64,000 nt of DNA from Candidatus Zixiibacteriota bacterium (GTDB taxonomy: Bacteria > Zixibacteria > MSB-5A5 > DG-27): positions 1-64,000 of the forward strand of contig JAUWHO010000021.1 of NCBI GenBank assembly GCA_030605835.1, in the 5' to 3' direction. Below the pieces are notes generated by a model. The model worked only from the letters and a program-made list of their open reading frames with translations. It ran no database searches and was not told the origin of the DNA. The position numbers and the translations under genes were made by a program. Shown piece by piece: positions 1 through 64,000 of the stretch. Positions within the stretch are counted from its first letter, which is position 1. Each line of letters begins with the position of its first letter.

Positions 1-1
1 C

Positions 2-838
2 CGGGTAAAACCCTCCCAGATGGCGGCCGCCATCTCCGAAGCCGATTTTTCTTATCTTCTCCTGGCCTTAGCAATCCTCCCCCTGAATCTCTTCTGGCAA
101 TCATCCCGCTGGTGGCTTCTTTTAAAGAAAGTCAAACCGGAGGTGAGCTTCAGAGAATCCTTCCAGAGCACCCTGGTGGGATTGACCCTGGGGTTGACAA
201 TCCCCGGGGGCGTCGGGGGCTGGGGGAAGATACTCATCATTCCAGAAAAAAATCGAGCCACCCTCCTGGGTTTGGCGGTGGCGGAATCCTTAAGCATGTA
301 CTTCGCCACCCTATTCTGGGGACTCCCCGCTTTAGCTTTTTTCCTTTTCGGAAAGCTCCGTCTGGCCCTTTTAATCATGCTTGTATTCAGCCTTGCGATC
401 ATAACTGTGGTCCTCTTCAGAAAAAACCTCTACCAAACGATTTATCCCCTGATACCTTTCAAAAGCAAGGCGGCGGACTTCGGGGAGGCAGTGAAGCTCT
501 TAGGGACTGGAAAGATCTTCACCATCCTGGGAATCTCCCTAGTCTTCTTTTTGACTTTCAATTTTCAGCTCTTCTTGATCGTGCGCGCCTTCGTCGATCT
601 CGGCGGGATTTTCCTGGCGGCTTCTATTTCTATGATATTTCTGGTGAAAAACTCCTTCCCCATCGGTTTCGGGGATCTGGGAACCAGGGAGGGGGCGGCC
701 ATATTCTTTTTAGGCAAGTGTGGAATCTCCTCCTCTCAGGCACTGGACAGCAGCCTTTTGCTTTTCGCTATCAATGTGTTATTGCCGGCTCTGTTTGGCT
801 CGCTTTACCTTAAGAGGTTGAGACTCCGTGCAAAATGA
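2..838 (+). CDS. Flippase-like / LPG synthase TM-region membrane protein (5' partial)
   Basis: This is a hydrophobic protein with about seven membrane segments, resembling the lysylphosphatidylglycerol synthase TM-region / UPF0104 flippase-like family. Visible family features are an early WQSSRWWLLL segment after a membrane helix, a GL-rich P-G-G-V-G-G-WGK stretch replacing the usual P-x-R-x-G-E region, and a late FPIGFGDLGTREGA motif (about residues 215-228). The frame is open to the left edge with no upstream stop, and the family normally has another helix before this one, so the gene probably starts outside the window; an internal ATG lies at 20. It is followed closely by a deacetylase and a GT2, which suggests lipid-linked glycan or envelope polymer transport. 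The exact substrate is unknown. Confidence 0.75.
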   Translation, partial: RVKPSQMAAAISEADFSYLLLALAILPLNLFWQSSRWWLLLKKVKPEVSFRESFQSTLVGLTLGLTIPGGVGGWGKILIIPEKNRATLLGLAVAESLSMYFATLFWGLPALAFFLFGKLRLALLIMLVFSLAIITVVLFRKNLYQTIYPLIPFKSKAADFGEAVKLLGTGKIFTILGISLVFFLTFNFQLFLIVRAFVDLGGIFLAASISMIFLVKNSFPIGFGDLGTREGAAIFFLGKCGISSSQALDSSLLLFAINVLLPALFGSLYLKRLRLRAK

Positions 839-886
839 CAGCCTCTCCGGGGAGGTATCACTGGCAGAGCATTCCGAAGAGTACAA

Positions 887-1522
887 GTGATTGCTTTCCT
901 GTTCGATAACGTTTTCAAACACGGGAATAGAAGGGAGAAGAAAATCTCCCTGACCTTTGACGATGGCCCTCACCCGCAATGCACTCCCGAAATTCTCGAA
1001 GTCTTGAAATCGCTCGAGGTGAAAGCAACCTTCTTTTGGGTGGGAACCAACGTAAGGAAGCATCCGGTTTTGAGCAGGAAGATTGCGGAAGAGGGCCACG
1101 AGATCGGAGCCCACTCCTTCTGGCACCGGAGAATGCTTTTTTTATCTCGCGGTGAAGTCGAAAGCGAAATCGACTTCGCCTTTGAGGTCATCGGTGATAT
1201 TACTGGTCGGAGAATAAAACTCTTTCGACCCCCCTTCGGGATTCACGGTTATCTTCTGCCGAAGATTCTGAAGGAGAAGGGGGCGAAGTTGATTCTCTGG
1301 GACGTCAATTCGAAGGACTGGAAGACAAAGGACTCGGAGACGATCAGTGCAAACGTAATTAGAAAAGTGAAAGGCGGTTCGATCCTCCTCTTTCACGACG
1401 GCAACTTCAGTGATGTAAACGTAGACTACTCGCACACTGTTTCCGCTCTGAGAAATGTCATTCCAGCTTTGAAAAAGAGAGGTCTCTCGCCTGTGACGAT
1501 TTCGGAGCTTTTTAACGCTTAG
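887..1522 (+). CDS. Polysaccharide deacetylase (NodB-like, CE4)
   Basis: Predicted metal-dependent carbohydrate deacetylase of the NodB/CE4 family, 211 aa. The catalytic signature is complete: TFDDGPHP (motif 1, catalytic Asp and metal Asp, about residues 23-30), HSFWH (motif 2, metal His pair), RPPFG (motif 3), an L-W-D-V-x-S-x-D-W block (motif 4) and ILLFHD (motif 5). No signal peptide is obvious, so it may act on a lipid-linked intermediate at the inner face or be membrane associated. The start is a GTG, and no in-frame ATG lies upstream. It lies 48 bp after the flippase-like gene and 9 bp before a GT2 gene, so the three are probably one operon acting on an envelope glycan. The substrate cannot be read from sequence. 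Confidence 0.88.
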   Translation: MIAFLFDNVFKHGNRREKKISLTFDDGPHPQCTPEILEVLKSLEVKATFFWVGTNVRKHPVLSRKIAEEGHEIGAHSFWHRRMLFLSRGEVESEIDFAFEVIGDITGRRIKLFRPPFGIHGYLLPKILKEKGAKLILWDVNSKDWKTKDSETISANVIRKVKGGSILLFHDGNFSDVNVDYSHTVSALRNVIPALKKRGLSPVTISELFNA

Positions 1523-1531
1523 TTCTTTCAG

Positions 1532-2704
1532 ATGCTTGCCAACGCCATAATTCTTGCCCTCTTGGGTCTTTTCTCCTTCGGTCTGATTTTTTTGGGCACC
1601 ATCTATTGCGCCTACATACTTCTTTTTCTACGAGGGCTTTTCAAACTGAAAACGGGAGCAAACGAGAAGTTGCACACCTTTTCTGTTGTCATCCCTGCCC
1701 GAAATGAAGCAGACAATATCGAGTCCTGCCTGAATTCGGTCTTGAAACAGGACTATCCCGAAGATAAGTTTGAGGTCATCGTCGTCGATGATGGTTCCGA
1801 AGACGATACTCTCGACATCGCACAAAGGTTTTCACGGAGCAACGACAGAGTGAAGACTGTCTCTGTTAACAAGCCTCCCAAAGGAATTTCTCCCAAGAAA
1901 TACGCGGTCTCAAGAGGGATCGAGGTGGCGACCGGTGAGGTCATCGTCACCACCGATGCTGATTGTGTGGTCCAAGCCGGATGGCTTAAGGGATTGAATC
2001 GCTACCTCGAAGATGAGGTCGGAATGGTGGTCGGCTATACTGATTATCGGAAAGAGGAGACCTTCTTCCACAACCTGGAGGCCCTAGATTACTTCTCTCA
2101 TCGGGCATGCGCCGCCGGGGCATTGGCAGCGGGGATCACTTTCACCAGCACCGCCTCAAATCTGGCGTATCGAACGACTCTGTTCCAGGAGGTGGGCAAA
2201 TTCGAAGAGGTCGGGAAATGGATCTCCGGAGACGATGATCTTTTACTGAAACTGGTCAGAACCAAGACGAAATGGAAGATCGTCCCCGCCACCTCGACGG
2301 ACACCTTCGTCACCACCAACGGAAGCAGAAGCTTTTCGGAGTTTCTCTCCCGTAGAATCCGTTGGGCTTCGAAGGGGACCGCTTATGGAGGCACGATTTC
2401 GGCCTTTCTCAAAGCTACGGTAGGATTGTATCTACTCTTCTTAATTCTCTTACCCTTGGCAATCGCTTTCCCGAGCTATCTCCTCTTTTACTGGTATGCG
2501 TTAGGGGCGAAATTGCTCTGCGATTTCCTTTTGCTTCTGAAAGCCGCCAGAATCTTTGGAAGAACTGACCTTCTGAAATACTACCCGGTCGTGGCCTTAT
2601 TGCACCTCCCCTATCTCCTTTTTGTGGTGACTTGGGGGCATTTCGGAGAATTCACCTGGAAAGGACGCAGATTCAAAAGACAGGAGACAAAAGATAGGAA
2701 ATAG
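1532..2704 (+). CDS. Membrane glycosyltransferase family 2
   Basis: Processive-type GT2 of 390 aa. It has an N-terminal membrane helix (about 5-35), a GT-A domain starting SVVIPARNE (about 51-59), VVDDGSEDDT (first Asp motif), TTDAD (the metal-binding DxD equivalent, about 139-143), an acceptor-site GDDDLL, and RRIRW (the Q/RxxRW motif). Three or four C-terminal helices follow. The layout matches enzymes that polymerise or extend lipid-linked sugars at the membrane. Coupling with the neighbouring deacetylase recalls N-acetylglucosaminyl polymer systems, but the product is not determinable. Oddity: the last residues (QETKDRK) and the TAG stop are encoded by a degenerate 7-bp tandem array that continues downstream, suggesting the original 3' end was replaced by repeat DNA. 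Confidence 0.88.
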   Translation: MLANAIILALLGLFSFGLIFLGTIYCAYILLFLRGLFKLKTGANEKLHTFSVVIPARNEADNIESCLNSVLKQDYPEDKFEVIVVDDGSEDDTLDIAQRFSRSNDRVKTVSVNKPPKGISPKKYAVSRGIEVATGEVIVTTDADCVVQAGWLKGLNRYLEDEVGMVVGYTDYRKEETFFHNLEALDYFSHRACAAGALAAGITFTSTASNLAYRTTLFQEVGKFEEVGKWISGDDDLLLKLVRTKTKWKIVPATSTDTFVTTNGSRSFSEFLSRRIRWASKGTAYGGTISAFLKATVGLYLLFLILLPLAIAFPSYLLFYWYALGAKLLCDFLLLLKAARIFGRTDLLKYYPVVALLHLPYLLFVVTWGHFGEFTWKGRRFKRQETKDRK

Positions 2705-2769
2705 GGGGCAGGAAACAGGGGTTAGGGGCACCATTTACCATTAACCATTCACTATTCACCATGCACCAC
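2679..2769 (+). repeat. Degenerate heptamer array (13 units, two unit types in phase)
   Basis: Thirteen consecutive 7-bp units run without a break. The first seven are G-rich (GACAGGA, GACAAAA, GATAGGA, AATAGGG, GGCAGGA, AACAGGG, GTTAGGG). They pass in the same phase into xxACCAT/xxACTAT units (GCACCAT, TTACCAT, TAACCAT, TCACTAT, TCACCAT, GCACCAC). The array begins inside the GT2 reading frame and supplies its TAG stop. Confidence 0.85.
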
Positions 2770-2784
2770 TCGGGAGGGTAGCCA

Positions 2785-2800
2785 GGTGGCCTCCGCCACC
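2785..2800 (+). repeat. Palindrome GGTGG-cctccg-CCACC
   Basis: Short perfect stem between the convergent GT2 and DUF123 genes, partly flanked by GTAG and CTAC arms. It belongs to the CCTCCG/CGGAGG-loop palindromes seen elsewhere in the window. No T-tract follows, so it is not a clear terminator. Confidence 0.55.
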
Positions 2801-2819
2801 GGGTAGACTACGACGGTCC

Positions 2820-3203
2820 CTACAACTCCTGCCGGCTCCTGAAAAACACCAGATGGCTCTGACATCGGCAGTCCGAGGCTCCAAAGCCAGGGGCAATTAC
2901 GTTGGCCTCAACTTTGCAGGCAACCCTGCGAGCTAAATCGCACTCAGACAGACCCGAATTCTTAAAGAGTCTGACCTCGTGAATCTCCGCTTTCGCCAGA
3001 AGGTAATCTATATGCCAGAACCTCTTTTTGACCTTGGAGCGATGTCTGTGAATGCGGGAGGAAAGACCGCGCTTAGCACTGCCGGTGTAAACATAAAACC
3101 CCGCGGGAAAATCAAAAGTCCCTAACCCACCGACCTCGATCCTCAACTTCCCGGGAAGATGTAGAACCAGCTGATAGAGACCGGAATTCTCTCTTTTTTT
3201 CAA
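2820..3203 (-). CDS. DUF123 / GIY-YIG nuclease family protein
   Basis: Protein of 127 aa matching the DUF123 branch of the GIY-YIG superfamily. It shows the GLYQL start, VGGLG, GFYVYTGSA with GL and SRIHRH following (Y-V-Y-T-G-S-A is the modified GIY-YIG core), and FWHIDYLL. A C-terminal Cys-rich segment (C-x-C-x-S-H) is typical of the family. The function is unknown; the domain is often found near or fused to endonuclease III. Its start overlaps the stop of the upstream PLP-enzyme gene by 4 bp, so the two are translationally coupled. Confidence 0.85.
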   Translation of the reverse strand: MKKRENSGLYQLVLHLPGKLRIEVGGLGTFDFPAGFYVYTGSAKRGLSSRIHRHRSKVKKRFWHIDYLLAKAEIHEVRLFKNSGLSECDLARRVACKVEANVIAPGFGASDCRCQSHLVFFRSRQEL

Positions 3204-4387
3204 ATCTTTCTCAAAGCCTGCTTTAGGTCCGCAATCAAATCCTTGGGGTCTTCAATTCCAACGGAGAGACGGATCATCCCACCGGTGACACCAGCCCTCT
3301 CCAGCTCTTTTTTGCTGAAGCCGTAGTGAGAGGTGTAAACCGGAAGCGAAGCCAGGCTTTCCACTCCTCCCAAGCTGGTGGCATTGATCGGGATTCTGAG
3401 GGAGTCGATGACCTTAGTGGCCGCCTTCACTCCACCCACTACTTCAAAGCAAATCATGCCTCCAAAACCAACCATCTGCCTCTTCGCCAAATCGTGCTGG
3501 GGATGACTCTCCAATCCCGGATAAAACACCCGCCTCACCTTCTTGTGAGTTGAGAGATATTCGGCAATCCTCATACCGTTTTCGTTGTGCTTTTCAACCC
3601 GCAGAGGTAGAGTCCTCAAACCTCTCAGAAGAAGGTAGGCAGCCTGGGGGTCCATGCAGCCCCCCAGACAGAGCATCATCCTCCTGGCTTGATCGATATC
3701 CTTTTTCCGTCCGATTACCGCGCCGCAGATTAGGTCGCTGTGTCCGGCAAAATACTTGCTTCCCGAATGAATGACAGCATCCACGCCGAAAGAAAGCGGT
3801 TTCTGATTTATAGGGGTGGCAAAGGTGTTGTCGAAAATAGAATAGAGCCCGTGATGCTGGGCAAACCCCACTGCCGCCTTCAGGTCGATAATCCGCAAAT
3901 TCGGATTGGTGGGGGATTCGATGAACAAAGCCCTGGTCTTGGAGGTCACCGCTTTTGACCAGAGTTCCACTCTCGTCGTGGGGACATATCTGACCCTTAT
4001 CCCAAAGCGAGTGAAAACCTCTTTGAAGAGATGGAAAGTGCCGCCGTAGATGCAATCGTTGGAGATGAACTCCTCCCCCGATTTCAGTCGGGAAAGAAGA
4101 ATGGCGGTGATAGCCGCAAGGCCGCTGGCGGTTACCAGACAGTCCTCGCCTCCTTCCAGCGGTGCTAAAAGCTCCTCCGCCGCCCGCACCGTGGGGTTGG
4201 CATAACGGGTGTAAAGATAAAGGCCCGGCCTCCCCCTCTGAAACTGAATCACCTCCTGGGTGTTCTTGAAGGCGAAGGTGGAGGACTGAAAAATGGGAAC
4301 GTTCACCGCCCCCAAGAATTTTCGGGCCTCCCCGGGATTGTGCACGCAGAGAGTGCTATCTTGAAGTCTCTTTCCTTTTTTCACCAT
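3200..4387 (-). CDS. Cystathionine gamma-synthase/lyase family PLP enzyme
   Basis: Trans-sulfuration enzyme of the Cys/Met metabolism PLP family, 395 aa, the usual length. Key features are YTRYANPT near residue 60, the PLP-stacking region after S-G-L-A-A, ESPTNPNL, the cofactor Asp in IFDNTFATP, and the Schiff-base Lys in SGSKYFAGHSD (about residue 210). The C-terminal SLGGVESLASLP motif is also typical. It could be cystathionine gamma-lyase, gamma-synthase or methionine gamma-lyase; sequence alone does not decide. It is followed with a 4-bp overlap by the DUF123 gene and preceded by the redox gene cluster. Confidence 0.88.
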   Translation of the reverse strand: MVKKGKRLQDSTLCVHNPGEARKFLGAVNVPIFQSSTFAFKNTQEVIQFQRGRPGLYLYTRYANPTVRAAEELLAPLEGGEDCLVTASGLAAITAILLSRLKSGEEFISNDCIYGGTFHLFKEVFTRFGIRVRYVPTTRVELWSKAVTSKTRALFIESPTNPNLRIIDLKAAVGFAQHHGLYSIFDNTFATPINQKPLSFGVDAVIHSGSKYFAGHSDLICGAVIGRKKDIDQARRMMLCLGGCMDPQAAYLLLRGLRTLPLRVEKHNENGMRIAEYLSTHKKVRRVFYPGLESHPQHDLAKRQMVGFGGMICFEVVGGVKAATKVIDSLRIPINATSLGGVESLASLPVYTSHYGFSKKELERAGVTGGMIRLSVGIEDPKDLIADLKQALRKI

Positions 4388-4416
4388 CTTTTACCTCTTT
4401 CTGGGAATTGCGCTCT

Positions 4417-5949
4417 TCAATCAGTGAATGCCTGTCCACTTGAGTAACGTTGTTCGTTCTGGGAGGACAAATAGATTGCTGATATCCCCGTCACCGGGCA
4501 TTTGGTCTCGCAAATGCCGCAGCCGATACACAGTTCCTCCACCACATAAGGTTGCTTCACAACCTTCCTCTCCCCGCTGGCCAAGATAACTTCTGCCTCT
4601 TTGAACTTTATAGCCTTGTCCGGGGTGGGGCAGTGCTCCTCGCAGACGATACAGTCTTGATTCTTATAATATGGGAGACAACGATCCTTGTCAATGAAGG
4701 CAAGCCCGATCTTGGTTTTCTTTTTGGTTTCAACATCAAGCGTGTGTATGGCTCCGGTGGGGCAGACCTCGGTGCACATGACGCAGTTATACTCGCAGTA
4801 ACCGGAGCGAGGCGAGCCAATCGGGGTAAGAAAACCCTGAACCCCAGCCTCGTGAATGGCCGGCTGCAGGAAATCTCCGGAGGTGGAGCAAACCTTTATA
4901 CACTGGTGGCAACGGATACATCTATCCAGAAACTCCTCCTCCGGCAAACTCCCCGGAGGACGAATCAGACGCATCGATCTCTCTTTAGTCTGAAATTCGG
5001 TTTTCAGCACCCCGGCGGTCACCAAGCCCAAAGCCGTTGCCCCTAAGAACTTCCTCCGGGAAAGGCTGAACCCAGACGCAAAAGCGGGAGTGACAAACCT
5101 CAACTCGTTTGCTTCATAGGCACAGACCTCCACACAGTTGAAGCACTGGATACATTCGATGTCGGTGGTCTTGAAGGGGTCGGCCTCGATGGCGTTGGCC
5201 TTGCAGACCTTCTGACACTCCAGACATTCGGTGCATTTTTCGTTGACCACCCTTTTCAGCATCTGGAATTTGGAGAGTAAAGCCAGCAACGCCCCCAGGG
5301 GACAGAGTCCTTGACACCAGAAGCGCCGAGTCAGAAATCCTAAAGCCAGCACCGTCCCGAAGAAGAGAGAGATCAAAAGAGAGGCCCGAAATGTTAACAC
5401 CTCCACCGGCAGGAGTGAGTTCACCAAGTAATTCTGAACCTGAGAAAGAGGACTCTGCAACGACTCAAACCGAAAGAGAAATCCAAAGATGACATAGAAG
5501 ACGATGTTCAGGATCGGCAGAAGCACTGTGACCGCGAAACGGTTCAACAGCGGAAGGGGATCCAGAAACCAAAAAACCTGCGTTCCCAAAATCGCCGTGA
5601 AGAGAAATAGAATGAGCAGAAAGTATTTGAGATTATGGTTCTTCCTGAACTTGATCCGATTGCGGTTTGTGACTAGCCGATCGAAGAAATCTAAGAATGT
5701 TCCCAGGGGACAAACCCATCCGCAGAAGACCCGCCCCAGAGGGATTGTCAAGAGAATCACGATTAAGGATAGAAGTCCGGTGGCGATAAAGGCTCGATTG
5801 GAGATCATCGCCGAAAGCCACGTCAAGGGGTCGAGCCTGAAAAAGAGATCCACCGGAAGCAGCGAGGTCAGAGGATAGCTGGCGACGAAGAAAAGGGCAA
5901 AGAATAGCAGGAAGAAAATTATCTGGGAGGCGATGCGCAGTCTTCGCAT
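4417..5949 (-). CDS. NapH/NapG-like fusion: membrane polyferredoxin with internal Tat-like segment
   Basis: Protein of 510 aa. The N-terminal half has about five membrane helices and two NapH-type C-x3-CPLG motifs (FCGWVCPLG, FWCQGLCPLG), then two 4Fe-4S sites (CTECLECQKVC, CIQCFNCVEVC). At about residue 297 there is a Tat-like SRRKFLG motif followed by a hydrophobic stretch, as at the start of NapG/periplasmic ferredoxins. The C-terminal half has four further Cys clusters (CIRCHQCIKVC, CEYNCVMCTEVC, a C-x8-C-x2-C-x3-C cluster and CIGCGICETKC). It thus looks like a NapH-type quinol-oxidising membrane unit fused to a NapG-type exported ferredoxin. The next gene downstream in the window belongs to another pathway, while the DUF362 gene ends immediately before this start, so those two are coupled. 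Likely role: electron transfer across the membrane; the terminal acceptor is unknown. Confidence 0.85.
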   Translation of the reverse strand: MRRLRIASQIIFFLLFFALFFVASYPLTSLLPVDLFFRLDPLTWLSAMISNRAFIATGLLSLIVILLTIPLGRVFCGWVCPLGTFLDFFDRLVTNRNRIKFRKNHNLKYFLLILFLFTAILGTQVFWFLDPLPLLNRFAVTVLLPILNIVFYVIFGFLFRFESLQSPLSQVQNYLVNSLLPVEVLTFRASLLISLFFGTVLALGFLTRRFWCQGLCPLGALLALLSKFQMLKRVVNEKCTECLECQKVCKANAIEADPFKTTDIECIQCFNCVEVCAYEANELRFVTPAFASGFSLSRRKFLGATALGLVTAGVLKTEFQTKERSMRLIRPPGSLPEEEFLDRCIRCHQCIKVCSTSGDFLQPAIHEAGVQGFLTPIGSPRSGYCEYNCVMCTEVCPTGAIHTLDVETKKKTKIGLAFIDKDRCLPYYKNQDCIVCEEHCPTPDKAIKFKEAEVILASGERKVVKQPYVVEELCIGCGICETKCPVTGISAIYLSSQNEQRYSSGQAFTD

Positions 5950-6906
5950 CTAAGAGAGATCTATTCTGGCGAGGTTCAATTTCTCCAAATCTATCTCGCC
6001 CAAGCCCAATTTGTGCCCATTCGTGATGAAACGCAAGTCGGTCGGATTCTTGCCGAAAAGCGTAGCGGCATAGGCATCGGCGGAGGCGATGTAGGGGCTG
6101 GCAATCACGGTGTCTATCCTTCGGACATCTTTGAGACTGCCTCCCTGGGGGCCGTTGGCTACCAGAATCCGCACCGCGTCGATGACCGTCAGTTTCGGTC
6201 TGACAAAAGAGGCCAACTCCGGCAGGTAGTCGTGAATCCTCCAGTGAATCTGACCGCGGTCGCCTCCCATGATTCCCATCAGGTTTTTCATCCCCAAGGT
6301 CAACTCGGAAACCCCATGTTGTTTGGCAATGGGGAGGTTTATGAGACAGTCGCAATCTAAAGCCGGCTTGTAGAGCTCCCAGGAGCGAAGAATTTTATTC
6401 TCGGGCATATCCACTTTCACAAATCCCGGACTGGAGGTGTAGCTGACTTCCGCTCCCACCTTTTCGGCCGCTTCCTTTATCCCACTGTTTCGATAGGTGC
6501 GCGAGGGTTTATTGCAGGGACGGTCGAACAGTTTGACCTTTTTAGCGCCCGCCTCGAAACAGAGCTTGACGACCTCAGCCACCACTTCGGGGTTGGTGTT
6601 GGCGGCTTGCTCCGGGTTGCGGTCCCAGGCGATGTTTGGCTTAACCACCACAATATCCCCCTTGCTCACGAAGCGATTCATCCCCCCCAGGGAGGCGATG
6701 ACGCTCCTGACCAGCTCCTTTGGAGATCCGTTGACCGCAACCGCCAGATCGACGGGAGCAGGAATCTCTCCCTGAGCAAAAAGCCAGTTCGACCCAAGAG
6801 TCGATAGCCCGGCCAGGCTCGCGGTAAAGCCGATACCTAAACCCAGAAACTCCCGGCGAGAGTATTCGTTTGCCGCAGGAGATCTTTTGGATTTGCTTGC
6901 GCTCAA
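5950..6906 (-). CDS. Tat-exported DUF362 protein
   Basis: Protein of 318 aa with a twin-arginine signal (SRREFLGLGIGF at about 16-27, hydrophobic core, then an A-Q-G region) and a DUF362 domain with V-V-V-K-P-N-I-A-W, NTNPEVV, a Cys in FDRPCNKPS, D-C-D-C-L-I-N-L-P and GMKNLMG. DUF362 proteins often accompany ferredoxins and are thought to serve iron-sulfur or redox chemistry; the biochemical role is unproven. The stop lies directly before the start of the polyferredoxin fusion, and CcdA follows on the other side. The three genes therefore suggest an exported iron-sulfur/thiol redox unit. Confidence 0.85.
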   Translation of the reverse strand: MSASKSKRSPAANEYSRREFLGLGIGFTASLAGLSTLGSNWLFAQGEIPAPVDLAVAVNGSPKELVRSVIASLGGMNRFVSKGDIVVVKPNIAWDRNPEQAANTNPEVVAEVVKLCFEAGAKKVKLFDRPCNKPSRTYRNSGIKEAAEKVGAEVSYTSSPGFVKVDMPENKILRSWELYKPALDCDCLINLPIAKQHGVSELTLGMKNLMGIMGGDRGQIHWRIHDYLPELASFVRPKLTVIDAVRILVANGPQGGSLKDVRRIDTVIASPYIASADAYAATLFGKNPTDLRFITNGHKLGLGEIDLEKLNLARIDLS

Positions 6907-6920
6907 GTCTGTCCCCGCAA

Positions 6921-7652
6921 CTATCCTAAATTAAGCCAGGGGAAATACTGCATCAGAGCCCCGGATATAATCTCTAAGTAATTGTTCAAAAGCAGAAAGC
7001 CGACCACTAAAAGCAAAACTCCCCCGGTGATCTCCACCGCCTTGAAGTGCTTTTTGATCTTGCTTGAGACTCCCACAAAGAGGTTGAAGGCGATTCCCGC
7101 TAAAAAGAAGGGGATGCCCAGTCCCAGGGAATAGACCGTCAACAGGAATATCCCCTGGCTGATGCTCCCCTTGCTGCCGGCCACAAAGAGGATGCTCGCT
7201 AAGATCGGTCCGATGCAGGGAGTCCAGCCGAAGGCGAAGGTTAAGCCGATCAGAAAGGAACCTAAAACTCCCAGGCGCCTCGACTGAGAGTGAAATCGTT
7301 TCTCGTAGTTGAGAAACGGTATGTCGATCACCTTCATGAAGTGGAGACCGAAGATTATCACCAGCACCGCCAGGTTGCGCCCCAGGAATTCTTTATAATC
7401 GAAGACCAACTGCCCCACAAAGGTGGCAGTCGCGCCCAGGGAGATGAACACCACCGAGAAGCCCGCTATAAAGGCAAGCATGTTGGTGATAACACCTCCC
7501 AACATCCGTCGACGCTCTCCTGACTCCTGCATCTCCTCCAAGGACAAGCCGGTTATGAAGGAGAGATACCCCGGCACAATCGGCAGAACACAAGGAGAAA
7601 CAAAAGAGATGATACCCGCGAGAAAAGCTGCAAATACGGTGACATCGACCAT
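6921..7652 (-). CDS. ccdA: CcdA-type thiol:disulfide transmembrane transporter
   Basis: Polytopic protein of 243 aa with about six helices, matching the CcdA/DsbD-beta family. The two redox cysteines are in conserved contexts: SPCVLPIVPGYLSF (about 19-32) and GWTPCIGPIL (about 148-157). It carries reducing equivalents from cytoplasmic thioredoxin to periplasmic thiols, for example for cytochrome c maturation. It is separated by only 14 bp from the DUF362 gene that follows, so it is likely co-transcribed with the DUF362/polyferredoxin pair. Confidence 0.9.
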   Translation of the reverse strand: MVDVTVFAAFLAGIISFVSPCVLPIVPGYLSFITGLSLEEMQESGERRRMLGGVITNMLAFIAGFSVVFISLGATATFVGQLVFDYKEFLGRNLAVLVIIFGLHFMKVIDIPFLNYEKRFHSQSRRLGVLGSFLIGLTFAFGWTPCIGPILASILFVAGSKGSISQGIFLLTVYSLGLGIPFFLAGIAFNLFVGVSSKIKKHFKAVEITGGVLLLVVGFLLLNNYLEIISGALMQYFPWLNLG

Positions 7653-7677
7653 CTAAAGATTCCTCAGCTTAGGAGAT

Positions 7678-7821
7678 TTAACCAGCAGGCTCCTGCAAGA
7701 GTTCCTTGATATTCTCGGCCAGAATATAAGCAGGTTGAATTTCCCTGTCAATTTCCGGGTAAACATACGCCAGAGGAGATAAAACAACGCTCAGCAATCC
7801 AACTACCCTGAGCTCGCTCAA
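7678..7821 (-). CDS. Possible 47-aa small protein, unrecognised
   Basis: An open stretch beginning at TTG, with good codon appearance (YPEIDREIQPAYILAENIKELL near the middle and end), fills the gap between the acyltransferase and ccdA. No ATG/GTG start with a ribosome site is visible and no family is recognised. It may be chance or a remnant. Confidence 0.2.
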   Translation of the reverse strand: MSELRVVGLLSVVLSPLAYVYPEIDREIQPAYILAENIKELLQEPAG

Positions 7822-7840
7822 AGAAGCTGGAACAGAATGC

Positions 7841-8767
7841 TCACTTCCGGTCCTTGTCCTCTTCTGGTCGCGTTCTCCAGCGTCGGTGCATCCAAACCCA
7901 TTGCTCCGGGTGCTCCCGGATTATCCTTTCCAAAAAATCAGTGCACCTCTGCACCACCGTCAGAATATCTTTTTCCTCATCACCGGTATCCGGAAATGGG
8001 ATTGCCGGGTCCACCTTCAGGGTGTAAGTGTAATCGGGATTCCTGAAGATAGCCGTGGGGACGATCGGGGAATTTGTCCTCTGTGCGATGACGAAGGGAG
8101 CGACCGGAGTGTATGCGTCTCTCCCAAAGAAATTGACGAAAACCCCACGAAAGCGCCGGCTATCTTGATCGATCAAAACCCCAATTACTCGAGCCTCCCT
8201 CAGGTGCTTGATGAACTCCTTCGGCGAGGCATCAGCATCGATATCTTTCATCCCCATGATCTCTCGATTCTCCACCAGGAGGCGATTCAGGCGCTCATCG
8301 TAGATTTCCCTGCCCACGACAGAAACCTTATATCCCGATTGCGAAAAAAAGGCCGCCATCAGTTCGAAATTACTAATATGTCCAGTTATCGCCACCATCC
8401 CTCTCTTCTGTCTGTATGCCTGGTCGAAATATTCGAGACCTTCGACTTTGACCAGCTCTTGGATCCCCTCCCTTCTGAGCCTCCTGTGACGAAAGACATC
8501 GGCCACACACTCCCCGATGTTCTTGAAAGACTCCCTGGAAATCTGCCTGATTCGAGAGTTAGAGAATTCAGTCCCGAAGGCAAATTTCAGGTTCTGAATA
8601 CTTCTTTGTCTATCCTTTGGGAAAAGGTAGTAGCCGAGCGACCCCAAAAGTCCCCCCAGCCTGATCGCGAACTTCCTAGGCAGAGCATTGAAAAAGCGGA
8701 CCAAGAAGAGAACCAGAAGATAAAACCAAAAATCCCGAATCCGCTTGAGATAACTCCGTCGAGGCAT
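7841..8767 (-). CDS. LpxL/HtrB-family lipid A acyltransferase
   Basis: Protein of 308 aa, the usual family length. It has an N-terminal hydrophobic anchor (about 12-30) and the HxxxxE catalytic motif in GHISNFE (about residue 131), followed by GVLIDQDSR and the C-terminal HPEQWVWMHRRWRTRP block typical of Kdo-lipid A acyltransferases. It probably adds a secondary acyl chain to Kdo-lipid A at the inner membrane. It follows kdsD by 15 bp and kdsC before that, so the three form a Kdo/lipid A operon. Acyl chain preference cannot be read. Confidence 0.87.
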   Translation of the reverse strand: MPRRSYLKRIRDFWFYLLVLFLVRFFNALPRKFAIRLGGLLGSLGYYLFPKDRQRSIQNLKFAFGTEFSNSRIRQISRESFKNIGECVADVFRHRRLRREGIQELVKVEGLEYFDQAYRQKRGMVAITGHISNFELMAAFFSQSGYKVSVVGREIYDERLNRLLVENREIMGMKDIDADASPKEFIKHLREARVIGVLIDQDSRRFRGVFVNFFGRDAYTPVAPFVIAQRTNSPIVPTAIFRNPDYTYTLKVDPAIPFPDTGDEEKDILTVVQRCTDFLERIIREHPEQWVWMHRRWRTRPEEDKDRK

Positions 8768-8782
8768 GGAAGGAACAACCGC

Positions 8783-9760
8783 TCACATGACTTTCGCTTC
8801 TAAGAGGTCGTGAAGGTGAATCAGACCGTGAGGCTTACCTTCGGGGTCGGCAATTACGAGACAAGTGATCTTGTGAGACTCCATCTTGTTTAAGGCTACC
8901 GCAGCGAACTCTTCGGGCTCAATGGTCTTGGAGTTTTTGATCATCACATCTTTGGCTTTCAGATCAAAGAAAGCCTTCTTGCTTTCGATAAGCCTCCGCA
9001 GATCCCCGTCGGTGAAAATCCCCACCAATCTCCCCTTTGAATCAGCGACCGTGGTAGCGCCGAAGCGCTTGGTGGTCATCTCTAAGATGGTCTCCTTCAG
9101 ATTAGCATTTTCGGAGACGATCGGGACGCGCTCGCCGGTGTGCATCAGGTCTTTTACCTTGAGGAGTTTCCTTCCCAGGTTTCCTCCCGGATGCAGTAAG
9201 GCGAAATCTTCGGGGGAGAATTTCTTCTTCTCGAAAAGCGCCATCGCCAGGCAATCACCCATGACCAGTGCGGCGGTGGTGCTGATGGTGGGAACCAAGT
9301 CGTAGGGCCCCGCCTCCTCATCGACGGAGATGTCGATAACGATGTCGGATTCCTTCGCAACCGGAGAGCTGGTCTCCCCCACCAGGGCAATTATCGGTAC
9401 TCCAAACCTTTTGAAGATCGGGAAGAGCTGGTAGAGCTCGTCGGTCTCCCCGGACTTGCTTATAGCTAAGACCACGTCCTCCTTTCTCACCAGCCCCAGA
9501 TCTCCGTGGACTCCCTCCACCGGATGCAGGAAGGTCGCTGCAGTTCCGACAGAGTTGAAGGTGGAGGCGATCTTCTTGCCGATGATCCCGGATTTGCCCA
9601 TGCCGGTAACAATCACGCGCCCCTTGCAGTTGAGGAGCAGTCTGACCGCCTTGACGAAGGTATCGTTAAGCCTGGCTTCAAGCTTGGCGATCGCCGCTGC
9701 CTCCTTGCGGATTACCTCTTTTGCCCTCTCGAGCGTCTCTGCTCTCTTCTCATTCGACAT
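8783..9760 (-). CDS. kdsD: Arabinose-5-phosphate isomerase (KpsF/GutQ family)
   Basis: Converts ribulose-5-phosphate to arabinose-5-phosphate, the first step of Kdo synthesis. The 325-aa protein has the standard order: SIS domain (about 35-170, with GMGKSGIIGKKIASTFNSVG and SGETDE) and a CBS pair (about 205-320, with DLMHTGERVPIV, T-D-G-D-L-R-R and C-terminal HLHDLLEA). It lies between kdsC and the lipid A acyltransferase in one operon. Confidence 0.93.
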   Translation of the reverse strand: MSNEKRAETLERAKEVIRKEAAAIAKLEARLNDTFVKAVRLLLNCKGRVIVTGMGKSGIIGKKIASTFNSVGTAATFLHPVEGVHGDLGLVRKEDVVLAISKSGETDELYQLFPIFKRFGVPIIALVGETSSPVAKESDIVIDISVDEEAGPYDLVPTISTTAALVMGDCLAMALFEKKKFSPEDFALLHPGGNLGRKLLKVKDLMHTGERVPIVSENANLKETILEMTTKRFGATTVADSKGRLVGIFTDGDLRRLIESKKAFFDLKAKDVMIKNSKTIEPEEFAAVALNKMESHKITCLVIADPEGKPHGLIHLHDLLEAKVM

Positions 9761-9801
9761 CGAGATGCTCGCTATCGTTCAGATTAGCTTTGGTCAGCCC
9801 T

Positions 9802-10329
9802 TCACCTCACCAGGTCCAACAGTTTTATCCCCTTGGCCAGAAGTATCATCTCTACGACTTCTCTGACGGCACCGTAGCCTCCCCTTTTTTCGGTGACGAA
9901 GTCCGCCACCTCCTCCACCGGCTTGTAGCTGTTGGGGACAGCGATGCTCAAACCTGCCCGCCGCATGACCTTCAAGTCAACGACCTCATCCCCCATAAAT
10001 GCGACTTGATAGTCTCGGAGCTTGTACTTCTTCTTGAGCTTCTCATACGGTATCAGCTTGCTGTTGGAGTGCTGGAAGAGGTCTTTTACTCCCAGCTCGC
10101 GGGCGCGAGCGGTTGTGGCCGGGGAGGGACGACCGGAGACGAAAGCGATCTTCAAACCTGCTCTCATAGCAAAGGCGATTCCCATCCCATCGGGGACGTC
10201 AAAGCGTTTGAACTCCAGACCGTCAGGGCCGATGAATAGGTTGTTGTCGGTCAAAACTCCATCGACATCCAATATCAGAAGTTCTACCTCTTTGAGCTTC
10301 TTTCTCAGGGAAGCAGGTATTTTTTTCAT
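9802..10329 (-). CDS. kdsC: 3-deoxy-D-manno-octulosonate-8-phosphate phosphatase
   Basis: HAD-superfamily phosphatase of 175 aa lacking a cap domain, as usual for KdsC tetramers. Motif I is ILDVDGVLTD (about 18-27), motif II is VSGR, a Lys precedes the last motif, and motif III is GDEVVDL. It removes phosphate from Kdo-8-phosphate. First gene of the Kdo/lipid A operon, with a promoter just upstream (10353-10381). Confidence 0.92.
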   Translation of the reverse strand: MKKIPASLRKKLKEVELLILDVDGVLTDNNLFIGPDGLEFKRFDVPDGMGIAFAMRAGLKIAFVSGRPSPATTARARELGVKDLFQHSNSKLIPYEKLKKKYKLRDYQVAFMGDEVVDLKVMRRAGLSIAVPNSYKPVEEVADFVTEKRGGYGAVREVVEMILLAKGIKLLDLVR

Positions 10330-10352
10330 ATCGAAAGTCTCAATTCGCTTGA

Positions 10353-10381
10353 ATTCTAAAGGATTCGGGATTGAGTGTCAA
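10353..10381 (-). promoter_or_regulatory. Sigma70-type promoter for the kdsC operon
   Basis: Reading on the minus strand: TTGACA, 17-bp spacer, TAGAAT, ending about 24 bp before the kdsC start. Consensus spacing and position support it. Confidence 0.7.
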
Positions 10382-10382
10382 C

Positions 10383-10408
10383 AAAAAAGTGGGAGCTTCG
10401 TCCGAAGC
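10383..10408 (-). terminator. Weak intrinsic terminator after the amino acid dehydrogenase
   Basis: On the minus strand, GCTTCG-ga-CGAAGC is followed by TCCCAC and six T residues. It sits between the dehydrogenase stop (10418) and the kdsC promoter. Confidence 0.5.
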
Positions 10409-10417
10409 CGGTGTGAT

Positions 10418-11464
10418 CTAGCTCACTTTTGACAGATTTCTCTCGGCTATCTGAAGGGCAGCTTCTTCGGTGGTGATTGCGCTTGTTTCAGCCTCCTTAT
10501 ACACGCTCTTAAGTGTATCCCCGATTCGGCGTATCTCCTCTTCAACCTTCTCCCTGGACCACTTGAGCTTTTCCAGTCCGAGAAGATATATAGCCCCTCC
10601 GGCGTTTACGACGAAGTCGGGGGCGTAGAGAACGCCTCTTGCTCTGAGCAACTTTAGGTCGGACAGCTTTCCGAGTTGATTGTTGGCAGCACCGCAGACT
10701 ATTTGAGCTTTCAATCTCGGGATGGTGGTCTCATTCAATATCCCTCCCACAGCACACGGCGAGAAGACATCGCAATCAGCTTCGTAGGCCTTTTCCGGCT
10801 CGACATACTGTATGCCCAGATTGTCTTTGAACTGCTTGACTCTTTCTTGTTCGACGTCGGTGAGTAACACTTCTGCACCGGCTTCCCTGAGCATCCTGAC
10901 GAGTTCGCCTCCCACTCCGCCGACGCCCTGGACCAGAATCTTCCTCCCATCAAGAGAAGAATCGCCGAAGCGGTATTCACAACTTGCCTTTATGGCGCTG
11001 AAGACCCCCGAGGCAGTAGCGGGGCCCGAACCGCCGGCTCCACCTGCTTCAGGGGAGGTTCCGAAAACATGCGAAGTCTTTCTGGAGATTATATCCATAT
11101 CGCTGGAGGAGGTACCCAAATCGGGGCCAGTCTCGTAAATCCCTCCCAGTTTCTCGACGAGTTCACCATAACGGAGAAACAGGCCCTCTCGATCTTCATC
11201 TGCGAAATCTTCAGGAACTGCTATGACCCCTTTGCCTCCTCCCCTCGGGAGACCTAAAACCGCCCACTTGAGAGTCATTCCCTTTGAGAGCTTCAGAGCG
11301 TCTTCAAGTCCTGCTGACGGGGTGGGATAGGTTTTCAGACGGGTGCCGCCGGTAGCAACTCCCAGCTTGGTCGAATGAACCCCGATGAAAATCCAGGCTC
11401 CGGTGGGCCGATCGAAATAGCTGACGACAAATTCCCCATCCCAGGATTCGATGAGAGATTCCAT
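10418..11464 (-). CDS. Glu/Leu/Phe/Val dehydrogenase (leucine dehydrogenase-like)
   Basis: NAD-dependent amino acid dehydrogenase of 348 aa, the short leucine/valine dehydrogenase type. The N-terminal substrate domain has GGTRL, the K-x-A-V-L-G-L-P-R-G-G-G-K-G core with the catalytic Lys (about residue 79), and TGPDLGTS. The Rossmann domain starts VQGVGGVGGELV (about 181-192) and is followed by an acidic LLTDVE end that favours NAD+. DFVVNAGG lies near the C-terminus. It reversibly deaminates branched-chain amino acids to oxo-acids. Oddity: the first 12 codons are duplicated upstream at 11600-11636. Confidence 0.88.
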   Translation of the reverse strand: MESLIESWDGEFVVSYFDRPTGAWIFIGVHSTKLGVATGGTRLKTYPTPSAGLEDALKLSKGMTLKWAVLGLPRGGGKGVIAVPEDFADEDREGLFLRYGELVEKLGGIYETGPDLGTSSSDMDIISRKTSHVFGTSPEAGGAGGSGPATASGVFSAIKASCEYRFGDSSLDGRKILVQGVGGVGGELVRMLREAGAEVLLTDVEQERVKQFKDNLGIQYVEPEKAYEADCDVFSPCAVGGILNETTIPRLKAQIVCGAANNQLGKLSDLKLLRARGVLYAPDFVVNAGGAIYLLGLEKLKWSREKVEEEIRRIGDTLKSVYKEAETSAITTEEAALQIAERNLSKVS

Positions 11465-11480
11465 TCACCTCCCTTCAGTT

Positions 11481-11523
11481 CTGTCGGGACCGAAATCCGC
11501 CGGAGGCGGATGTGTCCCGACAG
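11481..11523 (+). repeat. Nested palindrome CTGTCGGGAC / CCGCC-gga-GGCGG / GTCCCGACAG
   Basis: A 10-bp outer stem (11481-11490 with 11514-11523) encloses a perfect CCGCC-GGA-GGCGG hairpin (11497-11509). No T-tract follows on either strand. Confidence 0.75.
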
Positions 11524-11529
11524 TTTCGT

Positions 11530-11590
11530 GCGTCAGGACTCGCTCCCTGCCCCAGGCACGTCACCTCCAGTGACGCTTCGGTCCTGACGC
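11530..11590 (+). repeat. Nested palindrome GCGTCAGGAC ... GTCCTGACGC
   Basis: A 10-bp outer stem (11530-11539 with 11581-11590) encloses a CGTCAC-ctcca-GTGACG hairpin (11559-11575). The nested design matches the neighbouring element at 11481 with different stem sequence. Confidence 0.7.
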
Positions 11591-11599
11591 AACACAAAG

Positions 11600-11636
11600 C
11601 AAATTCGCCATCCCAGGATTCGATAAGAGATTGCAT
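11600..11636 (-). pseudogene. Duplicated 5' end of the amino acid dehydrogenase gene
   Basis: These 37 bp repeat the first 12 codons of the downstream dehydrogenase (11428-11464) with only three mismatches, start codon included; the copy would read MQSLIESWDGEF. The frame then runs into palindromic DNA, so it is a decapitated duplicate and not a gene. Confidence 0.75.
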
Positions 11637-11651
11637 TTATACCATCAGAGT

Positions 11652-11685
11652 GGTGTCAGGTCGCCTGAGGCGACCTCCTGACACC
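11652..11685 (+). repeat. Nested palindrome GGTGTCAGG / TCGCC-tga-GGCGA / CCTGACACC
   Basis: A 9-bp outer stem (11652-11660 with 11677-11685) encloses a 5-bp inner stem with a TGA loop (11661-11673). It has the same design as the element at 11481. Confidence 0.7.
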
Positions 11686-11772
11686 TTTCCAGTTCTGTCG
11701 GGACCAAAACGACGTGTTCCGAGGGAATGCGATGTTCAATGGTGCCGTCAAGTGTTTCCACCTGACGGATGA

Positions 11773-11796
11773 CTGTCGGGACAAAAGTCCTGACAG
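11773..11796 (+). repeat. Palindrome CTGTCGGGAC-aaaa-GTCCTGACAG
   Basis: A 10-bp stem with one mismatched pair, inside a longer arm TCAAGTG (11748-11754) / CACTTGA (11797-11803). The left arm repeats the CTGTCGGGAC word found at 11481 and 11695. With the other three palindromes it fills the 380-bp gap between the dehydrogenase and recR. Confidence 0.65.
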
Positions 11797-11844
11797 CACT
11801 TGAAAGCGTCATGGCTCGCTTCCGTCCAGGCGTTAGAGAAAATG

Positions 11845-12441
11845 TCAAATCTCAGTTCTCCCCTCCATAGCCTTGGCCAAGGTCACCTGGTCTGCGTACT
11901 CCAAATCGCCGCCCATCGGCAATCCCCTGGCGATGCGCGTGACCTTCACCTTGAGTGGCTTGATGAGGTTGCTCAGATAAATGGCGGTGGCCTCCCCCTC
12001 GGTATTCGGATTGGTGGCCAGGATTATCTCCTTGACACCTTCCTTGAGGCGAGACAATAGCTCCTTTATGTGCAAATCGTCAGGACCGATTCCATCCAGC
12101 GGGGAGAGCACCCCCCCTAAAATGTGAAACAGCCCTTTGTATTCCCCGGTTCTCTCCAGCGCCCAGAGGTCGCTTGCTTCCTCCACCACACAGATCAGGG
12201 TTCGGTCACGATTCAGGTCGGTGCAGATGTCGCAGGGGTCCTTCTCGGAGATGTTAAAGCAAACCGAACAGAAACCAACCTTCTCCTTGACCGCCTTTAT
12301 GGCTTCCGCCAAGCCCGCAATCTCCTCCTTGGGGGAGCGGAGGAGATAGAAAACCAAACGCTGGGCGGTTTTCCTTCCCACCCCGGGGAATTTCTGGAAT
12401 TCCTCGATTAGCCTCTCGATTGAAGGGGAACTGTATTGCAT
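11845..12441 (-). CDS. recR: Recombination protein RecR
   Basis: Protein of 198 aa, full length. It has an N-terminal helix-hairpin-helix (FPGVGRKTAQRLVFYLL, about 18-34), a four-Cys zinc finger (C-x2-C then C-x2-C, about 57-72), a Toprim domain with ICVVEE and D-x-D-like acidic residues, and a C-terminal ARGLPMGGDLEYAD Walker-B-like block. It works with RecO/RecF in gap repair. It sits in the conserved order dnaX-ybaB-recR. Confidence 0.96.
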   Translation of the reverse strand: MQYSSPSIERLIEEFQKFPGVGRKTAQRLVFYLLRSPKEEIAGLAEAIKAVKEKVGFCSVCFNISEKDPCDICTDLNRDRTLICVVEEASDLWALERTGEYKGLFHILGGVLSPLDGIGPDDLHIKELLSRLKEGVKEIILATNPNTEGEATAIYLSNLIKPLKVKVTRIARGLPMGGDLEYADQVTLAKAMEGRTEI

Positions 12442-12463
12442 CCTTTGAGACGGATTTTCAATT

Positions 12464-12781
12464 CTAGATCGAGAGTCCCGGAATCTTCAAGCCCCCGGTC
12501 AGCCTGGCAAGATTCTCGGCCTGGAGTTGGGCGGCTTTCTCCCGAGCTTGATTTACGGCCGCAAGGACCAAATCCTCCAGCATCTCGACATCCTCGGGAT
12601 TTACGACCTCCGGAGAGATCTTTATCTCCAATATCTCCTGGCGCCCGTTGGCCACGACTTTCACCACCCCACCACCGGCACTACCCTCCACCCTCTCTTC
12701 TGCAAGCTCCTCCTGGATTTTCTCCATCTCCGCCTGCATCTTCTGCACCTGCTTCATCATATTTCCGAGACCTTTGGGCAT
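12464..12781 (-). CDS. ybaB: YbaB/EbfC nucleoid-associated protein
   Basis: Small protein of 105 aa. It has an N-terminal amphipathic helix rich in Met/Gln/Lys ([20 protein letters not shown]), a central G-x-V-x-V-x-A-N-G strand region and I-S-P-E-V-V-x-P-E-D, all hallmarks of YbaB/EbfC. It binds DNA as a dimer. It lies 17 bp after dnaX and 22 bp before recR. Confidence 0.94.
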
Positions 12782-12798
12782 TTCCTACTCCTCAGACT

Positions 12799-14547
12799 TC
12801 AATCTTTCTTTTTCTTGTTTTCCTTGGGGATGAAACCTACTACCTCGCCTCCGAAGGTGTCGAGTATCTCTCTGACGTCTTTCTCCTTTTCCAGCACCTC
12901 TTTTAGGTCGGTCGCTGTCGCTCTCTTCCTTTCCCTCTCTTGCTGCTTGAGCTCCCCGCCGAGAATCTTGAAGCTAACCTTCAGCTTCTCACCGAACGTT
13001 TCCCGGATTGCCCGATCAACAGCGGGTTTGTCCTTGGATTTCTCGAAGATGAATTTGGCACCGCTGTTGGGAACTCCAATCACCAGCAGATTATCCTTAA
13101 GCTCTATTGGCCTTGAGTTTTTCGCTGAGACTCGATATTTCTGGCTTTTCAGGCGATCGACAAACTCCCCCCACCTGTCTTTGATAGCATCCAGCGAAAG
13201 CGAATCGGTCGCAGGTGGGCTCACCTCAGTTTTCTGTTGCTCCGTAGTGTGAATCTGCTCTTTTCCCTCCTTGGTCTCAACTTCCACCGACGGAGTAACG
13301 TCCTTCTGAGCCCCAACCTCCTTCTGCGGCTCTGTCGTTCCCGAAAGGGATCCTTCGGACATCAAATCCATTTGGGCCTGATTAAGGGAAGCTCTCAGGG
13401 AGAGCGGAGGTGGTTGAGAGGAGAGCTGTTTTAAGATCTTCTCGATCTTCACGGTGCGGTCTAAACTGGCGGCTTTAACGATGGTGATCTCGGTGGCAAT
13501 GCGGGGTTCCGAAGTCTTTCGCTTGAGAGTCGTCTCCAGTTCGGAAAAGAGATTTATGGCTCTCAGGATATCCGACTCCTCGTAGCCATCCGCCAGTTCC
13601 CTATACCTTTCCAGATCTTTGTCGGTGACCTCCAAGAGCTCGCCAATGTCGGGAGCTACCCTGGCGAAGAGAAGATTTCGAAGGTGTTCTTGAAGGCTGG
13701 TCGCCAAAAGCTCAAAACTCCCCCCGCTCAGCGCAAAATCGTTGACGATTTTCAAAGCCTTACCAGACTCCCGCTCGAAGATGGCTTCACTCAAACCAAA
13801 CAACGTCTCTCGATCCATGATTCCCAGAGTGGAGGTCACTATCTCCAGACCGATTTTTTTCTCGCCGAAGGAGAGAATCTGGTCTAAAAGCGAGAGTCCG
13901 TCCCGCATGCTCCCTTCAGCTTTGGAGGCTACCAGATTCAGAGCCCCAGGCTCGATCTTGACACCTTCAGCATCGCAAAGCCTCTGCAGAAACTCGGCGA
14001 TCTTGGAGAAGGGGAGCAGGCGGAAGTCGAACCGGAGACACCTGGAGAGCACCGTTAAGGGAACCCGCTGGGGCTCGGTGGTGGCGAAAACGAAAACCCC
14101 GTGTGCCGGCGGCTCCTCTAAGGTTTTAAGGAGGGCGTTGAAGGCCTCGCTGGTGAGCTGGTGAACCTCGTCAATTATGTATATCTTGTACTTCCCTCCC
14201 ACCGGGGAATATTTTATGAACTCTCGCAGGTTGCGGATATCATCGATACCGCGGTTGGAGGCGGCGTCGATCTCGAGGACGTTGGGACTGACGCCGCTTA
14301 TTATATCCCGGCAGGAGGGACATTCGTCGCAAGGTTCAGCCCCTTTGGGATTGGCACAGTTCAGAGATTTCGCCAGTATTCGGGCGGTGGTGGTCTTGCC
14401 GGTGCCCCGCGGGCCGGAGAAAAGATAGGCATGGTGAATCCTTCCCGCGAGAATGGCGTTGGAGAGGGTTTTGGTGATGTGTTCCTGACTGATCACCTCC
14501 GAGAACTTCTGCGGTCTGCATTTTCTCGCTAAGGCTAGATAGGTCAT
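12799..14547 (-). CDS. dnaX: DNA polymerase III subunit gamma/tau
   Basis: Clamp-loader ATPase of 582 aa. It has Walker A GPRGTGKTT (about 45-53), a zinc module of Cys residues (C-x8-C-x2-C-x2-C, about 64-79), Walker B IIDEVHQL, sensor 1 ATTEPQRVPLTVLSRC, and SRC-type Arg finger context. A Ser/Thr/Glu-rich linker starts near residue 375 and a tau-like C-terminal domain covers about 440-580. The length fits tau. A run of seven A at codon 229 is too early to make a normal gamma form. It is followed by ybaB and recR and preceded by the SRP RNA, a widely conserved order. Confidence 0.95.
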   Translation of the reverse strand: MTYLALARKCRPQKFSEVISQEHITKTLSNAILAGRIHHAYLFSGPRGTGKTTTARILAKSLNCANPKGAEPCDECPSCRDIISGVSPNVLEIDAASNRGIDDIRNLREFIKYSPVGGKYKIYIIDEVHQLTSEAFNALLKTLEEPPAHGVFVFATTEPQRVPLTVLSRCLRFDFRLLPFSKIAEFLQRLCDAEGVKIEPGALNLVASKAEGSMRDGLSLLDQILSFGEKKIGLEIVTSTLGIMDRETLFGLSEAIFERESGKALKIVNDFALSGGSFELLATSLQEHLRNLLFARVAPDIGELLEVTDKDLERYRELADGYEESDILRAINLFSELETTLKRKTSEPRIATEITIVKAASLDRTVKIEKILKQLSSQPPPLSLRASLNQAQMDLMSEGSLSGTTEPQKEVGAQKDVTPSVEVETKEGKEQIHTTEQQKTEVSPPATDSLSLDAIKDRWGEFVDRLKSQKYRVSAKNSRPIELKDNLLVIGVPNSGAKFIFEKSKDKPAVDRAIRETFGEKLKVSFKILGGELKQQERERKRATATDLKEVLEKEKDVREILDTFGGEVVGFIPKENKKKKD

Positions 14548-14581
14548 CGACGTTCTCTATAGTAAAATCTATGAGAAATTT

Positions 14582-14850
14582 CCCGTGCACCCACTTTCGA
14601 TCCGCCCCGACCTGCACTTTTGGGGCAGACAGCTCCGGCCAGGCGACCCTACGGCACCTCCGAGGCTTCGCTTACGGCTGCTACCTTCCGGTCCTGACCG
14701 GGTTGGGCGAGCTCGGATTGCGCAGGACCTGACCATCATCGCTACTTACCAAAAAAGAGACAAGCCGGTTTTAGACCTCCGGTGGGAATTCAACCCCGGT
14801 ATAGCGGATTCCGGGTTACAGGGCACCGCTAACTCCCCATCTAGCACGGG
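14582..14850 (-). ncRNA. ffs: Signal recognition particle RNA, large Alu-containing type
   Basis: On the minus strand the S-domain core GGTCAGGACCGGAAGGTAGC is followed by AGCCGTAAG, which matches the SRP54-binding loop consensus. The 5' part has GTGCCCTGTAACCC with a second hairpin, as in the Alu domain of Bacillus-type SRP RNA. The termini CCCGTGC and GCACGGG pair and define about 269 nt, close to the 271 nt of B. subtilis scRNA. It lies just upstream of dnaX, a common location. Exact ends are inferred from the terminal pairing. Confidence 0.92.
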
Positions 14851-14876
14851 AAATTCTTTGCTTTGCAAAGAATTTC
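14850..14876 (+). repeat. Perfect 11-bp palindrome GAAATTCTTTG-ctttg-CAAAGAATTTC
   Basis: The hairpin abuts the 5' end of the SRP RNA on one side and a heptamer array on the other. A looser hairpin also starting GAAATTC (15304-15332) lies at the other end of the four-helix-bundle gene cassette. Confidence 0.7.
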
Positions 14877-14918
14877 GGTTCATGGTTCATGGTTAATGGT
14901 TCATAGTAAATCTACAAG
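14877..14918 (+). repeat. Heptamer array GGTTCAT-type (left flank of IVP gene)
   Basis: Six units in phase: GGTTCAT, GGTTCAT, GGTTAAT, GGTTCAT, AGTAAAT, CTACAAG. The last unit contains the complement of the TAG stop of the four-helix-bundle gene. It is inverted relative to the array at 15272-15306. Confidence 0.8.
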
Positions 14919-15265
14919 GAATTCATTAGCGCACTGATCTGTTTCGACAACCTCCTACACTCATCATATAGCTCCTCATACTGCCCGGAGGTAATATATA
15001 GATCGTTCAGTGCGATTTCAATTATGGGAATACATTCGTAGATAGAGCCTCGAGCCCGTCGCAGGAAATTTCTAAACTCCCTCTTCGTCAAACTGCTCCC
15101 CTCAGCGATGTTCAAAGGAATCGAACTTGAAGCTCTTCTCAATTGAGAGACTAAACCAAACATCTCCTCCTTCGGGAAGCTTTTCGTGATCTTGTAAATC
15201 TCCTTCGAAAAAGAGACGGCCTCCTGGTAAACCTTCAGCTTTTCGAAGTTGAACCTCTCTCCCAT
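14912..15265 (-). CDS. Four-helix-bundle (S23/IVP) family protein
   Basis: Protein of 117 aa matching the 23S rRNA intervening-sequence-protein family, structurally related to Avd of diversity-generating retroelements. It shows F-E-x-L-x-V-Y-Q, the FPKEEMFGLVSQLRRASSSIP block with NIAEGS (about 35-57), and a C-terminal LSKQISALMNSL helix. The molecular role is unknown. It is a stand-alone gene between the SRP RNA and tRNA-Ala, bracketed by inverted heptamer arrays and hairpins, which makes it look like an inserted cassette. No reverse transcriptase or rRNA is nearby. Confidence 0.88.
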   Translation of the reverse strand: MGERFNFEKLKVYQEAVSFSKEIYKITKSFPKEEMFGLVSQLRRASSSIPLNIAEGSSLTKREFRNFLRRARGSIYECIPIIEIALNDLYITSGQYEELYDECRRLSKQISALMNSL

Positions 15266-15271
15266 TCGAGG

Positions 15272-15306
15272 TTACCATGAACCATGAACTATCAACCATG
15301 AACGAA
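15272..15306 (+). repeat. Heptamer array GAACCAT-type (right flank of IVP gene)
   Basis: Five units in phase: TTACCAT, GAACCAT, GAACTAT, CAACCAT, GAACGAA. It is the reverse complement type of the left-flank array and lies just upstream of the four-helix-bundle gene start. Confidence 0.75.
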
Positions 15307-15337
15307 ATTCCTCTCCTTCAGAGAGGGATTTCTCAAA

Positions 15338-15410
15338 TGGAGCTGAGGAGACTCGAACTCCTGACCTCCTGAGTGCGATTCAGGCGCTCTCCCAACTGAG
15401 CTACAGCCCC
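15338..15410 (-). tRNA. tRNA-Ala(CGC)
   Basis: A 73-nt cloverleaf with a 7-bp acceptor stem (GGGGCTG/CAGCTCC) carrying the G3-U70 wobble pair that identifies alanine tRNA. The D-arm starts GCTC, the anticodon stem is CCTGA/TCAGG with loop A-T-CGC-A-C, and the T-arm is AGGAG-TTCGAGT-CTCCT. The discriminator is A73. CCA is not encoded. The anticodon CGC reads GCG. Confidence 0.95.
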
Positions 15411-15580
15411 AGAGAACACAAGCCGAATACCGACCAACCCCTCTCAACCCAATCCCGTGGATCAGAAAATCACCGTCCACCGCGAAATTATAGGCAAAAC
15501 GAAATCCCAGAGCAAGGCCTTTTTCGCTCCAACAGACCGGAATGGCATCGATTTCAAGTCTCATTTCGAAAGCTCAATCG

Positions 15581-17797
15581 TCACGCCAGTTGGTTTCTCT
15601 TTCTGATAATCCACTCCAAAGCCAAGCAGATCACGGCAAGCCCTAAAAGCCAGGGTTGGTTCCACAACTGCACCTCGGATTTCTTCACAACTGTCTGAAC
15701 CTCAAAATCAAGTAGCAGGAACAGACTGTCGACCTCCCCCGGGGCGAAAAAACCTCCTCCGGAGAGCTCCCCCAGTCTCTTGAGAAGCTCAAAGTCGGCA
15801 GCCAAGTTCTGCTCCTCCAGACTGTACGCCTCTACCTCGAACTTGCTACCGAACTGGCCCAACCTCTCCCCTCGCCAGAAAGCCTCCGCGCTGAAGGTAT
15901 ATTTTCCCGGAGATAGGGAGGGGACTATCGTCTTGTAGCGGCCCGGCTCCTGCTCGACTAAGTTCAATCTCAACTTCTCAATCTTATCAGCGCCGGTTTC
16001 TTTGAAGATTTCGATTCTCGATTCCACCGCTTCTAAAGGTTGAAAGCTCTCGTCGTAGAACTTCCCCAGGATTGAGATCTCCTCCCCGTAGCTGTAAACC
16101 CTGTTTTCCGAATAGATGTTCATCCTCTCCATGTCAAGGGGGGTGGCCAGCCACCTCACGGCATTGGTGAAAAACTGCCGGTAACTCTCTTTTTCCACTT
16201 CGAAACCATGCGGGAGGAAGTCCCATCGCCATAGGGGGAAGACCGTGACTGCCATTGTCTTGCCGCCGTATCGTTCGCCCACCACCACCGCGGGGAGCTC
16301 CCTTGGGGGCTTGACCGCCAGCGCACAGGTCAACAGGGCCACCGCCCGGGGCTCTCTGGGCTTCAGACTGCCGGGGACTATGAATTCGAAAGGTGGCACC
16401 TCACTCCACAAATCGCGGTTTGTTTTCTCGTCTTCTGAGAGCCGCGTGATAGGATGGAGAGAACCATCGGGGGTCAAGCAGAGAGAGAAAGGACCCTTGA
16501 CAATCTCTTCCCTGAGCGCGAAATCTAGGGGCAGCAATTCGCTCATAACGGAAGATGCTTTGGCACTCGACAGATCCTCTCCCAGGAGGAAGAGTATCGA
16601 ATGACCGCTCTGCAGGTATCTCTTCAAAACTTCCTCTCTTCCCGAAAGTTGCCGATACCCTGGATCGACATATATCAGGATGTCATACTCGGTGAGGGCT
16701 TCCAATGTTGCCGGGAAACTTCCTGAGAGGAAACCGCCGTCAGGACCGTAGACCACCGGTTTGATATCTAACTTCGTGTTTTCCTCTAAGGTTCTCTTCA
16801 GAAAAGCAAACTCCCAGCCCGGTCGAGAGCTGACCAGGAGTACCTTCAGCTTACTTTTCAGAACTTCAATGGAGAAGGAGCGATAGTTGTTCTTGGTAAC
16901 CTTCTCTCCTTTTTGGGGTGGAATTGAGACCTGAAAGAACATCGTTCCGGTCTCCTGTGGAGTGAATTCAATTTCGCCGCTTTGCTCTCCCGGCTGATCG
17001 ATTATCAAATCTGTCCTGCCGTAAAGCTTTCCTCCGGATTTTAAGAACACCGGCGCCCGCCCCTTCCGGGGGGAGGTCACCTTCACTGTGAACTCCACCT
17101 TCGTGGGGATCTGGGAGTAGGCAACCTCGGGGAAGCTCACCTCCCCGAAGGCCACATCTAACGGCGGCTGGGGATCTCCGATCCCCACCGCATAAACCGG
17201 CACCCCCAGACGGGAAGCGACCACCAGGGGGTCGATTCCGGAGTTGTTGCCACCATCGGAGAGAATCACGATCGCGCTCAGATTCTCATCTGAGCGCCGC
17301 TCCTTCAGCTGCACCAAGGCCTCCCCCATGGAGGTCCTCACTCCTTGAGCGGTCAGGGAATCGAGCTCCACTCTAAGCCTGTTCAGGGAATCGGAGAAGG
17401 TCCAGTAAGAGAGTTTGGCCTCCTCCGGGAGCTGGGCTGTCTCGAATTCTGTCAATACACCTCTTGCCACCTCCAGTCTAGTCGTTGCAAGGCCCTCCCC
17501 GCCGGAGGGGAGTCCGACTTCGTCGGAGAAATTCATTGAGGTCGAGGTGTCCACTAGCACCGCTATCTCCGCAGGCTTGGTGACCTTGTCGCTGAAGCTC
17601 AAGAGGGGTTGCCCCAGAGCGAAGATGACCGCCAAGATGGCGAGGCAGCGGAGAGCCACTAACACTATTCTCGTGCTCCTCTTGAGTGGAGCTTCACTGC
17701 GACGGTAGAGGAAATACGACCACGCCAGCAAGAAAAAAAGGACCAGAAAGAGCAGGAGAAACCTATCCGACTGAAAACTGAGATCTAACCCTGACAT
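15581..17797 (-). CDS. Membrane VWA-domain protein with GATase1-like region
   Basis: Protein of 738 aa. Two N-terminal helices (about 10-30 and 42-62) are followed by a von Willebrand A domain starting IAVLVDTSTSMNF (MIDAS DxSxS, about 78-90), with the later D-G-G-N-N-S site. Ig-like segments and a GATase1-like region (LLVSSRPGWE, D-I-L-I-Y-V-D-P-G) follow, with a C-terminal helix. The layout is known from large membrane proteins next to MoxR/BatA-type genes, but none is present here. Just after the MIDAS a segment SDEVGLPSGG is encoded by a double-hairpin palindrome (17495-17527) and looks like an in-frame insertion. Function unknown, probably envelope-related. Confidence 0.8.
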   Translation of the reverse strand: MSGLDLSFQSDRFLLLFLVLFFLLAWSYFLYRRSEAPLKRSTRIVLVALRCLAILAVIFALGQPLLSFSDKVTKPAEIAVLVDTSTSMNFSDEVGLPSGGEGLATTRLEVARGVLTEFETAQLPEEAKLSYWTFSDSLNRLRVELDSLTAQGVRTSMGEALVQLKERRSDENLSAIVILSDGGNNSGIDPLVVASRLGVPVYAVGIGDPQPPLDVAFGEVSFPEVAYSQIPTKVEFTVKVTSPRKGRAPVFLKSGGKLYGRTDLIIDQPGEQSGEIEFTPQETGTMFFQVSIPPQKGEKVTKNNYRSFSIEVLKSKLKVLLVSSRPGWEFAFLKRTLEENTKLDIKPVVYGPDGGFLSGSFPATLEALTEYDILIYVDPGYRQLSGREEVLKRYLQSGHSILFLLGEDLSSAKASSVMSELLPLDFALREEIVKGPFSLCLTPDGSLHPITRLSEDEKTNRDLWSEVPPFEFIVPGSLKPREPRAVALLTCALAVKPPRELPAVVVGERYGGKTMAVTVFPLWRWDFLPHGFEVEKESYRQFFTNAVRWLATPLDMERMNIYSENRVYSYGEEISILGKFYDESFQPLEAVESRIEIFKETGADKIEKLRLNLVEQEPGRYKTIVPSLSPGKYTFSAEAFWRGERLGQFGSKFEVEAYSLEEQNLAADFELLKRLGELSGGGFFAPGEVDSLFLLLDFEVQTVVKKSEVQLWNQPWLLGLAVICLALEWIIRKRNQLA
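17495..17527 (+). repeat. Intragenic double-hairpin palindrome (copy 1)
   Basis: CTCCCC-gccgga-GGGGAG is followed directly by TCCGAC-ttc-GTCGGA. On the coding strand it reads S-D-E-V-G-L-P-S-G-G in frame with the VWA protein. It shares the second hairpin and the peptide with elements in the permease-HflK gene and in cmk. Confidence 0.8.
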
Positions 17798-17851
17798 ATC
17801 CTATTATACTATCGAGTTTCGCTGTTTCAGAAAAATCTCCAGGGGGCAAAC

Positions 17852-17877
17852 AAAAACCGTCGCCTTCTGGCAGACGG
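17852..17877 (-). terminator. Intrinsic terminator after the polyprenyl synthase gene
   Basis: On the minus strand CCGTC-tGCC-agaa-GGC-GACGG is followed by TTTTTGTTT, 31 bp past the stop of the polyprenyl synthase gene. Confidence 0.75.
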
Positions 17878-17907
17878 TGCTTGAGAGACGATTTCGCTCG
17901 GCAAGGA

Positions 17908-18879
17908 CTACTTCTTCCGGTCGACGACGAAATTCGCCAACTCCTCCAGAGACCTTTTGTGCTCGGAGGGCTCCAGATTGGCGATTGAACTCAAGGCTTC
18001 ATCTCTGAAGAACTCCGCCCGCTTTCGGGCATATTCAAGGCCACCATAGTTGCTTACAAAATCGATAATCAAGGGGAGATCGCCATCTTTGAACTCATTA
18101 TTGATAAGCTCGGCAATTGCCCTTCCCTCCTTTTCGGGACTTTCCCTCAGGGCGTGAATCACCGGCAGCGTTATCCAGCCCGACTTCAGATCATTTCCCA
18201 CCCCTTTTCCAGTCATCTGGCTGTCGCCGGTGAGGTCTAAAAGATCATCGGTCACCTGGAATGCGATGCCGAAATTCTCCCCGAAGTCCCGGAAGATGGC
18301 CCCCTTGCGGGAGTTATCGCCGGCGAGGACCTGTCCACACTCACCGGCACAAGCAAACAGAGAGGCGGTTTTCTTGGAGATAACCTCCAGATAACGACTC
18401 TCCTCTATCTCGGTATTTCCGAGCTCCGCAACCTGTTCTAACTCTCCGACCGAGACCCTCTCGGTGGCCCTGGAGACAACCTCCTGAAGTCCCGGCACTC
18501 CCGTCTTCACCAAGATTTTGAAAGCCTTGGCGAAGAGATAATCACCCATCAGAACCGAGACCAGGTTATTCCAGTGATGGTTTACCGTCTCCCGCCCGCG
18601 GCGAGTCTCGGCCTCGTCGATGACATCGTCGTGCAGAAGGGTGGCGGTGTGAATCAACTCCAACGCCAGTGCCGGAAAGACCGCCTCTTTACCATCATTC
18701 CCCAAAACTTTGCTCGACAAAAACAAAAGAGTTGGACGGAGCTTCTTGCCCGGAGAGGCGAAAAGGTGCCTGGTTACCTGATAAATCAGAGGTGAATCTG
18801 TCTCCAGCTGGATTTTCAGCTCACGGTCGAAAGATTCCAATTCTTTCTGTATGGGCGCAAATATGTCGCTCAGACTCAT
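17908..18879 (-). CDS. Polyprenyl diphosphate synthase (IspB/HepT-like)
   Basis: All-trans prenyltransferase of 323 aa. First Asp-rich motif LLHDDVIDEAETRRG (D-D-x-x-D, about 87-101), second motif QVTDDLLDLTGD (about 211-222), plus GDYLFAKAF and GKKLRPTL. Residues upstream of the first motif are small, consistent with a long-chain product such as a quinone side chain. A second prenyl synthase lies at 22061 next to ubiE. It has its own promoter and terminator. Confidence 0.9.
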   Translation of the reverse strand: MSLSDIFAPIQKELESFDRELKIQLETDSPLIYQVTRHLFASPGKKLRPTLLFLSSKVLGNDGKEAVFPALALELIHTATLLHDDVIDEAETRRGRETVNHHWNNLVSVLMGDYLFAKAFKILVKTGVPGLQEVVSRATERVSVGELEQVAELGNTEIEESRYLEVISKKTASLFACAGECGQVLAGDNSRKGAIFRDFGENFGIAFQVTDDLLDLTGDSQMTGKGVGNDLKSGWITLPVIHALRESPEKEGRAIAELINNEFKDGDLPLIIDFVSNYGGLEYARKRAEFFRDEALSSIANLEPSEHKRSLEELANFVVDRKK

Positions 18880-18903
18880 AGACTCCTCGAGTTCTCCTTG
18901 AGA

Positions 18904-18932
18904 AAAATATCACTTTCTCCCGGGGATGTCAA
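18904..18932 (-). promoter_or_regulatory. Sigma70-type promoter for the polyprenyl synthase
   Basis: On the minus strand: TTGACA, 17-bp spacer, TATTTT, about 25 bp before the ATG. It is divergent from the efp promoter. Confidence 0.7.
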
Positions 18933-18978
18933 TCAAATAATCGCGAGGCTGAAAAGCCTTCATTTCCGCTCTTCAGTC

Positions 18979-19006
18979 TTGCGAAAAAGAGACCGGATGT
19001 TATATT
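18979..19006 (+). promoter_or_regulatory. Promoter for efp
   Basis: TTGCGA, 16-bp spacer, TATATT. Transcription would begin near 19013, so the TTG at 19014 would have no leader. This supports the ATG at 19044, which has GGAGG 5 nt upstream, as the true start. Confidence 0.65.
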
Positions 19007-19043
19007 TTCGAGTTTGGAACATTGGACACATTCGGGAGGAGAG

Positions 19044-19601
19044 ATGCTCTCAACCAGCGATTTCAGAAAGAACCTCAAGATCAAATTCAAGGGGGATCTA
19101 TACGTGATCGTCGATTTCCAGCACGCCAAGACCGCTCAGAGACGGGCGGTGGTGCGCACCAGGTTGAAGAATCTGCGCACCGGACAGGTCTTAGAGGAAA
19201 GCTTCGCCGCCGGCGACACCGTCGAGAAGCCCGACTTCTCCGAACGGATGATGCAGTATCTCTACTCTGCCGACGACGAGTACCACTTCATGGACAGCAG
19301 AACCTACGAGCAGGTGGCTCTGAAGCGGGAGCAGGTTGGGGATTACAGGTGGTATCTCCAGGAAGATCTCGAATACAAGGTCCTCTTCTTCGAGAGCCAA
19401 CCGGTCAACATCGATATGCCCAGCTCCGTCGTCCTGAAGGTAGTCGAAGCCGAGCCGGCAGTGAAGGGAGACTCCGTCTCCAACATCATGAAGAACGTCA
19501 AGTTGGAAACCGGGCTCTCGGTCAAGGTCCCCCTCTTCATCAAGGAGGGAGACAAAGTCAAAGTCGACACCCGCAGCGGCGAATATCTGGAGAGAGCTTA
19601 G
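19044..19601 (+). CDS. efp: Elongation factor P with atypical loop tip
   Basis: Relieves ribosome stalling at polyproline. The 185-aa protein has the normal three-domain layout: KOW-like domain I, OB domains II and III, ending in K-V-D-T-R-S-G-E-Y-L-E-R. The start is set by a GGAGG site. The domain I loop, which normally reads K-P-G-[K/R]-G with the modified Lys or Arg at its tip, here reads F-Q-H-A-K-T-A-Q-R-R (residues 25-34). The tip position is Gln32 and both the Pro and Gly are missing. The rest of the protein is conserved, so this is a true EF-P that may work without the standard modification. No EpmA/EarP/YmfI-type modification gene is in the window. Confidence 0.93.
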   Translation: MLSTSDFRKNLKIKFKGDLYVIVDFQHAKTAQRRAVVRTRLKNLRTGQVLEESFAAGDTVEKPDFSERMMQYLYSADDEYHFMDSRTYEQVALKREQVGDYRWYLQEDLEYKVLFFESQPVNIDMPSSVVLKVVEAEPAVKGDSVSNIMKNVKLETGLSVKVPLFIKEGDKVKVDTRSGEYLERA

Positions 19602-19663
19602 ACTTCTTTCTGCGGGACCTGGAGGGGGAGCCAAAGAGGCAAGCCAAACTCTTAGCAGGCCCT

Positions 19664-19687
19664 CAGCGATCCTATTTCTGATCGCTG
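19664..19687 (+). terminator. Hairpin after efp (possible terminator)
   Basis: Perfect CAGCGATC-ctatttct-GATCGCTG stem 62 bp after the efp stop. There is no T-tract, so termination is uncertain. Confidence 0.4.
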
Positions 19688-19776
19688 TTCAAGTAAAGAG
19701 CATCTCGAGTCGATAACTATAGGGAAATCGTTCTCAAGCTTGGTTCTGAATTCTGGGCTTGGGAGGGGGTCTGTTT

Positions 19777-21906
19777 GTGTTGATTTTGAATCTCACCGTC
19801 ACAGTTCTGATCTTGTGTTTGACAGTCTATGTTTATCTTTACCCAACTCGACTGCTCAGGCTTGACCGTTCCCTCTACAGAAGAATCTCTTGGGGACTGA
19901 CTTCTCTCGCCGCGGCTCGGATCCTCAACGCCCTCCTCCTTTTGGGAGCCGAACAGATCCGCTCTCCGTCGATCCTGAAAGCCTCGACGATCGGCGAGTT
20001 CCTGGGTTACTCGCTGGGGGCCATTCTTCTCCTCTCCGCTGCTTTCAAATTGTGGCCGCGGGTTTCTGGCTCGTTCCGGGAAGCTGACGAGGATTATCAG
20101 TGGAGGCTCTTCCGCAAAACCATACCCAACATCCTGCGACCGGATGGGAACCCAGACAGGAGTGTCGGCACTTTTCTCGCCTACCTGCGTCATGCCTTCG
20201 GGTATGACGCCATCTCCATCCACCTTCTAGAAGATGGGAACGACTCCCTGAAGTTGTGGCAATCTGTGGGGATGGAGGAGAGCTGGTGGCACCTCCACCG
20301 GCAGATTCCGGTCAAAGGCAGCATTGCGGGAGCGGTGATTGATAGAGGACGAGTGATTATTGTGGAGGAACTAGACGCCGATCCGCAGCTGAAAAAACTC
20401 CTTTCTCCCTTCGGCGATATGGTCTCCTTTTTCGGATGTCCCCTGAAATTTGGGGAGAAAAGCGTGGGGGTATTCTCAATCTACAGTCGGAAGCCCAGGC
20501 GATTTGAGAGAATTGAGGTTCGTACCCTGGTGGCCGCCGTTGACCAGTTGGCCACCGTTCTCGCCTTTCGAGAGCTTTCAGCTGAAATATCCACTAAAGA
20601 GAGACGGGACACCATGGTCGCCAGGCTCGAAGAGGTCGCGGTCCGCCACTCGGAGCTGCGAACCGGACTGCCTGGCATAGCTAGCATTCTGAAGGAATAC
20701 ATCCCCTGCGATTACCTCTGTCTGCTCCTGTTAGACCGAAGCGGGCACAACATGTCGAGTTACACTGCCTCCGCAGAAGGATCCAATCTGATAGAAAAGA
20801 AGTTTGAGGCGCCGGAGCTGAGCTCCACTCTGAGAGCGGTGATAGAGGAGGGCCAGAGTCGACTCCTCAACGACTGCCGCCCCCACGCAGAGGAGCTAAA
20901 GACCCTTCCTTTCAGCTCTCAAGCCGCTTCAATGATGCTTTCGCCCCTGTCTCTACAGGAAGCGAGCAGGTCAGGAAGCCGCAGCCTGAGAGGAGCGGTC
21001 ATCTGTGCCTCCAGGATACCAGGAGACTTCAGCCAGCAATCCCTGGAACTGCTGAGAGCAGCTGCCGCATATGTCACCCTAATCGCTCAAAAAGACCTCC
21101 TCGGAGACCAGCGGGAGACTGTAGACCGAGGCTTGAGGAGGTTGTCACGCCGAATCGCTTCCGACCTCCCCCCGCCGGAGAGCACGGAGCGGTTTGGACA
21201 GGTCGCTGAAGCGGTTGTAACAGGCCTGCCCGCCACCAGCTGCAGGGTGATGCGTTTCGATTCTCCCTCCTCCAGCTTTTACCCGATTAGCTCCTTTCGC
21301 CGGCAGGCAACGGGGCAAGAAGAGTCGAGATTGCAACCTATTCCCCTCCGCGAATCCCCTCTATTACAGAGGATCGTGGCCTCCCGAAGACCGATGACCG
21401 TGGATACCGGTCCCCCGGACGCTCTGTTGACCGAGAAGGAGCATTCAAAGATCTTCGGAGCCGATATCAAAGGTGGCCTGATTCTTCCGGTAACTTATGA
21501 GAAAGAGGTGTGCGGGCTTCTCACCGTGGGAGAGAGGCGCAATCCCCTCCGCCAACCTTTTAGCGATGACGACCTGGAGTTCTGCGAGGGGATCGCCAGT
21601 CAATTGGCGCCAGTCTTGAGTCGTCCTCTCAAGGAGAGGATGAGGGAAGATCAGCTGCTGGAGGTGGTGGTGGAATCGCTTCCAGACTTGATCTTCCAAA
21701 TGCGCTCCCCCCTGACCATAATTCTGGGCAACTGCGAGTTGATGTCAAGAGTACAAGATTTCGCCACCCCTGAGCAGGCCAAAAGATTTGTCCGCACCGT
21801 CGAGAATTCGGCCAAGAAACTGCATCGCTCCCTCGAAACGCTGTCGAGTTTCCATTCATCAGTCATACCTCCGCGAAAAGAGAAGATCTACGACCTGGAC
21901 AAATAA
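19777..21906 (+). CDS. Membrane GAF-domain protein ending in a degenerate HisKA segment
   Basis: About 709 aa from a GTG preceded by GGGAGGGGG with 7-nt spacing; an in-frame TTG lies at 19759. It has three N-terminal helices (about 1-100), then two or three GAF-like domains (about 130-270, 290-440 and 465-630). The last 70 residues resemble a HisKA dimerisation helix pair: F-Q-M-R-S-P-L-T-I-I-L-G-N aligns with the H-E-x-R-x-P-L-T box, but the phospho-accepting His is replaced by Phe. The protein then stops, with no HATPase domain. It may therefore be a sensor/scaffold that dimerises with another kinase. A related protein with an intact His box is at 47387. Confidence 0.75.
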   Translation: MLILNLTVTVLILCLTVYVYLYPTRLLRLDRSLYRRISWGLTSLAAARILNALLLLGAEQIRSPSILKASTIGEFLGYSLGAILLLSAAFKLWPRVSGSFREADEDYQWRLFRKTIPNILRPDGNPDRSVGTFLAYLRHAFGYDAISIHLLEDGNDSLKLWQSVGMEESWWHLHRQIPVKGSIAGAVIDRGRVIIVEELDADPQLKKLLSPFGDMVSFFGCPLKFGEKSVGVFSIYSRKPRRFERIEVRTLVAAVDQLATVLAFRELSAEISTKERRDTMVARLEEVAVRHSELRTGLPGIASILKEYIPCDYLCLLLLDRSGHNMSSYTASAEGSNLIEKKFEAPELSSTLRAVIEEGQSRLLNDCRPHAEELKTLPFSSQAASMMLSPLSLQEASRSGSRSLRGAVICASRIPGDFSQQSLELLRAAAAYVTLIAQKDLLGDQRETVDRGLRRLSRRIASDLPPPESTERFGQVAEAVVTGLPATSCRVMRFDSPSSSFYPISSFRRQATGQEESRLQPIPLRESPLLQRIVASRRPMTVDTGPPDALLTEKEHSKIFGADIKGGLILPVTYEKEVCGLLTVGERRNPLRQPFSDDDLEFCEGIASQLAPVLSRPLKERMREDQLLEVVVESLPDLIFQMRSPLTIILGNCELMSRVQDFATPEQAKRFVRTVENSAKKLHRSLETLSSFHSSVIPPRKEKIYDLDK

Positions 21907-21977
21907 GTCCCCCGCTGAGGGATTAGTCCCTGACACCCGAATTCTCCTCACCGAAATCCACCCCCAGGATAAAACTG

Positions 21978-22007
21978 TTGACAGATTGATCGTCCGTTAG
22001 CTATAAT
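21978..22007 (+). promoter_or_regulatory. Consensus sigma70 promoter for the prenyl synthase-ubiE operon
   Basis: TTGACA (21978-21983), 18-bp spacer, TATAAT (22002-22007), 54 bp before the ATG at 22061. Confidence 0.8.
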
Positions 22008-22060
22008 CTGTTACCGCAGAAGCAGACGGAGAAGATCGGTATCGACAGCATCGCGAAGCT

Positions 22061-23092
22061 ATGGGCAATGATATTCTTTCCTTTCTGAGGAAAAGCAAGG
22101 CCAAGATCGATGAGTTTATTCTCGAGGCTCTCCCCGCCGAAGATCCGGTGCCGGAGATCGAGCTCCTCTTCGCCATGATGAGGGAGTATCCCCTCCGTCC
22201 CGGAAAGGGGCTGCGACCCGCACTCTGCCTCCTCACCTGCGGGGCCTTTGGTGGTAACTCCGACAAAGCCTTGACCACCGCCGCTGCCTTAGAACTCTTT
22301 CAGAACTGGATTGTGATTCACGACGACATCGAGGATGGCTCCGAGTTGCGTCGCGGCTTACCCGTCCTTCACCTTCAATACAACTCCCCCCTGGCGATCA
22401 ACGCCGGAGATGCCCTGGCCGGCAAGATGTGGGAGGTTCTCCTCGGGAATCGTGAGATCGTGGGACCCCAGAAAGGTTTCGCCATCCTCCGGGAGTTCAC
22501 GGTGATGCTGAATAAGACCACCTCCGGACAGCACATCGAGCTCTCCTGGGTAGACAAGAACAGGTGGGACTTGAGCGAGGAGGACTACTTCCTGATGTGC
22601 CGGAACAAAACCGCTTGGTATACCGCGGTGGCGCCGATGCGGCTGGGCGCCATCATCGCCGATGCTCCAGAAAAGACCTTGACGATGATGGTCGATCTGG
22701 GTCTGAAGCTGGGGGTGGCGTTTCAGATTCAGGATGACGTTTTGAACCTGGTCGGCTCCGAGGAGAAATACGGCAAGGAAATCGGGGGAGACATTCAGGA
22801 GGGGAAACGGACTCTGATTGCCATTCACCTTTATAACCACGCCGACGAGGGAGAGCGCTCGCGAATTACGGAAATTATGAACAAGCCCCGCCAGGACAAA
22901 ACCCCACAAGATGTAAAAGAAATTCTCTCCCTGATGCGAAAGTACGGTTCCATCAACTACGCTTCGGACTTTGCCCACCGCTTATCTGCCGAAGCCAAAG
23001 AGATGCTCGGCGAACTGCCCTTCGACGGCGACCCCCTCTACCGGGAGATGCTCCAACAGCTGGTCGATTTTGTGGTCTCAAGAGAGCTATAA
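22061..23092 (+). CDS. Polyprenyl synthetase (short-chain, FPP/GGPP-like)
   Basis: Prenyltransferase of 343 aa. First Asp-rich motif VIHDDIEDGSELRRG (D-D-x-x-D, about 88-102), second QIQDDVLNLVG (about 225-235) with Asn in place of the last Asp. The overall type resembles geranylgeranyl diphosphate synthases. Unlike the enzyme at 17908 it forms an operon with a UbiE/MenG methyltransferase, 45 bp apart, which suggests a link to prenyl-quinone synthesis. Product chain length cannot be fixed by eye. Confidence 0.87.
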   Translation: MGNDILSFLRKSKAKIDEFILEALPAEDPVPEIELLFAMMREYPLRPGKGLRPALCLLTCGAFGGNSDKALTTAAALELFQNWIVIHDDIEDGSELRRGLPVLHLQYNSPLAINAGDALAGKMWEVLLGNREIVGPQKGFAILREFTVMLNKTTSGQHIELSWVDKNRWDLSEEDYFLMCRNKTAWYTAVAPMRLGAIIADAPEKTLTMMVDLGLKLGVAFQIQDDVLNLVGSEEKYGKEIGGDIQEGKRTLIAIHLYNHADEGERSRITEIMNKPRQDKTPQDVKEILSLMRKYGSINYASDFAHRLSAEAKEMLGELPFDGDPLYREMLQQLVDFVVSREL

Positions 23093-23137
23093 TCCTCCCC
23101 TGTTCATCCTCTCTCGAGTCTAACAGAGATCGTAAAT

Positions 23138-23842
23138 ATGCAGGGAAAGAAGGCCTTCATTCACAAGATGTTTTCGGAGATCGCTCCGATCTACGATCGC
23201 ATGAATAGACTAATCAGCCTCGGCTTCGACAATAGCTGGAGGCGAAGGGCGGTGAAGCCATTAGCTAAGGCGCATAGGGTCCTAGACCTCTGCGCCGGCA
23301 GCGGGGATATGGCCATCGCCCTTTTGGAGCAAAACGATTTCGCCGGCGAGGTCGTCCTTTGCGATTTCAACAGAGATATGCTGCATCTTGGCAAGAGGAA
23401 ATGTTCGATGCAAGACGGAGGCCAGTTTGTGGATAGAATCACGCTGGTCGTGGCGGATGCGGAATTATTGCCCTTCAAAGAGGGCTCCTTCGACGGGGTC
23501 ACCATCGGTTTCGCCCTGCGCAACCTCCCCAACCTGGAGAAGCTATCGAGTGAGATTATGCGGACGATGAAAAAGGAGGGGCTTGCGGTTTTTCTGGAGG
23601 TTGCCCACCCTGAAAACAAAATCCTTGAGGTTCTCTTCCACCTCTATTTCTACAAGCTGGTGCCGACGATCTCGAAATACCTCACCTCCAAAAAATACGC
23701 CTACCGTTATCTGCCGGCCTCTCTGAGGATTTTCCTTAAACAAAAAGAGCTGAGGAACTCATTCAACAAAAATGGATTCGCTTCGGTAAGCTATTCTAAT
23801 ATCTGGGGAGGGGTGGTGGCGATATACTTCTTGAGGAAATGA
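23138..23842 (+). CDS. ubiE: UbiE/MenG quinone C-methyltransferase
   Basis: Class I SAM methyltransferase of 234 aa. It has the family signature FSEIAPIYDRMNRLISLG (about 13-30), SAM motif I V-L-D-L-C-A-G-S-G-D, motif II V-V-A-D-A-E-x-L-P-F, then GFALRNL and the C-terminal Y-x-Y-L-P-x-S. It probably methylates demethylmenaquinone. It lies between a prenyl synthase and a TIGR04076 gene in the same operon. Confidence 0.92.
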   Translation: MQGKKAFIHKMFSEIAPIYDRMNRLISLGFDNSWRRRAVKPLAKAHRVLDLCAGSGDMAIALLEQNDFAGEVVLCDFNRDMLHLGKRKCSMQDGGQFVDRITLVVADAELLPFKEGSFDGVTIGFALRNLPNLEKLSSEIMRTMKKEGLAVFLEVAHPENKILEVLFHLYFYKLVPTISKYLTSKKYAYRYLPASLRIFLKQKELRNSFNKNGFASVSYSNIWGGVVAIYFLRK

Positions 23843-23864
23843 ATCGAGTTTCGCGGAGGTGTAA

Positions 23865-24146
23865 GTGGGCGACTTTGAAGTAAGAATCACTGTCAAAGAG
23901 ATCAGAGGTAGTGGGGTCTGTCCTGCAGGTCATAAGATCGGGGAGGTTTTCAGGGTGGGAGAGGGAAAGCTCTGCGTCTGGGCGGAACATACGATCTTGC
24001 CTTTTGCCACCGCTTTGAGGTTTGGTGGCGAAATCCCTCGGGGGGAGGACCACGACTCCCTTGAAATCTCCTGTCCCGATCCGAATAACACCGTGATCTT
24101 CGAGTTGAAAAGAGGGAAAGCGAAACGGAGAAAGTTCTCCGCCTGA
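23865..24146 (+). CDS. TIGR04076 family protein
   Basis: Small protein of 93 aa starting at GTG, with a CGGAGGTG ribosome site. Family features are the V-R-I-T-V-K-E-I start, GVCPAGHKIGEVF (Cys about residue 19), LC-V-W-A-E-H-T-I-L-P-F and the late SCPDPNNTVIFEL. The family has no established function; conserved Cys residues hint at metal or redox binding. It follows ubiE by 22 bp and probably ends the operon. Confidence 0.85.
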   Translation: MGDFEVRITVKEIRGSGVCPAGHKIGEVFRVGEGKLCVWAEHTILPFATALRFGGEIPRGEDHDSLEISCPDPNNTVIFELKRGKAKRRKFSA

Positions 24147-24440
24147 AAAGCAGAGAGTTATGTTTTGGACTGACCGCCGGGTCTCGCCACGTCTTGGACT
24201 TGACAGGACTGTAAAGGGGGCAGAAAATCTGAGGCCAGGTCACAAAAAAAACTTCCGAGGAGACTAATACTATCTACCATTCCTTTTCCATACGGATCCG
24301 AACAGGCAAAAGACAGACCCAACGGTCGGAATTCATCCCACCAGTTTAATGGCCGTGATAAGACCCCACCCTGAGGCTTCAGTTGGATTTTTGGAAACCT
24401 GAAGGTTTCCTCTACGGCTTTACTTTTATGGGAATAATCC
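24147..24440. other. Intergenic segment without recognisable features
   Basis: Between the TIGR04076 gene and the palindrome/heptamer block. No coding frame, RNA gene or consensus promoter is evident, apart from a run of eight A near 24243. Confidence 0.5.
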
Positions 24441-24507
24441 CCCCTGGCGGAGGCCAGGGGGCTACCCCGTTTGGTTCACCCACCGGAGGCGGGTCGCCTC
24501 CGGCGAC
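24441..24507 (+). repeat. Two adjacent palindromes (CCCCTGGC-ggag-GCCAGGGG and CCGGAGGCG-ggt-CGCCTCCGG)
   Basis: First stem 24441-24460. The second is 24483-24503 and overlaps the core GTCGCC-tcc-GGCGAC (24493-24507), which also occurs in the rpsA terminator (53914-53930). They lie between convergent genes. Confidence 0.7.
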
Positions 24508-24576
24508 TGTTCATAGTTAACAGTTCACGGATGATTCCCTGTCTCCTGTCCCCTGTTTCCTGTTATATTATCTTCC
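24507..24576 (+). repeat. Heptamer array (10 units, two unit types in phase)
   Basis: CTGTTCA, TAGTTAA, CAGTTCA and CGGATGA run in phase into TTCCCTG, TCTCCTG, TCCCCTG, TTTCCTG, TTATATT and ATCTTCC. The complement of the HflK stop codon (24568-24570) lies in the last two units. Confidence 0.8.
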
Positions 24577-25476
24577 TTCTTGAATTATCTTCAGGTCGAA
24601 TCTGCCCCCTTCGCTGTCGAAGAAATATTTGCTCAACTTCGGCAGGATCTTCTCTGCAGTCTCTAAATACAACCTTTTTCTGGTCACTTCGGGAGCTTTG
24701 TTGTATTCCCTCAAGACGTCTGTAAACCTCTGGGCCTCCCCGCGGGCGTTGGCAACTCTCCTCTGGCGTTCGGCTTCAGCCGCCTGAGTCATTTGCTCCG
24801 CCTCCCCGCGGGCTTTGGGCAGAATTTCGTTTGCATATCCGCTGGCGTTGTTTATGAGCCTCTCCCGGTCGGCTTTGGCGTTGACCACGTCCTGGAAGGC
24901 TCGAATCACCTCCGGAGGCGGTTCCGCGGTTCTCAGGTTTATCGAACTGATTCTAATGCCGACTCCATACGAATCCAACCCCTCCTGCACACCCCGCTTG
25001 ACCTCCTCCTGAATCTGCAACCTGGCGGTGGTGAGGACCTCGTCCACCGGCGTTACTCCCACCACCTCCGTCAGGGAGGCTTCCGCCAGTCTCTTTATGA
25101 GATACTGAGGCGCCGCGGTCACAAAAAGAAACTTGGCGGCACCATCGATGGTGAAATGCGCCACCACCTTCAACTCTATGATATTGACATCCCCGGTGAG
25201 CCACTGCTTCTCTCCCGGGCGGGGTTTGATCCCCTGCACCTCATCGGTGATCCTGAAACCCACCGCCATCTTGTAAACGGTGGTGGTCTTTAGCTTGTAA
25301 GTCTTCTCGAAGGGCCAGGGGAGACGATACTGGATACCCGGAGGAACTCTCTCCCTGACGATCCTGCCGAAGCGGGTGACCACCGCGGTCTCGTCGGACT
25401 TGACCGCGAATATGCCGGTCGCAAAGTAGAGGAGCAAAACTACGCCGATGCCTGTTTTTTGAAAGTCAGGTCGCAC
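24568..25476 (-). CDS. HflK-like SPFH protein
   Basis: Protein of 302 aa with one N-terminal membrane helix (about 9-26), an SPFH/prohibitin domain (about 27-200; D-E-T-A-V-V-T-R-F-G, V-P-P-G-I-Q-Y, GEKQWLTGDVNIIELKVVAHFTI) and a C-terminal coiled region rich in A-E-A-E-R-Q-R-R. The T-G-D-x-N-I motif marks it as HflK rather than HflC. HflK/HflC rings surround and restrain the FtsH protease. It is the third gene of the operon (permease-HflK, HflC, HflK), 10 bp after HflC, so the operon encodes two HflK-type chains. Confidence 0.87.
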   Translation of the reverse strand: MRPDFQKTGIGVVLLLYFATGIFAVKSDETAVVTRFGRIVRERVPPGIQYRLPWPFEKTYKLKTTTVYKMAVGFRITDEVQGIKPRPGEKQWLTGDVNIIELKVVAHFTIDGAAKFLFVTAAPQYLIKRLAEASLTEVVGVTPVDEVLTTARLQIQEEVKRGVQEGLDSYGVGIRISSINLRTAEPPPEVIRAFQDVVNAKADRERLINNASGYANEILPKARGEAEQMTQAAEAERQRRVANARGEAQRFTDVLREYNKAPEVTRKRLYLETAEKILPKLSKYFFDSEGGRFDLKIIQEGR

Positions 25477-25486
25477 CGATTATACC

Positions 25487-26371
25487 TTATTTTCTCCCCT
25501 CTCCCAGAAGCCTCATGAGCTCTGCGTCGGCGGGCAAAACCACGGTGGTCTTCTCGTCGATGAAATTCTCATAGGCCTCTAAGGTGCGCAGGAAATCGTA
25601 GAATTCTGGGTTTTTCCTGAAAGCCTGGGCGTATATCTTTGTGGCCTCGGCTTCGCCTGTTCCCCGGATCTTTTTGGACTGCTCCTCGGCGGCCGCCAGG
25701 ATCTCTGTCCTCTCGCGGTCGGCCCGGGCCCGAATCTTTGTCGCCTCCTCCTCCCCCTCACTTCTGAATTTTTTCGCGATCCTCCCCCTTTCGGCGCGCA
25801 TGCGGTTGAACACGCTCTCCTTGTTCTGCTCCGGGAAGCTCAGTCGTCTCAGTCTGACGTCAGCGATCTCGATGCCGTAATCCCGGGAGGCCAGATCTCT
25901 GCAGTTTTTGGTGAGCCGCTCTTCGACCTCTCTCAGCCTTGATTCCTCCCGGTTGGTTGAAATCAGAGAGGAGAACAGCACCTCCCCTAACGCTGCGCCC
26001 AGCTCGGCGGAGACGACATCTAAGAGACGCGATTGCGCTCCGTTCAGATCGAGGACGCTCACCCAGAATTTCAAGGGGTCGGCGATCTTCCAGACCATAA
26101 AGCTGGAGGCGATGATGTTTTTCTTATCCAGGGTCAGGAATTCTGTGTCGGGAGGGTCAAACACCTGCAGGCGATTGTCGAACTTGTAAACCCTCTGTAT
26201 GACCGGAACCTTCAACTTCAATCCCGGCTCGTAGATCACCATGATCGGCTTCCCGAACATGGTCACCACCGCATACTCGGTCACCTGCACCGTGAAGAAA
26301 CAGGAGTAAAGCAAGATCAGTACCACCAGGCCTAAGATCGTTTTCATGTAAATAGTCTTCATCATCGTCAT
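25487..26371 (-). CDS. hflC: HflC-like SPFH protein
   Basis: Protein of 294 aa with an N-terminal helix (about 10-28), SPFH domain (V-T-E-Y-A-V-V-T-M-F-G, E-P-G-L-K-L-K-V-P, T-L-D-K-K-N-I, A-D-P-L-K-F) and a charged coiled coil (RAERGRIAKKFRSEGEEEA). D-K-K-N-I and the conserved R-L-R-E-V-E-E-R block are HflC traits. It forms hetero-oligomers with HflK at the inner membrane. It lies between the permease-HflK fusion and a second HflK. Confidence 0.9.
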   Translation of the reverse strand: MTMMKTIYMKTILGLVVLILLYSCFFTVQVTEYAVVTMFGKPIMVIYEPGLKLKVPVIQRVYKFDNRLQVFDPPDTEFLTLDKKNIIASSFMVWKIADPLKFWVSVLDLNGAQSRLLDVVSAELGAALGEVLFSSLISTNREESRLREVEERLTKNCRDLASRDYGIEIADVRLRRLSFPEQNKESVFNRMRAERGRIAKKFRSEGEEEATKIRARADRERTEILAAAEEQSKKIRGTGEAEATKIYAQAFRKNPEFYDFLRTLEAYENFIDEKTTVVLPADAELMRLLGEGRK

Positions 26372-26394
26372 CTACCTCCTCAGAATTCGAAACC

Positions 26395-28500
26395 CTACTT
26401 CGGGGGAGAAGATCGGCTTTTCTCCTTTTCGCTAGCCTTCTTTCCCCCAGAGGGGGATCCGACTATGTCGGACAACCTCCCACCCTCCAGTATCCACAGG
26501 TCTAAATTGCCGGGGGTATCCCGGCCCGGCTTTATGTATTTCTTGACTTTGGGGAGCACTGACTCCATCGTTTCCAGGTAGAGCCTCCTCTCGGTTATCC
26601 ACGGTGCCTTTAGGTATTCCCGATTCAGTGCCAGAAAACTTTCGGCCTCACCGGTGGCCACCTTCACTTTCCTGACCTTGAAAGCCTCCGCCTCCTCAAT
26701 CAATCTGGCGGAATCCCCCCGAGCCAAGTTCACAGTCTCCTGGTAGTAAATCTCGCCCTGATTTATCTTGGTGCTTTTGTCCTCGGAGGCGCTGGCGACA
26801 TCGCGGAAGGCGTAATGAACATGCTGAGGTGCGTGGACATCCAAAAGCTTAAAGGTTATAATCTCTACTCCTGACCTCAAGCCGTCCAGGCGAGACTGCA
26901 AGTTCTCAGCTGCCAGGGCCTCAGTTTGGGCCCGACCGAGGGTGAGCAGGATATCGATCGGCTCCTCCGCCACGAAATCTATTAAAGTCGAGATGGCCTG
27001 ATCCTTCACCAGTGTGGAGCAATCGTAAACCTTGTAAAGAAAATCCAGGGGGTCTTTGACGCGATAATGAACCACGTAATTGATATCGACGATATTCTCG
27101 TCGCCGGTTATGAAGAAGGATTCGGCCTCAACTCTGTCTCCCCGGGGACTGGCAATCCCGGTAGTGACTTCGCCTCGGGCGGTGTCCACCCTGACGGCGC
27201 GAAAACCGAGGTTGATGGTGCGCACCCGGTCCAGCGCAACCTTTCTGGATACATCGATGGGGTATGGAAACTTGAGATGTAAGCCCGGAGGGACTTCCGC
27301 GGTGACCACCTTTCCAAACCTCTCCACCATCCCCACCTCCCCCGGCTGTACTGTGAAGAACATCGTTGAGAAAAACGCTATCACCAACAGAGCTGCAACC
27401 ATCTTAACGCCGAGCTTGAGGTTGAATCTGAATCCCAGGCATTTCTGGATGAAATCATTCACGACCACGAACTCCTTGGGGGGCTTCTGCCTTTTGAAAC
27501 TGACGTATGCTAAGAACAGAAAGCCTGCCAGAGCCGCTATCTCGATGAAATCCGGAATTACCTCTGCGGCCTTCCCCATGGTGGTGACCGGATCGACCCC
27601 GCCGAGAGCGTAGATCAGATTTACAAATCCTCCCAAGATCAAACTTACCAGAGCTATGGAGGCCAGATAGATTGCCACCACCTTCTTTCCGAACTCCTTG
27701 GTCAGAACCCCTAAGGAGGCGATGTTGGTGGCAGGGCCAACAAGCAGGAAAACCAAAGCCGCCCCGGGGTTTAAGCCCTTCAAAATCAGTGCCGCCGCAA
27801 TCGGAGTGGAGGCGGTGGCGCAGATATACAGAGGTATGCCGATAACCAACATCAAAAGCATCGGCAGAAGCCCACCGCCCAGATATCTTGTCACGAAATC
27901 AGGAGGTAGCAAAGCCCCCAAGAGTCCCGACAGTATCAAACCGAAAACCAGCCAGTAAGAGATCTCGTCGAACAGGTTAACGAAGGCGTAACGAAAACCC
28001 GCCTTGACGCTCTTGCGGGTTTCCCATTCCTCCTGGGGAGACTGAGCCGTGGATTCTCCGGCGCCCTCAACTGGTTCCCCCTCGTCGGGGACCAAACGCT
28101 CCACCGCGACTCCAGCGGTTAGGGCTGTGATCAAAGCCGCAAAGGGTCGAAAGATGGTCATGGTGACGTCCATCAGTCCGTAGGTTATGGCGATGGAGTC
28201 GACGCTGGTCTCCGGCGTGGAAATCAGAAACGACAGCGTTGCCCCCTTGCCAGCCCCCTTCCTCCTTAAGGCCAGAGCCGTGGGTAAAGTGGAGCAGGAA
28301 CATAAGGGCAGAGGAATCCCGAAAAGAGAAGCCAGGAATATCGACTTGAAGCCCTTTCTACCTAAATGCCGGAAGACGAAGGCGGGAGAGATGAAGGCGT
28401 TCAAGATTCCGGCAACTGCAAAACCAAACAGGATGAAAAGAGAGGCCACTTTGAAGATCGACCAGGTCTCTCGTATGAATGTTACCAGAAACTCAACCAT
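26395..28500 (-). CDS. Fusion of SO_0444/ArsP-like permease and HflK
   Basis: Protein of 701 aa. Residues 1-345 are a polytopic permease with a Cys-Ser-Cys-Ser site (PLPLCSCSTLP, about 62-72), SFLISTPETSVDS and a second-half repeat PLYICATASTPIAAALILKG, as in SO_0444/DUF318 metal-efflux permeases. Residues about 370-690 are a complete HflK: helix, TVQPGEVGMVERFGKV, V-P-P-G-L-H-L-K, ITGDENIVDINYVVHYRVKDP, coiled coil and RRLYLETMESVLPKV. The join near residue 345 is in one clean frame. Near the C-terminus SDIVGSPSGG is encoded by a double-hairpin palindrome. It heads an operon with HflC and HflK and suggests metal export tied to FtsH-regulating SPFH rings. Confidence 0.87.
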   Translation of the reverse strand: MVEFLVTFIRETWSIFKVASLFILFGFAVAGILNAFISPAFVFRHLGRKGFKSIFLASLFGIPLPLCSCSTLPTALALRRKGAGKGATLSFLISTPETSVDSIAITYGLMDVTMTIFRPFAALITALTAGVAVERLVPDEGEPVEGAGESTAQSPQEEWETRKSVKAGFRYAFVNLFDEISYWLVFGLILSGLLGALLPPDFVTRYLGGGLLPMLLMLVIGIPLYICATASTPIAAALILKGLNPGAALVFLLVGPATNIASLGVLTKEFGKKVVAIYLASIALVSLILGGFVNLIYALGGVDPVTTMGKAAEVIPDFIEIAALAGFLFLAYVSFKRQKPPKEFVVVNDFIQKCLGFRFNLKLGVKMVAALLVIAFFSTMFFTVQPGEVGMVERFGKVVTAEVPPGLHLKFPYPIDVSRKVALDRVRTINLGFRAVRVDTARGEVTTGIASPRGDRVEAESFFITGDENIVDINYVVHYRVKDPLDFLYKVYDCSTLVKDQAISTLIDFVAEEPIDILLTLGRAQTEALAAENLQSRLDGLRSGVEIITFKLLDVHAPQHVHYAFRDVASASEDKSTKINQGEIYYQETVNLARGDSARLIEEAEAFKVRKVKVATGEAESFLALNREYLKAPWITERRLYLETMESVLPKVKKYIKPGRDTPGNLDLWILEGGRLSDIVGSPSGGKKASEKEKSRSSPPK
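26444..26472 (+). repeat. Intragenic double-hairpin palindrome (copy 2)
   Basis: CCCCC-aga-GGGGG followed by A and TCCGAC-tat-GTCGGA. It encodes S-D-I-V-G-S-P-S-G-G in the permease-HflK tail. The 16-bp second half is identical to the copy in cmk. Confidence 0.85.
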
Positions 28501-28614
28501 AGGACCGCAGGTCTCTCACGAGTCCGCTCCATCGGATAGATTCGTGGAACCGTCCGAGACTTCCTACGTAAATAACATCGGAACGATGGCGCTTTCTCTT
28601 CTCACAAATGTTTC

Positions 28615-28643
28615 AATTTACTCCCACCAACCGATGGTGTCAA
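28615..28643 (-). promoter_or_regulatory. Sigma70-type promoter for the permease-HflK operon
   Basis: On the minus strand: TTGACA, 17-bp spacer, TAAATT, giving a leader of roughly 110 nt before the ATG at 28500. Confidence 0.7.
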
Positions 28644-28787
28644 GCTTTTCACCGCTTATGTTTTGCCGAACCGCGAGAAATGAATAGTGAGAGAAAAAAG
28701 GAAACCTACTGCTGGATCTCCGAGGTTGGCGCCGTCGTGAGTCTGCTGCAACATAACTCTGTCGTGGACATTGGCCAACAAATTTCG

Positions 28788-28815
28788 TTGACAAAATGCG
28801 AAGTTAGGTTATACT
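28788..28815 (+). promoter_or_regulatory. Strong sigma70-type promoter for the Asp-box exoprotein
   Basis: TTGACA (28788-28793), 16-bp spacer, TATACT (28810-28815). It is divergent from the HflK operon promoter and predicts a leader of about 220 nt. Confidence 0.75.
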
Positions 28816-29044
28816 CAAAGTGGACGGAAGAGTAATGTCGGTCTACACCCGGAAGCACTGTCTGTTCCGAGGATGCAGTCCGTCCGTTATTCAGGATGGA
28901 GAGGGTCGCGCTTAGACTTGGGATCTGCCAAATCCAGGCCATTCCAGGACAGTGGTCACAAGTAGAATACTCGAACCAGCCAGACCTGGTTGTGAAATCT
29001 ATGTTGAGATGAAAACAGGTCATATACAACTTTTGAGGTGTCAG
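28816..29044 (+). other. Long untranslated leader of the exoprotein gene
   Basis: About 220 nt lie between the promoter and the likely ATG at 29045, which has GAGGTG 4 nt upstream. No known riboswitch motif was recognised. Short complementary stretches exist but do not define one clear fold. Confidence 0.45.
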
Positions 29045-30745
29045 ATGTCTATGAAGTTAACTGTTCGTCTAACTGGTATCACGGTGGCATCACTGCTCAT
29101 GCTTTTGCTTCTCCCCACCGGTGCCGTTGCTGGTAAAATAGACTTGAGCAAGCCCTTTCCTCTGGTTCTTCTCGAACAGGAAGGGATAGAGGAAAACCCC
29201 TTCAAGCCATATATAAATCCGTACGACAGCCTGGTGAACATCAAAATCAACAGCGACGCTTCTGGTCAAGTCCAGAACGAAGAGCAGGTCGCCCACAATC
29301 GGACGAATCCAGACAACCTGGTGGCGGTCTGGCGTGATTTCCGCCTCGGATACCGCCGCATCGGAGTCGGCTACAGCTTTGATGGGGGCTCGACCTGGAG
29401 TGACACCCTGATGCACCCGTGGTATTACTATCGACACTCCGATCCCGGGATAACCGTCGACCGCTTCGGCAACTTCTATGCCTGCATTCTCTCCTTCGAG
29501 TCTACCGATGAGCCTAACGGACTCTTCATCTATCCTTCCTACGATAGTGGAGTGACCTGGGAGGAGCCGATCACAGTCGTGGACAGCGTCGAGAATGCTT
29601 TCGAGGACAAGCAGTTGGTGGCCTGCGACCGCACCGGTGCTGCCTTCGATGGCAACCTCTACGTCTCCTGGACTCGCTTCTGGTACGGGTACTACACCGA
29701 GATCTTGCTCTGCCGTTACACCGGCGGGGCTCGTTTCGAGGATCCCGTTCTGATCAGCGATGACCCCGGGGTGCAGTGGTCAGTGCCGGTGGTGGGTGCC
29801 GACGGGGAGGTCTACGTTGCCTGGCTCTGGTACGACGTGCCGATGATAAGGTTTGATAAGTCCGTCGACGGAGGCCAGACCTTCGGCGACGACCAGGTTC
29901 TCGCCTACACCACTGTGACCTCGGACGAAATAAACGGTGGCATTCTGGTTTTCGCCTTCCCGGCCATGGACGCCGACATCACCGGTGGACCCCATCACGG
30001 CAACATCTACTGCGCCTATATGGACCGGCACCCTTATTTCGATACCAACATCTTCTTCACCCGGTCCACCAACCGGGGTGATGCCTGGTCTGACGCCATC
30101 AGGCTTAACGACGATGACATCTATAACGAGTGTGATCAGTTTCATCCCTGGCTTTACGTGGACGAGCAGGGAGTAATCCACGTTATCTTCTACGACCGCA
30201 GAAACGACGAGGGCAGAAACCTCTGGATGGATCTCTATTACACCAAGTCGACCGACGGAGGCGAGACCTTCTCCCCCAATATGAGGATAACCACCGAGTC
30301 CTGCGATCCCACCGCCGGGACCATCACCGCCGGTCTCATCGGGGAGTATATCGGTCTGACGGTTCATGATAATATCATCCATCCGGTCTGGACCGACACC
30401 CGGGAGGGGAATCAGGATGTTTACACTGCGACAATCGACGTCTCCACCGGAGTTGGTGACCAAGGTGAGGTAAGTCTCCCGACCGGGTTTGCCCTCCACC
30501 AGAACTATCCCAACCCCTTCAACAGCAGCACCAGCATAAGTTTCCGGGTGCCCACAGCTTCTGAAGTGACTCTGGAGGTTTATAATCCCCTTGGACAGAA
30601 CGTGGCCACTCTGTTGAACGCTATTCAGAAACCGGGAATCACGAAAGTGACCTGGGATAGCTCAAACCAGCCCTCTGGCATTTATTTCTACAAACTCACC
30701 GCTGGGGATTTCTCAACTGCCAGAAGGATGATACTATTGAAGTAG
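29045..30745 (+). CDS. Secreted Asp-box (sialidase-like) protein with C-terminal sorting domain
   Basis: About 566 aa. The signal peptide spans about 1-30 (hydrophobic core LLMLLLLP, then GAVAG). The beta-propeller has at least five Asp-box motifs: SFDGGSTW, SYDSGVTW, SVDGGQTF, STNRGDAW and STDGGETF. The last 85 residues form a T9SS/FlgD-like sorting domain with QNYPNPFN and a terminal A-R-R-M-I-L-L-K. Catalytic Arg/Tyr residues of true sialidases could not be identified, so the substrate is open. It is probably exported across both membranes and anchored or released. The ATG at 29045 is chosen because GAGGTG precedes it; further upstream residues look non-coding. Confidence 0.85.
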   Translation: MSMKLTVRLTGITVASLLMLLLLPTGAVAGKIDLSKPFPLVLLEQEGIEENPFKPYINPYDSLVNIKINSDASGQVQNEEQVAHNRTNPDNLVAVWRDFRLGYRRIGVGYSFDGGSTWSDTLMHPWYYYRHSDPGITVDRFGNFYACILSFESTDEPNGLFIYPSYDSGVTWEEPITVVDSVENAFEDKQLVACDRTGAAFDGNLYVSWTRFWYGYYTEILLCRYTGGARFEDPVLISDDPGVQWSVPVVGADGEVYVAWLWYDVPMIRFDKSVDGGQTFGDDQVLAYTTVTSDEINGGILVFAFPAMDADITGGPHHGNIYCAYMDRHPYFDTNIFFTRSTNRGDAWSDAIRLNDDDIYNECDQFHPWLYVDEQGVIHVIFYDRRNDEGRNLWMDLYYTKSTDGGETFSPNMRITTESCDPTAGTITAGLIGEYIGLTVHDNIIHPVWTDTREGNQDVYTATIDVSTGVGDQGEVSLPTGFALHQNYPNPFNSSTSISFRVPTASEVTLEVYNPLGQNVATLLNAIQKPGITKVTWDSSNQPSGIYFYKLTAGDFSTARRMILLK

Positions 30746-30796
30746 AATTCCTCCGGAAGCCAGAAGAGGAAAGGTGATGAACCTGCGGATGTACAA

Positions 30797-30829
30797 TTAC
30801 TCACCACTCACCGCTCACCAAGAGGTGAG
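30797..30829 (+). repeat. Short heptamer array and hairpin
   Basis: TTACTCA, CCACTCA and CCGCTCA in phase, ending in a CTCACC-aaga-GGTGAG hairpin (30814-30829). Confidence 0.55.
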
Positions 30830-30853
30830 TTTCAGAGAATTTCAAAAAAACGC

Positions 30854-30884
30854 TTGCATATCTCGGCTTCGAGTGGCATATTGT
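30854..30884 (+). promoter_or_regulatory. Probable promoter of the 6S-like RNA
   Basis: TTGCAT (30854-30859) and TATTGT (30879-30884) with a 19-bp spacer; CATATT at 30877 would give 17 bp. The predicted start, 30890-30891, coincides with the base of the RNA closing stem. Confidence 0.5.
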
Positions 30885-30889
30885 ACTAT

Positions 30890-31097
30890 GTGAAGAGAGG
30901 GACAATTTGAAAAACCTTTAACAACTAACCAATGAAGGTCGTCCCCAGGTGTTGCGCCAACGCCGTGACCCCCACAAGGGATAGCGAAGGCAAGACACCG
31001 GGTGGCTGTGAAAACCCTTTAACGTCTCGTTAGGAAGTGTTTTCAAAAATACCCTCTCTTCCCAAATTTGGGCCGCGGAATGCGGCCCCTTTTTTCT
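30890..31097 (+). ncRNA. ssrS: Candidate 6S RNA (SsrS-like) with terminator
   Basis: The segment folds as a long rod. The closing stem GAAGAGAGGG (30892-30901) pairs perfectly with CCCTCTCTTC (31052-31061). A second stem pairs GAAAA-C-CTT-TAAC (from 30909) with GTTA-GG-AAG-GTTTTC (31029-31044). A large central bubble follows, then a terminal arm CCC-a-GGTGT...ACACC-GGG capped by small stems. The 3' side of the bubble can form TAACG-tct-CGTTA, competing with the second stem, as in 6S RNA refolding during pRNA synthesis. Mature length is about 170 nt, near the 6S norm. No coding frame fits. The identity is inferred from fold only; no primary-sequence match was verifiable. Confidence 0.5.
31070..31096 (+). 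terminator. Intrinsic terminator of the 6S-like RNA
   Basis: GGGCCGC-ggaat-GCGGCCC followed by C and a T6 run (CTTTTTTC). A strong Rho-independent signal ahead of the ECF sigma gene. Confidence 0.85.
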
Positions 31098-31221
31098 CCC
31101 CTCAAGAGTTCGAATTCCGCACACAAAAATCTTTTGTCTTTTCAAAGGATTTGACATATTATTCGTGGGGCGGCGGTAACATTTCCAGATCCTTTTCGTA
31201 AGTGAAAAAGGAGAGAGCTCG

Positions 31222-31788
31222 TTGGCGGAAGCAGAAGAACGGCTCATCCAGGAAGCCTTGGAGGGAGATCAAGAGGCTTACAGGAAGCTCTTTGAGGCCC
31301 ACCAGAGAGCCATTCATCACATAATCGCCAAGCTGGTTCACAACCGAGAGGAGGTCAGAGATCTGGTGCAGGAGACCTTCATAAAAGCCTTCAATTCTCT
31401 GGAGAGTTACCGCAAGGAGTATCGTTTCACCACCTGGCTTTACAAGATCGCGGCCAACAACTCCATCGATTACCTTCGCAAGAAAAAGATCGAATCCCTC
31501 TCCCTGGACCGACCTCTGGAGACCGAGGAGGGCTTCATCACCATCGAGATCGCCGATTCCACGTACAGCCCGGATAAGGATCTGGTCACAAAAGAGAAAA
31601 GGCTCTCCATCAAGGAGGCCATCGATTCCCTCCCCCCCAAGTATCGGGAGGTGATCGTCCTGCGGCACCAGGAAGACAGATCTTACGAGCAGATTTCCAG
31701 AATCCTCTCGATCCCGATCGGGACCGTGAAGGCGAGAATCTTCAGGGCTCGGGAGCTCCTGAAAAAGAAGCTCAAATCGCTTCGCTAG
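31222..31788 (+). CDS. ECF sigma factor (RpoE/SigW-like)
   Basis: Sigma70-family ECF factor of 188 aa. Sigma2 region about 15-85, with L-V-Q-E-T-F-I-K-A-F and FTTWLYKIAANNSIDYLR. Sigma4 region about 130-180, with LPPKYREVIVLRHQEDRSYEQIS and I-P-I-G-T-V-K-A-R-I-F-R-A-R helix-turn-helix. The start is TTG with an AGGAGAG site 5-8 nt upstream. No anti-sigma (zinc-finger) gene follows; instead come DUF4097 and bactofilin-like genes 7 and 15 bp apart, so regulation probably differs from SigW/RsiW. Likely envelope stress role. Confidence 0.93.
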   Translation: MAEAEERLIQEALEGDQEAYRKLFEAHQRAIHHIIAKLVHNREEVRDLVQETFIKAFNSLESYRKEYRFTTWLYKIAANNSIDYLRKKKIESLSLDRPLETEEGFITIEIADSTYSPDKDLVTKEKRLSIKEAIDSLPPKYREVIVLRHQEDRSYEQISRILSIPIGTVKARIFRARELLKKKLKSLR

Positions 31789-31795
31789 TGAGGGT

Positions 31796-32881
31796 ATGGA
31801 AATGAAAGGGAAAATTGTAGCCGTCGGGGGAGTTATCCTGGCAATCCTTTTTCTCCTCTCAAGCTCTGCTCGAGCGGATAGGGAGTATACTTTCCCCTAT
31901 GAGAAGGAGGTTTCGGCCAAGGGTATCGAGAAAATCTACATCGACAACGCTGCCGGAGAGGTGAGGCTCAAACCTGCGCTGAAAAAGGGCGTGATAAGCA
32001 TTAAGGCCGAAAAGGTGGTTTACGAAGATGACCAGCGGAGCGCAGATAGGGCGGTTGAAGGAATAAAGATCGAGGTGGAGAAATCGGGCAAGACCCTCCG
32101 GATCCAGACCGATTACGCCCGGGGCGATCGCGGGAGCCGAAATTTCTGGGAACGAGTCTTCGGAAGTTGGTCCTGCTCTCAATGTGTTGAATACCGCATT
32201 TTCCTCCCGGAAAAGATCGAGATACAAATCTCGACCTCCTCTGCGGACGTCTTCGGTGAGGAGTTGAGAAACAACTTGAGACTCGACGGGAGCTCGTCGG
32301 ATTTGTCTCTGGAAAACCATCGGGGAACGGTTTCGGTGGAGGTCTCCTCCGGGGATTTGGAGCTGGTGAACGTTGAGGGAGATTTGAACCTGGAAGGCTC
32401 CAGCTCGGATGTCTACATCGATCATCTCAGCGGCGATGTTCTCATAGATAACACCTCCGGAGATATAAAGATCTTTAAGCTCGAAGGAGACCTGGTGGTT
32501 GACAATTCGTCTGGAGATCTGTTGCTGAAGGAAAGCCACGGGAATCTGCGGATGTCCACCTCTTCCGGTGACATCTCGGTCCACAAGCATCGTGGCGCTG
32601 TGAATATCAACAGCTCCTCCGGAGACGTGGAGGTGGAACTAACCTCCGTTGAAGGGAAGAAGCATTATCTTAAAACCTCCTCGGGAGATGTTCGTCTCTA
32701 CCTCCCGGAGGATATCGACAGCTGGATTGAGGTTGAGACCACCTCCGGCGAAATCCATTCCCGACTTCCTCTGGAGCTGAGCTCTGTCTCTGAGAACAGA
32801 CTCCGGGGGAGACTAGGCGCGGGCAACGCTGAAATAGAGATCTGTACCATAAGCGGAGACGTGGGATTGACCAGACGTTAA
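31796..32881 (+). CDS. DUF4097 beta-helix protein
   Basis: Protein of 361 aa with a signal peptide (GGVILAILFLLSSSARA, about 10-26) and a DUF4097 domain built of about ten imperfect S-S-G-D-[V/I]-x-[V/L] strands (for example NTSGDIKIF, NSSGDLLLK, SSSGDVEVE, TTSGEIHSR). This predicts a right-handed beta-helix or stacked sheet in the periplasm. Function unknown; members often sit with ECF sigma or anti-sigma systems. It lies between the sigma gene and a bactofilin-like gene in one operon. Confidence 0.87.
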   Translation: MEMKGKIVAVGGVILAILFLLSSSARADREYTFPYEKEVSAKGIEKIYIDNAAGEVRLKPALKKGVISIKAEKVVYEDDQRSADRAVEGIKIEVEKSGKTLRIQTDYARGDRGSRNFWERVFGSWSCSQCVEYRIFLPEKIEIQISTSSADVFGEELRNNLRLDGSSSDLSLENHRGTVSVEVSSGDLELVNVEGDLNLEGSSSDVYIDHLSGDVLIDNTSGDIKIFKLEGDLVVDNSSGDLLLKESHGNLRMSTSSGDISVHKHRGAVNINSSSGDVEVELTSVEGKKHYLKTSSGDVRLYLPEDIDSWIEVETTSGEIHSRLPLELSSVSENRLRGRLGAGNAEIEICTISGDVGLTRR

Positions 32882-32896
32882 CTGAAAGCTCATGCA

Positions 32897-34165
32897 ATGT
32901 GCACAGAGAAAATGAATTTCAGATTTTGGGGACCTGTTTTCGTGGTGGCTTTGGTAATAGCCACCAGCGCAGCTCTCGCCGGACCTCCAAAGCTTGAGGA
33001 AGGGGAGAACACCGTCAAAGTCCTCATCGAGGAAGGGGAGGACACCGTCAAAGTCGTCATCAAAGAGGGCGACGATGTGTTGGAGATCAAAATCGACGAA
33101 TCCGGAATCAAGGTGATAACCCTAGGCGGGGAAGAGTACTCCGCCTTGGTCGATGAGAAAAGCCACATCGTGATCGGAAAAGACGGGGTCGTCGTTGGCG
33201 ACCTGAAGATTCTGGAGAGGCTTAAGGATTTCGGAGTCGTCCTTCAGGAAGAAGAGGACGGCGAAGACATCGTAAAGGTGGGGCGCGACATCATCATCGG
33301 GGAGGAGGAAAAAGTCACCGGAGATGTTGTCGCCCTCTGGGGAGACGTCACCGTCAAGGGGAGGGTGGCCGGAAGCGTCGTCGCTGTAAACGGCGACATC
33401 TATGTCACCTCCTCCGGCTACATCCGCAAAGGCGCGACCTCTGTGGGGGGAGAGATAAAAGTGGAACCAGGGGGGAGGGTTCACGGGGAGCAGGTGGAAG
33501 TCCCCTTCCAGGTCGAGTTCTTGGGGAGAGGCTTGACAGATGCAAGGGTCCTGGTCTCAACCGGCAGGCTCCTGTTTGCGGTCGCAGTATTGGTCCTGAT
33601 TTTCATAGCCATCACGGTCATGCTCTCGCTTCTGCCCCGAAATGTGGAGCGCATCAGGCAGAAGATCTCAGAGGAATTCTTAAAATCTTTCCTGTTCGGT
33701 TATCTGATATTCTTGGGTATCATCGTTCTTCTGATATTTCTTGTAATCACCGTAATCGGAATCCCCATAGCCATTCTGATGCCTTTCATTCTGCTTTTCA
33801 CCTTCGCCCTGGGCCTGACCGCGATGTGCCTGTTTTTAGGGGAGAAGGTAAAGGTTCCGATGAACATCTCTACCACCTCCCCCTTCTACATCGCTTTTCT
33901 GGGGGCGTTAGCGATTCAATCTTTCTTGGTAGTGGGAGCGATCTTGGGGGTGATGCCCCCCCTCGGCTTCCTGGGATGTCTGTTTACAGTTGTCTGGGTA
34001 GTCATCTTCTTTGCTTTGGTAATGCCTGCCAGCCTCGGTGGAGTTCTTCTCTCTCGGTTTGGCACCAGGCCTTCTACCAAGGGAGAGACACTGCCTCAGG
34101 AGCCAACACCACCTCCAAGCTCTTCAGAGGATAAGGCCAACGGCTCAGCGACTCCGGGGAGTTAG
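32897..34165 (+). CDS. Bactofilin-like polymer-forming domain with membrane region
   Basis: Protein of 422 aa. A signal-like helix (about 8-28) is followed by a short internal repeat (E-G-E-N-T-V-K-V-L-I, E-G-E-D-T-V-K-V-V-I, E-G-D-D-V-L-E-I-K-I, about 36-66). A bactofilin-type strand region lies at about 130-205 (GDVVALWGDVTVKGRVAGSV and GDIYVTSSGYI). Four or five hydrophobic helices follow (about 215-390), then a Pro/Ser/Thr-rich tail. Known relatives are annotated as polymer-forming cytoskeletal or DUF342-like envelope proteins; the role is unproven. Last gene of the sigma-DUF4097 operon. Confidence 0.8.
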   Translation: MCTEKMNFRFWGPVFVVALVIATSAALAGPPKLEEGENTVKVLIEEGEDTVKVVIKEGDDVLEIKIDESGIKVITLGGEEYSALVDEKSHIVIGKDGVVVGDLKILERLKDFGVVLQEEEDGEDIVKVGRDIIIGEEEKVTGDVVALWGDVTVKGRVAGSVVAVNGDIYVTSSGYIRKGATSVGGEIKVEPGGRVHGEQVEVPFQVEFLGRGLTDARVLVSTGRLLFAVAVLVLIFIAITVMLSLLPRNVERIRQKISEEFLKSFLFGYLIFLGIIVLLIFLVITVIGIPIAILMPFILLFTFALGLTAMCLFLGEKVKVPMNISTTSPFYIAFLGALAIQSFLVVGAILGVMPPLGFLGCLFTVVWVVIFFALVMPASLGGVLLSRFGTRPSTKGETLPQEPTPPPSSSEDKANGSATPGS

Positions 34166-34217
34166 CCTCCCCCATCGGCGGACGATCTGAAGTTGGGACG
34201 GAATGTGGGGGCAGGTT

Positions 34218-34252
34218 TTACTATTCACTATTTACTATTTACTATCTACCGT
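34218..34252 (+). repeat. Heptamer array TTACTAT-type
   Basis: TTACTAT, TCACTAT, TTACTAT, TTACTAT, CTACCGT in phase. The first three bases of the last unit are the complement of the TAG stop of the secretin gene (34246-34248). Confidence 0.8.
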
Positions 34253-35535
34253 TCTTCGACGATCGTGGGGGTGACGAAAATCAGAAGGTCTCGATTGATA
34301 ACCTCCTTTTTCGTATATCTGAAGGCACGTCCCAGAATAGGGATATCCTTCAACAGAGGGATTCCAGCGTTATAGTTCTTTACCTCCTGAGTGGTCAAGC
34401 CTCCGATCACCGCGGTCTGGCCGTTGTTGACGACGACGTGGGTTTCGGCGTTCTGAGTGTTGATGATAATTCCGTTGGCGTCGAACTGATAGGAGCTTCT
34501 CTCCGGCATCAGGTGCATCAGGATCCGGTTCTCGGAGGTGACGTGGGGGGTGACCCGCAACTTGGTCCCCACCTTGTAGAAGGTTATGACCACGTTTCCG
34601 GACTCGTCGAACTGCTTTATGGGGATGTCCTGTCCCATCTGGATGTTGGCCTCCATGTTATCCACGGTGGTTATCTCCGGGTGCCCGATGATTCTCCCCT
34701 TGCTGCTGGAGACGATGGCACTTATGGCGGCGCTGATGTTGAAATCCCTCTCGACGGTGCTGTACTTGAAGATCCCGATGGGGTCGGATACGAGGTCGGC
34801 CGCCGCCTGGGCGACTTGATATTCCGGGGTATAGAGGATGCTGTCGCCGGGGGCGGCTGGAGGATGCTGCACCACTTTCTGGGAGATCGCCGACCAGTTT
34901 ATGCCCAGCTCCGAAAGGTAGGAGGACTCCACCTCCAAAAGCTGAGCGGAAATCCTTATCTGAGCCGTCTCCTTGTCCAGGACTGCTATCATCTCCTCCA
35001 CCTTCTGGATGTTCTCGGGAATGTCCTTGACGATGATGGAGTTAGTGCGGTCGTCGGTGTCCACCACCCCTCTCTCAGATAGAACTGCCTTCAGAGGCTT
35101 TACGAGGTCCTTGGCGGTGGCGTTATCGATGGAGATGATCTTGGTTTGCATCCTGGCTAAGTTTCTCTGCTCCTGCAGATATTTCTCCTGGGCCGCCTGG
35201 TTGGCCATATATCGGGTGGTGGGAACAACCTTTATGAAGCCATCCGATTCCACTCCGGAGAGCCCATGAGTGTTCAAAATGATGTCAAGCGCTTGGCGCC
35301 AAGTCACATCCCGGAGCCTCAGACTCACGCTGTCCCTGACGCTGGGGGCGGGAATGATGTTGACTCCTCCGTACTCGGCCAGATAGGAAAGGACCGAACG
35401 GATGTCGGCATTGACCAGGGTGAGGTTTTTGATCACCTTGTCCGGGCTCTCCTCTCCCCGGGAGGGGGAAAGGATTATGCAGCAAAGGACTAAAAACGGC
35501 GCTATGATCGAAATGCTCCTCTTTATTCTTGTCAT
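34246..35535 (-). CDS. pilQ: Type IV pilus secretin PilQ, short form
   Basis: Outer-membrane secretin of 429 aa, shorter than the usual 600-750. After a signal peptide it has an STN/N0 domain (NADIRSVLSYLAEYGGVNI, about 38-56), a Secretin_N (N1) domain (about 130-195) and the secretin core with E-T-H-V-V-V-N-N-G-Q-T-A-V-I-G-G-L and LLKDIPILGRAFR. The N-terminal AMIN repeats typical of PilQ are absent; an AMIN domain instead heads the neighbouring PilP-like gene. Last gene of the pilMNOPQ operon; its stop lies in a heptamer array. Confidence 0.92.
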   Translation of the reverse strand: MTRIKRSISIIAPFLVLCCIILSPSRGEESPDKVIKNLTLVNADIRSVLSYLAEYGGVNIIPAPSVRDSVSLRLRDVTWRQALDIILNTHGLSGVESDGFIKVVPTTRYMANQAAQEKYLQEQRNLARMQTKIISIDNATAKDLVKPLKAVLSERGVVDTDDRTNSIIVKDIPENIQKVEEMIAVLDKETAQIRISAQLLEVESSYLSELGINWSAISQKVVQHPPAAPGDSILYTPEYQVAQAAADLVSDPIGIFKYSTVERDFNISAAISAIVSSSKGRIIGHPEITTVDNMEANIQMGQDIPIKQFDESGNVVITFYKVGTKLRVTPHVTSENRILMHLMPERSSYQFDANGIIINTQNAETHVVVNNGQTAVIGGLTTQEVKNYNAGIPLLKDIPILGRAFRYTKKEVINRDLLIFVTPTIVEER

Positions 35536-35550
35536 GATGATCTCACCTCT

Positions 35551-36465
35551 TCACTGGCCGGAAGCCGGAAGTTCCAGAAGGCGCCGACGGCTCCAACCAT
35601 ATTGTTCTATTATGAATACCGCTCGATCGGCCTCGACGGAGGCAACGTATCCATCCTTCAAACGGTCTTTTTCCCCGAGGATATATCCGGTTCCGAAGTC
35701 ATCTTCGCAGAGAGCCTTGAACTCCACACCCTCTTCGATTATCCCCACCAGCTTGAGATCCTCCCCCCTCGGCAAACCCGACACCACGAACCCTCCGGGC
35801 TTCTCTTTCCCGATCAGGGAGGCGAAAGGGTCCCGCGGATTCCGGGGACGATATTGCACCTTCTCCCTGGTACGGAGAATCTGCTTCTCCTTTAACTTCT
35901 CTGGAGAAGGAGAGAGACCCTCCGACTCGCCAGCTCCCCCGCCACTGGAGGTTTCTTTCTGAGTAGAAACGATCTCTGTCGGCTCCGGCTGTTTCTTACT
36001 TTCTATCTTTGCCTCCGCCTGGAAAACCGTAATACTTGGGAAGCGCTGCTCTTCAGGGGTGGAGAAGGACAAACTGAGCTTTTCTCCCTGCTGCTCTACT
36101 CGCCATTCTATCTCGTGGGCGAAGTCAAAGACAACTCGAGCAACCAGAGGTTCGTATGAGAACTGGCTGGTGCGAATCGATACCAGGTTGCTGCAGGGGA
36201 ACTCTCCATATTCTCCGACTCCTGCGGGGTTGACGGTCTCTTTGAGGTCGACAACCACCCGAAACATTTCGTCTCCCAACTTGAAATGCTCGAACGCGGC
36301 AACCCCATCAGTTTGTATGAGGGCCAAAGTGGTATTCCCATCGCACTCCACCGAGATCTTCTCCAACTGGAAGCTCCCGAAAAGCGGCTCACTCGAAAGC
36401 GCCAGTGACGCCACCAGAAACATAATGAGGTGAAATTTACTCAAACTATAACGGTTCACTTTCAT
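35551..36465 (-). CDS. pilP: AMIN-PilP fusion lipo/pilotin-like pilus protein
   Basis: Protein of 304 aa. Signal peptide (about 10-30), AMIN domain (about 30-140; F-R-V-V-V-D-L-K-E-T, V-A-R-V-V-F-D-F), a Gln/Glu/Ser-rich linker, then a PilP domain (about 200-300) with R-N-P-R-D-P-F, L-K-L-V-G-I-I and G-Y-I-L-G-E-K-D-R-L-K-D-G. PilP links the PilNO inner-membrane ring to the secretin. Here it also carries the peptidoglycan-binding AMIN domain that PilQ lacks. It lies 15 bp before pilQ and 1 bp after pilO. Confidence 0.85.
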   Translation of the reverse strand: MKVNRYSLSKFHLIMFLVASLALSSEPLFGSFQLEKISVECDGNTTLALIQTDGVAAFEHFKLGDEMFRVVVDLKETVNPAGVGEYGEFPCSNLVSIRTSQFSYEPLVARVVFDFAHEIEWRVEQQGEKLSLSFSTPEEQRFPSITVFQAEAKIESKKQPEPTEIVSTQKETSSGGGAGESEGLSPSPEKLKEKQILRTREKVQYRPRNPRDPFASLIGKEKPGGFVVSGLPRGEDLKLVGIIEEGVEFKALCEDDFGTGYILGEKDRLKDGYVASVEADRAVFIIEQYGWSRRRLLELPASGQ

Positions 36466-36466
36466 C

Positions 36467-37051
36467 CTAATCCGTCTCTGGGTTCGAATTGTAGGTCGTG
36501 ATTATGAAGCTTGCCACAACCGTTTTCTCCATGCCTCCCTCCCCAGCTTGAGAGCGAACGTAGCTTTTCAGGTTCATCTGCGAGACTCTCACGATGAAGG
36601 GGAAATTTGCCACCCGAGCCAGAAAACGTCCGAAGTCGTGATATGTCCCCTCCAGTCCCATGCGAAAGTCGTTGGTGATGAAGGCCCCCTCGGGAGTGGA
36701 ACCGACAGGCTTCAGCTCTGTTATAAGGACATCACTCACCTGGGCGGCATGGTGCAGGAGCTTGAGAAAATGGACCACGTATTCCTTCTCTGGGAGGAGC
36801 TTCTCTAAGGGCTGTAGATTGGCAGTGAGCTCCTGGTACTCTTCTCTCATACTCTGCAGCGGGGCGGCTTTGGCCTTTACCGCAACCAACTCGCTGACCA
36901 TCACTTGATATTCGCCTTTTAGAGCTTTGATCTTCTCCGCGCCGGAGGTGTAGATGTGCGAATACCACAAATAGACCAGGAAAAGGAAGACCATCCCGGC
37001 AAAAACCATCTTCTGGTTTCTGGGATCTTTCAAATCAAGACTCAAGGTCAC
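36467..37051 (-). CDS. pilO: Type IV pilus alignment protein PilO
   Basis: Bitopic protein of 194 aa: one helix (about 15-32), a coiled coil (about 35-85) and a ferredoxin-like PilO domain with FKxxLEGTYHDFGRFLARVANFP-type core (about 125-150). It pairs with PilN under the inner membrane. Order pilM-pilN-pilO-pilP-pilQ is conserved. Confidence 0.9.
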   Translation of the reverse strand: MTLSLDLKDPRNQKMVFAGMVFLFLVYLWYSHIYTSGAEKIKALKGEYQVMVSELVAVKAKAAPLQSMREEYQELTANLQPLEKLLPEKEYVVHFLKLLHHAAQVSDVLITELKPVGSTPEGAFITNDFRMGLEGTYHDFGRFLARVANFPFIVRVSQMNLKSYVRSQAGEGGMEKTVVASFIITTYNSNPETD

Positions 37052-37112
37052 CTCGCAGATTCAGTCTTCTCTCTCGGCGAGAAAACAGTTCAGAGCACAT
37101 CACCGTGTTACG

Positions 37113-37733
37113 TTAACCATGCGTCGGAGGCATCTCCCCTGCAGTGGAAGGGAGGGAACCCTTCAGTTCGAAGGAGTAAACATCCCGGCGCCCTTCCAGC
37201 TCCTCTATCTTGAAGTAGGAAAACTCCACCTCCTTGAGAAAGGGGGAGCTCTTCAGTCGCTCCAGAAAAGTGGCCAGACCGCTCAGGGTAAAGGCGTATC
37301 CGCGGATCACGGCTGTGGGACTGACGGTCCCCGCTTCGCCCTGCGGGGCTCGTCGCTTTGCCTGGCCTGCATCCACCAGGGTGAGCCAGACATAATTGGG
37401 GAGCCTGAGGTTCAGATCTTCCAGGATCTGCACCCAGAGCTTTCGCCGCCAGTCGAGCGTCGCCGCTATCTCTACCCTTCTCTGAAGTTGTCCCTTCAAG
37501 CTCTCATATCCTCTTATCTCCTCGAGTTCTTTTGAGTACTGGAGACTCTCGGCCCGGACCACCTCCATCCTCTTCTCTAAAGACCTCAGCGTCATCTTCT
37601 GCATTATGGTTACCGCCAGCACTATTAAGATTATCGCCCCCAAAAAGCCCACCGGCAGCACCAGTTCTCTTGGTAACTTTAGTCCCCCCCTCTTTTTCCT
37701 CATCGACTCCGGGAGGAGGTTAATTTCTATCAT
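37113..37733 (-). CDS. pilN: Type IV pilus assembly protein PilN
   Basis: Protein of 206 aa. It opens with MIEINLLPESMRKK, the cytoplasmic INLLP motif that docks in PilM, followed by a helix (about 25-45), a coiled coil and a ferredoxin-like domain. Within the last part, codons for K-R-R-A-P-Q-G-E-A-G lie in a palindrome (37317-37348) and may be an insertion. Starts 1 bp after the pilM stop. Confidence 0.92.
   Translation of the reverse strand: MIEINLLPESMRKKRGGLKLPRELVLPVGFLGAIILIVLAVTIMQKMTLRSLEKRMEVVRAESLQYSKELEEIRGYESLKGQLQRRVEIAATLDWRRKLWVQILEDLNLRLPNYVWLTLVDAGQAKRRAPQGEAGTVSPTAVIRGYAFTLSGLATFLERLKSSPFLKEVEFSYFKIEELEGRRDVYSFELKGSLPSTAGEMPPTHG
37317..37348 (+). repeat. Intragenic palindrome pair in pilN
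   Basis: GGGAC-tgacg-GTCCC overlaps CCCCGC-ttcgccct-GCGGGG. It has a double-hairpin layout like the S-D-x-V-G elements but unrelated sequence. Confidence 0.5.
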
Positions 37734-37734
37734 C

Positions 37735-38799
37735 CTATTTGATCCTCCTGCTCGCCAGGCCCACCACCAGCGCCAGGGCGGGGGCGATCTTCTCCAGGTC
37801 CAGGTCGGGGAAAAGCGCCCGGTCGCATTCGATGTTGCGCAAGGGATTCATAGTCTCTATCGGAACCGACAATTTGGTCTGGAGCAACTCCGGCAGAAAC
37901 TGGATCAAGGCCCCGCCCCCGGAGAGCATTATCTGGTCGATATCCTCCAGCTTGGTGGAATTCTTGAAGTAAAAGAGCGCCATGTCCAGATTCTTGCAGA
38001 TCTCCTCGGCAGCGCCCCCCAAGGTGGCTTTATAGGTATCCGGCTCGAGGTTCCCCTCAACCCCGCCTCTCAACACCTCCAGCGCCTTCTCCGAGGAAAG
38101 CTGGAAGTCGCCCCTGAGGGCTTCGTAGATCGAGCGTGCGCCTCCGACAAGGTCTCTGGTGGAATGGTAAAGCCCATCTTTTATGAAGGTCACATTTGTG
38201 ATATCGAAGCCCAGATTGACTAAAGCTATCACCTTGGTGGGATCGATCTCGTAGTTGAGCTCGTAACAGTTGAGGATCGCCAAGCTGTCGGCATCGACCA
38301 ACACCGGCTCCAGACCGGCGTCGCTTACCACATCCAGCTGACTCTGCAGGAACTGATTTCTGACGGCAACCAGGAGTACCTGCATCTTTTCGGTCTCCTG
38401 GTCGACGTTGATTATGTGGTAATCTAAAGTCACGTCCTCAACGTCGAAGGGAGACCTTTGCTCGGCCTCGAAAAGGATGGCCTGCTCGGCCTCCGGCCCA
38501 CTTTTACGATCCATCACCAATTCGTCGGTGATGACGCTGCTCCCCGAAACGGATATGGCCACCTCTCTGGCCTTGGGATCGGATTCTTCCACCAGGCCCT
38601 GAATGGCGAATATCACCGTCTCGCGGTCCTGGATTTCCCGGGCGATTATGGCCTCCGGAGGCAGCTCCTTCAGCCCCACCGCTTTCAACACCAGGGAGCC
38701 AGAACGGTCTTGAAGCCTCATCACCTTGACAGTGTTGGACCCGATGTCCAAGGCTAAGACCGGCTTTTCCTTTCTGGCAAATGGCTTTCCTATTCCCAT
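37735..38799 (-). CDS. pilM: Type IV pilus ATPase-fold protein PilM
   Basis: Actin-like protein of 354 aa from the ATG at 38799, which has AAGGGG 8 nt upstream; an in-frame start at 38859 lacks support. Features are LALDIGSNTVKVM (phosphate-1, about 15-27), V-A-I-S-V-S-G, G-L-E-P-V-L-V-D-A-D, N-L-G-F-D-I-T-N and LSGGGALI (adenosine motif). It binds PilN at the cytoplasmic face. First gene of the pilus operon. Confidence 0.93.
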   Translation of the reverse strand: MGIGKPFARKEKPVLALDIGSNTVKVMRLQDRSGSLVLKAVGLKELPPEAIIAREIQDRETVIFAIQGLVEESDPKAREVAISVSGSSVITDELVMDRKSGPEAEQAILFEAEQRSPFDVEDVTLDYHIINVDQETEKMQVLLVAVRNQFLQSQLDVVSDAGLEPVLVDADSLAILNCYELNYEIDPTKVIALVNLGFDITNVTFIKDGLYHSTRDLVGGARSIYEALRGDFQLSSEKALEVLRGGVEGNLEPDTYKATLGGAAEEICKNLDMALFYFKNSTKLEDIDQIMLSGGGALIQFLPELLQTKLSVPIETMNPLRNIECDRALFPDLDLEKIAPALALVVGLASRRIK

Positions 38800-38968
38800 A
38801 ACGAAACCCCTTACGCCTCCGGCCCGGAGGTCAAATCTCCCCCCAGGTCCGAGGCCCAAACGAGACTATAATCTTTATCGAAAGAGTTTGATGAAACTTG
38901 AATTAAAAGTCAGCATTTGTGAGTGAGAATTGGCAACCGGCAATCTGTGACCCCTAAGGGTTTACAAC

Positions 38969-39010
38969 TAACCACTAACCACTAACCACTAACCACTCAC
39001 TACTAACTGC
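38969..39010 (+). repeat. Heptamer array TAACCAC x4 plus two variants
   Basis: Four perfect TAACCAC units then TCACTAC and TAACTGC, between the pilM promoter region and the GspH-like gene. The most regular array in the window. Confidence 0.85.
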
Positions 39011-39037
39011 TGAAAACGAAGACGTGCCACCAGCTAA

Positions 39038-39517
39038 TCACCTTAGCTTCACTCGTCCGGTGGAGGCCAGAACCTCGATGGTGTAACTCCTGGTGGAGTC
39101 GGCACAACTTCCCAGCTCCAGCGTCCCCGAGGCTGAGGCCGAGCCGTTGGGCCTGAAAACCAAAGTGCGGTTGGGAAAGCTGCAGGAGCGGTATCTGATA
39201 TCGGAGCTCACCGAAATCGGACCCAGGAGGGTGGAATCGCCGGCGTCCAGGATATTGTCCCCGTTCAGGTCATAGAAGAGCGTCAGGGCTTGGAAGGTGG
39301 TGTCAACATAAACCCCTACGTTCCCACTTTCGGTTACCGCGGTGCTGCGGGCCAGCCTGAGGTAAGAGACCTGGTCTCTGGCGTCGGCTCTGAGGCGAAA
39401 ATAGCGCATGCTCGCAAGGAAATCAGGAGCCGCCAGGGCGGCAACGATCCCGACAATCGCCACCGCCGTCAGAACCTCGATCATGGTAAAACCGGATACT
39501 GCTTTCCTTCTGTTCAT
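39038..39517 (-). CDS. GspH/FimT-type minor pseudopilin
   Basis: About 159 aa from the ATG at 39517, which has AAGGGGC upstream. The class III prepilin signal is GFTMIEVLTAVAIVGIVAALA (cleavage after Gly, Glu5 present), followed by a GspH/FimT-like head. The head contains D-L-N-G-D-N-I-L-D-A-G-D, an EF-hand-like calcium loop. Probably a minor pilin that primes pilus assembly. It is downstream of the other minor pilin genes. Confidence 0.88.
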   Translation of the reverse strand: MNRRKAVSGFTMIEVLTAVAIVGIVAALAAPDFLASMRYFRLRADARDQVSYLRLARSTAVTESGNVGVYVDTTFQALTLFYDLNGDNILDAGDSTLLGPISVSSDIRYRSCSFPNRTLVFRPNGSASASGTLELGSCADSTRSYTIEVLASTGRVKLR

Positions 39518-39536
39518 TGTGCCCCTTCTTCGACCC

Positions 39537-40223
39537 TTATCTGATGACCCTGGTCGAGACTCTTTTCTTGTTTGATCTTGTACCATTTCCTATCTCTACC
39601 ACCTTTTGTCGCTTCTTCACAGAGACCTTTTTCTTGGTCATACCGATCTTCAAGGACATGAAGACCCCGGCCAGCAAGAGTGACCCCAAAAGGAGGTAGC
39701 TGAGCGTGCCGGTTTTGGAGATTAGGTCCACCCGATGCGGCTGGAAATAGGTGCCGGACTGAGCGTGAACCAGGGTGGCACTGATGACCTCCAGATAGTA
39801 TTCTACATTTTCATCCGAGAGCAGGTATCCCGGCAATTTATAGGTGAAACTGGTATCGTCAACGATCACCATCTCCCTGGTGAAGAAGGGCTCCCCCCGC
39901 TGGTGACGATAATGTATGACCACCATGGCCTGGGGAGATTTGTGCCTCACCGTCGCCTGCAGAAGGAGGTCTTCCCCTCTTTCACCGTTTTCCAGAGGCA
40001 CGTGTACCATGACGGTCCGGGTCTCTTTGACGATGTTCTGATTGACCCCCTCGGAGAGCTCCCTGGGCAGTTTATCGAGAAAAGGGGCCGCTTTCTCGTT
40101 GGGCAAAAAGATTACAGCGTAAGAGCTACTGACCAGAAGCACCGACAAGATCACAACGGCTACTGATGCTGTCTTGATTCTCCCTCTCATGGCATTCTTC
40201 CTTTCGAAATTGCGTAAGTCCAT
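39537..40223 (-). CDS. Membrane protein with Ig-like domain, unknown
   Basis: Protein of 228 aa: an N-terminal helix (about 17-36), a beta-rich domain (about 60-165; T-V-R-H-K-S, V-V-I-H-Y-R-H-Q, E-Y-Y-L-E-V-I-S) resembling Ig/FnIII-like modules, a second helix (about 178-198) and a very basic tail (KKKVSVKKRQK). GGAGG lies 11 nt before the ATG at 40223; a second ATG at 40190 also has an AGGAAG site. No family recognised. Its place inside the minor pilin cluster suggests a pilus-related role. Confidence 0.65.
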   Translation of the reverse strand: MDLRNFERKNAMRGRIKTASVAVVILSVLLVSSSYAVIFLPNEKAAPFLDKLPRELSEGVNQNIVKETRTVMVHVPLENGERGEDLLLQATVRHKSPQAMVVIHYRHQRGEPFFTREMVIVDDTSFTYKLPGYLLSDENVEYYLEVISATLVHAQSGTYFQPHRVDLISKTGTLSYLLLGSLLLAGVFMSLKIGMTKKKVSVKKRQKVVEIGNGTRSNKKRVSTRVIR

Positions 40224-40226
40224 AAT

Positions 40227-42200
40227 CTACTTCTCCTCCCAGCTCACCGAAGCGTAGCCCTTGACCGGGGGCAACTGAATGCCAAAAGGCAGAAGGCCAC
40301 CAGTCTGGCTCAGCCTCGGATCGTGGTTCAATGTGATGTGTCCGCCGGCGCAAATGAGTGACTCATTACGACTTACCAGGCCCCCGTTCATTACAAATTC
40401 CTCCTCCATCCAGCCGGCCACGGCGTGATTGGAGAATAAGATGCCGTCGATGGCGCCGACGCGGAAGTCCGCAAGGTCGCTGTAATTATTGATGCCGTTG
40501 GGGATGTTATGGTAATTGCTGGAATTGAAGGAGGCGTCGAAGGCAATGTCGTCATTGTAGTTATATGGGTCGTCATAGGCCCCATCACCGTCTACGTCCT
40601 CTCCACTTCCCGGTACCACTCTCCAACCGGAGGGGACTGAAACAGCTCCCGCAATTATCTGCAGGTCAAGTGTCTGCCTTTCCCCGGTGGATTCGTCGTA
40701 AAGCTCCACGGTCCAGTACCCGTCCATCTCCTTTTCAGAAGGGTTGTAGGGATCCGATTGGTTAGTGAGTGTACCGTAAACACGATCGGTTCCCACGTCC
40801 TCACAACCATCATTACGAGGGTCCCCCAGCCATCCCCCCTGGCCGACTATGAACTTCTGCCACCAGGAGTCGGGATGGTTCCCGGTAATGATGCTCTCCC
40901 GGGTCATGAAGGCAACTATGTCTTTATCCTGGTTGGCCTCCAGCCAGCTGTTGACCCGGACCTTATACTCTTCCGGGGTCTCGTGGCCGTAATCGAACGT
41001 GGGTCTCTCCGAGGGGGGATCTTCATAAGCTATGGTCCCGGCAATGTATGTGTTGCGCCCCACGTAGAACGCTCCCTGACCACCGATATTTCCTCTTATG
41101 ACAAGGTCGCCGGTCACCGCCAGCGGCCCCTCTATGATTATGGGGTTGGCGTCAGTGCCGACCAAGACCACGTTGCCGGTCTCGCCGACGTCATCGCCGT
41201 AACAACCGTCGATGACCACCTCGCTAGCCTGGAGGGTGCCGTTCCCGTTGAGATCCTGTCCGGCTCGGCCAGCGGGAAGCTCCAGCTCTCCTCTTGCCAG
41301 CATCAGATAATAGGGGCTCAACTCCTGGATATTGCCGTCGCCGTCTATATCTCCGGCATCGTTGAGATTCGGCATGTCGGCATAGGGAAGCTCCGTCCCT
41401 GCGTAGCTGTGGCGGTTTTCTTCATATTGAGCCATCCCCTGATAGTTAGAACCGTCGAGAGGGAATACATAACCTCCGGCGTAGACTCCGCCGTTGTCCA
41501 TCGGTTCGCCGTCAATGGGGCTGTAGCGAGGGTTGCCATTAACCGTCAACCATCCGTTGACGAGGTCGTAATGTCCGTTGCAGCCGGTATTACCATTTAT
41601 AGTCGCCCCCCCGTTGGGATAGCCCGCCCACCAACCGAAATGATTCATGAAATAGGCGTAGTCGAAAGCGTCAGAGGGTTCGATCCCAAACCTCATCACT
41701 CCGACGACGGTCCTGTTTTCAGACCCACCTCCCGAAACTGAGTGAGACTCCACAGTCACGTCGCGGCAATCGAAGTACGGTGGTGCTGCCCCAGGGTCGG
41801 TTACGCTCGTAACAACAACGGTGTAACTTCCCTGACCGGAGACGTCAACATCCTGGTAAATAGTGTCTCCCTGTAAGGAATTTATCCACCCGAAGAGGTT
41901 CGTCAGGGGGGAAATATTCTCATCGTTGAAACTCGGCAAGATATACTCGTATACCGCCCTCTGTAAACCGGCCTCGGCCAGATAGAGCGACTGGGTTGAG
42001 CGCTTCTCGCTCCCGGAGATGTCCAGATCGATGCTGGTTGTAGTGATGGCTGCAATCCCGATGAAAGAGAGCATAATCATAATCCCCAGGGCGATCAGAA
42101 GCGCCGCCCCTTTTTGGTCGATCAAAAACAACCCTGATGGGTTTTCCCGCAACTCTGAACGCCAAATCCATCGATTACAACTTCTTCTCAGATAGCTCAT
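40227..42200 (-). CDS. Giant PilX-like minor pilin with calcium loops (copy 1)
   Basis: About 657 aa from the ATG at 42200, which has GGAGG with 6-nt spacing. N-terminal helix G-A-A-L-L-I-A-L-G-I-M-I-M-L (PilX_N type) followed by E-K-R-S-T-Q-S-L-Y-L-A-E-A-G-L-Q. The long beta-rich ectodomain has EF-hand/dockerin-like loops: D-I-D-G-D-G-N-I-Q-E, D-L-N-G-N-G-T-L and D-V-D-G-D-G-A-Y-D-D. It ends in V-K-G-Y-A-S-V-S-W-E-E-K. A close paralog follows upstream (42287), with long near-identical DNA blocks. Probably a pilus-tip or surface adhesin; function inferred from context. Confidence 0.8.
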   Translation of the reverse strand: MSYLRRSCNRWIWRSELRENPSGLFLIDQKGAALLIALGIMIMLSFIGIAAITTTSIDLDISGSEKRSTQSLYLAEAGLQRAVYEYILPSFNDENISPLTNLFGWINSLQGDTIYQDVDVSGQGSYTVVVTSVTDPGAAPPYFDCRDVTVESHSVSGGGSENRTVVGVMRFGIEPSDAFDYAYFMNHFGWWAGYPNGGATINGNTGCNGHYDLVNGWLTVNGNPRYSPIDGEPMDNGGVYAGGYVFPLDGSNYQGMAQYEENRHSYAGTELPYADMPNLNDAGDIDGDGNIQELSPYYLMLARGELELPAGRAGQDLNGNGTLQASEVVIDGCYGDDVGETGNVVLVGTDANPIIIEGPLAVTGDLVIRGNIGGQGAFYVGRNTYIAGTIAYEDPPSERPTFDYGHETPEEYKVRVNSWLEANQDKDIVAFMTRESIITGNHPDSWWQKFIVGQGGWLGDPRNDGCEDVGTDRVYGTLTNQSDPYNPSEKEMDGYWTVELYDESTGERQTLDLQIIAGAVSVPSGWRVVPGSGEDVDGDGAYDDPYNYNDDIAFDASFNSSNYHNIPNGINNYSDLADFRVGAIDGILFSNHAVAGWMEEEFVMNGGLVSRNESLICAGGHITLNHDPRLSQTGGLLPFGIQLPPVKGYASVSWEEK

Positions 42201-42286
42201 AACCAACCTCCTTCTCTGGCCCACCTTTTAGTTCTCTTCTCTTCTCTTCTCTCCTCTCCACAGCTCAATCTAGCCCCCCTCCCGGT

Positions 42287-44215
42287 TTAGTCCTCCTCCC
42301 AGCTCACCGAAGCGTAGCCCTTGACTCGGGGCAGGTAGATGCCAAAAGGCGGACAGGTGCCGCCGGTTCCAGTCAGGCGCTCATCGTGATTCAAGGTAAT
42401 GTGTCCGCCGGCGACGATTAGACACTCGTTCCGACCTATCAAAGCTCCGTCCACGGTACAGCCTTCTTCGAGCCAGCCGGCTACCGTGTGGTTGGTGTAT
42501 AGGGCCCCGTCAATCCCGTCTACGGTGAAGTCTGCCAGGTCGCGATAATGGCTGACACCATCAGGCATGTTGTGGAAATTGGTGGAATTGAAGCGTGCGC
42601 CGAAGTCGATGTCGTCATTGTAGTTATATGGGTCGTCATAGGCCCCATCACCGTCTACGTCCTCTCCGCTTCCCGGTACCACTCTCCAACCGGAGGGGAC
42701 TGAGACACCTCCCGCAATTATCTGTAGGTCAAGTGTCTGCCTTTCCCCGGTGGACTCATTGTAAAGCTGCACCGTCCAGTAGCTGTCCCTCTCCTTCTCA
42801 GAAGGACTGTAAGGGTCGGTTTCATTATCCATGGTACCGAAGACGCGGTCGGTCCCGACGTCCTCGCGACCGTCGTTACGATAGTCCCCCAGCCACCCCC
42901 CGCGGCCGGTGATGTATTTCTGCCACCAGGAGTCGGGATGATTACCCAGGATGATGCTCTCCCGGGTCATGAAGCCCACCAGGTCCTTATCTTCATTGGC
43001 CTCCAGCCAGCTGTTGACCCGGGCCTTGTACTCTTCCGGGGTTTCGTGACCGTAGTCGAAGGTGGGCCTCTCCGAGGGGGGATCTTCGTAAGCTATGGTT
43101 CCGGCCACATACGTATTCCGCCCCACGTAGAACGCTCCCTGACCACCGATATTTCCTCTTATGACAAGGTCGCCGGTCACTGCCAGCGGCCCCTCTATGA
43201 TTATGGGATTAGCGTCGGTGCCCACCAGGACAACGTTGCCGGTCTCACCTGCATCATCGCCGTAACATCCGTCGATGACCACCTCGCTCTCCTGGAGGAT
43301 GCCGTCACCATTGGTGTCCTGTCCGGCTCGACCGGCGTCAGGCCCCAGCTCCCCCCGGGCCAGCATCAGATAGTAGGGGTTAAGCTCCTGGATGTTGCCG
43401 TCGTCATCGACGTCCCCGGCATCGTTGAGGTTGGGCATCTCCACGTAGGCGGGGTCGAGAAAGCCGTTGTCAACCCCCCGGTAACTGTGGCGGTTCTCGG
43501 CATACTGGGCCATCCCCTGATACTTGAAACCATCGAGCGGAAAAACAATACCCCCGGCGTAAACTCCGCCGTTGTCCATGGCTTCGCCGTCGATGGGGCT
43601 GTACCGAGGATTACCATTTACGGTGAGCCATCCAGAGATGAGGTCGTGATGTCCGTTGGCTCTGGTATTGCCGTTTATTATCACTCCCCCGTTGGGAAAA
43701 CCGGCCCACCAGCCAAAATGGTTCATAAAATAGGAATAATCGAAAACGCTGGAGGCGTGAACCCCGAACCTCAGCACCTCCACGACGGTGCGGTTCTCGG
43801 AGCCACCCAGAGAAACACCGTGGGACTCCACCGTGACCTCCCGACACTCGAGAAAATACGACATCGATCCGGGGTCGTTGACATCGGTCACTATCACGGT
43901 GTAACCTCCCTGACCGGAGACGTCAACATCCTGGTAAATGGTGTCTCCCTCCAGGGAGTCTATCCATCCGAAGAGGTTGGTCCTGGGAGAGATGTTCTCG
44001 TCGTTGAAGCTGGGCCAGATGTATTCGTATACCGCCCTTTGCAGGCCAGCTTCCGCCAGGTAGAGGGACTGGGTTGAACGTTTTTCGCTTCCGGAAATGT
44101 CGATGTCAATGCTGGTTGTAGTGATGGCTGCAATCCCGATGAGAGAGAGCATCACCATAATTCCCAGGGCCACCAGAAGTGCAGTCCCATTTTGATTTCT
44201 TATTGGTGCTAACAT
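42287..44215 (-). CDS. Giant PilX-like minor pilin with calcium loops (copy 2)
   Basis: Protein of 642 aa, collinear with the 40227 protein over nearly all its length. It shares the same PilX_N helix, the same E-K-R-S-T-Q-S-L-Y-L-A-E-A-G block, calcium loops (D-V-D-D-D-G-N, D-T-N-G-D-G-I, D-V-D-G-D-G-A) and V-K-G-Y-A-S-V-S-W-E-E-D end. Start ATG with CGGAGGTGAG upstream. Differences cluster at a few surface-like sites, so the pair looks like a tandem duplication that is diverging or exchanging segments. Confidence 0.8.
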   Translation of the reverse strand: MLAPIRNQNGTALLVALGIMVMLSLIGIAAITTTSIDIDISGSEKRSTQSLYLAEAGLQRAVYEYIWPSFNDENISPRTNLFGWIDSLEGDTIYQDVDVSGQGGYTVIVTDVNDPGSMSYFLECREVTVESHGVSLGGSENRTVVEVLRFGVHASSVFDYSYFMNHFGWWAGFPNGGVIINGNTRANGHHDLISGWLTVNGNPRYSPIDGEAMDNGGVYAGGIVFPLDGFKYQGMAQYAENRHSYRGVDNGFLDPAYVEMPNLNDAGDVDDDGNIQELNPYYLMLARGELGPDAGRAGQDTNGDGILQESEVVIDGCYGDDAGETGNVVLVGTDANPIIIEGPLAVTGDLVIRGNIGGQGAFYVGRNTYVAGTIAYEDPPSERPTFDYGHETPEEYKARVNSWLEANEDKDLVGFMTRESIILGNHPDSWWQKYITGRGGWLGDYRNDGREDVGTDRVFGTMDNETDPYSPSEKERDSYWTVQLYNESTGERQTLDLQIIAGGVSVPSGWRVVPGSGEDVDGDGAYDDPYNYNDDIDFGARFNSTNFHNMPDGVSHYRDLADFTVDGIDGALYTNHTVAGWLEEGCTVDGALIGRNECLIVAGGHITLNHDERLTGTGGTCPPFGIYLPRVKGYASVSWEED

Positions 44216-44239
44216 AATGTCTCACCTCCGGTAACTGAG

Positions 44240-44635
44240 CTATTCATCAATCCCCTTGTAAGTCAGATAATTGATAGCGCGAGCGACGCCGCTCTGGTCA
44301 ATCCAACTCACCGTAATCTGGATGGCGTAGACCCCCACCGGCACACTGGCGTTGGTCGTGGAATCGTCAACTCTGGTCTGGCGCGTGAAAATCCCCTCCA
44401 GACCCGCCTCCGTCTGGGTATAGGGCATAGGGCTAAAGCTGGAAAAGCCTTTCAGCGTCTCAATCTTGTCGGTGGCCAAAAGGTTTGCTCTGGTCATCTC
44501 GTTGGAGAAGGAGTTCCCGTACATTGAGACCACGAAAAGCGGCGCCAGCCCCAGAATCCCGATGGAGAGGACTAGAATAGCCACCATCACTTCCAGAATT
44601 GTGAATCCTTTTTTATTTTTTGTCACCTTTTGCAT
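44240..44635 (-). CDS. PilV/GspI-type minor pilin
   Basis: Protein of 131 aa. Prepilin signal K-K-G-F-T-I-L-E-V-M-V-A-I-L-V-L-S-I-G-I followed by L-G-L-A-P-L, the PilV hallmark (G-I-L-G-L). The small head has S-W-I-D-Q-S-G-V-A-R. It sits 24 bp upstream of the second giant pilin gene and 8 bp after the PilW-like gene. Confidence 0.87.
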   Translation of the reverse strand: MQKVTKNKKGFTILEVMVAILVLSIGILGLAPLFVVSMYGNSFSNEMTRANLLATDKIETLKGFSSFSPMPYTQTEAGLEGIFTRQTRVDDSTTNASVPVGVYAIQITVSWIDQSGVARAINYLTYKGIDE

Positions 44636-44643
44636 TTCTCCAC

Positions 44644-45177
44644 CTACAGGTTTCTGATATTCACCAGGGTTGCAAAACGACGACGGCGATAATCCCCGGA
44701 GGCATGGTCGGTTCTGCTGGTCCTCGCCACTATGGCTATGGAAACCTCGTTGGCAGAGACCAGGTTGAAGCCGAGGCTGTCGATGTTCTCGGCGAAAACG
44801 ACTGCGGAGTCGCTATCGACCCGGCGCATAAAAAGTGGATGCAAGCTGTCGGTAGCATCGATGAAGAAGGTGTAAGAGGTATCGTGATGATTAATGGTAA
44901 TGCTGTCCCGTCCCCCCCCCACAAAGAAAATTGTGAATGCCGCGGAGTCTGCAGGAGTGTTGAAACCCGCCTGCCTGAGATGGTAAGAAAGCTCCCTGAC
45001 GGCGGCCCTCCCGTTCTGTTGCATATCTGAAACATCCGATTGGGTGACATAAGCCTGATGCTGGCCGATGTAGAAATAGAAGGTGGCGGTTGAAACGATT
45101 GACAGCATGACCATTGCCACCATAAGCTCCACCAAGGTGAATCCAGCGTCAGCTCGCTTTCGAATGATTTCTCTCAT
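44644..45177 (-). CDS. PilW/GspJ-type minor pilin
   Basis: About 177 aa from the ATG at 45177, which has GGAGG 7 nt upstream. Prepilin signal A-D-A-G-F-T-L-V-E-L-M-V-A-M-V-M-L, then a helix with A-A-V-R-E-L-S-Y-H-L-R-Q-A-G-F, the PilW type. First gene of the minor pilin cluster (PilW, PilV, two PilX-like, Ig-like, GspH-like). Confidence 0.87.
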   Translation of the reverse strand: MREIIRKRADAGFTLVELMVAMVMLSIVSTATFYFYIGQHQAYVTQSDVSDMQQNGRAAVRELSYHLRQAGFNTPADSAAFTIFFVGGGRDSITINHHDTSYTFFIDATDSLHPLFMRRVDSDSAVVFAENIDSLGFNLVSANEVSIAIVARTSRTDHASGDYRRRRFATLVNIRNL

Positions 45178-45626
45178 TTTTTTGTCCTCCGCCAGAGCTG
45201 TCCGCAAATGATGTGCCACCTCCCCCTGGGGCCCCTTTTCCGGAGCCATTCTTATCCCCTTATAAATCAACAAGATACCGGCGCGAATTGAGCGGCGTCA
45301 GAGACGCGAAACTATAGCTCCAAAAACCTCAAAATAGGATTGCTCGACCTCGAGGAAGTATGGGAAGCTCACCATACTCCCAGGGGACAGGAGACAGGAA
45401 ACCGGGGACAGGGATATTGCCCCATTTGAGTAGGCAGGGAGCTTGTCCCCCTCCACCCCCTTTAGAAACAGCTAACAGTCGCCAGAGGCCTGCCCGAGGC
45501 AGATCCATTTGGATCCGAACGGAGAGAGCGACCCACTTCATACAGGGAAACACGCAAAAGGAACAGGATTCGTATATGCACCATGGACTTTCAATGAGGA
45601 GTCGTCGAATTAAGGAATTTTTTGCT
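45178..45626. other. Intergenic region between divergent pilin cluster and antiporter
   Basis: It holds a heptamer array (45368-45416) and a palindrome CTGCC-cga-GGCAG directly followed by ATCC-attt-GGAT (45490-45514), a degenerate relative of the double-hairpin elements. A reading frame over the array on the minus strand looks non-coding. No clear promoter for the pilin cluster was found. Confidence 0.5.
45368..45416 (+). repeat. Heptamer array AGGAGAC-type
   Basis: CTCACCA, TACTCCC, AGGGGAC, AGGAGAC, AGGAAAC, CGGGGAC, AGGGATA in phase. The G-rich units match those after the GT2 gene (2679). Confidence 0.7.
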
Positions 45627-45655
45627 TTGCGAAGTGATGTGAGATTTGCTATAAT
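45627..45655 (+). promoter_or_regulatory. Promoter for the Kef-type antiporter
   Basis: TTGCGA (45627-45632), 17-bp spacer, TATAAT (45650-45655). The -35 word is the same as at efp. Leader of only about 12 nt before the GTG at 45674. Confidence 0.7.
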
Positions 45656-45673
45656 CTTCAATCAAACGAACTG

Positions 45674-47110
45674 GTGAGTCTCAAGGAGCTTTCCTTGCGC
45701 AATCTGAAAATCCCTCTCCTGATCCTGCTGGGTTTAGTCCTGCTTTTCCATTTGTCCCCCCTCGGATTTTCATCCCCTCAGGGAGATAAGGCTCAAGCTC
45801 CGGCGGAAACCCCGTCGAGAGAGGAAGACATTGCTCCCATTCTGATGGCGCTGATCATAATACTTTTGGCCGCCAAGATGGGAGGGGATCTGTGCGAGAG
45901 GATCGGACAACCGGCGGTCTTGGGAGAGTTGATCTTCGGAGTGATCCTTGGCAATTTCTACCTCACCGGCCTGCACTGGTTTGAGCCTCTAAAGCATCAC
46001 ATCACCATCGAGGTGTTCGCACAGATCGGGGTGATAATTCTGCTTTTCCAGGTGGGGTTAGAATCCAATGTCGAGCAGATGAGGTCGGTGGGGCTAAGCT
46101 CCTTTCTGGTGGCGACCTTCGGGGTGATCACCCCCTTCTTTCTGGGCTGGGGGGTTTCATCCCTCTTCATGCCGCAGGCCTCCGTATTCATTCATATCTT
46201 CGTGGGGGCGACTCTGACCGCCACCTCCGTTGGAATTACCGCCAGGGTCTTGCAGGATATGCAGAAGATCGACACCAAAGAGGCCAGAATAATCCTGGGA
46301 GGAGCGGTCATTGACGACATCCTGGGGTTGATAATCCTATCGGTGGCGGTGGGGATAATCACCGCCGCCAACGCCGGAGAACCCTCACTTCACCCCTCTC
46401 AGATTCTGATAATAATCGGGAAGGCGGTGTTTTTCCTCATGGGAGCATTGGCCCTGGGGGGAATCCTCTCCCGGGGCATGTTCGCCATCGCCCTGAGGTC
46501 GAAAGCCCGGGGACTGCTGATAACGGTTGCCCTGCTCTTCTGCTTCCTTCTGGCCTATATCGCCAACCTCATCGGTTTAGCCCCGATTGTGGGGGCCTTC
46601 GCCGCCGGTCTGATCTTAGACGAGGTTCACTACCGCAGATTTCTGGAACGAGGTGAGCACCGGATAGAGGAACTCCTTCAACCGATCTCCAATTTCCTGG
46701 TGCCTATCTTCTTCGTGCACATGGGAATGAAGGTCGACTTGACCAGCTTTGGAAATCTTGGCATCATCGGCTTCGCTGCGGTTTTGACCCTGGCCGCCAT
46801 CCTGGGAAAACAGATCTGTTCCCTGGGCGTATACGAAAAGGGATTGAATCGCTTGGCAGTGGGGGTAGGGATGATTCCCCGGGGGGAGGTAGGACTGATC
46901 TTCGTGGGGATCGGAAGTCAGATGGTGTTGGGCGGGGTGCCGGTTATAGATCAGAACACCTTCGCGGCGGTGGTGATAATGGTGATAGTCACTACCCTGG
47001 TCACGCCGCCACTTCTCAAGGTAGCATTTGCCCGCGGGGGCGATTCTCAGAAAAGAAGAGAGGAGGGGGCGCCAGAGCTAAACCAGGAGCTGAAAGCCCC
47101 CCAGGAGTGA
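45674..47110 (+). CDS. Kef/NhaS-type cation:proton antiporter
   Basis: CPA2-family antiporter of 478 aa with about 12 helices: an N-terminal signal-like helix, G-x-P-A-V-L-G-E-L-I-F-G (about 75-86), GATLTATSVGITARVL, and the A-V-I-D-D-I-L-G core with the paired Asp residues expected for electrogenic CPA2 exchange. A polar tail (about 455-478) has no TrkA domain. The GTG at 45674 lacks a ribosome site; a TTG at 45695 has AAGGAG upstream and may be the real start. Substrate K+ or Na+ is not resolved. Confidence 0.88.
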   Translation: MSLKELSLRNLKIPLLILLGLVLLFHLSPLGFSSPQGDKAQAPAETPSREEDIAPILMALIIILLAAKMGGDLCERIGQPAVLGELIFGVILGNFYLTGLHWFEPLKHHITIEVFAQIGVIILLFQVGLESNVEQMRSVGLSSFLVATFGVITPFFLGWGVSSLFMPQASVFIHIFVGATLTATSVGITARVLQDMQKIDTKEARIILGGAVIDDILGLIILSVAVGIITAANAGEPSLHPSQILIIIGKAVFFLMGALALGGILSRGMFAIALRSKARGLLITVALLFCFLLAYIANLIGLAPIVGAFAAGLILDEVHYRRFLERGEHRIEELLQPISNFLVPIFFVHMGMKVDLTSFGNLGIIGFAAVLTLAAILGKQICSLGVYEKGLNRLAVGVGMIPRGEVGLIFVGIGSQMVLGGVPVIDQNTFAAVVIMVIVTTLVTPPLLKVAFARGGDSQKRREEGAPELNQELKAPQE

Positions 47111-47386
47111 AAATCCGCATATCGCTTTCCCCTGTTTGTCACCCCGCTCGAGGCCCGGAAGGATAGTCTGCTGTTCAACCCTGAGACACATGGATGGCTG
47201 GAGGCTTGCCTCCCTGGCAGAGCCGCGACGAAGAAGGCTGTTTTCTCTTGACAAATGAAAAAAAAGCTGCAACTTAAGATAAAGCGGAGTGAGTTTGTTT
47301 CCTGCTCTTTACCTTCTAACTGGCTTCGTCAACGAGAGCGTTGGCATCGAGAGTAGTTTCTGAGGGGTAAGTCTGTCTTTTTCAAA

Positions 47387-48712
47387 ATGGTAACTGAGCT
47401 CCCAATGGAAAAGAGTGCCATTTCAGTCTTAGCGGCCCTGAACACCGCCGTCAAAAGAGGTGAGGCCTCCGAGAAGATCTTCGCGGCGGTGGTGGAAGCG
47501 ATCGTCGAAAACCTCGAGGTGGAGGCCGTAATTCTGGAAGTCTCCGCGGAGACGGAAGAGGCCCAGCCTCAGATCTTCGAGGCCGGCAGCGACGACTCCC
47601 GGAGATTACTCAAAAGAGTCACGGGGGAGAGACTGCAAAAGCTCTTCGACCTCTTCCAGGAGGCCATCGGCTTCCAGACTGATAAGGCCAGTTTTTCGAT
47701 CAGAAGGGATCCTCCCACGGCGCTCAAAGCTTTTAAGATACTCTCAGAAGGGGAGCGAGTGGGACAACTCTCCCTGTTGGTGAAAGATGAAACCGCCCCG
47801 GCGAAGTCCCTGGAGGAGTTCGCCAGCTTTCTGGCCTCCCAGCTGGGTCTCCTGTGGCCGATGATTCACGGAGCTGAAGTGAGGAAACCGACCCAAGCCT
47901 CTCTGTATGAACAATTCCGGAACGTGGGGCTGGATTCCCGAAAGCTGCTTCTGAGTCTTTTGGAGCAGGTAAAGGAGAGGCTGAAACCAGAGTTGATACT
48001 CTTAGCTTTTGCGCCTGACAGCCAGGAATATCTGCGAACCTTAGTGATGCCCCAGACTCTTCTGCAGGAAAACCCCCTTTTGAGTGCTCTGCCGGCGGCC
48101 GACACCTCTTTCGGAGAGGTACTCTTCACCCGCAGGCCGCTTTTGCGCTCTTACGCGAAGGAAACCATCAGCAGAATCGATGATAAGCTCTTTGCGGATG
48201 TGGGATTGAGCAGTGGGATCATCGTCCCGGTGTTTTCCCGGGAGGAAGTTGTTGCGTTGCTCTTCGTCGGTTCCAAGAGCATTGAGGAGTTCGTTGAAGA
48301 TGACGCCGGCCATCTGGAGCATCTCGTCCGGGAGGTGGGGGAGATCATCGACAACGTCGTGACTTTCGTGAGCCTCCGGGATGAGTTCGAGGACTTGAAA
48401 CGACGCTACCAGGATGCGGTCATGTCCGAGAGAATGCAGAGCATCGTGGAGACCGCGGTCACCATCAACCACGAAATCAACAACCCCCTGATGGCGATAT
48501 TGGGAAACACTCAGCTTCTGCTTCTGAAGAGCGAGTCTCTGGAGCCGGGGCTTTTGGAGAAGCTGAAGTTGATCGAGCACAGTTGTCTCCGCATCCAGAA
48601 GGTCACCCAGAAGCTGATGGCGATGGCCGAACCTAAAGCCACCCTTTACACCAATGGGCGCAGGATGGTCGACATTACCGAATCGGTCCCCTCCGAAGAC
48701 GAAAGCTGGTAA
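47387..48712 (+). CDS. GAF-HisKA protein lacking the HATPase domain
   Basis: Protein of 441 aa. Two GAF-like domains (about 15-160 and 185-335) are followed by a HisKA dimerisation segment with intact H-box TINHEINNPLMAILGN (about 370-385). It ends about 55 residues later with no ATP-binding N, G1 or G2 boxes. It therefore cannot phosphorylate itself unaided, but could be phosphorylated in trans or act as a phosphotransfer dimer. It parallels the 19777 protein, which has lost the His. Its TAA stop lies in a heptamer array, so the 3' half of a once-complete kinase could have been lost there. Confidence 0.8.
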   Translation: MVTELPMEKSAISVLAALNTAVKRGEASEKIFAAVVEAIVENLEVEAVILEVSAETEEAQPQIFEAGSDDSRRLLKRVTGERLQKLFDLFQEAIGFQTDKASFSIRRDPPTALKAFKILSEGERVGQLSLLVKDETAPAKSLEEFASFLASQLGLLWPMIHGAEVRKPTQASLYEQFRNVGLDSRKLLLSLLEQVKERLKPELILLAFAPDSQEYLRTLVMPQTLLQENPLLSALPAADTSFGEVLFTRRPLLRSYAKETISRIDDKLFADVGLSSGIIVPVFSREEVVALLFVGSKSIEEFVEDDAGHLEHLVREVGEIIDNVVTFVSLRDEFEDLKRRYQDAVMSERMQSIVETAVTINHEINNPLMAILGNTQLLLLKSESLEPGLLEKLKLIEHSCLRIQKVTQKLMAMAEPKATLYTNGRRMVDITESVPSEDESW

Positions 48713-48763
48713 GCGGGTAGCGGTTATTGGTAAGTGGTGAGTGGTTAGTAGTTACTGATTATC
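48708..48763 (+). repeat. Heptamer array GGTAAGT-type (8 units)
   Basis: GGTAAGC, GGGTAGC, GGTTATT, GGTAAGT, GGTGAGT, GGTTAGT, AGTTACT, GATTATC in phase. The first unit contains the TAA stop of the GAF-HisKA gene (48710-48712). Confidence 0.85.
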
Positions 48764-48772
48764 CATAAAGAA

Positions 48773-48800
48773 AAGGCCCGTCTCGAAAGAGACGGGCCTT
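48773..48800. terminator. Bidirectional intrinsic terminator
   Basis: AAGGCCCGTCTC-gaaa-GAGACGGGCCTT, a perfect 12-bp stem. The T-tract is better on the minus strand (TTTTCTTT, ending the ferredoxin transcript); CGTTTTC follows on the plus strand. Confidence 0.9.
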
Positions 48801-48817
48801 CGTTTTCTCCATCGATA

Positions 48818-49018
<201 letters not shown>

Positions 49019-49273
49019 TCAGTCTCTCTTTCTGCTTTCTCGTCTGGTTGAACCCAAACAAAAGACAAGGGGTTCGGGTAACTCTCGCGCTGTCTCCGAA
49101 GTCAACCGCAAAAGCCTCTTCAACTCCGGAGCCCTCTCCGCTCTCGATATTTCGAGCGGAAAATATATGCTGTCAGATGAGGAAAAGCAAGTTTTTTTGC
49201 AGGAATTCCCAGGCGGAGTTCTGATGTGCATACTGGGACTGGACACCATAACCAGTCCTTTCGAAAAGGAAAT

Positions 49274-51124
49274 TCAATCATGTTCTTTGACATATTCCTT
49301 TGGGATACTATCAAGAAATTCTGATCTACCGTTAAGTGCAACCTTCGTGATGTTTCTATCTCTCTGTCTAGAATGTAGCAAGTACAGACCTTTCTTTGCT
49401 CTTGTCATAGAAACATACAAGAGTCTGCTGTCTTCGGCCTTATGTTCACCGGTCGTTTTCACTCGAGGTAAAATATTATTTTCTAAACCGACAATAAAGA
49501 CATAATATGCTTGTAGTCCTTTTGCCTTCCTCATTGTCAAAATTCTAACACTGCTATCTCCGCCTGCCATACTCAAGCCTTCAATTTCTTCAATTAGGGA
49601 ATTTACTTCTTCCGAAAAAACAGATATATTTTGCCAAACCTTTAGTTTCTCGATCATCTTTGGAAGGAAAGTAGAAATGTCGTTGGCTTTGTATGATTGC
49701 TTTAATTCCAATAGTATTTGTACCAGCTTTTCGAATAAGGGGTCATTCTTAAGACTTTTGATTTTTAAATATAGAGTATTTCCTTCTTTAACCTGAAGCC
49801 AGAGATTACTAATCTCCTTAAGAGCATTCTCTCTTTTAGCCCGGCTGTCTTCTTTCCCCACAGAATCTGTCTGTTTGGCAGGTATATCCGATATTCCCTT
49901 ATCAATAATCTGTTGTAGAAGTATTCGTAACAGAAAATTATCGCTTGGGTTCTTTAGCCACTCCAATAGTAGATTTATTAAATACACATTTGTTTTTTTT
50001 ATATCATAATCACATATGAAATCAACGAACCGCTTCTTTAACGCGCGCTTTAATGGAAATGAATAGTCTACAGACGGAACTAATATCAACACTTCATAAG
50101 AAGGGCCGAGCTCTTTAATCTCCCTAGCTATGAAATCTGCCTCGATATTTTGATGCTCAAAACCGTGGATTTTTATGTAAACATCTGAGTCTTCTGTAAA
50201 CTTGATTTGGCTTAATAAGTCTTCATAACCACCATTGTACTTCTGAGCCATGCGAAAAGCGCCTTTGAATATATTGGAGGGACACCTACGACTTATGGTT
50301 AGAGGCCGAACAATGCAGTGAGGACCGTAATCTTTTTCAAAATCTCTTATGTATTTAGGATCACCTCCTCTAAATCCGTATATACTCTGATAATCATCTC
50401 CAACAACGAAAAGGTTCCTGGGCTTATCTCCACTCAATAGCTTTATCAACTCCCATTGAGCATGATTGATATCTTGATACTCGTCCACTAGTAGATATTT
50501 GGCCTTTTGTCTTTCTCTTTGTAAGATCGTTCCATCTTCTCTAAGAAGCTTGCAAGGTAGTAGAAGTTGATCGTCGTGGTCAATACGGCCGAATTTTCTT
50601 AGAGTTTTTTCATATTCATCGCAAATCTTACATTTTAAACCGTCGTTTTTGCTGCAATAACCATTCTGTCTACAAGTCATTGTCTCTTGTGCATCTTTCC
50701 TGTTAGCGCCAACTATTTGAGCGCAATCAGCAAGTAATATCTGTCTCAAATAGCCTGAAGATAGCACTTCGAATTTCCGATTCAAACCGAACTTTGAGTA
50801 GTTATCCCTTATAATCCTATTGCCAAGTTTATGCATGGTGCAGATAACAGAAGGTTGTAAGCTTTGCTCAACATATATGTCTTTCTGGTCTTGTAAGCTA
50901 ATTCTCTTTCTCATATTATTGGCGGCTTCATTAGTAAAAGTTATAACCATAATCTGACTAGGATCTACTTTCTTTTGGTACACTAGATGCTTCATTTTGT
51001 ATGCTAGTGCATACGTCTTTCCCATCCCTGGACCAGCTAAGACTAACAGCGGCTTATCAATCTGTACCAATTCATCCAATATCTTCTTGGACAACTCATT
51101 CAACTCTTTCATCTCACGCACCAT
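49274..51124 (-). CDS. UvrD/Rep-like helicase, AT-rich, probably acquired
   Basis: SF1A helicase of 616 aa. Walker A V-L-A-G-P-G-M-G-K-T (about 28-37), motif Ia I-T-F-T-N-E-A-A, Walker B L-V-D-E-Y-Q-D, V-V-G-D-D-Y-Q-S-I-Y-G-F-R-G (motif III), and M-R-K-A-K-G-L-Q (motif V) and VSMTRAKKGLYLL (motif VI) near the end. Between motifs Ia and II is a cysteine cluster C-x5-C-x7-C-x2-C (about 149-166), possibly zinc or iron-sulfur. Codon use and base composition are clearly AT-richer than all neighbours, and the gene interrupts ferredoxin/miaB, so transfer is likely. It could be a stand-alone repair helicase or a defence component; no partner gene is visible. Confidence 0.87.
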   Translation of the reverse strand: MVREMKELNELSKKILDELVQIDKPLLVLAGPGMGKTYALAYKMKHLVYQKKVDPSQIMVITFTNEAANNMRKRISLQDQKDIYVEQSLQPSVICTMHKLGNRIIRDNYSKFGLNRKFEVLSSGYLRQILLADCAQIVGANRKDAQETMTCRQNGYCSKNDGLKCKICDEYEKTLRKFGRIDHDDQLLLPCKLLREDGTILQRERQKAKYLLVDEYQDINHAQWELIKLLSGDKPRNLFVVGDDYQSIYGFRGGDPKYIRDFEKDYGPHCIVRPLTISRRCPSNIFKGAFRMAQKYNGGYEDLLSQIKFTEDSDVYIKIHGFEHQNIEADFIAREIKELGPSYEVLILVPSVDYSFPLKRALKKRFVDFICDYDIKKTNVYLINLLLEWLKNPSDNFLLRILLQQIIDKGISDIPAKQTDSVGKEDSRAKRENALKEISNLWLQVKEGNTLYLKIKSLKNDPLFEKLVQILLELKQSYKANDISTFLPKMIEKLKVWQNISVFSEEVNSLIEEIEGLSMAGGDSSVRILTMRKAKGLQAYYVFIVGLENNILPRVKTTGEHKAEDSRLLYVSMTRAKKGLYLLHSRQRDRNITKVALNGRSEFLDSIPKEYVKEHD

Positions 51125-51205
51125 TCAACTTTTCTGTGATAATCTTATAGGTCATGTCGATTTGCCTAGGAATATGCGCCTCAGAACTCAGCTTCGCTAA
51201 GCGGA

Positions 51206-52522
51206 TTAGCTCACAAACTCGCCGAAAAGGGTCTTGCTGCTGCAGGAGGTGATCCTCACGCGGCACAGTTTGCCCAAAAGGCTCTCTCTGTCAGCTGAAA
51301 AAAGCACCGTCTTGCCGCCTCGGCTCTTCCCCCTCCACCTATCCTGCTGGCGTCTGCTGTGACCCTCAACCAAAACCTCCTGAGCGGTCCCCGCCAATTC
51401 CCGATTTTTCATCTCGGAAATTTTCCGCTGCAAAGCTATCAGACGGCTCAGTCTCTCTATTTTGACTTCTTCGGGCACATCGTCGTCAAACCCCGCCGCC
51501 ACCGTCCCGGCGCGAGGGGACTATCTGAAGGTGAAGGAGGCATCGAAGCCGACCCTCTCGACCGCCTCCAATGTCCTCGCGAAGTCTGTCTCCCTCTCCC
51601 CGGGAAAGCCAACAATCAGGTCCGTGGTAATACCGAGGCCTGGAATTCTCCCGCGGGCGCCCTCCACCTTCTGGACATACTCCTCCACGGTGTAATTCCG
51701 GTTCATTCTCCCCAGGATCTGATTGGAGCCGGACTGCAAAGGTAAGTGAAGATGCTCGCAGAGCTGGGGCAGATCGGCCATTTTTTCCAGCAATTTCTCT
51801 CCGAGGTCTTTAGGATGGGAGGTGGTGAAGCGGACTCTTTCGAGTCCGGGGAGGCTGCAGACTCTCTCCAGAAGGTCGGGGAAATCGATCTCACCATCGG
51901 AGTAGGAGTTGACATTCTGCCCTATGAGGGTGATCTGTTTTGTTCCCCGGGTCACTAAAGCCTCAACCTCTTCAAGGATTTGAGGGTGGGGGCGACATCT
52001 GAGGGGACCGCGCAAATAGGGGACGATACAATACGAACAGAAGTTGTCGCAACCCCTGGTGATGGCGACGAAACTGGCGAGTGCTTTTGCGCCAAACGGA
52101 GCCAACTTTGTCGCCAAGTCTCCGAAATCCCTTCCGGAAAGCCTGAGTTTCACCCTTTCGCCTGAATCCCCGGATTCGATGATCTCAGGCAGGGAGAAGA
52201 TCTCCTCGGTGCCCAAGACCAAGTCGACGAGGGGAAACCGCCTTAAAAGCTCCTCTCCAAGACGCTGCGCCATACAGCCGACCACCGCAATCCTCACTTC
52301 CGGGTTCAGCCTCTTTAAGTGAGCGACTCCGCTCAGATGACCGTAAACTCTAGTTTCGGCTTTTTGGCGAACAGAGCAAGTGTTGAAGAGAACCAGACTA
52401 GCCTCTTCACTTTTGTCAACTGGAGTCCATCCAGATGAGATAAGCAGGTCCGTCAGAAGTCGGGAATCGTATTCGTTCATCTGACAGCCGAAAGTCCGAA
52501 TGTAGAAGCGTTTAGCCTCCAT
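51206..52522 (-). pseudogene. miaB: MiaB tRNA methylthiotransferase with in-frame TAG
   Basis: Methylthiolates i6A37 of tRNA. The frame is collinear over 439 codons: UPF0004 domain (T-F-G-C-Q-M-N and two more Cys), radical-SAM C-x3-C-x2-C (T-R-G-C-D-N-F-C-S-Y-C), the F-T-F-R block, then a C-terminal TRAM domain ending E-F-V-S. A single TAG (51521-51523) replaces the Tyr of the conserved F-T-F-[K/R]-Y-S-x-R-x-G-T motif, and the frame continues with S-P-R-A-G-T. The upstream part (333 aa) lacks TRAM. This is a nonsense mutation, an error or readthrough. TAG is an ordinary stop elsewhere in this window. The start overlaps mtaB by 11 bp. Confidence 0.9.
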
Positions 52523-53852
52523 CCCGCACCACCTCGCCCAACAGCTCCCCGTCCAGCAACCGCTGAGCGTTGACCTTGACGATCTGCCTCTTCAAATCGT
52601 CCGACCCCTCCAGGACCACTCGAAGATAGTTTTCGGAAATACCGGTCAGAAGGCTGGTTTGCCGGTGCCGACGGGATTCGATTAAAACCTCCAGCTCCCG
52701 ACCCCGGAACCGAAGAAGATGTTCCCTCCTCTTGGACCGCCCCAGCGCAATCAATTCTCGACTGCGCCCCGATTTCTCCTCCGGCGTCACTTTATTCTCG
52801 AAAGCCGAAGCCGCCGTTCCGGGACGGTCGGAGTAACTGAAGACATGCAGATAAGCCAGAGGGCTTCTCTTCACAAAGGAAAGAGTGTTGAGGAACTGCT
52901 CCTTCGTCTCTCCGGGGAAACCAACGATGAAGTCGGCACCCAGGGTGATCCCGGGAACCTTCGCCACTATCGCCTCCAAGAGCTCCCCCAGGAACTGAGG
53001 GGTATAATGACGGTTCATCGCCTCTATCACCTTCCCGTCAGCGGATTGAATGGCGAGGTGCAGATGTGGACAGAGATTTCGGTGAGCGGACAATAACTGG
53101 AGGAGCTCTCCGCTTACCTCCTGCGGCTCGATGGAGGAGAGACGGAAACGGACCAGAGGATTTCTGCTCAACAGCTTCTCCAGCAGGCGGGTCAGATTCA
53201 GCTTTTCATCCCTATAACGTCCGATATGGATTCCCGTCAGAACTATCTCTCTGTAACCTGAATCTGCCAATCTCCCCGCCTCTTCCAGCACCAGCTCAAA
53301 GGGCTTGCTGACCTCGGAGCCTCGCGCCCTCGGGATGATACAGTATGAGCAACTGAAATTGCAGCCGTCCTGGATTTTTATGAAAGCCCGGGTATAGCCG
53401 CGCATCCCCGATATCGGAAGTGAGACCATTGAAGTGCGATTCCTCCGCGGCGGTGATGGAATCGACCTGGTTGGTTCCCACCCCATCCGCGATGACTCTT
53501 CCACTATCTGTGCCAAGCGGTCCTTGTGGTCGTTTCCCACCACCAGGTCAACTCCCCGAAGCGATGATAGTCTATGAGGGGCGACCTCGGCGTAACAGCC
53601 GGTGACCACGATCAGGGGAGAACCGTTGGCGCCGGTTCGGCTCTCCTCGGTGAGTCTTCGGGCTCGGGAGACCGCCTGTCTGGAGCTGTAATCGGCTCTG
53701 GCGGTAACGGTGCAGGTGTTTATCACATAAACGTCAGCTTTCTCCCCGAAGCCGACCCACCGATAGCCACGTCTCAGGAACTGCTCTCCGATCAGCTGGG
53801 TTTCGTATTGATTCAGCTTGCAGCCGATGGTTTTTATGGCCACCGTTTTCAT
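52512..53852 (-). CDS. mtaB: MtaB tRNA t6A37 methylthiotransferase
   Basis: Radical-SAM enzyme of about 446 aa: UPF0004 domain (K-T-I-G-C-K-L-N-Q-Y-E, then two Cys), radical SAM C-x3-C-x2-C (Q-D-G-C-N-F-S-C-S-Y-C), F-I-V-G-F-P-G-E, H-V-F-S-Y-S-D-R-P-G-T and a TRAM domain. The K-x-N-Q-Y-E-T and S-Y-S-D-R-P-G-T motifs mark MtaB rather than MiaB. Start chosen at the ATG of M-K-T-V-A-I-K-T; no ribosome site is visible, so it may be leaderless or start at 53888. It heads the miaB pair. Confidence 0.9.
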   Translation of the reverse strand: MKTVAIKTIGCKLNQYETQLIGEQFLRRGYRWVGFGEKADVYVINTCTVTARADYSSRQAVSRARRLTEESRTGANGSPLIVVTGCYAEVAPHRLSSLRGVDLVVGNDHKDRLAQIVEESSRMGWEPTRSIPSPPRRNRTSMVSLPISGMRGYTRAFIKIQDGCNFSCSYCIIPRARGSEVSKPFELVLEEAGRLADSGYREIVLTGIHIGRYRDEKLNLTRLLEKLLSRNPLVRFRLSSIEPQEVSGELLQLLSAHRNLCPHLHLAIQSADGKVIEAMNRHYTPQFLGELLEAIVAKVPGITLGADFIVGFPGETKEQFLNTLSFVKRSPLAYLHVFSYSDRPGTAASAFENKVTPEEKSGRSRELIALGRSKRREHLLRFRGRELEVLIESRRHRQTSLLTGISENYLRVVLEGSDDLKRQIVKVNAQRLLDGELLGEVVRDGG

Positions 53853-53902
53853 CAGTTCATTTTTAACTACCATCAACGTCAAAGTCAATCTGTATTCACG
53901 AG

Positions 53903-53946
53903 AAAAGCCCGCCGGTCGCCGGAGGCGACCCGTATGCGAGGCGGGC
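53903..53946 (-). terminator. Terminator after rpsA built around a palindromic core
   Basis: On the minus strand GCCCGCC pairs with GGCGGGC and is followed by TTTTCTC. The loop contains GGTCGCCTCCGGCGACC (53914-53930), the trinucleotide-loop core also found at 24493 and, with a changed loop, 11661. Confidence 0.75.
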
Positions 53947-53977
53947 CGTTAATTCTCCAAAAGGGAGTAATTCTCCC

Positions 53978-56017
53978 CTATTTCGCTCCCTCTTCGGGCG
54001 GAGACTCCCCCTCTTCCTTTGGGGATTCATCGGGTGAGGGTGTTTCTTCCTGAGCTTCGCCGGTCTTTTCCTGGGGGCTCTCTTCAGCCGGCGCTGGAGG
54101 CGTCTCCTGTGGCCTGGGGATGATTTCGGGGACTTCCTCCACCACATCCCTGACCTTGATGGTGCGAGTGGGATGCTTGGCCACGAAGGCCTCCAACTCG
54201 TCCTTCTCCTTGGTGCGATAATAGGCGCTCACCGACAGGATGATTCTTCTGCTATTCCTGTCGAACTCTATAACCCTCAAAGGGAGCTCCTCCCCCTCGA
54301 CAAAAGCCTCCACCGGTTTGGTGATATCGGGCTTTCCCAGCTGATTCAGGGGGACGAATCCCTCCAGTCCTCCCTTCAGCTCCATAGTTACGCCCTTGTC
54401 CAGAAGGGCTGTGACTTTCCCACGGGTTTCGGAACCAACGGCATAATCCTTGGAGAATTGGGGCCAGGGGTCATCCTGCAACTGTTTGTGACCCAGGGAA
54501 ATGCGGCGATTTTCTCGGTCTATGCCCAGGATCATCACCTCGATGGTACCCCCCTTCTTCAAAACCTCCGAGGGATGGCTGATGCGGCGAGTCCAGGAGA
54601 GGTCTGAGATGTGAACCAGACCATCTATCCCCTCCTCGATCTCCACGAAAGCACCGAAGGCGGTTAAGTTTCTCACCTTCCCCATCACTCGGGTGCCGAC
54701 CGGATATTTTACCTCCAGGGTCAACCATGGGTCCGGCTCCATCTGCTTGAGACCCAGTGAGATCTTCTCGTTCTGCTTGTCAACGGAGAGGACCACAGTT
54801 TCCACCGTCTCGCCAACGTTTAAGATCTTGGATGGATGTTTTATGTGCTGAGTCCAAGACATCTCAGAGATATGGATTAGTCCCTCAACCCCTTTCTCCA
54901 ATTCCACAAAGGCGCCATAGTCGGTGAGGGAGACGATCTTGCCCTTGATTTTCTTGCCGACCGGATATTTCTCTTCGACGTCGTCCCAGGGATAGGGGGT
55001 GAGCTGTTTTAAGCCCAGGGAGATTCGACCGGTTTCCTTGTCGAAGTCTAAGATCTTTATCGTCATCTCCTCCCCTATTGAGACCACCTCGGAGGGATGA
55101 TTGACCCTCCCCCAGGACATGTCGGTGATGTGCAGAAGACCGTCCACCCCTCCCAGATCGATGAAGACCCCGAAGTCGGTTACGTTCTTGACCACTCCCG
55201 TCCGCTCCTGGCCAGGCTCTATCTCTGCCAGAAGCTGCTGGCGCATCTTCGACCGCTCCTCCTCCAGAACCACCCGCCGTGAGACCACGATGTTGCGTCG
55301 GGACCTGTTGACCTTGATGATTTTCAGCTCCATGGTCTGTCCCAAAATCTGGTCGAAGTTGGGGACCTGCCTCAAGGATATCTGAGAACCGGGTAGAAAG
55401 GCATCGACTCCCTGAATGTCCACCACCATCCCTCCCTTGATGCGGCGCACCAGCTTGCCGGTGACCAACTCCCCCTTCTCGTGAGCCTCCCGGATCTCTT
55501 CCCAGACCCGCATGAAGTCGGCTTTCTGCTTGGAGAGCACCAGCTGCCCGTCCTGGTCCTCCACCGCCTCTAAGTAGACTTCGACCTTGTCCCCGACGAC
55601 GATGTTTCCACCCTCCGGGAACTCGCTGATCGGAATGATCCCCTCGGACTTGAAACCGACATCCACGATGACATCATCTTTGGTGACCGCGATGATCTTT
55701 CCCTTGACCACCTCCCCCTCCTTGATATCTTTGAGGGTGCTGTCGTAAACCGTCAGCATCTGCTCAAACTCGTTGGGGCTGTATGTATCCTCGATGCTTT
55801 TGATCTTGATTTCGGGGAAGGGCATCTCCGGGCTCTTGGCTGTGACTTCCTCCTCCGAAGAAGACGAAGGGGAGGCTCGATCGCCGCCTTCGGCTTGTGG
55901 GGACAGTTCCTCTTCCCTGTCATTAGCAGTTTGAGATCGGCTAACACCTCCTTTCGCTCTCTTCTCCGTGGCCTCGGCCTCACCACCGGGGCCAATTAAG
56001 TCTTCAAATTCTGGCAT
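53978..56017 (-). CDS. rpsA: 30S ribosomal protein S1
   Basis: About 679 aa from the ATG at 56017, which has GGAGG 8 nt upstream. An acidic N-terminal extension (about 1-75) precedes six S1 domains (about 90-160, 180-245, 265-335, 350-420, 435-505, 520-590), for example GVVKNVTDFGVFIDLGGVDG and GKIVSLTDYGAFVELEKGVEG. A Pro/Glu-rich acidic tail of about 50 residues follows. S1 binds mRNA at the 30S platform. Part of the cluster cmk-plsC-ispH-rpsA, an order also known from other phyla. Confidence 0.95.
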   Translation of the reverse strand: MPEFEDLIGPGGEAEATEKRAKGGVSRSQTANDREEELSPQAEGGDRASPSSSSEEEVTAKSPEMPFPEIKIKSIEDTYSPNEFEQMLTVYDSTLKDIKEGEVVKGKIIAVTKDDVIVDVGFKSEGIIPISEFPEGGNIVVGDKVEVYLEAVEDQDGQLVLSKQKADFMRVWEEIREAHEKGELVTGKLVRRIKGGMVVDIQGVDAFLPGSQISLRQVPNFDQILGQTMELKIIKVNRSRRNIVVSRRVVLEEERSKMRQQLLAEIEPGQERTGVVKNVTDFGVFIDLGGVDGLLHITDMSWGRVNHPSEVVSIGEEMTIKILDFDKETGRISLGLKQLTPYPWDDVEEKYPVGKKIKGKIVSLTDYGAFVELEKGVEGLIHISEMSWTQHIKHPSKILNVGETVETVVLSVDKQNEKISLGLKQMEPDPWLTLEVKYPVGTRVMGKVRNLTAFGAFVEIEEGIDGLVHISDLSWTRRISHPSEVLKKGGTIEVMILGIDRENRRISLGHKQLQDDPWPQFSKDYAVGSETRGKVTALLDKGVTMELKGGLEGFVPLNQLGKPDITKPVEAFVEGEELPLRVIEFDRNSRRIILSVSAYYRTKEKDELEAFVAKHPTRTIKVRDVVEEVPEIIPRPQETPPAPAEESPQEKTGEAQEETPSPDESPKEEGESPPEEGAK

Positions 56018-56048
56018 TAAGTCTACCTCCAATATGTTTAACCGGATT

Positions 56049-56963
56049 TCAGTTTCTCTCTCTGGTTACGGTCTCTTCTTTAGGGCTGCGGGATTTGCCA
56101 ATGGATCTGAGTCTGTCCAACACCTCCTCGATCACCCAGCCGGGAGTGGAACTGCCGGCGGTGACCCCCACCCTCTTCGCCCCCCGGAACCACTCCAGCT
56201 CCAGCTCGGAGGCGGTCTCGATGTGGTGCGAGGGGTGACCGCAGGTTGCACACAACTTCGCCAGTCGGGTGGTGTTGGCAGAATTCCTGCCCCCAACCAC
56301 GATCATCAGATCGACCCTCCTGGCAAGCTCCAATGCCGCCTTCTGGGTCTCGGCAGTGGCGTTACAGATGGTGTTGAAGATCCTCAGCTCCTTGGTGGTA
56401 GCCAATAGATGACCCACCACCTGTTTGAAGTTCTCGATGTTGAGGGTGGTTTGGGCGACAACTCCCACCTTGGCTCCCAGATCCAATTCCGGCAGACTCT
56501 GGTTGGGGTTGATGACTACGGCCTCGTCCCCAGCATAGCCGACTATAGCCCGAACCTCCGGATGCTCCGCCTGACCCAGCACCACCACTCTGTACCCCTC
56601 CTCATAGAGAAGCTTGGCTTTCTCCTGGGTTTTTTTGACGAAGGGACAGGTGGCGTCGATGATCTCGATCTTGGAGGGGTTGATCCCCTTGAGAAGCCCG
56701 GGGTGAATTCCGTGGGACCTGAGAATCAAGACCCCGCTGTCGAGTTCGGCCACATCGTTTATGATCTCCAAGCCCTCCCTTCTCAGGCTCTCCACCGCCT
56801 GGGGATTGTGGATTAGGGGGCCATAGGTATAGACCTTCCCCTTTCGGGAAACAGCAGCTTCCGAGGCCATGTTTATGGCCCTCTTCACCCCGAAGCAGAA
56901 GCCCGCCTTATCCGCTAGTATTACCTCCAAACCTCTTTTCCTCTCACGACGAAGCTGCACCAA
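56049..56963 (-). CDS. ispH: 4-hydroxy-3-methylbut-2-enyl diphosphate reductase
   Basis: Last step of the MEP isoprenoid pathway. The three cluster cysteines are in A-G-F-C-F-G-V-K-R-A, D-A-T-C-P-F-V and T-I-C-N-A-T-A-E-T-Q; conserved His residues are in S-H-G-I-H-P and Q-A-E-H-P-E. The annotated start overlaps plsC by 20 bp; a TTG at 56940 (L-E-V-I-L-A) with GAGAGG upstream fits the family's usual N-terminus better. It supplies precursors used by the two prenyl synthases in this window. Confidence 0.94.
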   Translation of the reverse strand: MVQLRRERKRGLEVILADKAGFCFGVKRAINMASEAAVSRKGKVYTYGPLIHNPQAVESLRREGLEIINDVAELDSGVLILRSHGIHPGLLKGINPSKIEIIDATCPFVKKTQEKAKLLYEEGYRVVVLGQAEHPEVRAIVGYAGDEAVVINPNQSLPELDLGAKVGVVAQTTLNIENFKQVVGHLLATTKELRIFNTICNATAETQKAALELARRVDLMIVVGGRNSANTTRLAKLCATCGHPSHHIETASELELEWFRGAKRVGVTAGSSTPGWVIEEVLDRLRSIGKSRSPKEETVTRERN

Positions 56964-57567
56964 CGGTTCCGGAGAGCATCTGGATCCTGTTCATGGTCTC
57001 TCCGGCGATCTTCCGGTAACCCTCCTTGTTGCTGGGGATATCCGACAGCCAACCGGAATCGATCGGCTCCCCGAATCTCACCTTCATCTTGCGGCGCGTG
57101 AAAATCGACCTCACGTAAGTCTTAGTGTTTTCCAAATAGACTGGGACTATAGGAACCCTGGCCTTCTGGGCAAGCAGCCCCACGCCCAGGTACGCCTCCC
57201 GAATCATCCCCTCCGGGCCGCGGGAGCCCTCCGGAAAGATCACCAGACAGCCTCCGGACTTGAGGACCTCAAGAGATTCCCTTATGGCTCTGCGGTCGTA
57301 GCCTTCCCGGTCGACCGGGATGGCATTGAGCATCCTGAATAGGGCTGCGCTGAGCCGGTTCCCGAAAAGCTCCACCTTGGCGAGAAAATGAGCTTTCCTG
57401 GGGAGGTGGAACCACAAAAGGGGAGGGTCGAAAAAGGAGAGATGATTGGCGGCGACAATCATCCCCCCTCCCGGGGGCACGAACTCTTCACCTCTAACCT
57501 CCAGATTCCAGATCAATTTAGATGCGTAATGGCCAAAAAGCCACAACAACCGATAAAGAATTGGCAT
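56944..57567 (-). CDS. plsC: 1-acyl-sn-glycerol-3-phosphate acyltransferase
   Basis: Protein of 207 aa with an N-terminal hydrophobic segment, catalytic N-H-L-S-F-F-D (HX4D, about 38-44), I-P-V-D-R (motif II), F-P-E-G-S-R-G (motif III) and I-V-P-V-Y-L (motif IV). Makes phosphatidic acid. It lies 14 bp after cmk and overlaps the ispH start. Confidence 0.93.
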   Translation of the reverse strand: MPILYRLLWLFGHYASKLIWNLEVRGEEFVPPGGGMIVAANHLSFFDPPLLWFHLPRKAHFLAKVELFGNRLSAALFRMLNAIPVDREGYDRRAIRESLEVLKSGGCLVIFPEGSRGPEGMIREAYLGVGLLAQKARVPIVPVYLENTKTYVRSIFTRRKMKVRFGEPIDSGWLSDIPSNKEGYRKIAGETMNRIQMLSGTVGAASS

Positions 57568-57580
57568 TTCAGCGTATGTC

Positions 57581-58300
57581 TCAGGTCACCTCCAAATCGC
57601 TGTTCAGACATCTCAGGACCTCTTCCACCTGCTCCTGGATGGTCAAGTTTGTGGTGTCAACAACCACTGCCTCCTCGGCTTCCAGAAGGGGTGAATTCTC
57701 CCTGTTAGAATCGATCTCATCTCTTTTGGAGAGGTTCTCCCGGATTTCGTCCGGAGAGCGGCTTATCCCTTGAGACTCAAGCTCCAGATACCTCCTTTTG
57801 GTCCTTTCCTTCAGATCGCAGGTCAAAAAGATCTTCACCTCCGCCCCCGGAAAGACCACCGTCCCTATGTCCCGACCTTCGGCCACAATCCCCCCCTCTT
57901 TTCCGCCGGAGGCGGATCCGACTATGTCGGAAGCGAACTCTCTCTGCAGAGCCACCATCGCTCCCCTCACCCCGGGGTAGGCGGAGACCTTGGAGACGGA
58001 ATCGCTGACCTCCGGCGAGCGGATCTGGGAGGTTACTTCCTCACCGTTCAAGAAAACCATCGGCTGTTCATTTTCGAAATTCATTCTGAGGGTCGAATCC
58101 CTGGCCAGCTTCTCTAAGGCCTTCTCGTCATCAAGATCGACCCCGGCTCTTAAGGCCTTAAGGGTTATGGCTCGATACATCGCTCCGGTGTCCAGGTAGA
58201 GGTAACCCAACCTCCCGGCCACCAGGCGTGCAGTGGTGCTCTTGCCGGAGCTGGCGGGTCCGTCGATGGCGATTATTCTAACCTTTTCTCTCTTCAGCAT
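57581..58300 (-). CDS. cmk: Cytidylate kinase with palindrome-encoded insertion
   Basis: Phosphorylates CMP/dCMP. The 239-aa protein has P-loop I-D-G-P-A-S-S-G-K-S-T-T (about 11-22), Y-L-D-T-G-A-M-Y-R, and the V-A-E-G-R-D-I-G-T-V-V-F-P block (about 139-151). Between the conserved helix ending L-Q-R-E-F-A and G-G-I-V-A-E-G-R-D lie residues SDIVGSASGGKE, absent from standard Cmk and encoded by a double-hairpin palindrome (57903-57931). First of the cmk-plsC-ispH-rpsA run. Confidence 0.93.
   Translation of the reverse strand: MLKREKVRIIAIDGPASSGKSTTARLVAGRLGYLYLDTGAMYRAITLKALRAGVDLDDEKALEKLARDSTLRMNFENEQPMVFLNGEEVTSQIRSPEVSDSVSKVSAYPGVRGAMVALQREFASDIVGSASGGKEGGIVAEGRDIGTVVFPGAEVKIFLTCDLKERTKRRYLELESQGISRSPDEIRENLSKRDEIDSNRENSPLLEAEEAVVVDTTNLTIQEQVEEVLRCLNSDLEVT
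57903..57931 (+). repeat. Intragenic double-hairpin palindrome (copy 3)
   Basis: CCGCC-gga-GGCGG, A, TCCGAC-tat-GTCGGA. Its last 16 bp match copy 2 in the permease-HflK gene exactly; the first hairpin matches the core of the intergenic element at 11497. Confidence 0.87.
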
Positions 58301-58337
58301 AAAATCTTAAATATACAGCACTATCTTCTTTTTCCAA

Positions 58338-59060
58338 CTACTTTCTGCGTTTTGTGAGTTTCTTCAGCTCCGAGATTTCAGCCTCCGTCAGTTCTCTCCA
58401 CTCTCCCCTTTTGAGAGCTCCTAAGTGCAACTCCCCCAACTTGATCCTCTCAAGTTCCAGCACCAGATGTCCGATCGCTGCAAACATCTTTCTTATCTGC
58501 CGTTTCTTGCCCTCGTGGATTTCCACCTGAAACAGAGTATAGCCGCTTTCTTCTGACTTCACCTCGATTTGTGCCGGAGAGGTCTTCCCCTCGTCGAGCT
58601 CTATTCCCTCCCTCAACCTCGCCAGATCGGCCTCCTGGGGTCGTCCTTCGACCTTCGCCAGATAGGTCTTTTTAATTTCATATCTGGGATGGGAGAGCCC
58701 GTAAGCCAACTCCCCGTCGTTAGTCAAGAGCACCAGACCGGTGGAATTCATATCCAACCTGCCGACCGGGAAGACTCTCTGCGAGAGATCTTTCACCAGG
58801 TCCATCACCGTCGGCCTTCCGAAATCGTCTCTGGCGGTGGTCAGGTAACCCGAAGGCTTATTGAGGAGGATATACAACCCTCGATCTCCTGACGAGAGGG
58901 GTTGATCGTCAAAGGCAACCTTGTCCCTCTCGGGGTCGACCACCGTCGCCAACTCGCTGACCACCCCCCCGTTGACCTTAATCCTGCCGGTGGTGATATA
59001 TTCCTCCACCGCTCTTCTCGAGCCCAGTCCACAGGAGGCCAAGAATCTGTTCAGGCGCAT
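58338..59060 (-). CDS. rluB: Large-subunit pseudouridine synthase, RluB/RsuA family
   Basis: About 240 aa from the ATG at 59060. S4 domain (M-R-L-N-R-F-L-A-S-C-G-L-G-S-R-R-A, about 1-17), catalytic domain with V-G-R-L-D-M-N-S-T-G-L-V-L-L-T (catalytic Asp) and KKTYLAKVEG, then E-G-K-K-R-Q-I-R-K-M-F. It modifies 23S or 16S rRNA; the S4 and R-L-D context fits RluB best. Neighbours are scpB and cmk. Confidence 0.92.
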   Translation of the reverse strand: MRLNRFLASCGLGSRRAVEEYITTGRIKVNGGVVSELATVVDPERDKVAFDDQPLSSGDRGLYILLNKPSGYLTTARDDFGRPTVMDLVKDLSQRVFPVGRLDMNSTGLVLLTNDGELAYGLSHPRYEIKKTYLAKVEGRPQEADLARLREGIELDEGKTSPAQIEVKSEESGYTLFQVEIHEGKKRQIRKMFAAIGHLVLELERIKLGELHLGALKRGEWRELTEAEISELKKLTKRRK

Positions 59061-59111
59061 AAAAAACTCCACACTTGAAGCGGTGTGGAAATCAATATCG
59101 GGTAGACTTCC

Positions 59112-59870
59112 TTACTGACCCGAAGAGTTTTGCTTATCCTTGTATATTTCCTCTTGCCGGGGAGCCTCTCCTATGGCATCTTCACCCTCTCGCTCCTCAG
59201 ACTCAACGCTTTCAACCTCTTCTCCGCCCTGAAGCGTGACCCCAGCCGGTTCCGCTGAAACTGCCTCTTCAAAGAATTCCTCATGCTGCTCTACCGGCTG
59301 CAAAGAATCCCTGGAGGCTTTCAGAACCGCCATCAACTCCTCCTCCGGAGGCAGTTCGGAGAGGTCGTTCAGGCCGAAGTGAAGCAGAAAATCAGGGGTG
59401 GTGCGAAATATGTATGGTCTCCCGGGAGCCTCCTTCCTGCCGGAGGTCTTGATTAAGCCTCGCTCTAAAAGTGAATGCAGAGGCCCTTCGGAATCGACCC
59501 CCCTGATGTTATCGATTTCGGATTTGACCGCCGGCTGACGGTAAGCGATGATTGAAAGGGTCTCTAAGGCCGCCGGGGAGAGCTTCGTCGGCCGCCTCTC
59601 CAGCAGAAATTCAGAAACCCAGCGGTGGAACTCCGGAAGGGTGTGCATCTGATAGCCACCGCCAACCTTGCGAATGCGAAACGAGCTATGATATTCGGAG
59701 TAGCGGTGATTCAACTCCAAGATTGCGCCGGCAACTGCCTCCTGAGGGCTTCTGCTGTCATCACCATTTTCCGAGGCCCACACTCGATGAGCCTCGATAA
59801 GCTTCTCCTCTCTCAGAGGGCACTCTGAGGCGAAGATCAAAGCTTCAACTATGTTTGCAAACTCTTTCAC
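59112..59870 (-). CDS. scpB: Segregation and condensation protein B
   Basis: About 252 aa from the GTG at 59870, which has GGGGAGGTG 6 nt upstream; the in-frame GTG at 59912 lacks one. Winged-helix domains with I-V-E-A-L-I-F-A-S-E-C-P-L, S-P-A-A-L-E-T-L-S-I-I-A-Y-R-Q-P, I-R-G-V-D-S-E-G-P-L and G-R-P-Y-I-F-R-T-T, all ScpB signatures. The acidic tail (about 185-252) is longer than usual. Partner of ScpA/Smc. Confidence 0.92.
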   Translation of the reverse strand: MKEFANIVEALIFASECPLREEKLIEAHRVWASENGDDSRSPQEAVAGAILELNHRYSEYHSSFRIRKVGGGYQMHTLPEFHRWVSEFLLERRPTKLSPAALETLSIIAYRQPAVKSEIDNIRGVDSEGPLHSLLERGLIKTSGRKEAPGRPYIFRTTPDFLLHFGLNDLSELPPEEELMAVLKASRDSLQPVEQHEEFFEEAVSAEPAGVTLQGGEEVESVESEEREGEDAIGEAPRQEEIYKDKQNSSGQ

Positions 59871-59917
59871 TTTCGCCACCTCCCCCGGCGGAGTCTCCCT
59901 GTCTCCGTACACAGATT

Positions 59918-60718
59918 CTATTCTGCGAACTCAAACCGCTCTGCAGCCAACTCCTGCTCAACCATGGAAATCCAGATATTGTCTAAGTAACCCTTCTGGA
60001 AGATAGTGATTTTTCTCAGACGTGCCAATTCCAAAATGGCGATGAAGGTCAGAATCATCACCACCGGCTCGTAGGCGTCTTCTATCGAAGCCTCCAGAGG
60101 GATACTTGTTTTCTCTCTCAGTAAGTTGAGAATGTGATCAATTCTATCCTCGACGGTGAGGTTGGGCAGATCCACACGATGGTCGCTGAAGGGAACCTTT
60201 CTCCAGAGGGCCTCTCTGTAAGCCTCCAGAAGTTCGGAGAGGACCTGAGGCTCTGAATGGTCGCTGTCAACGCCACCTCTCTCAGAGGTGAAATCCCCAC
60301 GCGGATGCAAAAGCGAGGACTCTCTCTCTCTTTCTGCTAATTGTGAGGCCACCTGTTTGAACTTCCTGTATTCAATCAAAGCCGCCACCAGTTCGCCTCT
60401 GGGGTCTGTGATTTCCTCCTCTTCGATCTCGGGCTGGGGCAGAAGCATCCGCGCCTTGATCCGGATTAAAACCGAGGCCACATAAATGAACTCCCCGGCC
60501 ACCTCCAGGTTCAGCTCCCGCATCAAATCTAAGTGTTCTAAATACTGCTTAGTGATATGGGCAACTGGTATATCGTAGATGTCGACCTCGTTTTTGCGAA
60601 TGAGGTAGAGGAGCAGATCCAGAGGTCCCTGGAACTGGGAGAGTTTCACCTCATTGGGTGATAAGGTGGCAGAGGCATCGCTGCTTGTCAGAGGGATCTT
60701 TTCGTCATTAGTCGGCAT
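59918..60718 (-). CDS. scpA: Segregation and condensation protein A
   Basis: Kleisin of 266 aa with F-Q-G-P-L-D-L-L-L-Y-L-I-R-K-N-E-V-D-I-Y-D-I-P (about 29-51), I-K-A-R-M-L-L-P and a C-terminal winged helix (F-I-A-I-L-E-L-A-R-L). Bridges Smc heads with ScpB. Smc itself is not in the window. 11 bp after the antitoxin-like gene. Confidence 0.92.
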   Translation of the reverse strand: MPTNDEKIPLTSSDASATLSPNEVKLSQFQGPLDLLLYLIRKNEVDIYDIPVAHITKQYLEHLDLMRELNLEVAGEFIYVASVLIRIKARMLLPQPEIEEEEITDPRGELVAALIEYRKFKQVASQLAERERESSLLHPRGDFTSERGGVDSDHSEPQVLSELLEAYREALWRKVPFSDHRVDLPNLTVEDRIDHILNLLREKTSIPLEASIEDAYEPVVMILTFIAILELARLRKITIFQKGYLDNIWISMVEQELAAERFEFAE

Positions 60719-60729
60719 GGGCGGAACTA

Positions 60730-60933
60730 CTACGGCTTCTGCAAACGCTTCTCGAAATACTTCACCCTACCTTCCTTGTAGTCTTTTCTCGCCTCCTCAA
60801 TAGATCCCAGATACTCATCGCTCGAAAGGGCCAGCAAGTCTTCGATCAGATCCTCCACGCTTTCCTTGACGGTGTCGGGAATCAAAGCTTTCAACTCACC
60901 AACCGTCAAATCTTTAATTTTTGTGGTGCCCAC
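60730..60933 (-). CDS. Small antitoxin-like helical protein
   Basis: Protein of 67 aa, mostly alpha-helical: L-T-V-G-E-L-K-A-L-I followed by E-D-L-I-E-D-L-L-A-L-S-S and S-I-E-E-A-R-K-D-Y-K-E-G-R-V-K. The last block is common in RelB/YefM-like orphan antitoxins of toxin-antitoxin systems. No RelE/Txe-like toxin lies next to it; the downstream gene is scpA. Alternatively it is a small scpA-linked protein. Confidence 0.6.
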   Translation of the reverse strand: MGTTKIKDLTVGELKALIPDTVKESVEDLIEDLLALSSDEYLGSIEEARKDYKEGRVKYFEKRLQKP

Positions 60934-61030
60934 GAGTAGACACCTCCTTCGCTATCATCCAAGTGCGACTATCAAGGACTCTGCCTAAGCTGCCCATTTC
61001 TGCCAACCAGAACTCATCAAACCTGGGACT

Positions 61031-62005
61031 TCACCTCAAGTGCATTGCCTCTTTCACTTCTCTCATGGTCTCGGCTGCCCTCTTGCGGGCGCGCCCCGCG
61101 CCATTTTTTAAAACCTCTTCAATATAGTCCGGTTTAGCTTCCAACTCCCTCCTTTTCTCCCGAACTGGCGCCAAAGCCGCATTCATGAATTTCGCCAGAT
61201 TGGTCTTATCCTCAACGCAACCCAACTCTCCGGTCTTGCAGCGCCTGCAAACCTCCTCATAATCAGGATTGTAGATTTGCACCAGGTCATAAACCGGGCA
61301 GATGTCCGGGCGTCCGGGGTCACCCTTGCGCAATTTCTGCGGGTCGGTGAACATCTTTTTCAGTTTGCTCGCGGTCAGCTCCGGCGAGTCCGCCAGACAG
61401 ATATCGTTGTTATAGGATTTGCTCATTTTGCGACCGTCAACTCCGGGGACAACCGGAAAAGTGGTGAGCAACTCCTGTGGCTCCGGGAAAACTTCAGCGT
61501 AGAGATTATTGAACCTGCGAGCCACTTCCCGAGTCAACTCGACGTGTGGCGCCTGGTCCTTACCAACGGGAACGTAGTTTGCCTTGTAAATCAAGATGTC
61601 AGCGGCTTGAAGCAGAGGATAACCTAAAAAGCCGTAACTGTCCAAGCCCAACTCCTCCTTTTTCTCTTTATAAGAGGGAACTCTCTCCAGCCAAGGAGTG
61701 GGAATGATCATCGAGAAGAGCAGATGCAGTTCGGCATGCTCTTTCACATCCGACTGCACGAAGATGGTACATCTCTCCGGGTCCAGTCCCGCGGCCAGAT
61801 AATCGATGGTCATCTCCTTGATCCGCTCTTGCAGGTCGGAGGTGTCCTCATAGTCAGAGGTGAGCGAATGCCAATCGACAATGCAGTAGAAACAGTCGTA
61901 CTCGTGCTGCAGGCGCACCCAGTTTTTGAGTGCCCCTTCGTAGTTCCCAAGATGAAGCTTGCCGGTGGGCTGCATCCCTGACAGGATTACCTCTTTTTTC
62001 GCCAT
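61031..62005 (-). CDS. trpS: Tryptophanyl-tRNA synthetase
   Basis: Class I synthetase of 324 aa, the normal length. HIGH-type motif P-T-G-K-L-H-L-G-N-Y (about 12-21), the K-M-S-K-S motif in G-R-K-M-S-K-S-Y-N (about 194-202), and G-K-D-Q-A-P-H-V-E-L-T. A four-Cys pair C-R-R-C-x5-C near residue 258 could bind metal, as in some TrpRS. Preceded by an HNH gene and a terminator-like hairpin. Confidence 0.95.
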   Translation of the reverse strand: MAKKEVILSGMQPTGKLHLGNYEGALKNWVRLQHEYDCFYCIVDWHSLTSDYEDTSDLQERIKEMTIDYLAAGLDPERCTIFVQSDVKEHAELHLLFSMIIPTPWLERVPSYKEKKEELGLDSYGFLGYPLLQAADILIYKANYVPVGKDQAPHVELTREVARRFNNLYAEVFPEPQELLTTFPVVPGVDGRKMSKSYNNDICLADSPELTASKLKKMFTDPQKLRKGDPGRPDICPVYDLVQIYNPDYEEVCRRCKTGELGCVEDKTNLAKFMNAALAPVREKRRELEAKPDYIEEVLKNGAGRARKRAAETMREVKEAMHLR

Positions 62006-62038
62006 TCCTTCCTCTTAGCACAGATTGAATAAAAGAGA

Positions 62039-62060
62039 GCCGACAGTGGGAGCTGTCGGC
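62039..62060 (-). terminator. Hairpin with T-rich tail after the HNH gene
   Basis: GCCGACAG-tgggag-CTGTCGGC, an 8-bp perfect stem. On the minus strand it is followed by TCTCTTTTATT, terminator-like, before trpS. Confidence 0.65.
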
Positions 62061-62117
62061 CTGCTTTTCAAACTTTTCTGATTTCTGATCGAACTTCCCA
62101 GCGAACCAGCTCCCAAT

Positions 62118-62636
62118 CTAGTCTAAGAACAGATACCTCCGCCAACGTTGGTCGGAGATGCCGATAAATTGCTGAATGAAGGTGATGTGGTTGGGCTTTC
62201 GAGGCTTCCTCAGAAGCTTCAATCCCGCCTGCTCCGGGGTTTTATCCCCCTTGATGCTGTTGCACTTGGTGCAGGCACATACCAGATTCTCCCAGCTGTC
62301 GTTGCCGCCATAGATTTTGGGAAGGACGTGGTCCACCGTCAGGGGTCCGTTGATCGTTCCGCAATATTGACAGCGGTGTCCGTCGCGCTTGAGAATGTTC
62401 TTGCGCGACAGCATAATCCTTTTGCCGGGAACTCGGACGTAAAATCCCAGCCTCACCACCGAGGGCAGCGGAAAAACAGTGGAGGGGGAGCGAATTTTCT
62501 TCCCGTCACAGCTCTCCACGATGTCAGCCTTGCCGAGAAAGGTCAGGACAACTGCCCTCTTGACGGTACATACCGAAAGCGGTTCATAATTCTGGTTCAA
62601 CACCAGCACCCGTTGGTTAATCATATTGCTACCCAT
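62118..62636 (-). CDS. HNH endonuclease
   Basis: Protein of 172 aa. It starts V-L-V-L-N-Q-N-Y-E-P-L (the common N-terminal sub-domain of this HNH family) and has an HNH core with zinc cysteines: C-Q-Y-C-G, V-D-H-V-L-P (HNH His), W-E-N-L-V-C-A-C-T-K-C-N. Stand-alone HNH proteins of this type are widespread; the substrate is unknown. The ATG at 62636 lacks a ribosome site; an ATG at 62624 is an alternative. Confidence 0.87.
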   Translation of the reverse strand: MGSNMINQRVLVLNQNYEPLSVCTVKRAVVLTFLGKADIVESCDGKKIRSPSTVFPLPSVVRLGFYVRVPGKRIMLSRKNILKRDGHRCQYCGTINGPLTVDHVLPKIYGGNDSWENLVCACTKCNSIKGDKTPEQAGLKLLRKPRKPNHITFIQQFIGISDQRWRRYLFLD

Positions 62637-62655
62637 AAGTTATGAGCTTGCCCAG

Positions 62656-62684
62656 AATTTAACCCCGTATGTGATAATTGTCAA
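62656..62684 (-). promoter_or_regulatory. Sigma70-type promoter for the HNH gene
   Basis: On the minus strand: TTGACA, 17-bp spacer, TAAATT, with the start codon only about 13 nt after the predicted transcript start. Confidence 0.7.
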
Positions 62685-62786
62685 TCAAAAAATGTCGCCG
62701 ACCAGTGGGAGTTCAATCAATGCGCAGTGAAGAAAGGCGGACCACTGTCGATCTGAGCAGGGCATCTGACAGAGGCAAGCGCCTTG

Positions 62787-62828
62787 TTCCCTGTCTCCTA
62801 TCTACTGTTTGCTGTTTCCTCTCTTCTC
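62787..62828 (+). repeat. Heptamer array TTCCCTG/TCTCCTA-type (6 units)
   Basis: TTCCCTG, TCTCCTA, TCTACTG, TTTGCTG, TTTCCTC, TCTTCTC in phase. The third unit holds the complement of the tmk TAG stop (62802-62804), and the next three encode its last residues. Confidence 0.8.
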
Positions 62829-63485
62829 TAGCAGCTTGTCCACTTCCATAGCGACGAGAGCCGCTATTTCCTCTACCGTCTTGGTAGCAGGAATAACCCG
62901 AAAGCGCTCGGGCTCAGATTTGGCTATCTGTAAATAGCCCTCTCGCACCTTCTCGTGGAAAGTAGTCCGCGGCACCTCCATGCGATCGACACGGATGACC
63001 TTCCAGTCTACGAAAAGGTCCAAGTTCCTAACCCGATCGAACGAGTCCTCGGGAGGCATATCTAGAACAAATGTCAAGTCAGGCTTGAGAGAGGAGGAGG
63101 CAACTAGGTTGAGCGTTTGGACGAGTTGTAGATCTATACCCCTCCCGTAGCCCTGATATGCAGTCGTGGAATCGAAATAGCGGTCACAGATTACCGTTTT
63201 CCCTTCCTCCAATGCGGGGATGATGACTTCTCCAGTAAGCTGCGCTCTGCTAGCCTCATAAAGCAGCATCTCTGCCATGGCTTTCATCGCTACGTTCTTC
63301 TTGTCAAGCAGGATCGCCCTTATCTTCTCTGATATCAGCGTCCCCCCCGGGTCCCACACCGCAACGACCTCAAACCCCTTAGAGGTCAGATGTTTTTCCA
63401 GACACGACACCTGGGTGGTCTTGCCGCAGAAGTCGACCCCCTCGAAGGTGATGAACAAACCTTTAGACTTTTCCGTCGCCATCAA
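62802..63485 (-). CDS. tmk: Thymidylate kinase
   Basis: Protein of 227 aa. P-loop F-E-G-V-D-F-C-G-K-T-T-Q (about 13-24; Cys replaces the usual Gly/Ala), D-R-Y-F-D-S-T-T-A-Y-Q-G-Y-G-R-G (about 98-113, the DR(Y/H) and TMP-binding region), then L-D-M-P-P-E. Makes dTDP. The C-terminal residues E-K-R-G-N-S-K-Q and the TAG stop come from a heptamer array. Confidence 0.93.
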   Translation of the reverse strand: MMATEKSKGLFITFEGVDFCGKTTQVSCLEKHLTSKGFEVVAVWDPGGTLISEKIRAILLDKKNVAMKAMAEMLLYEASRAQLTGEVIIPALEEGKTVICDRYFDSTTAYQGYGRGIDLQLVQTLNLVASSSLKPDLTFVLDMPPEDSFDRVRNLDLFVDWKVIRVDRMEVPRTTFHEKVREGYLQIAKSEPERFRVIPATKTVEEIAALVAMEVDKLLEKRGNSKQ

Positions 63486-63583
63486 CTCTCACCGCCAAGA
63501 CTTAATCGAGGAGGGAAATCCAGACTGTAACCCTATGTTCTACCATCCCCACCTGGAGACTTATCAAGATAAATCTGACCCTT

Positions 63584-64000
63584 CTATTTCTTGCGCGCCC
63601 GCGACTTCCTTTTGGCCTTCGAAACCGGTCTCGGTTTGACTCTCTTTTGTGGAGAGACTTTCTTCCCGTATTTGCGGATGAACTCCTCCGTCTCTTCTCT
63701 TGCGACCTCGTCGGTGAACTGCACCGGCGGAGATTTCTTGAAATAGGATGAAGGGGGAATCAAGGCTCCCGAGATCTTATTATCCAACGCCAGCTTGCAG
63801 CATCTGACGGCGTCGATCACCACCCCCGCGGAGTTCGGTGAATCCCAGACCTCTAACTTAAGCTCGATATTGAGGGGCACATCCCCGAAGGTTCTCCCCT
63901 CCAGTCGGATGTAGGCCCATTTTCTGTCGGTGAGCCAGGCGACATAGTCGGAAGGGCCGATGTGGATATTTTCCTCGCCGATGTCGAAGTCCAACTGCGA
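63584..64000 (-). CDS. Inositol-3-phosphate synthase, C-terminal part (cut by window)
   Basis: The visible 138 or so residues match the C-terminal region of myo-inositol-1-phosphate synthase: [11 protein letters not shown], a K-W-A-Y-I-R-L-E-G strand, [16 protein letters not shown] and S-Y-F-K-K-S-P-P, ending in a basic tail (R-K-S-R-A-R-K-K). The frame is open to the right edge. It converts glucose-6-phosphate to inositol-3-phosphate; inositol lipids would be of interest in this lineage. Confidence 0.9.

Follow-up and report, generated by a model that had tools for sequence, protein, structure and literature searches.

The period-7 arrays of this genome are probably the terminal arms, paired or mostly solo, of small, presumably selfish, IVS-like S23p elements located in transcribed gaps. 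A complete element would consist of a G-rich heptad arm, an IVP (S23p) gene and a complementary C-rich arm. Inverted heptad (sometimes octad) arrays bracket IVP genes in the window, i.e., the whole 64,000-nt stretch of DNA analysed here, as well as in several phyla, with a predicted closing stem. Head-to-head G>C pairs lacking an IVP gene are common and C>G pairs are absent; solo arrays have the same polarity, the 5′ edge of their G strand being the outer edge. Solo arrays share with the arms of S23p elements the unit class, the outer-edge polarity and the head-to-head pairing, and we infer that they and the short-loop pairs descend from the same element as forms without the IVP gene.

Samples and Detection

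The window (G000:C25:1-64000) belongs to the focal genome G000, a 2.68-Mb draft in 53 contigs that is 96% complete. It was compared with its congener G001 (52% complete) and with 130 other genomes of the same class. The discovery sample consisted of 864 kb of the focal genome (32%), in which a home-made hexamer model called 704 genes. The hold-out consisted of 370 kb on other contigs, partly picked by pattern hits, which biases array density there and leaves polarity unbiased, and the congener sample of 695 kb. Arrays in the window were detected by period-7 autocorrelation, TRF and a phase-aware HMM; dinucleotide shuffles of the 864-kb sample served as the background of the period scan.

Heptad Arrays in the Window

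Nine of the ten sites listed in the first-pass annotation were recovered by autocorrelation, TRF and the HMM. The remaining one, at 30797, consists of only three copies (TRF score of 37) and does not reach the threshold of the HMM. The features are as follows, with the method that supports each of them in brackets:

2678..2719, + strand: G-array of CAGGAGA type, holding the GT2 stop TAG at 2702-2704 (HMM)
2724..2768, − strand: C-array of TTCACCA type, head-to-head (G>C) with array 2678..2719 (HMM)
14877..14911, − strand: C-arm at the downstream end of the IVP element, with CCATGAA heptads in the IVP coding sense, abutting the IVP stop (HMM, arm score, fold)
14912..15265, − strand: IVP (S23p) gene, PF05635 four-helix bundle, 117 aa (Pfam, E 1.3e-33)
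15272..15303, − strand: G-arm at the upstream end of the IVP element, with GTTCATGG heptads in the IVP coding sense (HMM, arm score, fold)
24508..24530, + strand: degenerate G-array of TTCATAG and TTCACGG units, left partner of 24534..24564 (sequence; no HMM call)
24534..24564, − strand: CAGGAGA-type array, its G strand being the coding strand, 3 nt past the HflK-like stop at 24568 (HMM)
30799..30820, − strand: short, weak array of TGGTGAG type, three copies (TRF score 37)
34217..34253, − strand: TAGTAAA-type array holding the secretin (PilQ-like) stop at 34246-34248 (HMM)
38969..39011, − strand: TGGTTAG-type array, 27 nt beyond the stop of the GspH-like gene at 39038-39586 (HMM)
45379..45414, + strand: CAGGAGA-type array, away from stops (HMM)
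48703..48754, + strand: TGGTGAG/TGGTAAG-type array holding the GAF-HisKA stop TAA at 48710-48712 (HMM)
62785..62820, − strand: CAGGGAA/CAGTAGA-type array holding the tmk stop at 62802-62804 (HMM)

The genes named at first from the sequence are backed by Pfam (GT2, IVP, Band_7 for the HflK-like protein, secretin for the PilQ-like protein, GAF plus HisKA, and thymidylate kinase), and their stop codons do lie in or at arrays: those at 2702, 34246, 48710 and 62802 inside, the one at 14912 abutting, and the one at 24568 at a distance of 3 nt. The window also contains a tandem 33-bp repeat within a coding region (32996-33061, two copies, 93% matches).

A Single Heptad Underlies the Arrays

The 864-kb sample contains 61 period-7 arrays against 0.3 in the shuffles, so the arrays at gene ends are real and non-random. 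Every other period between 4 and 13 yielded at most five arrays, and 14 and 21 are multiples of 7. The HMM called 85 arrays in the same sample, versus one in the shuffle, and just two of the 85 lie within genes. A phase search showed that every array fits a single cyclic consensus, which reads RRRYRGK on the "G strand". One of its positions is 96% G, one 96% C/T and one 97% A/G, and its log-likelihood is 1784, compared to at most 1092 after permuting the columns within each array. The GACAGGA-like, TCACTAT-like and TTCCCTG-like units, distinguished at first as separate types, are therefore variants of one heptad, which is why the phase survives where types switch: the constancy of phase stands, the unrelatedness of the types does not. 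Between neighbouring units of an array, 25% of sites differ, against 5% for the G position. Stop trinucleotides occur 9.5 times per 100 nt on the G strand and 2.1 times on the C strand. GGG tracts, on which a role for G-quadruplexes would depend, are found in CAGGGAA units and are absent from TAGTAGA, TTCATGG and similar units. A search for the CAGGGAA type over 132 genomes of the phylum retrieved the two genomes of the genus and one single match elsewhere.

These arrays could also be ordinary heptameric simple sequence repeats, born by replication slippage and persisting where they are harmless. The G orientation would then provide stops that are tolerated in gene tails, and IVP genes would lie in repeat-rich gaps by coincidence. 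Heptads are the commonest long simple sequence repeats (as cited in PMC4692102 and PMC4679880), and the excess of stop trinucleotides on the G strand fits such an origin. However, independent origins would not yield one consensus, and we regard slippage as an unlikely source of the whole pattern. Loss of mismatch repair as the source of the arrays was rejected, as MutS is present in the focal genome.

Position and Polarity at Stop Codons

In the discovery sample, 33 of the 85 arrays overlap a stop or sit at most 6 nt from one. The expectation is 2.6 in intergenic DNA, or 11 if a 30-nt gene tail is allowed, and none of 2000 simulations reached 33. No array (0/85) overlaps a start. The G strand is the coding strand in 31 of the 33 stop-adjacent arrays; arrays more than 50 nt from stops are evenly oriented (20/43), and about half of all arrays lie away from stops. 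With the G strand as reference, its 5′ edge falls between −60 and +9 nt of a stop in 35/54 cases of the discovery sample, 11/28 of the hold-out and 15/33 of the congener. For its 3′ edge, the respective figures are 3/37, 0/22 and 0/22. The same arrangement was encountered on a cyanobacterial plasmid of 245 kb, from Sphaerospermopsis, which carries 17 arrays with some unit types common to the focal genome: the 5′ edge is at most 50 nt from a stop in 11 of 13 cases, the 3′ edge in 0 of 11. The link between arrays and gene 3′ ends proposed in the first-pass annotation thus holds genome-wide, in the hold-out, in the congener and on the plasmid. A BLAST search of plasmids with the cyanobacterial heptad gave no match.

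Where an array overlaps a gene, the stop is usually a TAG, TGA or TAA belonging to an array unit. In the non-overlapping cases, the array begins 1-9 nt past the native stop and is nearly always G-oriented. The supply of stops was consequently rejected as sole cause: it accounts for the overlaps, not for the arrays behind native stops, and slippage meets the same difficulty. A seed bias was likewise rejected as the cause of the polarity, being too weak: the coding strand has only 1.1-2 times as many seed units as the other strand, and this too speaks against slippage.

Among pairs of arrays less than 40 bp apart in the three samples, 17 are G>C, four have the same direction and none is C>G. A C-array lies within 120 nt downstream of 23% of the near-stop G-arrays, versus 1-2% of controls; the other 77% lack such a partner.

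Genes bearing arrays are followed by long gaps and stand more often in convergent orientation, and some tRNA 3′ ends also have nearby arrays of the same polarity, although these cases are few. All this would suit a functional 3′-UTR element, in which the G-rich array behind the stop acts in the transcript (termination, 3′-end protection or protein binding) and is kept by selection. In two phyla, moreover, the placement at stops is strict and the polarity follows the coding strand, which would suit it as well. Against it, the arrays away from stops have an orientation unrelated to genes, and presence is mixed and lineage-specific, as the CAGGGAA search illustrates. A Rho-dependent terminator was rejected: the transcript of stop-adjacent arrays is rich in G and poor in C, and no Rho RNA-binding domain (Rho_RNA_bind) was hit in the focal genome (96% complete).

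The IVP Element and Its Relatives

The arrays at 14877 and 15272, which had been counted as independent, are the two arms of one element. They bracket the IVP gene in inverted order (G-arm > IVP > C-arm) and, in the coding sense, the upstream G-type GAATTTCGTTCATGGTTGATAGTTCATGGTTCATGG pairs with the downstream complement CCATTAACCATGAACCATGAACCGAAATTC, with an inverted-arm score of 28.5. In the predicted RNA fold, a long stem closes around the ORF, which occupies the loop (−146.9 kcal/mol, z −4.32). The C-oriented array at the IVP stop, which breaks the polarity rule, is accordingly the right arm of this element. The encoded protein matches XCC0516 of Xanthomonas campestris, a solved S23p (PDB 2gsc, E 1.3e-14). 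The element adjoins tRNA-Ala (15337-15411) and a protein gene. It possesses the S23p (PF05635) ORF and the closing stem of terminal inverted repeats that characterize an IVS but lies outside helices 9, 25 and 45 of 23S rRNA, and because of this location it is kept apart from the classical 23S IVSs. A pair of occupied and empty sites was sought for it and none was found.

The focal genome has three IVP genes, the one in the window, C32:75561-75996 and C42:85063, and arrays were compared at the first two. The C32 gene begins 3 nt past a G-array, which itself follows the stop of the preceding gene, and has a clear arm upstream only.

IVP loci were also collected from plasmids by protein search and from one viral contig, 24 loci being included in the count; several of the plasmid loci are related, so these are not 24 independent events. 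They stem from Cyanobacteriota, Pseudomonadota, Bacteroidota, Gemmatimonadota and the viral contig. Relatives in viral contigs were limited to this one locus, and none was found in phages. A period-7 array lies within about 110 nt of an end in 19/24 loci and at both ends in 14/24; in the remaining five, a period-8-like array was called. Octads replace heptads at L202, L205, L206 and L207 (Gemmatirosa, Leptolyngbya, Oscillatoria and one Nostoc). With a cut-off of at least 18 for the inverted-arm score, complementary arms are present in 18/24 loci versus 2/325 controls. The latter comprised 222 size-matched genes of the focal genome, of which one scored, namely the window IVP itself, and 86 and 17 genes on cyanobacterial plasmids, of which one and none did. 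The unit type varies by locus (AGGAGTC, GTAGGGA, GGTGTAG, AAAAGGG, TAGTCTG, AGGACGG and AAGGTTC), and the arms agree within a locus. Two loci, L194 and L206, have direct instead of inverted arrays, and a few others show weak or no complementarity. Two further loci were folded, with predicted z values of −8.3 and −6.7.

On the plasmids, the IVP neighbours include Cas10/Cmr3, Cas6/Cas4 (twice), NrdB/NrdA and conjugation genes. Since the members of the three named pairs are normally adjacent, the IVP units look inserted. The Cas10/Cmr3 and the two Cas6/Cas4 cases (L191, L193 and L194) place IVP genes within CRISPR operons of cyanobacterial plasmids.

Within the class, the IVP genes at G118 C85, G118 C145, G124 C38 and G008 C34 have arrays on both sides (G>IVP<C), and the one at G023 C134 has an array on a single side; a strict pattern search showed no array at many of the remaining IVP genes of G118, G023, G124 and G008. 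IVP-less G>C pairs are frequent in G118, with loops of 2-29 nt, and adjacent pairs in G118 and G023, counted by eye, are G>C versus C>G in a ratio of 10:0. Among 58 genomes of the class, YRGK arrays occur in 11/21 IVP-positive and 2/37 IVP-negative ones (Fisher p 8e-5, phylogeny ignored), and IVP copy number correlates with heptad arrays (Spearman 0.65, rising to 0.70 when the focal genus is omitted, phylogeny again ignored). Slippage leaves both the 17:0 head-to-head pairs and the complementary arms specific to IVP genes unexplained.

Divergence between the Two Species

Most arrays of the focal genome have a counterpart at the same site of the congener, with about 86% identity, e.g., array 48703..48754. 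Indels are mostly whole units: three units (21 bp) of array 45379..45414 are absent in the congener, and 7-bp differences were seen at two other arrays. Between arrays, whole spacers are swapped or missing, and the spacer at 24534..24564 differs entirely; the spacers differ wholly or by whole units, with no clean empty site among them. At C22 57079-57291 and C51 336656-336870, about 140-230 bp lie between arrays of the same orientation where the congener has one continuous array, the result of either an inter-array deletion or an insertion into an array.

Arrays diverge at 0.108 per site and their flanks at 0.113, and the G position changes between the species about as often as the others. At this level of comparison, no function-like constraint is visible on the arrays, with low power at single positions. 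Whole-unit indels and flank-like divergence are what slippage predicts. The latter weighs against any 3′-UTR function, Rho-type termination included, and we consider such a function quite improbable.

Adjacent units differ at 25% of sites, compared to 11% between the species, which suggests that the heterogeneity of units was largely there at array birth. This, like the 17:0 polarity, would be expected from a telomerase-like healing of breaks, in which broken 3′ ends are extended with G-rich heptads by a polymerase, and head-to-head G>C arrays arise when two such ends are joined. However, no RVT_1 reverse transcriptase was hit in the focal genome, and neither the complementary arms at IVP genes nor the correlation between IVP genes and arrays is explained, which makes break healing very improbable.

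Comparison with Known Repeats

The kinship with the cyanobacterial heptad repeats (STRR) that was proposed at first is right: the Sphaerospermopsis plasmid arrays share period, polarity and some unit types. Like STRR and the TAACTGA repeats of Beggiatoaceae, the arrays are intergenic, built of heptads and patchy across phyla (PMC4679880). The Beggiatoaceae arrays are mostly upstream of starts and were read as translational regulators (PMC4679880). For Xanthomonas and Nostoc, Rehm et al. (2015) described single heptads with a similar stop bias (PMC4692102). The present arrays meet that description of heptameric SSR/STRR, with period 7, dispersed intergenic location, a preference for positions ≤50 nt from a coding-strand stop and a 5′ neighbouring ORF closer than the 3′ one. 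The Rehm repeats were explained by G-quadruplexes, without a link to S23p or inverted arms (PMC4692102); many arrays here, in contrast, have no G-tracts and mix unit types.

In the 23S IVS of Coxiella burnetii, heptameric repeats directly precede the S23p ORF, the ends are inverted repeats and RNase III excises the sequence (PMC4990558). The elements described here are similar in the S23p ORF within the loop of an inverted-repeat stem, the tandem heptads directly upstream of it and the sporadic distribution. They differ in location, the window element lying beside tRNA-Ala and the plasmid relatives between protein genes, as well as in having heptad arrays as both arms and far more numerous arms without IVP.

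REP elements with Y1 transposases (RAYT) offer another parallel, as small, dispersed REP-like hairpins share gaps with the arrays and some abut them. Unlike the arrays, they have no heptad units and are not enriched at stops (eight versus seven expected), and they were rejected as the driver of stop adjacency. The REP-like element GTAGCGGAAACCTTYAGGTTTCCA has compensatory stem variants, for example at C51 87096-87119, C31 153366-153389, C15 21475-21498 and C22 57221-57244. Its copies often follow the stop of the gene upstream by 20-150 nt, on that gene's coding strand, and six of the 18 copies in the focal genome abut heptad arrays. Further paired palindromic families occupy gaps of this genome, e.g., TGTTGGTATCGGACG...ACCAACAG and GGTAGCCCGGTGGCC, at C15 62678-62752, C6 68589-68722, C51 85963-86046 and many other sites. 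Up to four RAYT-like Y1 transposase matches were obtained. Small dispersed repeats in Nostoc heptads are reportedly the subject of a separate paper.

Classification and Implications

Among the three explanations first offered for the association with gene ends, insertion fits best, the arrays matching the inverted end repeats of S23p elements; Rho-type termination is unsupported, and erosion of gene tails alone leaves the strict polarity unexplained. On each of its outer sides, an element presents the 5′ edge of a G strand. Located after a stop, it therefore puts a G-rich array beside that stop in the coding sense, and the arm structure accounts for the polarity without invoking transcription. 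The G-strand units contain TAG, TGA or TAA, and a gene is therefore re-terminated when an element is inserted, or an array grows, into its tail. Gain or loss of whole units preserves complementarity, and heptad arms therefore stay paired after slippage. If the parallel with the IVSs of 23S rRNA extends this far, RNase III may cut the stem, which would make the element mild for the host transcript.

Several observations count against reading the arrays as arms of S23p elements. Three IVP genes in the focal genome face hundreds of array units, and the 77% of near-stop G-arrays mentioned above have no opposing arm within 120 nt. The congener (52% complete) is rich in arrays and has no IVP match, and 10 of the 21 IVP-positive genomes lack a YRGK array. 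Moreover, the members of G>C pairs in the focal genome usually differ in unit type, unlike IVP arms.

The elements are best classified as a variant of S23p/IVS elements, distinct from the 23S IVS, that would account for the heptad repeats. Beyond the Coxiella case, no prior link of heptad arrays to S23p genes was found in the open-access literature. A wider proposal, that bacterial heptad repeats in general (STRR, the Rehm repeats and others) are arms of S23p elements, selfish residents of transcribed gaps that S23p builds or mobilises and of which the 23S IVS is the best-known niche, is tentative and, in our opinion, rather doubtful. S23p has a solved structure, a pentamer (2gsc), and to our knowledge no assigned function. 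If heptad arrays are arms of S23p elements, the heptad repeats and the function of S23p would become one puzzle; this function, the way IVSs spread in 23S rRNA and the heptads at stop codons would be testable together, and array-bearing genomes would give hundreds of natural study sites.
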